Of a stretch of DNA of 45,592 nucleotides, positions 1 through 45,592 are shown piece by piece; within the stretch, counting starts at the first letter, position 1, and every line of letters starts with the position of its first letter. The notes below the pieces were generated by a model. That model had not been told where the DNA came from. It did not search any database and worked only from the letters and a program-made list of their open reading frames with translations. The position numbers and the translations under genes are program-made. The stretch covers positions 1 through 45,592 of the forward strand of contig RDZP01000008.1 of assembly GCA_004294005.1 (NCBI GenBank), given 5' to 3'. Source of the DNA: Cytophagia bacterium. Lineage in GTDB: Bacteria > Bacteroidota > Bacteroidia > Cytophagales > Microscillaceae.

Positions 1-1
1 T

Positions 2-289
2 TATAAAGGAAATAGTATTGCTTTGCCAAGCGAAAAGCATTTTGTAAGAATGGATAATACTATAGGAAAAGATTATATGTGTTTATTGTATAGCAAAGAA
101 CCACTTGATATTCAAGATATTAAAAGTAGAATTGCGGCAGAAGAAGGCGATTTTGCACAAAAAGTAAATGCTGTTTTGGGTAATGATTTAGTAAAAAATA
201 CAAATTTTCAAAATTCAAAAATTTCCTTTTCTGCTAAAAGTAATCAACAAAAAGTGGTGGCAATGATTTTAGAAGTGGAACATCAATAA
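2..289 (+). CDS. C-terminal fragment of a DUF4384-like protein (5' end outside window)
   Basis: Frame is open to the window start (YKGNSIALPSEKHFVRMDNTIGKDYMCLLYSKEPLDI); the LDNTPGxDYLCVLYSKEPLDI-like core resembles DUF4384. Confidence 0.65.
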   Translation, partial: YKGNSIALPSEKHFVRMDNTIGKDYMCLLYSKEPLDIQDIKSRIAAEEGDFAQKVNAVLGNDLVKNTNFQNSKISFSAKSNQQKVVAMILEVEHQ

Positions 290-324
290 GAAATTTTTTA
301 AAATGAGAGGCAGAAATTGATAAA

Positions 325-476
325 TATACACATCAGAAAGTGGTTTTGGGCTAAACCTTGTCATTCCGACTGAAAGGAGGAATCTTATTGTTGGTTTACA
401 GATACTCATTTAAAACTAAGATTTTTCGCTTCGTTCAAAATGACAAATCTCCTAAAAACACCTTCCGATGTATATA
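325..476. repeat. MITE-like dispersed repeat, copy 1 (terminal inverted repeats, no ORF)
   Basis: Ends tatacacatcagaaagtggttttggg / aaaacaccttccgatgtatata are inverted repeats; a near-identical copy lies in inverted orientation at 17887-18037. Confidence 0.8.
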
Positions 477-552
477 AAAAGAGTAAATGATTAGTTTTTC
501 ACAAGAAAAAACCTTATTTTCGCAATCGTTTGAAAAAAAAATATTAATATTT

Positions 553-583
553 TTGTAATTTTAAAACTTTACATTTATATTTG
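553..583 (+). promoter_or_regulatory. Putative Bacteroidota-type promoter (TTG-N20-TATATTTG) upstream of the fadJ-like gene
   Basis: TTG at 553-555, TATATTTG at 576-583, 20-nt spacer; fits the TTG / TAnnTTTG consensus. Confidence 0.5.
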
Positions 584-688
584 TGGTTTAAATAAAAGAA
601 AGATTTATACAAAGTTCAAAAAATATTTTTTTTATTGATATACTCAGCTTGCATACTATTTTTTTAGTTGAGAAATCCACAAAATATT

Positions 689-2845
689 ATGATAAAATAC
701 AGCGTAGAAAACGGCATTGCGACCGTTAGTTTTGATATGCAAGGTTATCCAATGAACGTCATGAATGATGATTCAATGAAAGCCTTTCACGAGAATATGA
801 CAAATGCTATTCAAGATAGCAATGTCAAAGGAATTATTATTGCTTCTGAAAAAGAAGATAATTTTTTTGCAGGAGCAGATTTGAAATGGTTACAAGGGTT
901 GCTTAAAAATTTTGATGCAAAAAAACAATTCGAAAGCCAAAAAAACTTAGAATTAATGTTTAGAAGTTTTGAAACTTGTGGCAAACCTCTTGTAGCTGCC
1001 ATCAACGGACATGCTCTGGGTGGTGGTTATGAAATTGCTTTGTTATGCCATTATAGAATTGCTATCAATAATCCAAAAATAAAAATTGGATTGCCTGAAG
1101 CAAAAATTGGACTTTTCCCTGGCGCAGGTGGCACACAACGTTTGCCTCGAATGTTAGGTATTGAAGCAGCCGCACCGATTTTATTAGAAGGAAAAGAAAT
1201 GAGTCCGCAAGATGCACTCAAAGTAGGAATGATTAATGAATTAGCCGCAAATCGTGAAGAAATGTTGGCAGCAGCCCGCAAATGGATAGAAGCAAATCCA
1301 AAAGCAATGCAACCTTGGGACGAAGAGAAAAAAGGAAAAATTGTTTATAAAGATAGTTTCAAAATTCCAAATGGTGCTATTCAAAGTCCAAAAGGTGCAA
1401 TGTTGATGCTTCCGGGTACAGCCTTGATGATGGATAAAACAAAAGGTAACTATCCTGCTCAATTATACATTATGAAATGTGTTTATGAAGGTTTGCAAGT
1501 GCCAATCGACAAAGGATTGATTATTGAAGCAAGATATTTTGTGGAATTAATGGGACGACCAGAGCCAAGAGGTATGATTAGAACGCTTTTTGTGGCAATG
1601 GGTGAAGCAAATAAAGGTATTGCAAGACCAAAAAATATTCCTGTGGCAACTATCAAAAAAGTAGGCGTTTTGGGTGCGGGACTTATGGGTGCAGGTGTTG
1701 CGTATGTAACAGCAATGGCAGGTATGCAAGTTGTATTAAAAGATGTAACTTTGGCGGCTGCCGAAAAAGGAAAAGATTATTCACGTGATTTGTGTAAAAA
1801 AGGCATATCAAAAGGAAAAACAACGCAAGAAAAATCAGATGCTTTACTGAATTTAATCCAAACTACTGAAAATGTAAAAGATTTAGAAGGTTGTGATTTG
1901 ATTATTGAAGCAGTATTTGAAAATCGCGAATTAAAATACAAAGTAACACAAGAAACAGAGGCAGTTATTCCAGCAACCGCTGTTTTTGGTTCTAATACTT
2001 CTACATTGCCTATTACAGGTTTGGCAGAAGCAAGTGTAAGACCTGATAACTTTATTGGTATTCACTTTTTCTCTCCCGTAGATAAAATGCCTTTGGTAGA
2101 AATAATCAAAGGTAAAAAAACATCAGAACATGCGATTGCTCTCACAGTAGATTATGTTACAAAAATTCGTAAAACGCCTATTGTTGTAGAAGATTCAAGA
2201 GGTTTTTATACTTCAAGATGTTTTGGAACCTATACATCAGAGGGAATTGAAATGGTAGCAGAAGGAATACATCCACAATTAGTTGAAACCGCAGGAGTAA
2301 TGGCAGGAATGCCTGTCGGACCGCTTGATGTGGCTGATGCAGTGGCTATTGATTTGGCTTACAAAGTAATGAAACAACAAGAACAAGACACAGGTGAGAA
2401 AATCGAAAGTATCCCAAGTGGAAAAGTTGTCAAAAAATTTGTAGAAGAATTAGAAAGATTTGGAAAGAAAAACGGAAAAGGTTTTTATGCTTATCCTGAA
2501 AATGGTAAAAAATATATTTGGGAAGGATTAGCAGAATTGTATCCTGTCAAAGCAGAACAACCTGATATGGAATATCTCAAAAGACGTATTTTGCATAGAC
2601 AAGCCATCGAAGCAGTAAAATGTTTAGAAGAAGGTGTTTTGCATAGTGCTACTGATGGTGATATTGGCTCAATATTAGCGTGGGGATTTGCTCCTTATAC
2701 AGGTGGGATTTTTTCTTATGTTGATGGCGTTGGCTTACAAAAATTTGTAAAAGAATTAGATGAATTGGCAGACGTGTCAGGAGAAAGATTTAGACCTACT
2801 GCGAAATTAAGAGAAATGGCACAGAAAAATGAAACTTTCTTTTAG
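689..2845 (+). CDS. fadJ: Bifunctional enoyl-CoA hydratase / 3-hydroxyacyl-CoA dehydrogenase (FadJ/FadB alpha-subunit-like)
   Basis: Crotonase motifs (FFAGADLKWL, GHALGGGYEIAL, GLPEAKIGLFPGAGGTQRLPR) followed by HCDH motifs (KVGVLGAGLMGAGVAYV, FFSPVDKMPLVEII). ATG at 689 preferred over TTG at 668. Confidence 0.92.
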   Translation: MIKYSVENGIATVSFDMQGYPMNVMNDDSMKAFHENMTNAIQDSNVKGIIIASEKEDNFFAGADLKWLQGLLKNFDAKKQFESQKNLELMFRSFETCGKPLVAAINGHALGGGYEIALLCHYRIAINNPKIKIGLPEAKIGLFPGAGGTQRLPRMLGIEAAAPILLEGKEMSPQDALKVGMINELAANREEMLAAARKWIEANPKAMQPWDEEKKGKIVYKDSFKIPNGAIQSPKGAMLMLPGTALMMDKTKGNYPAQLYIMKCVYEGLQVPIDKGLIIEARYFVELMGRPEPRGMIRTLFVAMGEANKGIARPKNIPVATIKKVGVLGAGLMGAGVAYVTAMAGMQVVLKDVTLAAAEKGKDYSRDLCKKGISKGKTTQEKSDALLNLIQTTENVKDLEGCDLIIEAVFENRELKYKVTQETEAVIPATAVFGSNTSTLPITGLAEASVRPDNFIGIHFFSPVDKMPLVEIIKGKKTSEHAIALTVDYVTKIRKTPIVVEDSRGFYTSRCFGTYTSEGIEMVAEGIHPQLVETAGVMAGMPVGPLDVADAVAIDLAYKVMKQQEQDTGEKIESIPSGKVVKKFVEELERFGKKNGKGFYAYPENGKKYIWEGLAELYPVKAEQPDMEYLKRRILHRQAIEAVKCLEEGVLHSATDGDIGSILAWGFAPYTGGIFSYVDGVGLQKFVKELDELADVSGERFRPTAKLREMAQKNETFF

Positions 2846-2857
2846 TTAATAATAAAA

Positions 2858-2893
2858 TTACCTCATTCAATTTTTTGAATGAGGTTTTTTTTA
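2858..2893 (+). terminator. Rho-independent terminator
   Basis: acctcattcaa-tttt-ttgaatgaggt followed by a T-run, directly after the fadJ-like stop. Confidence 0.85.
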
Positions 2894-3050
2894 AAAACAA
2901 TGCTTATTTTCATATAAAAACTTTAATTGAAATTATTTATCAATCGTATTTTGCGTTAGTTTGTTGCTTTTGGATAAACAAGCAATACCATTCAAAATTT
3001 ATATAATTTTAGGATAATTATTTTGATTTTAAATAATTTATCATTTATTT

Positions 3051-4607
3051 TTAAGTATAATTGCAAGATAAAATAACAAGAATAATAAATAACATAAAAA
3101 ATAATGCAATTTTACCTATAATTTCTCCCCAATACATAAATAATGTATTTTTTGTATTGATAGGAATATTAACAAGTAAAAAATCTTTTTTATCATTATC
3201 TAATTTTACTAAAACATTCCCTTGTTTATCTACCAAACCACTTCCACCAAAATCAGAAGAACGTGCCACAGATTTACTTGTACAAATAGCTAAAAGTCTT
3301 ATTTTTTCAAATTCTTGTGTTATACCTTCTGTATTTTTGTACCAAACTTCATTTGCTGAACAAGTTAAAAACATTGTTTTTTGATTCATCTTGGTAGTAG
3401 CAAATTCATCAAAAAATGATTCATAACATATCAAAGGTACAACATTAAGCCCTGAAATATTATCTTCAAAAAAATTATTTTCTATTCCTAAATTTTTGGT
3501 ATAATTCCAACGTTCACCTCCAAAATAAAAATAAATTGGACTGAACCAATCTAAATAATAAGGTCTGCGTTCTTCATAAGGAACTAATTTTGATTTTGTA
3601 CGCCACTGGACATTTTTTGTGTTGTCAATTTGTATCATAGCATTATAAGTTTTAAAATGCTTATTTGTATATTTTTCTTTTTCTGTTTCGATACTATCTT
3701 TAGAATATTCAGAAGTAATAACACCTGCAATAATTTTTAATTTTGGATATTTTTTTGTAATTTGTTGAAAAAATAAAGTAGGCAAATGATTATCTAACAA
3801 ATGCCTCCATTGTTTTATTTGGATAGCCGTTTCGGGCATCAAAACATAATCAGTATTTTTAGTAATATTTTTATTGATAATTTCTGTATATTTATTGATT
3901 TGCTCGATATGTAACAAAGCATCTTGTCCGTAACGCACCATGTTTGGGTGCATAATTAAAATTTCTTTGGTTTCTTTATCTTTTTCAGTGGTATATAACA
4001 TCAAAAAAGAAATAAAAATAGGCATAACTACTAAAAAAATTAATGTGAATATATTTTGATGTGTTGATTTTTGATAAGTTATAAAAATAAATACATTCAC
4101 TAAAAGTACCCAAAAACTCCCACCTAAAATTCCTGTAATACTAAACCATTGTATAATTTGAGGAATACTCGAAAAAATATTACCCAAATTTAAAAAAGGA
4201 AAAGCAAAGTCAGACAAAGAATGTAAATACTCAAAACTCAACCAAAACAACCCAAAACCAACATAAACATATTTTTCAGTCAATAATTTTTCTAATCTAC
4301 GGTGCAAAACACAAAATAATAAAATTGGTAAACTCATTAATAAACCATTACAAACATACAAAATAATAGAACTTATCAAAGTATCATTTACCGTCCAGTA
4401 CAAAACTGAAACATTGATAAATAAAAATATGAGCCAAATCCATATAAAAAAGTATCTTTTTTTTAATTTTTTTGTATAAACTTCATTTTCTAACCACAAA
4501 ATAGGTAGGAAGAAAATAAAAATAAAAAACCAAAAATAAAAAGATTGAAATGCAATACGAAAACTTAACGTACTGATAAAAGTGCATAAAAAGAGTTTTA
4601 AAGCCAT
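3051..4607 (-). CDS. lnt: Apolipoprotein N-acyltransferase
   Basis: Multi-TM N-terminus plus CN-hydrolase domain; catalytic-type motifs MPETA (Glu), KSKLVPYEE (Lys), ICYES (Cys). Confidence 0.85.
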   Translation of the reverse strand: MALKLFLCTFISTLSFRIAFQSFYFWFFIFIFFLPILWLENEVYTKKLKKRYFFIWIWLIFLFINVSVLYWTVNDTLISSIILYVCNGLLMSLPILLFCVLHRRLEKLLTEKYVYVGFGLFWLSFEYLHSLSDFAFPFLNLGNIFSSIPQIIQWFSITGILGGSFWVLLVNVFIFITYQKSTHQNIFTLIFLVVMPIFISFLMLYTTEKDKETKEILIMHPNMVRYGQDALLHIEQINKYTEIINKNITKNTDYVLMPETAIQIKQWRHLLDNHLPTLFFQQITKKYPKLKIIAGVITSEYSKDSIETEKEKYTNKHFKTYNAMIQIDNTKNVQWRTKSKLVPYEERRPYYLDWFSPIYFYFGGERWNYTKNLGIENNFFEDNISGLNVVPLICYESFFDEFATTKMNQKTMFLTCSANEVWYKNTEGITQEFEKIRLLAICTSKSVARSSDFGGSGLVDKQGNVLVKLDNDKKDFLLVNIPINTKNTLFMYWGEIIGKIALFFMLFIILVILSCNYT

Positions 4608-4716
4608 ACTTTAATTTTTTTTGCAAAAATAAGAAAAAAATGTTATTTTTTTTTTTTTTCTTAAAATAACTTTTTAGATTTGCACAGAATTATTTATTCA
4701 CCTAAATTTATTCTTT

Positions 4717-5421
4717 ATGAAAAAACTTTTTAGAACTTTATACAAGAAAAAATCGTTATTGGTAGTAGCAACAATGATGGGACTTGTATGCCTACTTATG
4801 TTTTATCCGCCTAAGAGTGGGGAGGCAAAATCAAGTGGACCGGGAGATGACCCTGTGCAGACAACAAATATAAGATTATTTTTAAATTCTTATCAAAATG
4901 AACTTGGAAATTCACCATTACAACAATTAGATTCAGGTTGTCCCTTAAGCTTATTTCCTTTAAGTTTTGGTGCATACAACACTGCAACAAATACTGGTGG
5001 ACTGAATTTTCCACCTGATAATTTGGTAGATACCCAAGGATTATGTCAATATGCTTCTATGCGTGTAACGGTAAATGCTAGAGATTATAATGAAACTAAA
5101 TTGATAGGAAAATCAAAGGCTGAACAATTTGGCTCACAAAGTAACTATATTCAAATAACTGTACCATCAGACAGAGAATATGAAATTAGTGTTGGGCTTT
5201 ATACAAGACAATTCACTACTTGTATTCAAAGCGGTCTCTATGGAGGTTGTGCTATATCAAATGCTGTGAGAAAAGTAAGATTTGATTATAGAAAAACTTT
5301 TAATGGTTCTTCAGCAGGTGATATTTTTATGGATATGGTACTTGGTACAGGTTTATGTGGTAATGGTAATTGTGTGATAATGCGACGTGGATCTTCTAAA
5401 TGTGATATGCTTAACCCCTAA
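4717..5421 (+). CDS. Exported hypothetical protein, Cys-containing
   Basis: N-terminal basic + hydrophobic signal/anchor (MKKLFRTLYKKKSLLVVATMMGLVCLLMFY); no family recognised. Confidence 0.7.
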   Translation: MKKLFRTLYKKKSLLVVATMMGLVCLLMFYPPKSGEAKSSGPGDDPVQTTNIRLFLNSYQNELGNSPLQQLDSGCPLSLFPLSFGAYNTATNTGGLNFPPDNLVDTQGLCQYASMRVTVNARDYNETKLIGKSKAEQFGSQSNYIQITVPSDREYEISVGLYTRQFTTCIQSGLYGGCAISNAVRKVRFDYRKTFNGSSAGDIFMDMVLGTGLCGNGNCVIMRRGSSKCDMLNP

Positions 5422-6245
5422 TGAATAATATGAAACTTTTATTGACAAATTTTTTATTTTTTATGTTTTTATTGAGTCATTGTACTCTAAAAACACAAGT
5501 AGAGCCTAAAGCTCTGGATTATAGCAACTTGGTAAAAAAAGAAGCGTTGATGCCACCATCTGCTTATTATAATTTTTTAAGTCAGAAAGCAAGCGCTTAT
5601 TTTTTGGTATCTTATCAGAGTAAAAATATTCCAACTGGTTCTCCAGCAGCAGGTGGGTATGATATTGGTGGTTACATTTCCAGCGAAACAGGGAAAGTAG
5701 ATTTTTTTAACAATGGTAGTGTAAAATTAAATAATATAGAACTTCCATTTACGCAAAATAGTAATTATTACCAAAGAGATGCCAGTTTTTCTGAACAATT
5801 TTATGGTAAAATAGTGAAGTTTGAAATTCCAACTACTGGAAAAGGTATTTTTGTTGATTCTATATATGTGCCTGAAAGAATACAAATGATATCACCTGTG
5901 CTTAAACCATCTGGTGGTAAAACTTGTATATCTACTGAAGAAGACCTGGCATTAGAATGGGAGCCTGATACAAAAAATTATAATGGTGTTTTGATTGTGG
6001 TTAGTTTTCAAAGAGATAAAAATGATCCTGCTGATATCAATACATTTGCTTATGTGCAGTCTATTCCTGATAACGGAAAGTTTGTATTGCCTAAATCTGC
6101 TTTCGACGGTGTTCCAGAAGATAGGCGTAAAAGTGGGGAAGGTACAACCATCAATTTATTGAGGGCATCTTTTAAATCTACTATTTTTGATGCAAAACAA
6201 GCAGTTAAAATATCAGGTTATAATATTGTAAGAATTGATTTATAA
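5421..6245 (+). CDS. Hypothetical lipoprotein, 1-nt stop/start overlap with preceding CDS
   Basis: Signal with lipobox-like LLSHC; start ATG overlaps upstream TAA (TAATG). Confidence 0.7.
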   Translation: MNNMKLLLTNFLFFMFLLSHCTLKTQVEPKALDYSNLVKKEALMPPSAYYNFLSQKASAYFLVSYQSKNIPTGSPAAGGYDIGGYISSETGKVDFFNNGSVKLNNIELPFTQNSNYYQRDASFSEQFYGKIVKFEIPTTGKGIFVDSIYVPERIQMISPVLKPSGGKTCISTEEDLALEWEPDTKNYNGVLIVVSFQRDKNDPADINTFAYVQSIPDNGKFVLPKSAFDGVPEDRRKSGEGTTINLLRASFKSTIFDAKQAVKISGYNIVRIDL

Positions 6246-6262
6246 AAAACAATTGCCTTTTA

Positions 6263-6312
6263 GTTAATAATAAAACTACCTCATTCATTTTTTTTGAATG
6301 AGGTTTTTTTTT
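6263..6312 (+). terminator. Rho-independent terminator (near-duplicate of the one at 2858-2893)
   Basis: acctcattca-ttttttt-tgaatgaggt followed by a T-run. Confidence 0.85.
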
Positions 6313-7027
6313 ATTCTATAGTAAATTTTACAGGAATAATCATTCTTTGTCTTACATAAACACCTCTTTGCTTGGCAGGTTTCCATTTTGGTGAAGCTTT
6401 CAAAACTCTCATAGCTTCTTCATTACAACCATTTCCATTAGCAATTGGTTTTTTGATTTTTATATCGCTCAATGTTCCGTCTTTTTCAATCACAAATTCC
6501 AAATAAACAGTTCCTTGTGTATTGACTCTACGTGCCATTTTTGGATAAATGATATTTTTTGATAAAAATTTATAAAATTCCTTTTGCCCGCCTATAAATT
6601 CTGCTTGCTCTTGCAACTCGTGTGCATTATAAATGAGCTGAATATCCTCTTTTTCCTCTTTTTTAGGAATAATTTTGAGTGTGGTTTCATCACTTGGCGT
6701 AATTACTTTCACTTGGTCAGTTGGTTTATCCTCTGTAGTTTCTTCAATAAAAGTTTTTACTTTTTGTTTATCAGGCACTTCTTTTATTTCTGGTGCTTGA
6801 ATAGGTTGATGAAGTTGTGGCTTCATTTCTTCTGTACGCGGTGGTTCTATCATTGCATTTTCATTCACTTCTTCTTTTTTGAGTGCTAATGCGTCAGCCG
6901 ATAATTGATAAGTAAAATTCATTTCAAAAGCGACTAAAACTAAACTGATGCTTATTATCAAGCCTAAACCAAAAAATAACTTGTTTTTCTTAGCAAGATT
7001 TACCTGCTCATTTTTTTTATTTTCCAT
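6311..7027 (-). CDS. TonB family energy-transducing protein
   Basis: Single N-terminal TM, P/E/K-rich linker, C-terminal TonB domain (YPKMARRVNTQGTVYLEFVIEKDGTLSDIKI...PKWKPAKQRGVYVRQRMIIPVKF). Confidence 0.9.
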   Translation of the reverse strand: MENKKNEQVNLAKKNKLFFGLGLIISISLVLVAFEMNFTYQLSADALALKKEEVNENAMIEPPRTEEMKPQLHQPIQAPEIKEVPDKQKVKTFIEETTEDKPTDQVKVITPSDETTLKIIPKKEEKEDIQLIYNAHELQEQAEFIGGQKEFYKFLSKNIIYPKMARRVNTQGTVYLEFVIEKDGTLSDIKIKKPIANGNGCNEEAMRVLKASPKWKPAKQRGVYVRQRMIIPVKFTIE

Positions 7028-7208
7028 TGTAATCGTTGTTTATTTTTTTGTACTAATTAAATAACGATACAAAATTAACTAATATTTTAGTTGATTGCAA
7101 ATATTTTTGAAATTATTTTTTATTTTTTTTATAATGAGTTGATAATCAATGTTATAAATTGCTGATAAAATGAAGCATCAATCTTATTTACTTAAAAAAG
7201 AGAAATAA

Positions 7209-7646
7209 CTATTTTTTTCCTGTACTACCAAATCCACCTTCACCTCTTTGGGTTGTGGTTAAAACTTCTACTTTTTCCCATTCTATTTTGGTATAAGGAG
7301 CGATAATCATTTGTGCAATTCTTTCTCCATTTTCGATGATAAAATCTTCTTTGGATAAGTTGATAAGCAATATTTTGATTTCACCCGTATAATCACTATC
7401 AATAGTGCCGGGCGAATTGAGTACAGTAATACCATTTTTATAAGCCAATCCACTTCTGGGTCTGATTTGTGCTTCATATCCTTCAGGGAGTTGAATAAAA
7501 ATACCTGTTGTTACAAGTATTCTTTCTAAAGGTTTAATAATAATTGGATTTTCAATACTTGCTCTCACGTCCATACCTGATGCGCCTTCAGTAGCATATT
7601 CAGGCAAAGCGTGATTATTTTGATGAATTATCTTAACTTTTTGCAT
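7209..7646 (-). CDS. dut: dUTP diphosphatase
   Basis: dUTPase motifs [53 protein letters not shown]. Confidence 0.96.
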
Positions 7647-7747
7647 TTTTTATTTGTGTTTAAAAAAACTTATCGATGTATTTATGTTGTTTATCGTATT
7701 TTTTTTACGTTTTATCGATTAAAATATTTTTGCTTAAAATTATCATT

Positions 7748-7755
7748 TATATTTG
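7748..7755 (+). promoter_or_regulatory. Possible -7 promoter element (TATATTTG) upstream of the tandem microprotein ORFs
   Basis: TAnnTTTG match; the nearest upstream TTG (7730-7732) has a 15-nt spacer, shorter than usual. Confidence 0.3.
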
Positions 7756-7811
7756 CATTACCAAAACAATACAAAGTACAACAAACTTCTACACAAAATT
7801 ACAGTAAAATT

Positions 7812-7943
7812 ATGGAAAATAAAAATATCTCTCAAATAAATTCTTCTGATAGAGAAAGAATTGAGTTTATCAAACAAAAAACAGAAGAAGCAAAAGCTAA
7901 ATTAGTGAAATTAGCAGAAAAACACAATATAACACGAAAATAA
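7812..7943 (+). CDS. Predicted 43-aa charged/helical microprotein (paralogue A)
   Basis: ATG at 7812: MENKNISQINSSDRERIEFIKQKTEEAKAKLVKLAEKHNITRK; similar to the next ORF. The listed ORF from 7611 overlaps dut and is probably mis-started. Confidence 0.6.
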   Translation: MENKNISQINSSDRERIEFIKQKTEEAKAKLVKLAEKHNITRK

Positions 7944-7971
7944 TACATCATAATAATACAACAATAAATAT

Positions 7972-8097
7972 ATGGAAAATAAATTACAAGCTCATTTATC
8001 ACCTCAACTCAAACATTTAGAGTTTTTAAAACAACAAACAGAAGAATTAAAACAGAAATTAGCAAAAATTTCTGATAAATTCAATAGAAATAAATAA
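7972..8097 (+). CDS. Predicted 41-aa charged/helical microprotein (paralogue B), absent from supplied ORF track
   Basis: Manual translation: MENKLQAHLSPQLKHLEFLKQQTEELKQKLAKISDKFNRNK; aligns with paralogue A (EFxKQxTEExKxKLxKxxxKxN). Confidence 0.6.
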   Translation: MENKLQAHLSPQLKHLEFLKQQTEELKQKLAKISDKFNRNK

Positions 8098-8162
8098 TTT
8101 TTATTGAATTTTAGATAACGGATAATGTTTCATTTATCAATACAAAAATAGTTTTTTTACAC

Positions 8163-8202
8163 CGAATAATCTATTCATTTTTTTGAGTAGATTATTTTTT
8201 TG
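8163..8202 (+). terminator. Rho-independent terminator after the microprotein pair
   Basis: aataatctattc-attttttt-gagtagattatt followed by T-run. Confidence 0.7.
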
Positions 8203-8321
8203 GTTTCTAAAAAATGAAAAAGGAACTAAAATAATAAAGTAAATTTGATAAAAATTATCAATATTTATATATTATTTTAATCCCAAATTTATTTCAAATC
8301 CACTAAATAAGTATATTCTAT

Positions 8322-9593
8322 TTATTTTGCTCTGATTGCCTCCACAGGGTCTAATCTTGAAGCCATATAAGCAGGAATTAACCCTGAAGCCACTCCTACA
8401 ATGCCCGCTACGCCAAGTCCTACTATTACATTTTTTAAACTCAAACTAATTGTAAGTGAACCCAATGGAATAAAAGTTAATAAATACACCAAAAATAAAC
8501 CCACTAATCCACCAATCAAACTCAAAAATACTGCCTCAAATAAGAATTGATACAATATAAAATAGTTTTTTGCCCCTAATGATTTTTGAATACCAATCAA
8601 ATTTGTGCGTTCCTTTACAGATACAAACATAATGTTAGCAATACCAAATCCGCCTACTAAAATAGAAAAACCACCAATTATCCAACCCGCAAAACTTACC
8701 ACACCAAACAAAGAATTGAGTGCATCAGCAAATAATTCGGTACGATTCAAAGCAAAATTATCATCTTGATAAGGTTTTAAACTTCTTGTTCCCCTCATCA
8801 ATCCACGCAATTCTCCTTCTAATTCATATAAATTTTTGTCCGTTTTTTTACCTTTTACAGCAATCATCGGGTCGACACCTTTGTAACCTACTCTAAATAT
8901 TTTACTAAAAGCACCATAAGGAATCATTACTCTTTCATCTAAAGAAGTTTCCCCAAACAAATTAGCACCTTCTTTTTTCAGCGTTGCAATTACTGTAAAT
9001 TGTCTGCCTCTTAGTTTGATAGTTTTTCCAACAGGCGAAATTTGTGGAAACAAAGTTTCAGCAACCGTTGCTCCAATAAGCATTACATCTCTTGCATTTT
9101 CTATTTCTTGTGGTGTAAAATAACGTCCCTCCGCAATCTCAAAATCAGTAATTTTATTAAATTGATAAGAAGTACCTAAAGCCAAAACATTGCTCATCGA
9201 ACTATTTTGGTACTTAACCGTAAGTCCCATTTTTCGCATCATTACCGCAACTGCTTCAGCCTGCGTCAAATTTTTTTCTAAAAATTTATATTCTCTAACC
9301 GAATTAGAAGGGCGTGCTACATATTTCCACCAAGGATAATCCGAATTACCAAATGACCAAGGAAATTTTTGAATATAAATTACGTCATCACCAATAAAAG
9401 ATAAATCATCTTTCAAACGATTTTCCAATGAATCTACAATCGTAAAAACAGAAATTATCGCAAAAATACCAATCGTAACACCCAATAAAGATAACAAAGT
9501 ACGTAACAAATTACCAGTCAAGGCTTGTGTAGCAAACCTCAAACTTTCGAATACTTGTCCAATATAATAAATAATTTTTTTCAACATAAACAA
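8322..9593 (-). CDS. MacB-like ABC transporter permease (FtsX family)
   Basis: MacB-PCD-type periplasmic domain and FtsX C-terminus (GGFGIANIMFVSVKERTNLIGIQKSLGAKNYFILYQFLFEAVFLSLIGG...AYMASRLDPVEAIR). Confidence 0.88.
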   Translation of the reverse strand: MFMLKKIIYYIGQVFESLRFATQALTGNLLRTLLSLLGVTIGIFAIISVFTIVDSLENRLKDDLSFIGDDVIYIQKFPWSFGNSDYPWWKYVARPSNSVREYKFLEKNLTQAEAVAVMMRKMGLTVKYQNSSMSNVLALGTSYQFNKITDFEIAEGRYFTPQEIENARDVMLIGATVAETLFPQISPVGKTIKLRGRQFTVIATLKKEGANLFGETSLDERVMIPYGAFSKIFRVGYKGVDPMIAVKGKKTDKNLYELEGELRGLMRGTRSLKPYQDDNFALNRTELFADALNSLFGVVSFAGWIIGGFSILVGGFGIANIMFVSVKERTNLIGIQKSLGAKNYFILYQFLFEAVFLSLIGGLVGLFLVYLLTFIPLGSLTISLSLKNVIVGLGVAGIVGVASGLIPAYMASRLDPVEAIRAK

Positions 9594-9698
9594 TCAATTC
9601 AATTACGTTTTTTATCCAATTAAATATGTATCAGTTTGTACCAAAAAACTACATTATTTGAAAAAAAAATCTAAAAAATTACATTGATAAAATATTTT

Positions 9699-9818
9699 TG
9701 GGCGATTACGTGCTATCGTGCAAAGCACAGAGCCAAAAAAGAGAGAAAAAAACGGCGGAAACCTTGTTTTTTTCTCTCTTTTTGTCTCTGCAGGTCTGCT
9801 TCTATCACTATCGCAAAA
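9699..9818. repeat. REP/MITE-like element with an 18-bp perfect stem
   Basis: Perfect arms aaaaagagagaaaaaaac (9736-9753) / gtttttttctctcttttt (9766-9783); outer ends gcgattacgtg... / ...cactatcgc are partially inverted. Right half repeated at 12655-12726. Confidence 0.65.
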
Positions 9819-9833
9819 TACAAAAAAGAAAAT

Positions 9834-9863
9834 TATTTTATTTTATTTTATTTTATTTTATTT
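9834..9863. repeat. Pentanucleotide microsatellite (TTTTA)n
   Basis: attttattttattttattttattttattt run. Confidence 0.8.
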
Positions 9864-9888
9864 GAAAATTTTTCGCCGTTGTTTGCGT

Positions 9889-11583
9889 CTATTTTTTATT
9901 TTTTTCGAGATAAAACTTTATAAGATTATCTTCTTCTGTTCTATCAGGTTCTTGCCAAACTTTATATTGATAATTTTGGTATTGTTGTAGTGTTATCTGC
10001 CATAATTCTTCAAAATTATCTATATTTGCAATATTTTGTATTTTTTGAAAACGTTTTGTAGTATTATTTTCTTGAAAATTAATATCAAAATTATCACTAA
10101 AACTTGTTTCTAATAATAATTCTATAGGCAAATAATTATCTTTGTTGATAAACAAATAAATTTTAGTCCTTGATAAATCTTTCTGATAAACAGTTTCAAT
10201 CACAAAACAATTAACATCATTTATTATTTTATTTGATATTTTTGTATTTTTACTTTGATATGCAATTTTAATAAATTCAGGAAAAAAAATATCACTACGC
10301 ACTAATGGCATAAAAAGCATTTTGTTTCGATAAATATTATTAATATTACCAACATCATCAGCATCTGCTTTCCAGACATAAATCTTATCTATGATATTTT
10401 TATGAGTGTGTGATATATTTGTGAGCAATCCATTTTTGAATAAAAAAATATTTTCTTTATTTTTTGTTATAAAATGACTTCCAAAAGTGCCAAATGGTTT
10501 TTTAGAAAAATACACATCTGCTTCTTTAATATTTTTTGATTCAAATTCATTAAGATAGCTTATTTGGTATGAAAGAGTTGTATTTTTTTTGCACGCTTTC
10601 CAAGAGTTTTTTAAAATTTGTATAATATCATTTTCATTAGAATTAATACTATCTATATTCCAAATCTTATACCATTGAGGAATTTTATTTAAAATTTTGT
10701 TAATGTGTACTATTTTAGTTGTATCATTATTTTTATCCGCAATTTCCATTATTTTTCTAAATGATGAATTTGTGTCAATAAAATTTAGATTTACAGGCAT
10801 TGTTTGTATTTGGTAATTTGAGAAATTTATTTTTTCTCTTGTTTCATAATTTTCAATTTCAAAAAAAATACTACCATCTTCTTTAATCTTCTCAATAGAT
10901 TTTTTTTCAAATAGAATAGATTTTGGTACAGTTATTTCTCTTTCGTGTGTGTAATTGATGATTGTTTTTTTATTTATTTGAATATTTATAATTTCATCAG
11001 TATTTGTATTTTTTATTTGTACCTCATCAATAATAATTTTTTCGAGTAGATGATTATTTTGTATGTTGATATGAATTTCACCCTTTAACAATTTTTGTTT
11101 AGTTTTATTATTTTGAGAAAAATAAATAATCAAAGTGTTATTTTTTAACTTGTTATCGTTTATTGTGTATTTATATTCTTTTATTTTATTTTCATCTAAA
11201 AAATTATGATAAATGGGATTGGTCATTTCTATTAACTTTTTATAAAGATAGATTCGTAACATATATATTTTATCAGGTAATAGTGTAGAAGTCATATCAA
11301 AAGTATGAATGTTATCAATATTAATTTTTACTTTTTTTTCTTTGTAATTTTGTAGAATTTGCATATTGATTTCATCAAAACAGCTATTACTCAAAAGATT
11401 AGATGAGTCAGAAGAAAAATTTGAAAAGTGTTCATAACTACCATTCATTAATAATTCTGTTGAAGCCATTTTAGACTTTACTTCACGAAATATATTTATT
11501 AATTCTTTTTCTTTAATATTTTTATTTTGTGCTGTTAAAGAAAAAGAAAGTAATATTGAAGCAAGTAGAATAGAGATTTTCAT
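9889..11583 (-). CDS. Hypothetical secreted protein (~564 aa)
   Basis: Signal peptide MKISILLASILLSFSLTAQN; Met at 11583 preferred over the upstream start at 11622. Confidence 0.7.
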   Translation of the reverse strand: MKISILLASILLSFSLTAQNKNIKEKELINIFREVKSKMASTELLMNGSYEHFSNFSSDSSNLLSNSCFDEINMQILQNYKEKKVKINIDNIHTFDMTSTLLPDKIYMLRIYLYKKLIEMTNPIYHNFLDENKIKEYKYTINDNKLKNNTLIIYFSQNNKTKQKLLKGEIHINIQNNHLLEKIIIDEVQIKNTNTDEIINIQINKKTIINYTHEREITVPKSILFEKKSIEKIKEDGSIFFEIENYETREKINFSNYQIQTMPVNLNFIDTNSSFRKIMEIADKNNDTTKIVHINKILNKIPQWYKIWNIDSINSNENDIIQILKNSWKACKKNTTLSYQISYLNEFESKNIKEADVYFSKKPFGTFGSHFITKNKENIFLFKNGLLTNISHTHKNIIDKIYVWKADADDVGNINNIYRNKMLFMPLVRSDIFFPEFIKIAYQSKNTKISNKIINDVNCFVIETVYQKDLSRTKIYLFINKDNYLPIELLLETSFSDNFDINFQENNTTKRFQKIQNIANIDNFEELWQITLQQYQNYQYKVWQEPDRTEEDNLIKFYLEKNKK

Positions 11584-11727
11584 ATAAAAAAGTGATTGAA
11601 AAAATGAAAAAAAAGTATCCAAAAAATATTAATATTAAAAAAATTATATGTATAAAATATTGATAATCAATAATTTACATATATAAAAATAGATAATTTT
11701 TTAATTTTTGGACACTCCCTTTGTGAA

Positions 11728-12348
11728 TTAGTCTAAATATCTTCTAGCACAGTCTCTTACATCAATACTATTTTGCTGAAGAATAGAATCTATCTCATCT
11801 TCTAAACTTTCAGAAGCTTCAATTGCTGCATGCATTCGTCTATTAGCTCTATTAACACATCTTCTAAAAGAACGTCTTCCATTTAATTCATCCATCTGAC
11901 CAATACTATCATCAATAAGTTGTTGTTTGTCATTATTGGTTAGACCAATAAATCCTTCATAATTATTTAATAATATCGCTTCTAATTCATTAATTTTACC
12001 AGAAACTTCAGTAAAATCAACATAATTAGAAAAACCGAGAGAAACTACATAATTATCACGATTAGTATTTGTAGGATTGCGATTAAGTTCATTTGCAAGA
12101 TTGGAAATATTTGATATGAAACCACTAATTTTATCATCAGTATCCAACATATCAGCAAATGTTGATGTATTATTTAGAGCATAGTAATAATCTAAAAACA
12201 TTTGATTTTTAGATAATTTACTAATATTATCGGTACGCGATAAGGTAATTTTCTGTTTAGATACTATTTCACTTTGAGGCTCTATTGATTTCTTATTACA
12301 AGATACAAAAACAAAAACTAATAAAATTGACAAAATAACTTTTAACAT
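11728..12348 (-). CDS. Hypothetical lipoprotein
   Basis: Lipobox VFVSC at N-terminus (MLKVILSILLVFVFVSCNKK). Confidence 0.7.
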   Translation of the reverse strand: MLKVILSILLVFVFVSCNKKSIEPQSEIVSKQKITLSRTDNISKLSKNQMFLDYYYALNNTSTFADMLDTDDKISGFISNISNLANELNRNPTNTNRDNYVVSLGFSNYVDFTEVSGKINELEAILLNNYEGFIGLTNNDKQQLIDDSIGQMDELNGRRSFRRCVNRANRRMHAAIEASESLEDEIDSILQQNSIDVRDCARRYLD

Positions 12349-12431
12349 AAAAAATGTAATTTAAAATTTTAAAATTAAGTAAATGAAATTATTAAATTAG
12401 TCGACTATTTAACTTATTGCAAAGTTCTACA

Positions 12432-12509
12432 ATAAAAATTTATTATAAAAATTTATTATAAAAATTTATTATAAAAATTTATTATAAAAATTTATTATAA
12501 AAATTTATT
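12432..12509. repeat. Tandem repeat, 13-bp unit ATAAAAATTTATT x 6 (perfect)
   Basis: Six identical 13-bp units counted directly. Confidence 0.97.
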
Positions 12510-12578
12510 ATATAACTATTTTGATAAAAAACATAATTATTTTAATATTTATCAAATGATTGTAGTATTCTAAAAAAT

Positions 12579-12637
12579 AAAAAAGTAAAAATATTGCACT
12601 GTAATAGGAGCATTAGTTGTAATATTTTTACTTTTTT
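12579..12637. repeat. Long inverted repeat / hairpin (17-bp perfect arms)
   Basis: aaaaaagtaaaaatatt (12579-12595) / aatatttttactttttt (12621-12637), 25-nt loop. Confidence 0.8.
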
Positions 12638-12654
12638 TTACAGACTTAAATTAG

Positions 12655-12728
12655 CTGCGGAAACCTTGTTTTTTCCTCTCTTTTTGTCTCTGCAGGTCTG
12701 CTTCTATCACTATCGCAAAATACAAAAT
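12655..12728 (+). repeat. Partial copy of the REP-like element at 9699-9818, same orientation
   Basis: gcggaaaccttgttttttcctctctttttgtctctgcaggtctgcttctatcactatcgcaaaatacaaa is almost identical to 9756-9825. Confidence 0.9.
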
Positions 12729-12832
12729 AAGTCTGATAAAAAAACTTTCATTTTTATAAATAATTTTTGGAACTTTGGACGTAAAATTGTAGTTTTATAA
12801 TCAATAAAAAACTTAAAAACTTATATAAAAAT

Positions 12833-13531
12833 ATGATTCTTTGGATAATTTTTGGAGTTACGATGATAGCAAGTTTAATTGTTCATTGGCAACTCAAATC
12901 AAAATTTAATCGTTATTCAAAAATTGGTTTAAGAGCCAATTTGACAGGTGCAGAAATAGCGGAGATGATGTTAAAAGACCATAAAATCTATGATGTACAA
13001 ATTACCTGTGTAGAAGGTCATCTTACAGACCATTATAATCCCGCAGAAAGAACTGTTAATCTTAGCCCACAAGTATTTCATGGTAATTCAGCTGCTTCAG
13101 CCGCAGTTGCAGCCCACGAGTGCGGACACGCAGTGCAACACGCAACCGCTTATTCGATGTTAGAATTTCGTTCGGCAATGGTGCCTTTACAAAGCATTAG
13201 TGGTTGGTTTTTAAATATTTTGTTTATTGTTGCATTTTTTGGTGGTTATTTTTTATACTCCTTCATTCCAATTACAACCATTTTATTGTTAATTATTGGT
13301 GCTTATGGCGTAATTACTTTGTTTAGTTTTGTTACTTTGCCTGTAGAGTTTGATGCAAGTAAAAGAGCATTAGTTTGGATGACTGATAGGGGAGTGGTTA
13401 CAAGAGAAGAACATGCGATGGCAAAAGATGCCCTCAATACTGCTGCTATGACTTATGTAATTGCTGCTTTGGGTGCTTTGGCAACTTTGTTATATTATGT
13501 TGCTTCTTTTATGGGGGTAAGTCGAGATTAG
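12833..13531 (+). CDS. Zinc metallopeptidase (YugP / Zn_peptidase_2 family)
   Basis: AAHECGHAVQHA zinc-binding motif, multiple TM segments, VNLSPQVFHGNSAASAAVAAHE signature. Confidence 0.88.
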   Translation: MILWIIFGVTMIASLIVHWQLKSKFNRYSKIGLRANLTGAEIAEMMLKDHKIYDVQITCVEGHLTDHYNPAERTVNLSPQVFHGNSAASAAVAAHECGHAVQHATAYSMLEFRSAMVPLQSISGWFLNILFIVAFFGGYFLYSFIPITTILLLIIGAYGVITLFSFVTLPVEFDASKRALVWMTDRGVVTREEHAMAKDALNTAAMTYVIAALGALATLLYYVASFMGVSRD

Positions 13532-13553
13532 TTATCTTATAAAAATAAAATTT

Positions 13554-13590
13554 AAAAACTTTTAGAAAAATAAAATCTAAAAGTTTTTTT
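13554..13590. terminator. Bidirectional terminator between convergent genes
   Basis: aaaaacttttaga / tctaaaagttttt perfect 13-bp stem. Confidence 0.8.
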
Positions 13591-14571
13591 TTATTCTTTT
13601 ACTGCAGAAAAATCTAAATCATTCATACATTTAAAATGTTTTTCGGGACATTTTTTTTTGCCCATTCTCGAGCAAGGTCTGCAAGAAAGATTCAAATTTT
13701 CTAAGGCTATGTAATCAGTTTTATAAGGATACAAACCCAATTCAGGCACTGTACTTCCCCAAATACTATAAATTTTTTTGTGAAATGCCGCCGCAATATG
13801 CATCAAACCTGTATCGTGTGCGAATACCATTTTTGCTTTTTGAACGACTGATGCAGATTGTGCAATGCTTAATTGTCCACAAGTGTTCCAAATTATGCCT
13901 TTTTGATTTGTTTCTTCTTCAAATAGTTTGATGAGTTGATTGCCGTTATCTTCATCCTCTTTTCCACCTACCAAAACAATCGGTAATGTTGTTTTTTTGC
14001 ATAATTCTACCATTTTGGCAATAGGAAGTCGTTTTGTAAAATAACTTGCACCAATTACAAAAGCAACAAATCCTTTTTTTTGATAGATAATAGGAAAGTA
14101 ATCATCAGGAATTATTTTATTTTCAGCAATAAAAAAATCTAAACCTTTTCCATCAGAATAAACACCTAAAGGTGCTAAAGTTGCTAAATATCTATCTGCT
14201 ACGTGATTTTTAGGTAGCATATTTTTCATTTTAAACTGCACAAAAAGCCACTTTCTTAGTCTTAATTTTTGATAGGTGTAGGATTTTTTTCCTAACCAAA
14301 ATTTAATATAATTTGTTCTTTGGTTATTATGCAAATCAATGACCACATCAAAATTTTCTTTTTTTAAATTTCTAATCAAATAATTCAAACCTTTTTTATC
14401 TAAAAAATGAATTTTGTCAATAAAAGGATTGGCTTCTACCACTTCCTCATAACTTTTTTTGGTACAAAAGTGAATGATTGCATTAGGAATTTGTTGCTTT
14501 AGACAGCGCACTACAGGGCTTGTCCAAACAATATCACCAATGGCAGAAAAACGAATGACAAGAATTTTCAT
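13591..14571 (-). CDS. Glycosyltransferase family 9 (heptosyltransferase-like)
   Basis: MKILVIRFSAIGDIVWTSPVVRCLKQ and VFAHDTGLMHIAAAFHKKIYSIWGST motifs. Confidence 0.9.
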   Translation of the reverse strand: MKILVIRFSAIGDIVWTSPVVRCLKQQIPNAIIHFCTKKSYEEVVEANPFIDKIHFLDKKGLNYLIRNLKKENFDVVIDLHNNQRTNYIKFWLGKKSYTYQKLRLRKWLFVQFKMKNMLPKNHVADRYLATLAPLGVYSDGKGLDFFIAENKIIPDDYFPIIYQKKGFVAFVIGASYFTKRLPIAKMVELCKKTTLPIVLVGGKEDEDNGNQLIKLFEEETNQKGIIWNTCGQLSIAQSASVVQKAKMVFAHDTGLMHIAAAFHKKIYSIWGSTVPELGLYPYKTDYIALENLNLSCRPCSRMGKKKCPEKHFKCMNDLDFSAVKE

Positions 14572-14603
14572 AAAAGAATTTTCTACAATATTAAATGCAA
14601 TGA

Positions 14604-15686
14604 TTAATGACTATGTCCTTCTTTTTTGACAGGAAACAACAAAGAAGCAACCACACTAATAACAAGTATGCCAAGAATAATGAGTAGGGAGTACCAATTT
14701 TCATAACCTATCATTTCTAAACCTTCGTGCCAAGCAATAGAAACAATCATTTTTAAGCCAATAAACATCAACAAAAATGACAATCCTGTTTTGAGGTAAT
14801 GGAATAAATGCATTACATTTGACAAAAAGAAAAACATAGAACGTAAACCCATTATCGCAAAAATATTAGAGAAAAATACTAAATAAGGGTCTTTGGTTAC
14901 TGCAAAAACGGCAGGAACTGAATCGACAGCAAATAATAAATCTGTAAATTCAATCACTAAAATAACTAAAAATAATGGAGTGATAAATACTTTTCCCATT
15001 CTTCTCACAAAAAATCTATTTGCTACATATCTTGGGAAAACGGAAAAATAACGAGAGGCTAATTTTACAACAGGATGTTTTTCGGTATCAATTTCTTCTT
15101 CTTCTTTTTCTGTGAGCATTTTATAGCCTGAAAAAATCAAAATTCCACCAAAAATATATAAAATAAATTCAAATCGATGAATCAAAGCAGAACCTACAAA
15201 AATAAATATAAACCGCATCACTACTGCTCCCAAAACACCCCATAATAATACCTTTTTATAATATTTCTCCCGCACTTTAAAGGAAGCAAATATCAAAATA
15301 ATTACAAAAATATTATCAATAGACAAAGAATATTCTAATATCCAACCTGTCAAAAACTCTAAAGCAATTAAACTTCTATAACTTTGAACACTTTTTTCGT
15401 AATCATTGGCATCTAAAATAACATCTTTACGGCTATCCTTATCCACATATTCGTTTACGGCTTTTTGTAAACTATTAAAATCTTTGACGTTGTGCATTTG
15501 CTCTCCATATTTATACAATAAAAAAGAGAAAATCAATGCCACAACAATCCAAACAACACTCCAAGTGGCTGCTTCTTGAAAAGAAACTGACTTATTTTTA
15601 CGACTTAAAACGCCTAAGTCTAAAATTAACATCAAACTAATAAAGGCTAAAAAGCCCGTAAAAAATACAAATTCGTTGAAATTCAT
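14604..15686 (-). CDS. TerC/Alx family membrane protein
   Basis: SLSIDNIFVIILIFASFKV and ITPLFLVILVIEFTDLLFAVDSVPAVFAVTKDPYLVFFSNIFAIMGLRSMFF. Confidence 0.9.
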   Translation of the reverse strand: MNFNEFVFFTGFLAFISLMLILDLGVLSRKNKSVSFQEAATWSVVWIVVALIFSFLLYKYGEQMHNVKDFNSLQKAVNEYVDKDSRKDVILDANDYEKSVQSYRSLIALEFLTGWILEYSLSIDNIFVIILIFASFKVREKYYKKVLLWGVLGAVVMRFIFIFVGSALIHRFEFILYIFGGILIFSGYKMLTEKEEEEIDTEKHPVVKLASRYFSVFPRYVANRFFVRRMGKVFITPLFLVILVIEFTDLLFAVDSVPAVFAVTKDPYLVFFSNIFAIMGLRSMFFFLSNVMHLFHYLKTGLSFLLMFIGLKMIVSIAWHEGLEMIGYENWYSLLIILGILVISVVASLLFPVKKEGHSH

Positions 15687-16011
15687 TGTCTAAATTGAAA
15701 ACTAACTATAAAGTGTTTGTTTTGAAGTTTGTTTTTATGCTTATAAAATCGTACCAATTTTTATTTGATGAAGATAAAAATTATTATAACAATAGTGTTG
15801 CAAAGTTATGTAATTTATTTTAATTATGCTATCAAAAAAATAATTATTTTTCTGATAATCGAAAATAATGAAATAAATAATATTACTTAAAACTATATTT
15901 GAACATTATAAACATTTCATATTGTATTTTACAAAATAATTAAATCAAATAATGAATATAATACAACAAGAAACAATCAATAAATATTGGAAAAAAAACT
16001 ACTAAAAACTG

Positions 16012-16052
16012 AAAGAATAACATCATTTCTATCAATAATGTTATTCTTTTTA
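16012..16052. terminator. Stem-loop downstream of atpG, probable terminator
   Basis: aaagaataacat / atgttattcttt, 12-bp perfect stem with 14-nt loop. Confidence 0.65.
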
Positions 16053-16073
16053 TGCTATAAATTTGATTTTTTA

Positions 16074-16961
16074 TTATGCCTTCAATGCTTCTGCACCTGC
16101 CACAATTTCTAAAATTTCGGTTGTAATTGCTGCTTGACGACTTCTGTTATAAACTAATGTAAGTTCTTTCGCTAATTGTTCTGCATTTTCAGTTGCTTTG
16201 TCCATCGCAGTCATACGCGCACCATGTTCGGAAGCATTTGAATCTAAAACTGCTCTGTATAATTGCAATTTTAAATTTTTTGGTATCAATTCGTTGATGA
16301 TTTGCTCTTTTGATGGTTCGAATAAATAATCAGTATTTTGTGAATTTACTTTATCAACGTTGATTTTACTTTTGACGATGGGTAAATATTGTTCTGTTTT
16401 TAATATTTGTGTAGCTGCATTTTTAAATTCATTATAAATAACTTCTACTCTATCAAATTCTCCATTTTTATAACTATCAATGATAAATTCTGCTGCATTT
16501 TTTACTTTTGCAAAACTTAAATTTTGGAAAGTACCAGCATAATCAGGGTTTACATTAAAACCTCTTCTTGTAAGTGTATCTCTACCACGATTTCCGATAG
16601 GCAATATTGTTATTTTCCCTGCTTGTGCTTGTGTGGCATATTTTTCTTGAATGAGTGTGATAGTTGCTTTCACTACATTGGCGTTAAAAGCACCGCAAAG
16701 TCCTCTATCTGAAGTAACAGGTACGATTAATACATTTTTTACTTCTCTTTCTGTTGTATATTCAGCCCCTAATTCTCCTTCTGTGTTGGCAGAGAGATTG
16801 GCAATAATTCCACCTAAAGTTTGTGCATAAGGACGCATCTGAACGATAGCATTTTGTGCTTTACGCAATTTTGCAACGGATACCATTTTCATTGCTTTGG
16901 TAATCTGTTGCGTTGATTTTACTGAAGTAATTCGGTGACGAACTTCTTTTAAATTTGCCAT
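16074..16961 (-). CDS. atpG: F0F1 ATP synthase gamma subunit
   Basis: N-term ANLKEVRHRITSVKSTQQITKAMKMVSVAKLRKAQ; C-term MDKATENAEQLAKELTLVYNRSRQAAITTEILEIVAGAEAL. Confidence 0.96.
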   Translation of the reverse strand: MANLKEVRHRITSVKSTQQITKAMKMVSVAKLRKAQNAIVQMRPYAQTLGGIIANLSANTEGELGAEYTTEREVKNVLIVPVTSDRGLCGAFNANVVKATITLIQEKYATQAQAGKITILPIGNRGRDTLTRRGFNVNPDYAGTFQNLSFAKVKNAAEFIIDSYKNGEFDRVEVIYNEFKNAATQILKTEQYLPIVKSKINVDKVNSQNTDYLFEPSKEQIINELIPKNLKLQLYRAVLDSNASEHGARMTAMDKATENAEQLAKELTLVYNRSRQAAITTEILEIVAGAEALKA

Positions 16962-17055
16962 AAACTATCACTTTAAATTTTTTTTTTCGCAAAGGTATTA
17001 AAAAAAAAGAAAAAATCAAATTGTAGTAGAAAAAAATTAGATTTTTTTTAAAATT

Positions 17056-17787
17056 TTATATCCCTGAAAAAACGGGCAATCTTCCTTGATAAGTAATTTC
17101 AAGATTTTCTTTATTAAAAATATCACTTGTTTTTCCTGCTGCTACTAAATTTTTGTTTAATAAAATTAAATAGTCAAAATATTCTTTGATAGAATTGAGG
17201 TCGTGATGAATAATTAAAATTGTTTTTTCTTCTTTTTGTAATTGCTTCAAAATCAACATAATACTATCCTCACTTGCTTTGTCTATTCCTGCAAAAGGTT
17301 CATCAAACAAATACAATTCTGCTTCTTGTGCTAAAGCACGTGCCAAAAAAGTACGCTGTTGTTGTCCGCCTGATAGTTGAGAAATTTGTCTTTCTGTGAA
17401 TGTTGTTAATCCTACTTGCTCAAGTATTTTTTTTACTATTTCTTTATCATTTTTAGTAGGTTTTGAAAATAAATTTTTTGGATTAATTCTTCCCATCATT
17501 ACTACTTCATTGACCGTAGCAGGAAAATCCCAATCGATGCTTGTACGTTGTGGAATGTAAGCAATTTTTTGTCTATTATTTTTTAAATTTGTATCAAAAA
17601 TTTTAATTTCACCACTTTTTATTTTGATAAGTTCTAAAATAGATTTCATTAAAGTTGTTTTTCCTGAGCCATTTGAGCCTACAATGCCACAGAGAACAGC
17701 CTTTGGAATGATGAGTGAAATATTTTCTAATACATTTTTTTCACCATAATCAACTGATAAATTTTGAATGTTGATAATTTCGTTCAT
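17056..17787 (-). CDS. Metal (Zn/Mn-type) ABC transporter ATP-binding protein
   Basis: Walker A GSNGSGKTT, signature LSGGQQQR, Walker B LYLFDEPF; IPQRTSIDWDFPATVNEVVMMGR typical of Mn/Zn ABC ATPases. Confidence 0.88.
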   Translation of the reverse strand: MNEIINIQNLSVDYGEKNVLENISLIIPKAVLCGIVGSNGSGKTTLMKSILELIKIKSGEIKIFDTNLKNNRQKIAYIPQRTSIDWDFPATVNEVVMMGRINPKNLFSKPTKNDKEIVKKILEQVGLTTFTERQISQLSGGQQQRTFLARALAQEAELYLFDEPFAGIDKASEDSIMLILKQLQKEEKTILIIHHDLNSIKEYFDYLILLNKNLVAAGKTSDIFNKENLEITYQGRLPVFSGI

Positions 17788-17886
17788 TTTATTTTTTTAT
17801 TGTAAATATATTATTTCAATTTGATAAAAAATTGTACTATTTTTTTGTTTTATATGCAAAAATAGGTATTTTTTTTGAAAAATCAA

Positions 17887-18037
17887 TATATACACATTGG
17901 AAAGTGTTTTTGGAAGATTTGTCATTTTCAGCAAAGCGAAAAATATTACTTTTAAATGACTTGTAAACCAACAATAAGATTCCTCCTTTCAGTCGGAATG
18001 ACAAGCTTTATCCCAAAACCACTTTCCGATGTATATA
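17887..18037. repeat. MITE-like dispersed repeat, copy 2 (inverted relative to 325-476)
   Basis: Reverse complement aligns along the full length with copy 1. Confidence 0.8.
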
Positions 18038-18052
18038 TTTACACAACCAATT

Positions 18053-18134
18053 GCCCCTGCTTGTGTCCCACAAGCAGTTATTTGGTATAAGACTTGTTTG
18101 TTACAAGATTCGCTTGTGAGACACAAGCGAGGGC
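18053..18134. repeat. Nested inverted-repeat element (two hairpins inside a 23-bp inverted repeat)
   Basis: GCTTGTG-tcc-CACAAGC and CGCTTGTG-aga-CACAAGCG; outer arms 18053-18075 / 18112-18134 match 20/23. Confidence 0.8.
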
Positions 18135-18200
18135 ATAAAACAAATATTTCGCCATTTTTATTAATATACAAAATTTTTACACTAACGAAAAAAAATCTGC

Positions 18201-18236
18201 CAAAATCCGTAAAATCAGCATTATCTGTGTGCAAAA
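18201..18236 (+). repeat. Partial copy of the AAATCCGT... dispersed repeat
   Basis: caaaatccgtaaaatcagcattatctgtgtgcaaaa compared with 40289-40318 and 42915-42944. Confidence 0.7.
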
Positions 18237-18314
18237 ACTTCATTCATTATCAAAGATAAGTAAAAAATTAAAACAAAATGAAAACATTTTTATTGATTTA
18301 TTGATTTTTTAGAG

Positions 18315-19625
18315 ATGAATAATACAACAAATATTTTTTGGTTTCGTAGAGATTTACGTTTAGACGACAATGCAGGCTTGTTTCACGCCCTCCAAAATAG
18401 CGATAATGTACTGCCTATTTTTATTTTTGATTCAGAAATTGTAGATATTTTGAATGATAGAGAAGACAAAAGAATTAACTTTATCTATCAAACTATCCAA
18501 AATTTAAAAGAAAATTTAGTCAAGTTAGGAAGTAATTTGGAAGTTTATTATGGAAAACCTATTAACATTTTTAAAGAAATCACAGAACTTTATACAATAG
18601 AAAAGGTTTTTACTAATCACGATTATGAACCTTATGGTTTAGAAAGAGATAATGCAATTCATGCTTTTTTATCTACTAAAAATATTGAATTTTTGACATT
18701 CAAAGACCAAGTAATTTTTGAAAAGCAAGAGATTTTGACTGATAGCAAAAAACCTTACACAATTTATTCGCCTTATGCCCGAAAATGGAGAAGTCAGTTG
18801 AATGATGATTGTTTAAAACCTTATCGAACTGAAGAATATTTCTCTCATTTTTTGAAAAATGAAAAAATAATCAATACTAATTTGATAACATTGGAAGCAA
18901 TGAATTTTAAATCGGTAAAAGTTGATTTTCCAAAACCTGATATTGTTATTAATATTATTGAAAAATACGCTGAAAATAGAAATTTTCCTGCTATCAAAGG
19001 AACAACTTATTTGGGTATTCATTTAAGATTTGGAACAATTAGTATTCGAAAATTAACAAAAATTGCTCAAAAGCACAATGAAAGTTTTTTGAATGAATTG
19101 ACTTGGAGAGATTTTTATATGATGATTTTAGCCAATTTTCCACACGCCGCCAAAGGTGCTTTTAAAGCCAATTATGATAAAATAGAATGGAGAAATAACA
19201 AAGAAGAATTTGAAAAATGGTGCAATGGAAAAACAGGTTATCCAATTGTAGATGCAGGAATGCGTGAATTGAACGCCACAGGCTATATGCACAATCGAGT
19301 GCGTATGATTACTGCAAGTTTTTTGACAAAACATTTATTGATTGATTGGCGTTGGGGAGAAGCTTATTTTGCAGAAAAATTATTGGATTTTGATATGGCT
19401 GCTAACAATGGCGGTTGGCAATGGGCTTCAGGTTCGGGTTGTGATGCAGCACCTTATTTTCGTATTTTTAATCCAACCACTCAAACAGAAAAATTTGATA
19501 AACAACTTATTTATATCAAAAAATGGATTCCTGAGTTGAATAGTTTTGAGTATCCTAAACCAATCGTTGAACATACTTTTGCAAGGAATAGATGTTTGGA
19601 AACATATAAAAAATATTTAGTATAA
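18315..19625 (+). CDS. phrB: Deoxyribodipyrimidine photolyase (cryptochrome/photolyase family)
   Basis: IFWFRRDLRLDDNAGLFHAL; LNELTWRDFYMMIL; GYPIVDAGMRELNATGYMHNRVRMITASFLTKHLLIDWRWGEAYFAEKLLDFDMAANNGGWQWASGSGCDAAPYFRIFNP. Confidence 0.95.
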   Translation: MNNTTNIFWFRRDLRLDDNAGLFHALQNSDNVLPIFIFDSEIVDILNDREDKRINFIYQTIQNLKENLVKLGSNLEVYYGKPINIFKEITELYTIEKVFTNHDYEPYGLERDNAIHAFLSTKNIEFLTFKDQVIFEKQEILTDSKKPYTIYSPYARKWRSQLNDDCLKPYRTEEYFSHFLKNEKIINTNLITLEAMNFKSVKVDFPKPDIVINIIEKYAENRNFPAIKGTTYLGIHLRFGTISIRKLTKIAQKHNESFLNELTWRDFYMMILANFPHAAKGAFKANYDKIEWRNNKEEFEKWCNGKTGYPIVDAGMRELNATGYMHNRVRMITASFLTKHLLIDWRWGEAYFAEKLLDFDMAANNGGWQWASGSGCDAAPYFRIFNPTTQTEKFDKQLIYIKKWIPELNSFEYPKPIVEHTFARNRCLETYKKYLV

Positions 19626-19761
19626 CTATTTTTTTTTAAAAAAATATTTTTTGATTGCTTTTAAACTTTTTTATTTTTATAACGTCTATCACTCGAATCA
19701 TTATGATAGTTTTAAAATAATAGATAACTTTGCAGCAAAATTCTTCGAATCAAAAAATAAA

Positions 19762-20448
19762 ATGAAAAAAATAGTACTATTTTGTTATCTATTGACCTTT
19801 GTAGAAATAATTATTGGACAAGATACGACCAAAAATATTGGAACAATAAAAAAAGATTGGCAATATTATGCAGACAATCAAGTAAAATGGAAGCCTGTTG
19901 CCAATATGGATGTCAGGCAATCTTTTTTAAAAGATGCACCTATTACTATTCAAGGTTTTCAAGTAGGAGCGAGGAGGCTTGGAAAATATCAAATGACTTT
20001 GGGTTATTATTGGCTCACACAAAATTCTCAAACGGCTATTAGAGTCAGAAATATAAATAGATTTGCGGTTATTAACCTTGATGAAGTTGCTAAAATAAAT
20101 TATTTTAGTTTTTGTTTCAGTTATATGTTTTTTAATACTAAATATATAGAGTTGGGTATTCCTGCTGAAGTTGGTTTTGCACAAATGAGCGACAAAATAT
20201 CTTTGCCTGATGGTAGAGTTTTGAGAGATTTTAGCACTAATTTTATACCTATACAGCTGGGCATATCCTTACAATGGCGTGTTACAAATTGGGTTGGCTT
20301 AAAAGGTGCAGTTGGTATTAGACAAGTCATTACTAATGTGAAAGATGCAACTTTGACGCAAGACTTTGACGGTGCATATTATAGTTATGGTGTTGTATTA
20401 TATCTTTCAAATATTTATAAAAGTATTGCTAAAAAATCAAAAAAATAA
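19762..20448 (+). CDS. Hypothetical outer-membrane-type protein
   Basis: Signal-like MKKIVLFCYLLTFVEIIIGQ and alternating beta-strand-like C-terminal part; start moved from 19651 to the Met before the signal. Confidence 0.6.
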   Translation: MKKIVLFCYLLTFVEIIIGQDTTKNIGTIKKDWQYYADNQVKWKPVANMDVRQSFLKDAPITIQGFQVGARRLGKYQMTLGYYWLTQNSQTAIRVRNINRFAVINLDEVAKINYFSFCFSYMFFNTKYIELGIPAEVGFAQMSDKISLPDGRVLRDFSTNFIPIQLGISLQWRVTNWVGLKGAVGIRQVITNVKDATLTQDFDGAYYSYGVVLYLSNIYKSIAKKSKK

Positions 20449-20461
20449 CTAATCAAATTAT

Positions 20462-21127
20462 ATGAAAAAATACTTCCTTACTTATCTTTTTTTTATTTGT
20501 TTTATGGCTGTTTTTGCTCAAACTGATAAAGAAGAAGAACAAAAAAAAGAAGAAAAAACAAAAACACCACAGGAATATTTTGATGACGGACTTGCCAAAT
20601 TTAAAACAGGTAATTTTATTGGCTCTGTTGATGATTTTGATAAGGCAATCAAAGCAAAAAATGACTGGGGTGATGCCTATCTCAAAAGAGCAAGAAGCAA
20701 AAGATATGCAGGTAATTATGAAGCATCTATCGAAGATTATACGATTGCTTTAAGAATTAATCCGAATGCAAAAAATGCTTATGCAGGCAGAGGGCAAGCG
20801 TATTTAAAGTTAGGAAGGTATGAATTGGCAATCAAAGATTATGAATTAGCCATTCAATATCTCCCTAATGCCACTTATATCAAAAGTTTATATTTTAATC
20901 GAGGATTGGCATATCAAAAAATAAAAAAAGACAGAGAAGCGTTACAAGATTATACTCAAGTATTGCAAATCGAACCTGACCACACAAAAGCACTTATCAA
21001 TCGTGGAATAATCAAATACCAACAGAAACAAATTAGACCAGCTTGTCAAGATTGGATTAGAGCAAAGAAATTAGGCAATCAAAAAGCAGAAAAAAATGTT
21101 AAGAAGGCTTGTCAGTGTTGTATATAG
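20462..21127 (+). CDS. Secreted TPR-repeat protein
   Basis: Signal peptide (...FMAVFAQ) then repeated TPR units (GDAYLKRARSKRYAGNYEASIEDYTIALRINPNAKNAYAGRGQAYLKLGRYELAIKDYELAI). Confidence 0.85.
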   Translation: MKKYFLTYLFFICFMAVFAQTDKEEEQKKEEKTKTPQEYFDDGLAKFKTGNFIGSVDDFDKAIKAKNDWGDAYLKRARSKRYAGNYEASIEDYTIALRINPNAKNAYAGRGQAYLKLGRYELAIKDYELAIQYLPNATYIKSLYFNRGLAYQKIKKDREALQDYTQVLQIEPDHTKALINRGIIKYQQKQIRPACQDWIRAKKLGNQKAEKNVKKACQCCI

Positions 21128-21344
21128 TTCATTTATCACCAATATTTTTTTGTATATTGTTCAATTTATCATAAATCTTTTAAATCGAGAAATGATACAA
21201 ATCTTGGTATAATTGTTACTAAAGATAATCCGCTCAAAGGTGTTTCAGAAAAAACTTTTCACAAAAATATACAGCCTACCAAAATTTTTATATAAAAATG
21301 AATAAAAAATTATTAAAAATATTTATCTTTGCACTTTAAATATT

Positions 21345-21713
21345 ATGAATACAGAAACTAAAAGGCAACAAAAATTCGCGCGCCTTGTGAAAGAGGAATT
21401 GAGTGTCGTTTTTCAGCGTGATTTGCAACATTGTTTTGATAATGCTTTTATTACAATTACAGCCGTAAGAGTTACGCCTGATTTGAGCATTGCAAGGATT
21501 TATTTGAGTTTTTTATTGGCAAAATCTCCCACTACATTGTTAGAGGATATAGAAGATAAAAATAAACTCATTCGTCAATCACTATCAAATAGAATTGGAA
21601 AATCAGTAAGAATTATTCCTGAATTACAATTTTTTCTTGATGATAGTGCTGATTATGCAGAGAAAATGGATAAAATTTTTGAAAATCTTAACATTCCACC
21701 TGTCAACGAATAA
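21345..21713 (+). CDS. rbfA: Ribosome-binding factor A
   Basis: TKRQQKFARLVKEELSVVFQRD...ITAVRVTPDLSIARIYLSF; RIGKSVRIIPELQFFLDDSADYAEKMDKIF. Confidence 0.93.
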   Translation: MNTETKRQQKFARLVKEELSVVFQRDLQHCFDNAFITITAVRVTPDLSIARIYLSFLLAKSPTTLLEDIEDKNKLIRQSLSNRIGKSVRIIPELQFFLDDSADYAEKMDKIFENLNIPPVNE

Positions 21714-21808
21714 TCAAAAATACTAATGTGTGCAATATTTTTCTACTCAACTTTGAACTATTTTGCACACTTATTTTTACTTAAAATTAAAACTAAAAAT
21801 CAAAAAAT

Positions 21809-22549
21809 ATGTCAGGACATAGTAAATGGTCGACCATTAAACGCAAAAAAGGTGCTTTAGATGCAAAACGTGGCAATTTATTTACAAAATTAGCCAAAGA
21901 AATTACCGTAGCAGCCAAATTAGGACTGCCTGATATGAATGTCAATGCACGACTTAGATTAGCGGTTCAGAATGCAAGGGGTGCCAATATGCCCAAAGAA
22001 AATATCGAGAGAGCCGTCAAAAAAGCACAAGGAAACGAAGGCGAAAATTATAGTGAAACTACTTATGAAGGCTATGCTTCACATGGAATAGCGGTTTTTG
22101 TTGAGTGTACTACTGATAATATCAATAGAACTGTTGCGAATGTAAGAAGTTATTTTACAAAACATGGAGCAGGCTTAGCAGTAAGTGGCTCAGTAGATTT
22201 TTTGTTTGAAAGAAAAAGTATTTTCACTATCAAAAAACCTACTAATATTTCTGTTGATGATTTTGAGTTAGAAATGATAGATGCTGGTGCAGAAAATATA
22301 GAAATTGAAGACGAATTTATTACCATTACTGCTTCAATGGAAGATTTTGGAAAAATACAAAAAAAATTAGATGATTTAAAAATAGAAGTGGAAGAAGGTG
22401 GACTTCGCCGTATTCCATTGACTTTGGTTGATTTGAATGATGAACAATTTACGCAAGTAATGAAATTGATTGAAAAATTGGAAGATGATGATGATGTTCA
22501 AAAAGTATATCATAACATCAATGCTACAGAAGCACAAATGGAAATGTAA
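21809..22549 (+). CDS. yebC: YebC/PmpR family (TACO1-like) protein
   Basis: MSGHSKWSTIKRKKGALDAKRGNLFTKLAKEITVAAK; conserved YebC N-terminus. Confidence 0.95.
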   Translation: MSGHSKWSTIKRKKGALDAKRGNLFTKLAKEITVAAKLGLPDMNVNARLRLAVQNARGANMPKENIERAVKKAQGNEGENYSETTYEGYASHGIAVFVECTTDNINRTVANVRSYFTKHGAGLAVSGSVDFLFERKSIFTIKKPTNISVDDFELEMIDAGAENIEIEDEFITITASMEDFGKIQKKLDDLKIEVEEGGLRRIPLTLVDLNDEQFTQVMKLIEKLEDDDDVQKVYHNINATEAQMEM

Positions 22550-22573
22550 TCGATTTCTTTTGATATAAAAAAT

Positions 22574-22607
22574 AAAAAACCTTTGTCTAAAAGACAAAGG
22601 TTTTTTC
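22574..22607 (+). terminator. Rho-independent terminator
   Basis: aaaaaacctttgtct-aaa-agacaaaggtttttt. Confidence 0.9.
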
Positions 22608-22723
22608 AAATTCTTCAACCAGCTATGCATTAAGTTTTCTTCTATCTATTACTATTGCCAAATCTTTGCCAATAAAATAAACTATTGATAATCAATTGAT
22701 TAAAAATATATATAATTCATTAT

Positions 22724-22765
22724 TTCCCAAAATGATATTTTTTGTTCCCAAAATGAGATTTTTTG
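22724..22765. repeat. 21-bp tandem duplication
   Basis: ttcccaaaatgatattttttg / ttcccaaaatgagattttttg, one mismatch. Confidence 0.85.
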
Positions 22766-22844
22766 ATTTTTTTGCTCTTATTTGTGTCAAAATGAGAAAA
22801 CCAAATGTTGTTTCAAAATAAAAAAGTATCTACTTTATTACATC

Positions 22845-23627
22845 TTACCAATAATACCTTTCTATCAAATAATTAGCAATGTCTTTTTTGGCTTCATTTC
22901 CCATAATTCCATCTGCTTTGATAGTATGTTTGTCATTGTCTTTAAAAGTAACTAAATTTAAAACATCTCCATTCAATTCTGAGGTTGCTTCTGCTATTTG
23001 TTTATTTTGATGATTAAATATTTTATAAATACTCATCAATTTTCCTGTTGAATTGATTTCATCATTTTTGCTAATTCTACCTATTTCTTTAAAATCTTGC
23101 TGCACATTATCACCAAAAACACTTACATTTCCTTGTCTATTTCTTTCTAAAAGTGGGGTATTATTGTTATTTTGATTGTTATTAGAAGGATTTATAGCAC
23201 TAACACTCGGATTTGTGCTATACAATAATATGAATTTTCTCTCTCCTTCTTTGCTAAAACCTTCTTTAGTGAGTACGCCATTTCTTACCAATTCTTTTGA
23301 TAAACTTTTTCTATCATCTGAGGGAGGATATGCTTTTTGTCCTGATTCTATAAAAGTAACTTCTGTAACCTCTTTGCGCATTATTCCTTCGGCTATAATA
23401 GACATTTTCACCAACATCACTTCTTTATTGTTAATATCTTTGATGCTGTATGTGCTAATAGCATCCATCATTCCACCACCACTCAAGGTTTCAATCGTAC
23501 CAATAGACAAACCATCAACTTTAATTTGTTTTGATTTTTTATCAAATTCTATTTTTTGTTTTTGGGCAAATGTTGTAGTATTTATCAATAATGCTGATAA
23601 CAACAACATAATTATCGTTTTTTTCAT
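22845..23627 (-). CDS. Hypothetical secreted protein
   Basis: Signal peptide MKKTIIMLLLSALLINTTTFAQ. Confidence 0.7.
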   Translation of the reverse strand: MKKTIIMLLLSALLINTTTFAQKQKIEFDKKSKQIKVDGLSIGTIETLSGGGMMDAISTYSIKDINNKEVMLVKMSIIAEGIMRKEVTEVTFIESGQKAYPPSDDRKSLSKELVRNGVLTKEGFSKEGERKFILLYSTNPSVSAINPSNNNQNNNNTPLLERNRQGNVSVFGDNVQQDFKEIGRISKNDEINSTGKLMSIYKIFNHQNKQIAEATSELNGDVLNLVTFKDNDKHTIKADGIMGNEAKKDIANYLIERYYW

Positions 23628-23996
23628 CTTTTTATATTTATTTTTTTAATTATGAATTAATATTTTTGTGGTGCAAATATGATTTTCTGTAAAGTATTTT
23701 ATAAATCAAATAACTTCTTAATTTTTACTTTACCATTTAATAACCAAAAATGGTAAAAAAAGTTTTATTGATAATCCATAGAGATTTTCATATTAAAGTA
23801 ATATTTTAAGAATTTATTTATAAAACCTAACACCAACTTTATGATTCTAAAAAATAGATGAACTTTACGGTTATTTTATTCGTTATTGAGACGTTGGTAA
23901 AATCACGTTATATGTTTTTATTCTGTAGAGTGTTTTAAATAATTCGCTGATTATCAATTTTTTGTAAATGCTAATCTATCTTAAAAAATAAATAAT

Positions 23997-24539
23997 ATGG
24001 ATATTCAAACAAAATACATTAGTAAATTTAAAAGTGAAAAAACTTTTTTACTTATTTATACAGACCATTTTGATGATTCAACTTATAGTTTTGTCATTGA
24101 CTATAATGAAGAGTTTTTAGTTTTAGAATGTTTCAATGAAGATGGTGATTATAATGGAATATCAATTCTTTTGAGAGAAAACATAACCAGAATAAGATGG
24201 CAAGGAAATGATATTACAAGTGTATTTAGGCTCATTGATATAACAAAAAGAATAGAATATAAAAACGAAATTGACTTATCTACAAAAGAAACTATTTTGA
24301 AATCGGTTTATAGAAAATATGAACATATAAACGTGTATATTGAAGAAATAGATAAAGATGTATGTTTTATAGGACAAATTTACGATTTAGACAGTGAATC
24401 AATAGTTATTAATGAATTTGGAACATCTGTAAGTTTGGACAGAAAATTTATTTTATTGTCATTAAATGATATAACAAAAATTGAAGCAGATGGGAAATAT
24501 GAGAGAAACCTAGAAAAATTATTAGAGTTAAAAAATTAA
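23997..24539 (+). CDS. Hypothetical protein, unknown family
   Basis: 180-aa ORF with balanced composition, no competing ORF. Confidence 0.6.
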   Translation: MDIQTKYISKFKSEKTFLLIYTDHFDDSTYSFVIDYNEEFLVLECFNEDGDYNGISILLRENITRIRWQGNDITSVFRLIDITKRIEYKNEIDLSTKETILKSVYRKYEHINVYIEEIDKDVCFIGQIYDLDSESIVINEFGTSVSLDRKFILLSLNDITKIEADGKYERNLEKLLELKN

Positions 24540-24833
24540 ACTTGATTTGATAGATAATTCTCAAAAATAACAAAATAAATTATTTTTTTGGTAGTATAAA
24601 TATGCTAAACTTTGGCTGTAATTTTTTGTTAACAAATAAAAAGAAGATTTTTTGTTTGTTATTTAACCATATATGACTAAAATAATGCTCATTTTAATAG
24701 TAAAAAATAGTTAATTTTTTATTATATTATCAAAAATAACATATTCTTATAACTAAACAAGAACTAAAATACAAAAAAAAGTGTTATTTGTATTTTAATA
24801 ATAAAAAAGATATACACCTCAATTTTTTATACT

Positions 24834-27248
24834 ATGTTTCGTTTATTTTTACTTTTTTTATTGTTTTACAATACTATTTTTTCATCTTTTGCACAAATTT
24901 CAGGACAAATCAATAACGAAAAAAAAGAAAACATCGAATTTGCCAATGTAAGTTTACATAGTTTGCCTGATTCAACAGTGATTACAGGGCAATTAAGTGA
25001 TGCAGAAGGCAAATTTAGTTTTGATTTTCCTCAAAAAATAACTGATTATTACGTAAAAGTAAGTCAAATTGGTTTCAAAACAAATTATTCTACTATTTTC
25101 TCCAATAAAAATTCATCAACAATTCAACTCACTATTATTTTAGAAGAAGATGTAAAAAATTTAGAAGGTGTAGAAATATTTGCCAAAAAAAACTTTCTTG
25201 AATACCAAGCAGATAAAACAATTTTAAATGTAGAAAATAGCGTTTTTAGTAATGGATTGTCTTCTTCGGATATTTTAAAAAGAGCGCCAGGCGTAGCAGT
25301 CGACCAAAATGGAGGTCTTTCACTCAAAGGTAGAAAGGAAGTTTTGGTACTCATAGACGGAAAACCTACCTATTTGACAGACGAACAAGTCGGAAGATTG
25401 CTAAAAAGTTTGCCTGCTAACCAAATTGCAACCATTGAAATTTCGACTACACCTTCCGCTAAATTTGATGCAGAAGGCAACGCAGGTTATATCAATATTA
25501 AACTCAAAAAAAATGCAATTAATGGATTTCATGGTGATATTAATATCAGTGCAGGACAAGGTTGGTTTTCGAAACAAAATACAGGCATTCATCTTAATTA
25601 TAAAAAAGGAATTACCAATATTACTGCCAATTATGATTTTAATTATGATGTTTGGATGAATAATTATAAAAGCGATAGAAATATTCAAAGCACACAAGGA
25701 ACAACTACTTTTAATCAAAATGCTTATTATCGTGTGCCAAATGTTACACATACTTTAAAATTAGCGGCAGATTTTAACATCTCACCTACGCTCACAATGG
25801 GCGTGCAGGGGCAAGGATTGCAAACTTCGAACAGTTGGCAAGGAGGCAATCAAACACAACTTTTTGATAATTCGGTACTCAATCAAAATTTAATTACACA
25901 AGATTTTAGTAAAGATTTTTTTAGAGAATTTACAAGCAATTTTTATATTCGTTATCAAAAAGATAGTTTGTCAGAATTATCTTTTGATGCTGATTACGCA
26001 AAATTTGACCAAAGAAATCCACAAGGTTTTATCACACGCACTTATAATCAAGCAGGTGCAGAGATTGCTCCCGTTTTTATTTTGAATAGTAAAGTACCAA
26101 CTTTAATGGATATTTATGCTTTTAAAGCAGATTATACTCGAAAAATAGGAAAATCAAAATTAGAAACAGGTGCAAAATGGAGCTGGGTAAATACAGACAA
26201 TGATATGAGATTTGTACAAACCATCAATAATATCGAAAGCATAGATACAAGAAGAACCAATCATTTTATTTATAGAGAAAATATTTGGGCGGCTTATGTT
26301 AATTTTTCAGGTAAAAAAGATAAATTGACTTATCAATTTGGATTAAGAGCAGAAAAAACGACTACAAGAGGCGAACAACGCATTACAAATCAAATCTTTA
26401 CGCGTGATTATTTTAATTTATTTCCACAAATTTCCCTTGATTATCAATGGAATAAAAAAAACGCTATCGGTATCAATTATAACAAAAGAATCGATAGACC
26501 TAATTATAAATCATTAAATCCTTTTGTGTATTTTTTAGATTTGTATGCCTCAGAAGCAGGAAATCCATTTTTAACGCCACAATTTACCAATCATACCGAA
26601 CTTAATTATCGTTTTGATGAATGGTTACAAATTACGGCTAATTATTCTCAAACTGATTTTGTGATGACCGATATACTCAAACAAAATTCTACAACGCAAG
26701 AAATGATTTATACAAAAGATAATTTAGAAAGTTTTATTAATTATGGTATAAGTGCTAATATTGCTTTGCCTATCACAGACAAATGGCAAGTTAATCATTT
26801 CCTTCATTTCTTTCATAATTCATTTTCAGGGATTTACTTAAATATTCCCTTAAAAAATCAATCTTTAGCTTATTCTTTTACTTGGCAACATCAAATTAGT
26901 TTACCTAAAAAATGGACATTGGAAATAGCAGGCAATTATAACTCAGGACAATCACAAGGAATTATGCAACAAAAATCAATGTGGCTTTTAAGTATGGGCG
27001 TTCAAAGAAGCATTTGGAAAGATAAAGGAACTATCAAAGCATTTATAAATGATATTTTTTGGGCAGAGGTTTATAGAAATGAAACAAAATTTGCTGATAT
27101 TGATGCAACAGGTTTGTATAGACACGATACAAGAGTGTTTACGATTGCTTTTAGTTATCGATTTGGAAAAAATTTATTCCAAAATGATAATACAAAAACA
27201 CGAAAAACGGCTTTAGAAGAAGAAAAAGAAAGAATGAAAGGAAAATAG
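24834..27248 (+). CDS. TonB-dependent-receptor-like outer membrane beta-barrel protein (CarboxypepD_reg-like + plug + OMP beta-barrel)
   Basis: Signal peptide; ISGQINNEKKENIEFANVSL; KRAPGVAVDQNGGLSLKGRKEVLVLIDGKPTYL...AEGNAGYINIKLKKN; Arg/Phe-ended barrel. Confidence 0.9.
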   Translation: MFRLFLLFLLFYNTIFSSFAQISGQINNEKKENIEFANVSLHSLPDSTVITGQLSDAEGKFSFDFPQKITDYYVKVSQIGFKTNYSTIFSNKNSSTIQLTIILEEDVKNLEGVEIFAKKNFLEYQADKTILNVENSVFSNGLSSSDILKRAPGVAVDQNGGLSLKGRKEVLVLIDGKPTYLTDEQVGRLLKSLPANQIATIEISTTPSAKFDAEGNAGYINIKLKKNAINGFHGDINISAGQGWFSKQNTGIHLNYKKGITNITANYDFNYDVWMNNYKSDRNIQSTQGTTTFNQNAYYRVPNVTHTLKLAADFNISPTLTMGVQGQGLQTSNSWQGGNQTQLFDNSVLNQNLITQDFSKDFFREFTSNFYIRYQKDSLSELSFDADYAKFDQRNPQGFITRTYNQAGAEIAPVFILNSKVPTLMDIYAFKADYTRKIGKSKLETGAKWSWVNTDNDMRFVQTINNIESIDTRRTNHFIYRENIWAAYVNFSGKKDKLTYQFGLRAEKTTTRGEQRITNQIFTRDYFNLFPQISLDYQWNKKNAIGINYNKRIDRPNYKSLNPFVYFLDLYASEAGNPFLTPQFTNHTELNYRFDEWLQITANYSQTDFVMTDILKQNSTTQEMIYTKDNLESFINYGISANIALPITDKWQVNHFLHFFHNSFSGIYLNIPLKNQSLAYSFTWQHQISLPKKWTLEIAGNYNSGQSQGIMQQKSMWLLSMGVQRSIWKDKGTIKAFINDIFWAEVYRNETKFADIDATGLYRHDTRVFTIAFSYRFGKNLFQNDNTKTRKTALEEEKERMKGK

Positions 27249-27320
27249 TTTATTATTTTTATAGAACATAAAAATACATTTACTTAATTAGTATTTTTGT
27301 ATTATAATAATTAAATTTTT

Positions 27321-27570
27321 AGTGCTAATTTCTTAATTTTATGTATTGTTAATTAAGTTTTAAGTACTATTTTTTTAATTTTATGTATTGTTAATTAAGT
27401 TTTAGGTACTATTTTTTTTATTTTACGTATTGCCAATTAAGTTTTAGGTACTAATTTTTTAATTTTACGTATTGTCAATTAAGTTTTAGGTACTATTTTT
27501 TTAATTTTACGTATTGTTAATTAAGTTTTAGGTACTAATTTTTTAATTTTATGTATTGTTAATTAGGTTG
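27321..27570. repeat. Tandem repeat array, ~42-bp unit x 6
   Basis: Unit (A)GGTACTATTTTTTTAATTTTACGTATTGTTAATTAAGTTTT; starts at 27321, 27362, 27404, 27446, 27488, 27530. Confidence 0.95.
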
Positions 27571-27854
27571 CAAATAAATATATTAACTAACAATGAAATA
27601 TAATATTTGTAAATTAAAAATAAAATTTATATTCGTAAAAAGAATGAAATAATTATTTAATCATCAAACTACTTTTTTTAAAACAATAAAAAAATTATTA
27701 AACTACAAATTTTTATTTGTTATTTAATAATTTTTTTGTTTATTCAATAAAATTAATTTTATATTTATTTTATTTATCATCAATTATATGATTGTACTAT
27801 TTTACAAGTAATAACATTAATAATTTTAGAAAAAATAAGGTATTATTTTCATTT

Positions 27855-29345
27855 TTATTTGATTAGTTTTATACTTTTTAAAAAATGATTAGCAATTTGG
27901 TTAATATCTTTTGACAAACGTCCAAAATAAACGCCTATTATATAAATTAATGTAATATAACTTGATACAATAAAAATAGTAAGAAAAGTATTTGAAAAAA
28001 TAGGTAAAAATAAACTTGTATAATAAATAAAAATACTTAAAAATAATACTTTTATATTATTAAAATGAAAAGGTTGTAAACCAAATTTTACCCAAAGGAA
28101 TAAAAATTTTATAAAATTATACAACACAAAAGATAAAAAGGTAGCAAAAGCCGCTCCTACAATTTGATAAATAGGAATAAAGATATAGTTACCAATAATC
28201 ATTAAAATAGATAAGATAATAATAGAAATAAAATTGAAGCGGAAGTATTTAGATTGAATTAAAATTTCACTGCTAACGCCTGTTATCATATCTACTACAC
28301 GTGTGAGTGCAACAAAAAAGACTACCCATTTTCCTTCTTTGAATACATCACCATTAGGCATTATCATAAAAACACTATCAATATTCAACCATATTCCTAA
28401 AAATAAAAAACAAGCAATAATAGTTTGATTAAGGGAAGATTTTTGATAAATTTGTTGAATAAATTGTAAATTATTTTCTTTCCAAGCCTGTGCAATAATA
28501 GGCGTACTAATCTGTGCAATTGCTCTACGAGGAATATCTAAAATAGAACCTAAAAAATAAGCAATCATATAAATACCTAAGGCAGTGTTATTGAGCATAG
28601 CAGGAATCATTACTGTATCTATTTTCATTACTACAATAGTTCCTGCACCTGCAAACAAAATATAAGTACCATAAGTAGAGATTTCTTTTAAGCGTTGTTT
28701 GGTAAGAAAACTTTTATGGAATTGTAAGTATAATATTTTTAGATGTCGAATATAAAACCATAACAATATGCCTATCAAACCATAAAAAAGAACTCTTATG
28801 AACACTAAATTTTCAAACGAAAGCAAGTGAAAGGCATACAATATTACTGAAACAATAATCAAAACTCTTAAAACAACTTCTCTGAATAAAGAAGGAATAG
28901 CAATTCTTAAATAACCTCTTAAATAAGATTCTAATAGCATCATTTGTAATAAAAAAACAGCATACAACCACACATAACCAAAATACATTTGGTTTTCAGG
29001 GGCATTATCAGCATAATAACTTAACCAAATATCTTGTGTAAGATAAAACAAAAAGCCAAAAAACAAAAAGCAGATATAACTATATACAAACAAAAAGACC
29101 AAAAGACCATTGTTTTGTTTGTCATTGTTTTTAAATACAGGAAAAAACCTATCGGCAAGGTTGCCACCTCCCCAGCTACATAAAATTAGTAATAACAAAC
29201 CTACATTTTCTATCCACGTGATTAAACCTATTTGTGCGGGAGTGAGGAATTTTGGAGAGAGCCACAAAATATTAAATGCACCTATGGCAGTTCCTAAATA
29301 ACCAGCCAATGATGCTTTTAAGCTTTGGCGAATAATAATACCCAT
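27855..29345 (-). CDS. Polysaccharide/oligosaccharide flippase family protein (Wzx/MVF-like)
   Basis: Polytopic; RQSLKASLAGYLGTAIGAFNILWLSPKFLTPAQIGLITWIEN N-terminus typical of this family. Confidence 0.8.
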   Translation of the reverse strand: MGIIIRQSLKASLAGYLGTAIGAFNILWLSPKFLTPAQIGLITWIENVGLLLLILCSWGGGNLADRFFPVFKNNDKQNNGLLVFLFVYSYICFLFFGFLFYLTQDIWLSYYADNAPENQMYFGYVWLYAVFLLQMMLLESYLRGYLRIAIPSLFREVVLRVLIIVSVILYAFHLLSFENLVFIRVLFYGLIGILLWFYIRHLKILYLQFHKSFLTKQRLKEISTYGTYILFAGAGTIVVMKIDTVMIPAMLNNTALGIYMIAYFLGSILDIPRRAIAQISTPIIAQAWKENNLQFIQQIYQKSSLNQTIIACFLFLGIWLNIDSVFMIMPNGDVFKEGKWVVFFVALTRVVDMITGVSSEILIQSKYFRFNFISIIILSILMIIGNYIFIPIYQIVGAAFATFLSFVLYNFIKFLFLWVKFGLQPFHFNNIKVLFLSIFIYYTSLFLPIFSNTFLTIFIVSSYITLIYIIGVYFGRLSKDINQIANHFLKSIKLIK

Positions 29346-29411
29346 GAAAGTATTTTTTTTTGAATAAGAAAGAATATTGTTTTAGATTGCAAAGATAATA
29401 GATTATTTCAA

Positions 29412-30818
29412 TTATTTTTGGTTTATGGTTTTATTTTCGGGGGTATTTTTCGCTTCTAATGCAGCACATTTTTCTTTTAATTGATTGATTTCTATTTCGT
29501 AATCATCAATTATTTTTTCAAAGCTTGTACTTTGTTGTGTCAATTCATTGGATAAAATTTGTACTTCTCTTAATATATTATTACTACTGATAATATTTTG
29601 TAGGCTTGCCATAGTAGAGGCGATAATTTCGGCACATCTTTCTAAAAATTCTATTTTATAAGTAGCAATTTCTTCAATAGAATTGACTTCTAAAATACCA
29701 TACAATTTTTTATGAAAAACGAGTGGTAACAATAGCATCTCGCGTGGGGCAAGTGTATGTAGTCCTGCTGAGATAGTGGTATAATTTTCAGGGATACGCC
29801 TTATATATTTTGGTCTTACATTTTTAGCACATTGCCCTAATAAACCTTCTCCCCATTTGATACGTTTATTTGTATCAAATCGTTCTTTGTTCCAAGCATA
29901 AACAGCCATCAAATACAATTCTTTTTCTTCATTATTTTCATCAACCATAAAGATAGCACCTTGTTGTGAGCGTGTGTATTCAATGATAAACGATAATAAT
30001 TCATTATATAAAATATCATTATCAAAATTATTTCTGACTTTTTTGTGTAATAAAGCCAAGCCTTCTCCTTCCCAATTTCTTATTTTTTCGAATTCATTGC
30101 TTTGTTCTACTGCTAAAATAGTTTCTTTTAATTCTTCTTCTTGTTTGAGCAATGCTTGATTAGTACTATTTGAATTTTCTAATATTTTTTCGTTGTATTT
30201 TTCATATTGATAGGTGAGGTTGCGATATATGCCCATAATACTCATCAAAATAATGGTAACAATTAAAGAATCATCTGCAATATTTTTATAGTTTTTTACT
30301 AACACATTCATTTCTTTTGCGGATACTTGAAAATATTGATGGATAATATCAAAACCCCAATTTCCACAAAAGGTAATAAACAAAGCAGGTATCCACGCCC
30401 ACCAAGCTTCTTTGGAGGTAAATAAAAGCAAAGAAATGACTAAACTACTGATAATAATAAATCGTGGACTAATAAAATTAACTAAAGTAATCGATTCAGG
30501 ACGAGTGATTTTGACGAGTAATGTCATTGTTAGCGTATTGATACACAATGCTAAAGATAACAATAATCGAGAAAATTTATTAATATGAAAATAATTGAGT
30601 GATAAAATAATGAACGCAACGATTGGTAAAGAAGTAGAGAGATAGACACCTCGCCAATAACCACGAATTGCATAAATCACAATAAACATAAGACTCACAC
30701 CCAACATCAAAATACTAAGTTGGTTGCTAAATCTTATTCTTTGCGAAAGTGAAAGAGGCATTTTCTCCTCATCACCTAATTTTGATATTTGTAGCCAATA
30801 CTTTTTTAAACCGTTCAT
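29412..30818 (-). CDS. Membrane-anchored GAF-domain sensor-like protein
   Basis: N-terminal TM helices, then GAF (SQQGAIFMVDE...WGEGLLGQCAKN...LLLPLVFHKKLYGILEVNS), C-terminal coiled coil; no kinase domain. Confidence 0.8.
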   Translation of the reverse strand: MNGLKKYWLQISKLGDEEKMPLSLSQRIRFSNQLSILMLGVSLMFIVIYAIRGYWRGVYLSTSLPIVAFIILSLNYFHINKFSRLLLSLALCINTLTMTLLVKITRPESITLVNFISPRFIIISSLVISLLLFTSKEAWWAWIPALFITFCGNWGFDIIHQYFQVSAKEMNVLVKNYKNIADDSLIVTIILMSIMGIYRNLTYQYEKYNEKILENSNSTNQALLKQEEELKETILAVEQSNEFEKIRNWEGEGLALLHKKVRNNFDNDILYNELLSFIIEYTRSQQGAIFMVDENNEEKELYLMAVYAWNKERFDTNKRIKWGEGLLGQCAKNVRPKYIRRIPENYTTISAGLHTLAPREMLLLPLVFHKKLYGILEVNSIEEIATYKIEFLERCAEIIASTMASLQNIISSNNILREVQILSNELTQQSTSFEKIIDDYEIEINQLKEKCAALEAKNTPENKTINQK

Positions 30819-30922
30819 TACTTTAATTCAACTAAAAAACTATGCCTTTTTTTTCAGAAATTATTTTTTTCTTGCAAATTTACTCTTTTTTTTGATAATT
30901 TATCATTATTAGTAAAAAATAA

Positions 30923-32014
30923 CTATTGGCAAGGAATTAACAAAGCCGCTTCTAAGGTAAGTCCTGGTCCGAAAGCCATTGATAATAGTTTATTTTCTTG
31001 CTCGAAAAAACTATCATCATACCAAAATTTTTCTAATACAAACCAAATTGTAACAGAAGACATATTTCCAAAGTTTTTTAAAGTTTGATAGGCATATTCA
31101 TTTTTTGAAGGTTCAATTTGCAATGCTTTTTCTAAACTTTCGATGATTTTCTTTCCACCCGGATGCAAAGCATAGTGTGTGATTTGGTTAGATAGAATAC
31201 CTAATTTATCGAACATTTTTGTTGTGATAGATTTTATTTTTTCACCTAATAAATAAGGAATATAACTTGATAATTTCATCATAAACCCATAATCTCTGAT
31301 GTACCAAGCCATTTCTTTTTGTGCTTGTGGTGCTAAATCCGCATAAAAACTTTTGAGTTCTAAGGATTTTTTTGTTTTTTTTCCTTCTATCAACAAAGCT
31401 GCTGCTCCATCAGCAAATAAGGCATTTGCTAACCAATCGTCTTCACTCAAAGCAGGTTGTAAGTGAAGTGTGCATAATTCTACTCCAATAATCAAAACTT
31501 TATGTTCTTTGTTTTCTTCACAAATTGATTTTGCCATTTTCATTGCATTAAAAGCGGCATAACAACCCATAAAATTGATACAAGTTCGATGAATTGTAGT
31601 TGGTAAATTAGCATTGATAATCAATTCGATATCTAAACCAGGCGCATACATTCCCGTACAACTGACTGTAATGAGGTGTGTAATTTCATCATTTTGAAAT
31701 TCAAAACGATTTTTAAGTTGATAAAATGCTTTCAATGCTAATAAAATAGCACTTTTTTCATACATTTCCATTCTTTGTTGTGTAGTTGGAAATTTTGCGG
31801 GAATTTCATTAAAGAAAGAAAAATTATTTTCTTTTCTAAAATCTTCTATCACAGAATAACGATTATCAATCCCTGCACTTCGATAAAATAATCGCATTTT
31901 TTTTTCATCTAATTCGTTGAGTTGATAGGCTTTTGCCATAAATTTTACTGTTTCTGATTGAGAAATAGCATAATCAGGGTTGGTAGTAGTAAGAGCAGTG
32001 ATGTATGTAGGCAT
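30923..32014 (-). CDS. Type III polyketide synthase (chalcone/stilbene synthase-like)
   Basis: Thiolase-fold motifs with candidate Cys (RTCINFMGCYAAFNAMKMA), His (HYALHPGGKKIIE) and Asn (LKNFGNMSSVTIWFVLE); C-term AFGPGLTLEAALL. Confidence 0.9.
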   Translation of the reverse strand: MPTYITALTTTNPDYAISQSETVKFMAKAYQLNELDEKKMRLFYRSAGIDNRYSVIEDFRKENNFSFFNEIPAKFPTTQQRMEMYEKSAILLALKAFYQLKNRFEFQNDEITHLITVSCTGMYAPGLDIELIINANLPTTIHRTCINFMGCYAAFNAMKMAKSICEENKEHKVLIIGVELCTLHLQPALSEDDWLANALFADGAAALLIEGKKTKKSLELKSFYADLAPQAQKEMAWYIRDYGFMMKLSSYIPYLLGEKIKSITTKMFDKLGILSNQITHYALHPGGKKIIESLEKALQIEPSKNEYAYQTLKNFGNMSSVTIWFVLEKFWYDDSFFEQENKLLSMAFGPGLTLEAALLIPCQ

Positions 32015-32058
32015 ATTTTATGTGATTTTAAGTGGTTAATATTGAATTAAAAAGTTAA

Positions 32059-32919
32059 TTAGATTGATTTTAATAGATTTAATAACGTATCTCTTACCTC
32101 TTCCATTAACCACATTGGCGTAGAAGTTGCCCCACATATTCCCACATTATCTCCCTCTTCAAACCATTCAAATTTAATTTCTGTTACATTTGAGATAAAA
32201 AATGTATGTTCATTGACGTCTTTGCAAACATTGTATAAAACTTTTCCATTAGAAGATTTTGTGCCTGCTACAAAAATAATTTTATCAAATTTTTTAGCAA
32301 ATGTTCTTAATTCTTGGTCGCGATTTGATACTTGTCTACAAATTGTATCATTGGCATTTACATTGATTCCCGCTTTTATCAAATTATCTTTAATTTTATA
32401 AAAACTATCTGTACTTTTTGTAGTTTGACTATACAAAGTAATATTTTTTGGTAATCTTTCAAAGTCTAATTCTTCTAAATCTTGGAAAACGACTGCATTA
32501 TTGTTGGTTTGTCCTAATAATCCCACGATTTCAGCGTGTCCATGTTTACCATAAATATAAATATTTTCTTTTTTATCATAAGAATTTTTGATGCGATTTT
32601 GTAGTTTTAAGACTACGGGGCAAGAGGCATCTATGAGTTCTAAATTATTTTTGAGTGCAATTTGATAGGTAGAAGGAGGTTCTCCATGTGCTCTTATTAG
32701 AACCTTTTCATCTTTAATAAGTGCTAAATCTTGATGGTTGATAATTTTTAGCCCTTTTTTTTCCAATCGTTTTACTTCTTCGTCATTGTGGACAATATCA
32801 CCCAAACAATAAAGATATTCTTGTTCTTCCAAAATATCTTCTGCTATCTCAATGGCATAAACAACTCCAAAACAAAAACCTGAATGAGCATCGATAGTAA
32901 CTTGTAAATCTTTTAACAT
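32059..32919 (-). CDS. ispH: 4-hydroxy-3-methylbut-2-enyl diphosphate reductase
   Basis: HSGFCFGVVYAIEIAE; VLIRAHGEPPSTY; DASCPVVLKLQNRI; CRQVSNRDQELR; VGICGATSTPMWLMEEV. Confidence 0.95.
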   Translation of the reverse strand: MLKDLQVTIDAHSGFCFGVVYAIEIAEDILEEQEYLYCLGDIVHNDEEVKRLEKKGLKIINHQDLALIKDEKVLIRAHGEPPSTYQIALKNNLELIDASCPVVLKLQNRIKNSYDKKENIYIYGKHGHAEIVGLLGQTNNNAVVFQDLEELDFERLPKNITLYSQTTKSTDSFYKIKDNLIKAGINVNANDTICRQVSNRDQELRTFAKKFDKIIFVAGTKSSNGKVLYNVCKDVNEHTFFISNVTEIKFEWFEEGDNVGICGATSTPMWLMEEVRDTLLNLLKSI

Positions 32920-33218
32920 AAAATAAAAATAGTGAGAAAGTTTAAAAAATTAAATAGTGGATTGCTATTATTTTCATAACTAAAAAATAAATCAAATGTT
33001 ATTAATGAAATAACTACTTTTTAAAATTTAACAAATATAGAGAAAAAAAATAATTCCTTTTGTTTTTTATTGAAAAATATTTATAAAAATGAAGTTTTTT
33101 AACTTTTTAATGTAAAATTGACCGTTATTTATTTAAAATTAAGTATATTTTTAAAATAATTTTTATTTTTGATAAAAATAATAGTATCTTTGTAGAGTAT
33201 ATTTAAAATCAAATTTTT

Positions 33219-34091
33219 ATGTTAAAAGCAAAATGTATTTTATTCCTTATTTTTATATTTATATTTGAAATAAAGGCTGAAACCAACAAAACAATTTCTG
33301 TAAAAAATACAGAAGAATTTTTGAAGGCTATTGGAAATGATATAACGATTCGAATTACTACCAATCGTTTAGATTTTTCAGATTTACCTACAATTAATAA
33401 TACAAATATTACATTAATTCCCAAAAATGAAGGCATAATGTTGCAAATTCAAAATGTAAAAAATTTGAAAATTATTGGACAAAAAAACAATACAAAAATT
33501 ATTTCTACGCTTAGATATTGTTACATTTTATCATTCAAAGACGTGGAAAATATAACAATAGAAAATATAGAAGCAGGGCATGGTCTTTACAAGTCTATTG
33601 AAGAAGGTGGTGTTTTTTTATTTGAAAATAGTAAAAATATAAACATTACAAATTGTACTTTGTTTGGAGGAACTGATGGAATAACACTCAATAAAGTAAA
33701 CAATTTTGAATTTAAAAATAGTATCATAAGAGGGTGTGTAAGTAGAATAATGACCATTCAAAATAGCAAAAATATTAATTTTTTTAGAAGTAGATTCACA
33801 GAAAACAAAGAATTAGATTTGTTTTATATCGTTGATTCTGAAGATATTGAATTTGATAAATGTGTTATTGACCTCAATCGTTCAGGCAGAGGTGAAACTT
33901 ATGATAATTATGCGATGTTTCACGTACCTAAAGAACCCGGAAATTTCAGTGTTATTATCACACTCAAAGAATGTAAAATTGAAGATAACTTTAATCAATT
34001 TTTTTGTCGTATGAAAGAAATTATCAAACTTGAAAAATGTGTAATGGAAAATAACTTTTTTGAAAAAGGTTATAACAGTGTTGAATTTTAA
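33219..34091 (+). CDS. Secreted right-handed parallel beta-helix protein
   Basis: Signal peptide; repeating NITIENIEA / NINITNCTLFGGTDGITLNKVNNFEFKNSII beta-helix rungs. Confidence 0.8.
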   Translation: MLKAKCILFLIFIFIFEIKAETNKTISVKNTEEFLKAIGNDITIRITTNRLDFSDLPTINNTNITLIPKNEGIMLQIQNVKNLKIIGQKNNTKIISTLRYCYILSFKDVENITIENIEAGHGLYKSIEEGGVFLFENSKNINITNCTLFGGTDGITLNKVNNFEFKNSIIRGCVSRIMTIQNSKNINFFRSRFTENKELDLFYIVDSEDIEFDKCVIDLNRSGRGETYDNYAMFHVPKEPGNFSVIITLKECKIEDNFNQFFCRMKEIIKLEKCVMENNFFEKGYNSVEF

Positions 34092-34364
34092 AAAAACACA
34101 CAATAATAAACAGAGTTTAGAAAATTACTAAGCAAAAGTTGAGAATTAAATTAACATTCCAAAATGTATTTTTCTTAATTTTGCGTTATTTATATCAGTT
34201 TTATCAGCGTTCTATAGTTTTGGAACGTTTATAAGGCTGATTTTATTTTTTGAGATATTCTTATCAATCAATTTAAAAAAATTAGCAGGATTTGACAAAT
34301 CCAATTTAAAAATACACTGTATTTTTGCATCAAAAAATTATTTCCAATAAAAATAAAAAATAAT

Positions 34365-35747
34365 ATGCGAAAATTAATCTGTATTTTTTTGTGCTTTTTT
34401 CCTTTTATAACTTCAGCACAAAACCTCAAAAGGAAAGGTGCATTGGGTGTGGGCATATATGAAAATGTACCTGATAGCCTTGCCCCCAAATTAAATCTAC
34501 CTGATAAAAATGGTGCTTTAATAATGTCCATTTTTCCAAATACAACGGCTGAAATGCTCAAAATTCAACCCAATGATTTTATTACGAATGTCAATGACAA
34601 AAAAATCAATTCAAGAGTTGATTTGATTTTGATGGCAAGACAATTTAGGACTGATGATGCTTTAACAATAACACTCATTAGAAACCAAAAGAAATTAACA
34701 CTCAAAGGAAAAGTTATCGGTAAACCCATCGAAAAAAATACTGATGATGCAGAAGTTATTTATGATGAATTTCCGTTTGAAAAAGGACTTGTAAGAGCAA
34801 TTATCAAACGTCCGAAAATCAAAAAAAATGCAGGAACTGTTTATTTTTTACAAGGTATTAGTTGTTATTCGATGGATAATTTTCAGCCCAATGACCCTAC
34901 CAAAAATATTATTGATGGATTAGTCAAAAATGGTTTTACCGTTTTTAGAGTCGAAAAATCAGGGATTGGTGATAATATGAATACTACACCTTGCGAAGAA
35001 ACGGGTTTCCATCAAGAAGTCAGCCTTTATAGAGAAGGTTATAAAAAATTATTGACTTATAAAGACATTGATAAAAATAATATTTTTCTTTTTGGACATT
35101 CTTTGGGTGGCATTGCTGCACCTATTTTAGCACAAGAATTTCAGCCAAAAGGCGTGATGGTCTATGGTACAGGTTTTAAACCTTGGCACGACTATTTGTT
35201 AGATGTTTATAAAATTCAAAATCAAATGTTTGGGGCTGATTTAGCACAATTAGAAGATAGTTTGACGATGATGAAACCAACGATGATGGAACTTTTTTAC
35301 AATAAAAAATCTGCTAAAGAATTAGCACAAAATCCAAAACATCTTACTGCTTTAAAAAATATATTGCTCTATGACAAAAAGACAGGTTTGTGTATTGCAG
35401 GCAGAACGCCTCAATTTCACGTTGAAATCAATGAAAATAACGTGGCAAAGGCTTGGAAAAATACAAAATCTTATGTTTTGGCGGTCTATGGAGAGGCGGA
35501 TTTAGCGGCTATCAATGCAGACGGACACAAAGAATTGGTTGATTATGTCAATAAATATAGACCAAATACAGCCACTTTTTTATTCATACCACGCACCAAC
35601 CATTCAATTCAAGAAATTGGAACGATGAACGACTATATCGTAATGCAAGTCAATCCAAAAGCATACGAGAAGCACGCTGCTGAAAATTTTAATTGGAAAG
35701 CGATCGACCAAATGGCTGAATGGGCAAAAGATAAATTAAATAAATAA
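34365..35747 (+). CDS. Secreted PDZ-domain + alpha/beta hydrolase fusion
   Basis: Signal peptide; PDZ-like ALIMSIFPNTTAEMLKIQPNDFITNVNDKKINS; nucleophile elbow GHSLGG; acid YGEADL; His RTNHSI. Confidence 0.85.
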   Translation: MRKLICIFLCFFPFITSAQNLKRKGALGVGIYENVPDSLAPKLNLPDKNGALIMSIFPNTTAEMLKIQPNDFITNVNDKKINSRVDLILMARQFRTDDALTITLIRNQKKLTLKGKVIGKPIEKNTDDAEVIYDEFPFEKGLVRAIIKRPKIKKNAGTVYFLQGISCYSMDNFQPNDPTKNIIDGLVKNGFTVFRVEKSGIGDNMNTTPCEETGFHQEVSLYREGYKKLLTYKDIDKNNIFLFGHSLGGIAAPILAQEFQPKGVMVYGTGFKPWHDYLLDVYKIQNQMFGADLAQLEDSLTMMKPTMMELFYNKKSAKELAQNPKHLTALKNILLYDKKTGLCIAGRTPQFHVEINENNVAKAWKNTKSYVLAVYGEADLAAINADGHKELVDYVNKYRPNTATFLFIPRTNHSIQEIGTMNDYIVMQVNPKAYEKHAAENFNWKAIDQMAEWAKDKLNK

Positions 35748-35759
35748 CGAATAAAATAT

Positions 35760-35880
35760 AGTCAGACCTTTGGTGCAGACTATATTTAGTCAGACCTTTG
35801 GTGCAGACTATATTTTTAAAATATTAGTCAGACCTTTGGTGCAGAATATATTTTTTAGTCAGACCTTTGGTGCAACTATA
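35760..35880. repeat. Four copies of AGTCAGACCTTTGGTGCAGACT-type motif in the leader of the downstream receptor gene
   Basis: Copies start at 35760, 35788, 35826, 35857; irregular AT-rich spacers. Confidence 0.95.
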
Positions 35881-35916
35881 TTTTTAAAACAATTATATCC
35901 TAAACATAATAAAACA

Positions 35917-38364
35917 ATGAATTATTCTAAAAAAAACTTTTTTCTATTTATTTTTTTATTCGTTTTTGGGCAAATATATGCTCAAAATACAACTAATATC
36001 AGTGGAAATATTATTGATGAAGATAAAAAATCAATTCCTTTCGCTAATGTAATTTTGCGACAAACCAAAGATAATCAACTTATAAAAGTTGCGGTAACTG
36101 ATACATTAGGTCGTTTTGAATTTGAAAATATCAACGAAGGTGAATATCACCTCAATATCAATTATGTAGGTTTTAAAGATTTTAAAAGTGAAAATATAAC
36201 ACTGATAAAACAAAAAAATACTATTATTCCTACTATCACTTTGGAATTATCAGGTACACTCAAAGAAGTTACAATCGTTTATAAAAAACCTTTTGCAGAA
36301 CAAAAAATAGACCGAACTATTATCAATCCTGATGTTTTGATAACCAATGCAGGCATTAGTGCTTTGGAAGTTTTAGAAAAATCACCGGGCGTGCAAGTAT
36401 CTCTTGAAGGTAATATTAGCTTAAAAGGAAAATCAGGTGTAGTTGTCTTTATTGATGATAAACCTACTTATATGTCTGCTGACGCTTTAGCAAGTTATCT
36501 CAAATCTTTGCCATCAAGTACGATAGAAACAATTGAATTGATGCCTAATCCACCTGCTAAATATGATGCAGCAGGGAATGCAGGTATTATCAATATTCGC
36601 CTGAAAAAAAACACATTGAAAGGTTTTAATGGTAGTATTAGTCTTGCTTTTGGGCAAGGTTTTTATAGCCGTACTAATAACAGTATTAATCTTAATTATA
36701 GGATTAACAAATTTAATTTTTTTAGTAATATAAGTATGAATATGAACAATGATTATCAAGATTTGCTCATAGAACGAAAATATCTAAAAAATGACGGCAG
36801 TGTTAATGCTACTTTTCGCCAAAACTCATTTATCAAAAATGAAAGATACAGCAATAATATTCGTTTGGGTGCAGATTATTATTTATCAGATAAAACAACA
36901 TTAGGCGTAGTTTTCAGTGGTTTTTATAATCCAACCACTGCAACCAATACTAATAAATCAACTTTGTTTAATCAATTTCAACAATCTGACTCGACTATTA
37001 ACGCAGTCAATATCAATAATAGAAAATGGTGGAATGGAAGTGTAAATTTTAATTATTCATATAAAATAGATAAAAAAGGTAAAGAAATTTCTGCTAATAT
37101 TGATTACATCAATTATACTGCTGACATCAATCAAAATCTTGAGAACAGTGTTTTTTTATCAGATAATACGTTAAAAACGCAAGATATTTTAAGAGGAGTT
37201 CTACCTGCTGATATTGATATTTATACCTTTAAAGTAGATTATGCACAGCCATTGAAAAAAGGAGGAACTTTTGAAGCAGGCTTTAAATCAGGGTTAGTAA
37301 AAACTAAAAATGTAGCACAATTTACCAACGAAAAAAATAATCTAACTACTGTCAATAATGATTTAAGTAATTTATTTGATTACAACGAAAATATCAATGC
37401 TGCATACCTTAATTTTAGCAAAGATTTCAAAAAAATAAGCGTACAAGCAGGTTTAAGAATGGAAAATACGAATTTAGAAGGTTTGCAATTTGGTAACCCA
37501 ATTAAAAGAGATTCGTCTTTTAAAAGAAATTATACTAATCTTTTCCCTACTTTTTATCTCAATTATCGTCCTGATAGTTTGGGCAAAAATGTATTTGGAT
37601 TTTCTTATGGACGCAGAATCAATCGCCCCAATTATCAATCGTTGAATCCATTTAGTTATCCTTTGGATAGATTTACAATTTATGCAGGCAATCCATTTTT
37701 ATTACCTACCTTCTCACATAATTTTGAATTAACGCATACTTATAAAAGTAAAATCACGACTGCATTGACATATAGCTATACACAAAATATTATCACAGAA
37801 ACAATAGAATTTGAAGGTACGCTTTTTTACAGTAGACCAGGTAATATTGGTACACAAAAAAATCTTACTTTGACAATCAATGGAGGTTTCAATCCTTTGA
37901 GTTGGTGGACGATGCAATTATATGCACAAGTAACTTATAATCAATCGCTTTCGTTGATTTATGGAGAAAATCTAAACAATACAGGTACATTTTATAGTAC
38001 TAATTTTGTCAATCAATTTCAACTTGGGAAAGGTTGGTCAAGTGAAATAAACTTTAATTATCAATCAGCGGCATATTCTGCACAATTTGTTACGATACCT
38101 TTTTGGCGTGCAGGTGTAGGCATACAAAAAAAGATAATGAAAGACAAAGGTGCTTTAAAACTGAATGTAAGTGATGTTTTCTTTACATTTCAACCCGGTG
38201 GTGATATTTTAGGTTTGGGTAATGCGGCAGCACGATTTTATAGTGTATTGGATAGTCGAGTTTTTACGCTTAATTTTTCATATCGTTTTAGCAAAGGAAG
38301 TAATCTAAAACTACGAAAAAGTGGTGGTGCTGATGACGAGAAAAATAGAATACAAACAAAATAA
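35917..38364 (+). CDS. TonB-dependent-receptor-like outer membrane beta-barrel protein (paralogue of 24834-27248)
   Basis: Signal MNYSKKNFFLFIFLFVFGQIYAQN; NISGNIIDEDKKSIPFANVIL; EKSPGVQVSLEGNISLKGKSGVVVFIDDKPTYM. Start at 35917 preferred over 35770. Confidence 0.9.
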   Translation: MNYSKKNFFLFIFLFVFGQIYAQNTTNISGNIIDEDKKSIPFANVILRQTKDNQLIKVAVTDTLGRFEFENINEGEYHLNINYVGFKDFKSENITLIKQKNTIIPTITLELSGTLKEVTIVYKKPFAEQKIDRTIINPDVLITNAGISALEVLEKSPGVQVSLEGNISLKGKSGVVVFIDDKPTYMSADALASYLKSLPSSTIETIELMPNPPAKYDAAGNAGIINIRLKKNTLKGFNGSISLAFGQGFYSRTNNSINLNYRINKFNFFSNISMNMNNDYQDLLIERKYLKNDGSVNATFRQNSFIKNERYSNNIRLGADYYLSDKTTLGVVFSGFYNPTTATNTNKSTLFNQFQQSDSTINAVNINNRKWWNGSVNFNYSYKIDKKGKEISANIDYINYTADINQNLENSVFLSDNTLKTQDILRGVLPADIDIYTFKVDYAQPLKKGGTFEAGFKSGLVKTKNVAQFTNEKNNLTTVNNDLSNLFDYNENINAAYLNFSKDFKKISVQAGLRMENTNLEGLQFGNPIKRDSSFKRNYTNLFPTFYLNYRPDSLGKNVFGFSYGRRINRPNYQSLNPFSYPLDRFTIYAGNPFLLPTFSHNFELTHTYKSKITTALTYSYTQNIITETIEFEGTLFYSRPGNIGTQKNLTLTINGGFNPLSWWTMQLYAQVTYNQSLSLIYGENLNNTGTFYSTNFVNQFQLGKGWSSEINFNYQSAAYSAQFVTIPFWRAGVGIQKKIMKDKGALKLNVSDVFFTFQPGGDILGLGNAAARFYSVLDSRVFTLNFSYRFSKGSNLKLRKSGGADDEKNRIQTK

Positions 38365-38400
38365 AAAAAGATGTCCAAAGATTTTTGGACATCTTTTTTA
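38363..38400 (+). terminator. Rho-independent terminator
   Basis: aaaaaagatgtccaaa-gat-ttttggacatctttttt. Confidence 0.9.
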
Positions 38401-38459
38401 ACTAATTGATAATAAAATAATTTTATTCTCTATTTAGTGATATCGATGCAAATACCAAT

Positions 38460-39944
38460 TTAACTATTTTCAACCATAATTTTTAAAAAAGAAGCCAGTT
38501 GTTTTTTAAAATAATCATCTTTACAAGTATAATTATTAAAAATCAAAGTGAAAGCAAAAGTTTCTTTCTTCGCATTTTTGAAATAACCTGTCAAAGCAAA
38601 GACTCGGTTCATTCCGCCTGTTTTTGCTCTTAATTCATATTTATCATCAATATTTTTACCAATATTAACCATTGTTCCCTGTTTTTTTGACAAAGGTAAA
38701 CTTTGATAAAATTCATTAAAATATTTCTTTTTTGATGTAACAACTAATATTTTTGTAAATTGTGTGGCTGTAACTAAATTGCTTCGTGCTAACCCACTTC
38801 CGTCTTTCAAAATCATTCCTTCGGTATCAACACCTTGACTTTGCCAAAAATCTTTTAAACTTTTTGTGCCTGCGTTTGTGCTTGCTTTTCTCATTTTTTT
38901 GGCACCAATTCTTTTTAAAATTGCTTCTGCAAATAAATTACTACTATAAAAATTGGTATATTTAATGATTTCTTTGAGTGTATTATTACTTTGAAATTTT
39001 GATAAATGCACTCTTTTTTGTTGATTTTTAGAAGAATTGATAAGTCTTGTAGTAGTGGGATTTTCTGTGATTGTTATTTTTCCTTGTAAATAATTATGAA
39101 AATAATTAGCTAAAAAAAAGGCAGGGTCTGGCATTGCTCCTCTTATCGTCATTGTATTTCCTAAAGGAATAGAACCATTTAGATAACGATATTTATCATA
39201 AGTATGTCCATTGATTGTACTCAAATCACCCGTTCCTGCTTCTGCAGTTACTAATTCATTCACAAATTGTATTTGTTTGCTTATATCAGGAATTGTTTTG
39301 ATAATCGTTGGTTTTCCGTCTAATCTTTCTGCGGGTCTAAGTATTAAATCATATTGGTTATCAAATACGTTAAAAGCACATGCAGGTGAGCCAAAATAAT
39401 TACCCATATCCCCCCAAATCCATTCTGCGGGCATTATATCTGTGGGATATTCGCTATCATCAAAAATAATTTGTCCTTTTATTTTTTTGATACCAAAACC
39501 AAGTATTTTAGTTTTCCACTTGTTACAATTTTCATCTAATGAGGTTGTATTTCTGATTAAATTAGAAGCCAAAGTAGGGTCTCCAAATCCTTTTACATAA
39601 ATATTTCCTTCTAAAACACCATTATTGATTGTGCCTGAATGTTCTAAATGTGTTTCAAATTTATAATTTTCACCCAATATTTCGTAAGCGGCTGCGGTTG
39701 TGATTACTTTCAAACAAGAAGCGGGAACAAGGCTTTTTTCTCCATTTTTTTGAATTGTAATTGCAGTATTTTTTAATGATTGTAAATGAAATGCAACTGT
39801 TCCATTTCTAAAAAAAGGATCTTTTTCTAAATTATCCAAAAATAACTGAATTTTTTTGATGTCTCGTTGTGTTTTATCGTCTTTCTCTATTGTATTTTGT
39901 GAACAAGTAAGAAATAACAAAGGTAATAGAAAGAAGTAACGCAT
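38460..39944 (-). CDS. dacB: D-alanyl-D-alanine carboxypeptidase/endopeptidase (PBP4, S13 family), lipoprotein
   Basis: LVPASCLKVITTAAA (SxxK), YSSNLFAEAIL (SxN), LRAKTGGMNRVFALTGYF (KTG); lipobox LTCS. Confidence 0.9.
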   Translation of the reverse strand: MRYFFLLPLLFLTCSQNTIEKDDKTQRDIKKIQLFLDNLEKDPFFRNGTVAFHLQSLKNTAITIQKNGEKSLVPASCLKVITTAAAYEILGENYKFETHLEHSGTINNGVLEGNIYVKGFGDPTLASNLIRNTTSLDENCNKWKTKILGFGIKKIKGQIIFDDSEYPTDIMPAEWIWGDMGNYFGSPACAFNVFDNQYDLILRPAERLDGKPTIIKTIPDISKQIQFVNELVTAEAGTGDLSTINGHTYDKYRYLNGSIPLGNTMTIRGAMPDPAFFLANYFHNYLQGKITITENPTTTRLINSSKNQQKRVHLSKFQSNNTLKEIIKYTNFYSSNLFAEAILKRIGAKKMRKASTNAGTKSLKDFWQSQGVDTEGMILKDGSGLARSNLVTATQFTKILVVTSKKKYFNEFYQSLPLSKKQGTMVNIGKNIDDKYELRAKTGGMNRVFALTGYFKNAKKETFAFTLIFNNYTCKDDYFKKQLASFLKIMVENS

Positions 39945-40238
39945 ATATTTAATTTTTTTATTATGAAGAATTTATTATGAAAGAATTGTTTGATAATTCT
40001 CTGTTTTTATTTTTTTATAATGATAGAAAGAAAACAATTTTTTATAGCAAGTACATTGCATATTAAACGTAAAATTTTGAAAATCAATAAAAAAAAACTT
40101 TTTTTTTAGATGAAATAGATAAAAATTTCGTTGAATGATTTATTATTGTGTGTTGAAGCAATTTTTTTCTTCATATCGTAGAAAAAATCGTAGAAAAAAT
40201 AGATATTTTCATACCTATTTTATCAAAAAAAACGTTGT

Positions 40239-40362
40239 AAGTAGTAGGATAAAATAAAAGTGTAAAAAAGAATTAAAAAATCCGTTTAAATCCGTAAAAT
40301 CAGCGTTATCCGTGTGCTTTTTTACGAATACAAAATACACTTTAAAATTGTCTAATTACTTA
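40239..40362 (+). repeat. Dispersed repeat containing AAATCCGTTTAAATCCGTAAAATC, copy 1
   Basis: Aligns over ~115 bp with 42871-42985. Confidence 0.85.
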
Positions 40363-40388
40363 GTACAAATAAATAAATTAATATCAAA

Positions 40389-40775
40389 ATGAAAAAAATT
40401 ATTGTATTGTCTTTCTTGATAAGTATTTGTATGATTTCTTATCTATCTGCACAAGGAAAAAAACAAAAAAAAGAAAAAGCAGAAACATTCACAGGAACAA
40501 TCAAAAAAAAGCCATGGTCTAAATCTACACAGAGTTATTGTGCAAGAGGAAGTGATTATTTTGTATTGTTGCAAAATGATGAATCAGAAATGGTAATTCA
40601 AAACAATTCGACAATAAATTTAGAAAATTGGGTAGATAAAAAAGTGAAAATTACAGGAAAAAAAGAAACAAGAGTGATAAAAGCCAATCTCAACGAACAG
40701 AGACCTATCAATCCATTCGAAAAAGATGATGGCACTTTTAAATGCACAGTGTTGGATATGAAAAAAATTGAATAA
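40389..40775 (+). CDS. Small secreted hypothetical protein
   Basis: Signal peptide MKKIIVLSFLISICMISYLSAQ; short beta-rich mature part. Confidence 0.6.
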   Translation: MKKIIVLSFLISICMISYLSAQGKKQKKEKAETFTGTIKKKPWSKSTQSYCARGSDYFVLLQNDESEMVIQNNSTINLENWVDKKVKITGKKETRVIKANLNEQRPINPFEKDDGTFKCTVLDMKKIE

Positions 40776-40864
40776 TAAATAATTGATAAAAGGTATAAAA
40801 ATTGCTATTAGTAATTCTTATCAATCATTAATTATCGTTCAAAAATACAAACTAAAAAATTTTA

Positions 40865-41890
40865 ATGCCAAAAATAGTATTGACAGGAGGTTTAGGTTAT
40901 ATCGGTTCACATATTGCCGTAGCGTTATTAAACAAAAATTACGAAGTAATAATCATTGATAATTTAAGTAATTCTAAAAAATTTATTATTGAGAATATTC
41001 AAAAAATAACAGGAATTTTACCTCAATTTTATGAGGTAGATATGTGTGAAAAAGCACAATTAGCGTATTTTTTTGCACAAAATCAAAATATTGATGCTGT
41101 AATTCATTTGGCTGCTTTTAAATATGTGAACGAATCTGTATTAAAACCGCATTTGTATTATTATAATAATTTGACTTCGATGCTCAATTTATTGGAGATG
41201 ATAAAAAATTATCAAATCAAAAATTTGGTATTTTCTTCGTCTTGTACTGTGTATGGAAGCCCTGAAAAATTACCTGTAACCGAAGCAACTCCTATCATCA
41301 AAACGCCTTCTGTCTATGGAAAAACCAAACAAATGTGCGAAAATTTTATAGAAGATATTTGTAAAATAGAGCCATCATTACAAGTAAGTATTTTGAGGTA
41401 TTTTAATCCAATGGGAGCGCATGAAAGTGGTTGGATAGGTGAACTGCCTTTGGGTGAGCCACAAACTTTGATGCCTTATATCACTCAAACTGCTATCGGA
41501 ATAAGAAAAATTTTGAGAGTTTTTGGTAATGATTATCAAACGCCTGATGGTACTTGTCAGCGTGATTTTTTTCATATTGATGATTTAGTAGCCGCCCATA
41601 TTTTGATGTTAGAAAGATTATTGAACCAAAAAAACGAAACACAAATAGAAATTTTTAATTTTGGTGCGGGAAAAGCTACCTCTATTCTTCAAGTCATTCA
41701 AAGCTTTGAAAAAGTAAGCCAGCAAAAATTAAATTTTGAATTTGCACCGCGTAGAATCGGTGATGTAGAAAAAGTGTATGCAGATTGTTCTAAAGCAAAT
41801 AAAATATTAGCTTGGAGTTCAGAAAAAAATATTGACGATTTGACTTTATCCGCTTGGAAATGGGAACTTTATCTTAAAAATTCAAAATAA
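40865..41890 (+). CDS. galE: UDP-glucose 4-epimerase
   Basis: LTGGLGYIGSHIAVALL; FSSSCTVYGSPEKLPVTE; SVYGKTK; LRYFNPMGAHESGWIGE; GTCQRDFFHIDDL. Confidence 0.95.
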   Translation: MPKIVLTGGLGYIGSHIAVALLNKNYEVIIIDNLSNSKKFIIENIQKITGILPQFYEVDMCEKAQLAYFFAQNQNIDAVIHLAAFKYVNESVLKPHLYYYNNLTSMLNLLEMIKNYQIKNLVFSSSCTVYGSPEKLPVTEATPIIKTPSVYGKTKQMCENFIEDICKIEPSLQVSILRYFNPMGAHESGWIGELPLGEPQTLMPYITQTAIGIRKILRVFGNDYQTPDGTCQRDFFHIDDLVAAHILMLERLLNQKNETQIEIFNFGAGKATSILQVIQSFEKVSQQKLNFEFAPRRIGDVEKVYADCSKANKILAWSSEKNIDDLTLSAWKWELYLKNSK

Positions 41891-41903
41891 CCACCAGAAA
41901 AGA

Positions 41904-42851
41904 ATGAAAAAATACATTATTGTTGTTTTTATTTTTATTGTCATTATCGGAATAAGTGTAATATTTGCACTGAATTGGCATTTTTCGAATCCTTTTCCAC
42001 CAATGATAAATGAAAAAATTGAATTGAAAGAAAATATTTTTGAAAAAGGCAAAAAAATTACTGCTTTTGAGAGTAATAGTTTAAAAGAAGCATCAGGGTT
42101 AGTAATGTCCAGAGTAAATCATAATTTTTTTTGGACGCATAATGACAGTGGAGGCAAACCTGAAATTTATTTGTTTGATAAAAATGGTTTGCATTGGGCA
42201 ACCTATAAAGTACCTGTTAGTGCGAGAGATTGGGAAGAAATAAAAATTGGTTTTGGACCTGAAAAAAATAAAAATTATATTTATATTGCTGATACAGGCG
42301 ACAATGCTGGAAAGTATGATGTAAAAAAAATATATCGCTTTTTAGAGCCTAATTTATACGCTCTTTCGAGAGGTTATAGAGGTTATATTCCAAAAGTGGA
42401 TAGCCTTCGTTTTCGTTATCCTAATAATATAAAAAGAGATAGTGAGGCTTTTATTGCTGACCCAATTACCAAAGATATTTACATTATTACCAAAAGAGAA
42501 AAACCCAAAGTGATGGTTTTTAAGTGGAAATATCCGCAATCTACTAAAAATATTGAAACAGTAGAATTAGTGGCTCAATTGCCTTGTTTCAAAATTGTAG
42601 GCGGTGATATTTCTTTAGACGGTAAAGAAATTATTTTGAAAGATTATGACAATGTTTATTTTTGGAAAAGAAAAGCAAACGAAGAATTAGCCCAAACTTT
42701 CAATAGATTACCTGTTAGATTGCCCTATTCATCAGAACCACAAGGCGAAGCATTGGCTTTTAGTACCAAAAAATCAGAAGGATATTTTACATTGAGCGAA
42801 GCAACAAGACAAAAACCTGAACAATTTTTTTATTATTATGAGAGGAAGTAA
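41904..42851 (+). CDS. Hypothetical membrane-anchored, propeller-like protein
   Basis: N-terminal TM; SLKEASGLVMSRVNHNFFWTHNDSGG... IYIADTGDNAGK. Confidence 0.6.
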   Translation: MKKYIIVVFIFIVIIGISVIFALNWHFSNPFPPMINEKIELKENIFEKGKKITAFESNSLKEASGLVMSRVNHNFFWTHNDSGGKPEIYLFDKNGLHWATYKVPVSARDWEEIKIGFGPEKNKNYIYIADTGDNAGKYDVKKIYRFLEPNLYALSRGYRGYIPKVDSLRFRYPNNIKRDSEAFIADPITKDIYIITKREKPKVMVFKWKYPQSTKNIETVELVAQLPCFKIVGGDISLDGKEIILKDYDNVYFWKRKANEELAQTFNRLPVRLPYSSEPQGEALAFSTKKSEGYFTLSEATRQKPEQFFYYYERK

Positions 42852-42870
42852 AATGCTATTTAATCATTCA

Positions 42871-42985
42871 TAAGTAATAGGACAAAATAAAAGAACTAAA
42901 AAGAAATCCGTTTAAATCCGTAAAATCTGTGTTATCCGCGTGCTTTTTTGCAAATACAAAACTACAATTTAAAATTTCCTAACTA
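42871..42985 (+). repeat. Dispersed repeat, copy 2 (direct orientation)
   Basis: aagtaataggacaaaataaaag...aaatccgtttaaatccgtaaaatctgtgttatccgcgtgcttttttgcaaatacaaaa. Confidence 0.85.
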
Positions 42986-43064
42986 TTCAATATATTGATT
43001 ATCATTTATTTCTATTTTATAATTTTCGTAATCATTGAATAACATCTCTCATATTTTTTGATAA

Positions 43065-44162
43065 CTAAATATTTTTCAAATGCGGATTTTTATCATTATT
43101 TTTCCAAATATAACCATCAATAATATAATGACTTACTTGTGGAATTGATAAAAATGCAAAAGCAAATGCTTTTAAAAAAGGATCAGTGAATAAATAAGTA
43201 GGATAACTAAGAAAATGACTAAAAAAAGCAATTTTTTGTCGATTTAACCACCAATCCCAACAATATTCCTCTAAAAAAGCCAATAATAAAATACAAACAA
43301 ACATCAAAAAAATATGTTTTGTATATTTCCAAAAACTAAAAGAAGTTGATAATTGAATTGATTTCTTTTTTTCTACATACACAAAAACCAACAAAATATA
43401 AGGAACGCCATGCGCAATTACATTCGTGAGCGTAAAAGCAATATCAGAATTAAAATAAACAATACCAATGTACCAAGCCAAAGCAGTTGTCAAAATCCAT
43501 AAAATTTTTCCCCAAGCCCATTTTTTTATTGCTATTTTTTGAGAATAATAGATTTCTTCTATCAACCAAAAAAATAAAATCAAAAAATAAAAAAAGTGTA
43601 AATATTGCCAAATAAAATTATATTTCTCTAAAAAAAATGATAAATTTAAAAAATCACCTACATAAAACCATTGAAATTTTCGTTGTGATGAAAAATGCCA
43701 ATAAAAAATAGGATACAACATCGAAAAATAAATTACCCATTTATCAGCAAAAAATTTTGAATGTTTAATACCATATTTTGCACGATACAAAGCCAAAAAA
43801 CCATATTGTTGTCTAACAAAATGATGCAAAGCCAAATAAGCCATTACTCTCCAAAACCAAAGAATAGAAATATTTACCACAAAAAAAAGCACCAAAAAAA
43901 CCAATATCGGCGTAAATAACAATAGTTTTTTATGCCTTTCAAATTCAAATTTATCTAAATAAGTTCTCAAAATTGTCGCCCACACATGACTAACATCTAT
44001 GCCCATTACCACTATCACCCACACCCACAAAGGCAAAGGATTATTAAGAATTTTGATTGGAATAAAAAAGCAGGCAAAACAAGCCAACCAAACAGGTAAA
44101 AATAAGCCAATTATATCTATTTGAAAAGAAAATAACCAAATTTTTTTAGGTTGAGCAAGCAT
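43065..44162 (-). CDS. Polytopic membrane protein, unknown function, coupled to the upstream methyltransferase
   Basis: Multiple TM helices; LALHHFVRQQYGFLALYRAKYG; ATG (44162-44160) overlaps methyltransferase TGA (44164-44162). Confidence 0.75.
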   Translation of the reverse strand: MLAQPKKIWLFSFQIDIIGLFLPVWLACFACFFIPIKILNNPLPLWVWVIVVMGIDVSHVWATILRTYLDKFEFERHKKLLLFTPILVFLVLFFVVNISILWFWRVMAYLALHHFVRQQYGFLALYRAKYGIKHSKFFADKWVIYFSMLYPIFYWHFSSQRKFQWFYVGDFLNLSFFLEKYNFIWQYLHFFYFLILFFWLIEEIYYSQKIAIKKWAWGKILWILTTALAWYIGIVYFNSDIAFTLTNVIAHGVPYILLVFVYVEKKKSIQLSTSFSFWKYTKHIFLMFVCILLLAFLEEYCWDWWLNRQKIAFFSHFLSYPTYLFTDPFLKAFAFAFLSIPQVSHYIIDGYIWKNNDKNPHLKNI

Positions 44163-45133
44163 CAAAGTAATGTAGTTTGTTGTGCTAATTTTTTATCTAA
44201 TAATTTTATCAAAGACCAATAACCACGCCCCGTTTCAGCAGTCAATATTTCGATAGATTGTTTTTTGTTGTTGCCTTCTTTTTTCAATTCTTTGAATCGG
44301 TGAATAATTTGATTGATTTCTTCCTCTAAAAGTGGTTTTCCTTGATTGAATAATTTATTTTCATCAGGCATTTTGATATTTTTTAATAGGCTTCCTTTTT
44401 CAATTTTCTTCATTTCTTCGCTTTGATAGTCAAAAGCAATCGGGTTTTTTTCGAAACCAACTGCATTTCTATTCAAAGCCAAAGCTACTTTTGCAGTAGA
44501 AAAACTGCCTAAGAAAAAATCACAAACGAGGTCATTTTCATTGCTCGAATATTGAATTATTTTTGTCAATAATTGTGTAGGCAATTCATTTTTATTTTTG
44601 ATTTGATTGGGTTTGTATTCTTTATTTATCAACCAAACATCTTCTCTGTCTTGATAATTCAGTGATTTATTTTGTTCATCTTTTTGACTATCGCCAAACC
44701 TTGCAAAAGTATTAAAAGTAGGATTTCCACCTTTTTTTTGATAAAACAAAATATGATAATGAGAAGAAATGTATTTTTTTTTGGTATAAACACCAAAATT
44801 ATATTTCCAAATGATATGATTAACCAATTTTAATTCTGTTTTTTCGAGAGCATTTAAGATGTGTATCAAATTGGTATAACCTGAAATAATATACAAACTT
44901 CCGCCAAACTTCAGTACTCTTTCTGCTTCTTTTATCCATTCCACCGAAAAATCAGCATATTCAATCAAAGGTACTTCGATGTAGCCGTCCAAAACTTGAC
45001 TTTCATCTCTGTTGTAATGTTTGTGCAACAAATCGCCGTCGATGCCATAAGGAGGGTCTGTGATGATTAAATCTACAGAATTATCTTGGAGGTATTTTTT
45101 TGCTCCTTCTCTACAATCTATATTATAAAACAT
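44162..45133 (-). CDS. Beta-class site-specific DNA methyltransferase (N6A/N4C type)
   Basis: Motif IV DPPYG near N-terminus, motif I-like DFFLGSFSTAKVALALNRNAVGFEKN near C-terminus (order IV...I = beta class). Confidence 0.9.
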   Translation of the reverse strand: MFYNIDCREGAKKYLQDNSVDLIITDPPYGIDGDLLHKHYNRDESQVLDGYIEVPLIEYADFSVEWIKEAERVLKFGGSLYIISGYTNLIHILNALEKTELKLVNHIIWKYNFGVYTKKKYISSHYHILFYQKKGGNPTFNTFARFGDSQKDEQNKSLNYQDREDVWLINKEYKPNQIKNKNELPTQLLTKIIQYSSNENDLVCDFFLGSFSTAKVALALNRNAVGFEKNPIAFDYQSEEMKKIEKGSLLKNIKMPDENKLFNQGKPLLEEEINQIIHRFKELKKEGNNKKQSIEILTAETGRGYWSLIKLLDKKLAQQTTLL

Positions 45134-45147
45134 TGTTTTTATGATTT

Positions 45148-45592
45148 TTAAATACTATTAACAAATACATCAAAACTATCAATACTCATAAAATCAATTT
45201 TGAAGTTTTGGTTGTCAATTTTAGAAACTTTTACACTATCAACTCCTAATAGTTCTAGCCTATCATAGGTCAATAATTGTCCTTCTTTTAATTTCAATGT
45301 TTTACGCAATAACCAGTCAGAAAGAGCGTTATTAGGGTTTGTCATCAATGCTTTACCATTTTCTTGACATATTTTTGCATTTAATATTTCTGCTGTTGGT
45401 ATTTTAAGGTTAAATGTATCATCTCTTTTAGGAAAAAAATTGGGAAATTTATTATGAATAATTTTAGGTATGGGAATATATACTTCACCAATATTTCTTT
45501 TTCTGCCTCCTGAGTTCCATTGATTTAAGCTACTTTTTTCTGATACAACTTTTTTATTTGGTCGACTATCTCTTAGAGAATAAAGAGGTAAT
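45148..45592 (-). CDS. Partial restriction endonuclease, NgoFVII/PLD-type C-terminal (B3-like) region; 5' end outside window
   Basis: Manual translation from the window edge has no stop: ...NQWNSGGRKRNIGEVYIPIPKIIHNKFPNFFPKRDDTFNLKIPTAEILNAKICQENGKALMTNPNNALSDWLLRKTLKLKEGQLLTYDRLELLGVDSVKVSKIDNQNFKIDF...*; adjacent methyltransferase. Confidence 0.75.
   Translation of the reverse strand, partial: LPLYSLRDSRPNKKVVSEKSSLNQWNSGGRKRNIGEVYIPIPKIIHNKFPNFFPKRDDTFNLKIPTAEILNAKICQENGKALMTNPNNALSDWLLRKTLKLKEGQLLTYDRLELLGVDSVKVSKIDNQNFKIDFMSIDSFDVFVNSI

Follow-up and report, generated by a model that had tools for sequence, protein, structure and literature searches.

We consider it likely that the restriction endonuclease gene (R) cut by the end of this contig encodes a B3-like DNA-binding domain joined to a nuclease that is not of the PLD type, that its cognate methyltransferase gene lies off the contig, and that the methyltransferase gene beside it (M2) was acquired separately. 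R is an ordinary restriction enzyme from a catalogued but poorly described family (PADLOC REase_II PDLC03479). M2, the METHYLTRANSFERASE adjoining R, is probably not its partner. These readings come from an analysis of the whole 45,592-nt stretch, hereafter the window, together with homologous loci from other genomes, plasmids and viral contigs. The coordinates of the features discussed are collected in Table 1.

Table 1. Features at the R-M2 end of the window.
Feature	Coordinates	Strand	Content or basis
R (Type II restriction endonuclease gene, 3′ end)	45148..45591	-	Last 147 codons plus stop; PF20731 and PDLC03479 profiles, 68% identity to the L003 R and 73% to the L044 R, invariant columns of alignment A1
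R-M2 intergenic gap	45134..45147	.	14 nt; homology to the sister species begins here (window ≤45140)
M2 (complete DNA methyltransferase; beta-class, DPPY-type, 6mA-type)	44162..45133	-	PF01555, PDLC03296
366-aa hydrophobic (membrane-type) protein	43065..44165	-	Follows M2 here and in G001

The R gene at the contig end

The listed open reading frame at this edge (66 aa, 45148-45348, minus strand) starts at an internal TTG. Upstream of its TAA stop codon (45150-45148), the minus-strand frame stays free of stops over 147 codons to 45591, leaving base 45592 over. This is how the preliminary description had read it, and the peptides quoted there are present. The separation of 14 nt from a beta-class methyltransferase was also given correctly: the M2 ATG lies at 45133. 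The window is an entire contig (G000:C151, 1-45592) of a fragmented assembly of 217 contigs, so the truncation of R at its edge is an assembly break. Estimated against the full-length relative L003, ~233 codons of the 5′ part of R are absent. A search for the N-terminal half of R in the rest of the assembly, which is 79.8% complete, found only the window tail.

Elsewhere in the window, an array of a 42-bp AT-rich unit (27308-27569; 6.2 copies, 91% matches) lies between open reading frames ending at 27248 and 27855. Repeats with TAGTCAGACCTTTGGTGCAGACTATATT (35759-35889) surround the start of an 864-aa open reading frame.

The R fragment matches the PDLC03479 profile with an E-value of 3e-57, its residues 1-145 aligning with model positions 234-375 of 376. 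It also matches Pfam PF20731 (RE_NgoFVII_C, a B3-like DNA-binding domain) with an E-value of 1.8e-10, above the curated cut-off. Thus, a Type II restriction enzyme is represented here by its C-terminal ~39%, and both the truncated restriction enzyme and the NgoFVII-type C-terminal domain seen in the preliminary description are upheld. The fragment carries the B3 domain's invariant residues (alignment A1). The 21 full-length relatives are 40-73% identical to it, and the three nearest come from other genera (L044, 73%; L003, 68%; L045, 67%). Ten relatives were taken from the genome collection and others from order- and phylum-wide searches and plasmids. A further search for R loci around G437 returned only loci already in the set, and a search of viral contigs found no R. 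Searching the PDB by sequence with the fragment, with the family profile or with the R of L003 yielded nothing, or chance matches only. The dN/dS of the fragment is ~0.13 against L044 and ~0.10 against L003, with dS near saturation.

Methyltransferases at R loci and the adjoining M2 gene

A partner methyltransferase is adjacent to R or within a few kb at 20 of the 21 full-length R loci. It is a C5 methyltransferase at 17 loci and an SPPY enzyme at three; the remaining locus (L026) has none nearby. The C5 partner usually sits immediately upstream of R, and at a few loci it is downstream or divergent. It is found downstream of R at L049 and L050, so a downstream position by itself does not exclude M2 as a partner. 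One C5-partnered R, at L027, is 65% identical to the window fragment. At L003, L044 and L045, which encode the three R proteins nearest the fragment, the SPPY enzyme is immediately upstream of R. The same SPPY enzyme precedes a degraded R tail at a fourth locus, L025. SPPY enzymes are usually N4-cytosine methyltransferases, and DPPY enzymes are usually N6-adenine methyltransferases. In the tree, the window R sits at an open fork, with weak support for grouping it with the SPPY-partnered relatives, and an off-contig SPPY partner is therefore a prediction from the nearest relatives. An L003-like SPPY methyltransferase was sought elsewhere in the genome, where only distant paralogues were found (best E 3e-15).

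M2 is an intact protein of 323 aa in which motif IV (DPPY, residue 26) precedes motif I (DFFLGS, residue 205). It matches PF01555 (E 2.4e-40) and PADLOC MTase_II PDLC03296, a group of DPPY beta-class methyltransferases with relatives in large viral contigs (E 7e-127), and its nearest solved structures are CcrM (1.4e-16), RsrI and MboIIA. By motif order and domain, M2 is assigned to the beta-class N6-adenine DNA methyltransferases, with adenine as its predicted target. The sister species G001 lacks R but has an M2 that is 85% identical, and downstream of it again comes the membrane-protein gene (truncated there). A DLPY methyltransferase occupies the place upstream of M2 in that genome. In a blastn comparison, window positions 43857-45140 align with G001 contig C149 at 80% identity and nothing aligns above 45140; the nucleotide homology ends within 8 bp of the R stop codon. 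The comparison with G001 (dN/dS ~0.11) indicates that M2 is under purifying selection. The 366-aa membrane-type protein, which has no Pfam match above cut-off and no NCBIfam or PADLOC family, is a neighbour that shares M2's synteny block with G001 and stands outside the system.

Among 391 genomes of the order, M2 was found at E≤1e-45 only in this genome and in G001. Eight viral contigs, several of them 68-275 kb long, hold M2 relatives up to 68% identical. Copies with 68% identity are found in viral contigs of 205-275 kb and also in G694. Outside this genome, R stands beside an M2 relative at none of the 11 loci read (G001, G694, G754 and the eight viral contigs). The simplest reading is that M2 is a phage-related methyltransferase resident in the genus, and that R was gained here or lost in G001.

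Other genes accompany the M2 relatives. In G694 and G754, distant genomes of the same phylum, M2-family methyltransferases adjoin homologous ~220-aa proteins that are 41% identical (L079 3590-4273; L080 3070-3729, minus strand). These proteins have INWDLKSH/ISWDFKSH (WDxK) motifs and no significant Pfam match, and they are plausible candidates for undescribed restriction nucleases. Two viral M2 relatives precede another shared protein, with 30% identity between the L037 (5954-6601) and L043 (5959-6753) copies and likewise no significant Pfam match, which is possibly a viral nuclease or methyltransferase partner. The window and the G001 contig contain neither protein: M2 stands here without the candidate nuclease of G694 and G754, and a search of the whole genome assembly for the ~220-aa protein found none.

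The preliminary description had joined R and M2 as a restriction-modification pair. A simple two-gene Type II system, in which M2 would methylate adenine in the R site, is unlikely. The two genes share a strand, with R immediately before M2 at a 14-nt spacing that would fit an operon; PADLOC labels M2 as MTase_II; and some relatives have a methyltransferase downstream of R. Nonetheless, an M2-type DPPY methyltransferase is beside R at none of the 21 R loci, where the partners are of cytosine type (C5 or SPPY), and M2 persists without R in G001 and in viruses, its relatives having other neighbours. The pairing was thus not borne out, although G001 could have lost R while keeping M2.

It is quite improbable that R and M2 form part of a BfiI- or LlaJI-like system of three genes and an asymmetric target, in which an off-contig SPPY enzyme (4mC) would protect one strand while M2 (6mA) protects the other. 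Two methyltransferases can be required where a B3 enzyme has an asymmetric target (BfiI, PMC4267653; LlaJI, PMC12707154), and M2 directly follows R here. However, no second methyltransferase stands beside R at L003, L044 or L045, and M2 is found without R elsewhere. The separate acquisition of M2 remains the preferred reading.

The surroundings of R vary among its relatives. At L026 (4912-6084), the R gene is intact and no recognised methyltransferase lies within ~5 kb on either side. On plasmids L048, L049 and L051, very short patch repair endonuclease or base-excision repair genes lie near the C5 methyltransferase, which fits a 5mC-based system. An AAA-type gene and a second gene adjoin R in L027 (6216-10566), L029 (47-4339), L009 (7563-10145) and L048 (6169-9336). 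The second gene is DUF2357-PDDEXK_7 in L027 and L029 and McrBC-like in L009 and L048, and these stretches are defence islands. The ATPases of these four loci were considered as CglI-like N subunits and rejected: they are McrBC-like or AAA/DUF2357 proteins, and they are also absent from most other R loci.

At three further loci (L012 641-2070; L046 864-2260, minus strand; L047 4531-5783, minus strand), a start-less R tail is directly preceded by a two-gene cassette. The cassette encodes a ~257-aa protein (with PF13020 NOV_C in L046 and L047) and a protein of 82-89 aa. The junctions between cassette and tail differ across the three loci, and the tails come from different R lineages, which suggests that the same cassette has replaced M plus R independently at least twice. 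The window also displays only a tail, and its R fragment could on this model be a decaying remnant whose 5′ part has been replaced. We regard this as doubtful, since the window R frame is open to the contig end, reaching N-terminal of all three remnant junctions, and its dN/dS is low.

The nuclease half of R relatives

The preliminary description had also called R a PLD-type enzyme, to be checked for PF09565 and the PLD HKD motif. That check, run on full-length relatives, found neither, and the PLD assignment was not supported. PF09565, the NgoFVII PLD domain, has no match at E≤1 in the scanned full-length relatives, and PF20731 matches their C-terminus. Two genuine NgoFVII-like enzymes, L064 and L065, served as positive controls; both match the two profiles, with E-values in one such control of 2.5e-27 for PF09565 and 6e-37 for PF20731. 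When the 21 relatives were aligned with L064 by hhalign, the B3 half scored a probability of 98.6% and the N-terminal half ~0.1%. For the HxK...GSxN signature, GSxN never occurs in the 21 relatives and HxK occurs once by chance. In RefSeq, the homologues on plasmids are called ‘NgoFVII family’ or ‘restriction endonuclease PLD domain-containing protein’, and the homologues so named themselves match PF20731, not PF09565. On this evidence, the RefSeq name appears to suit the DNA-binding half alone. The idea that R is genuinely of the NgoFVII/NgoAVII/BfiI type, with a PLD nuclease at its N-terminus, can draw on the C-terminal PF20731 domain, on these RefSeq names and on R.NgoAVII as the best PDB match of the full-length AlphaFold2 model, but it is scarcely tenable: the proteins so named match the DNA-binding profile only, the relatives' N-terminal halves have neither PLD similarity nor signature, the NgoAVII structural match has a TM score of 0.23-0.25, as expected if B3 alone matches, and an enzyme with the non-PLD half shares 73% identity with the fragment.

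The N-terminal halves of the relatives point to a different nuclease. Their residues E44, D64 and K75 are invariant (L003 numbering), with K75 in the motif GIGLKTF, and K86, E89, N114, R116, Y131, H132 and R136 are also conserved. Foldseek searches with the full-length model were dominated by the B3 domain, so the N-terminal half was modelled and searched alone. Its AlphaFold2 model has the order alpha-beta-beta-beta-alpha-beta (pLDDT 75; the structural models are moderate overall, at 71-75), with E44 on the first core helix and D64 and K75 at the first two core strands. Matches to the PDB were weak and not significant (E 0.17-0.5). The first five include Hje/Hjc resolvases and NhoI; we take Holliday-junction resolvases and NhoI to be PD-(D/E)XK proteins. 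The 50 matches listed include no PLD protein. In BFVD, the uncharacterised phage protein A0A6J5LH57 has a similar predicted fold (E 5e-8). The motif in the N-terminal half is GxK, not (D/E)xK; another position must therefore supply the second acidic residue, and E89 is a candidate. With moderate confidence, we infer that the relatives' N-terminal half is a PD-(D/E)XK-like nuclease. The corresponding half of the window R is off the contig, and another domain could therefore be fused here.

R among B3-containing restriction enzymes

The closest known group is the PDLC03479 family itself (~376 aa, RefSeq ‘NgoFVII family restriction endonuclease’), whose members are mostly C5-partnered, whereas the closest relatives of the window R are SPPY-partnered and only the last 39% of R is present here. 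No member of this family with an experimentally tested target was found. NgoFVII, NgoAVII, CglI and BfiI, which combine PLD and B3 domains, share a homologous C-terminal B3-like domain with R (PF20731; Foldseek 4rct, 2c1l). Unlike them, the relatives of R are without the PLD domain and motif, and among their neighbours no CglI-like N-type helicase/ATPase was identified. EcoRII and LlaJI combine a B3-like domain with a non-PLD nuclease, and Foldseek matches of the full-length model include the N-terminal domain of LlaJI.R1. In EcoRII the B3-like domain is at the N-terminus, whereas in the window R it is C-terminal, on a single chain. LlaJI consists of a GTPase plus a McrC-like nuclease (PMC12707154).

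A working model follows from the preferred reading of R and M2. The C-terminal NgoFVII-type B3 domain of R would read a short DNA target; in CglI, NgoAVII and BfiI, the B3 domain alone binds its target specifically (PMC4267653). Known targets of PLD-B3 enzymes are ACTGGG, GCCGC, GCSGC and GCWGC (PMC4267653, PMC4081073). The similarity of R to these enzymes is too low to transfer specificity, and thus no R target is predicted. The off-contig N-terminal half would cut the unmethylated target through a putative PD-(D/E)XK-like fold that is presumably metal-dependent, probably using Mg2+. The protecting methyltransferase would probably be an N4-cytosine enzyme (SPPY) encoded directly upstream of R, off the contig. 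M2, as a presumed separate acquisition from a phage-associated family, is predicted to have its own motif and to methylate adenine there. A more far-reaching version, in which the NgoFVII B3 domain was re-used on an unrelated and undescribed PD-(D/E)XK-like nuclease, the partner switched between 5mC and 4mC with the cutter retained, and mixed 4mC/6mA modification with a phage-derived M2 may occur in this organism, is improbable.

These results correct a propagated label. The proteins named ‘PLD domain-containing’ in RefSeq have only the DNA-binding domain in common with NgoFVII, and they probably cut via a different, metal-dependent active site. Adjacent genes of restriction-modification type need not be partners, which matters when methylation motifs are assigned, and evidence would be needed before R and M2 are regarded as a pair. 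Finally, the occurrence of both C5 and N4-cytosine-type partners across the R family could be used to test whether one specificity is protected by different methylation chemistries.
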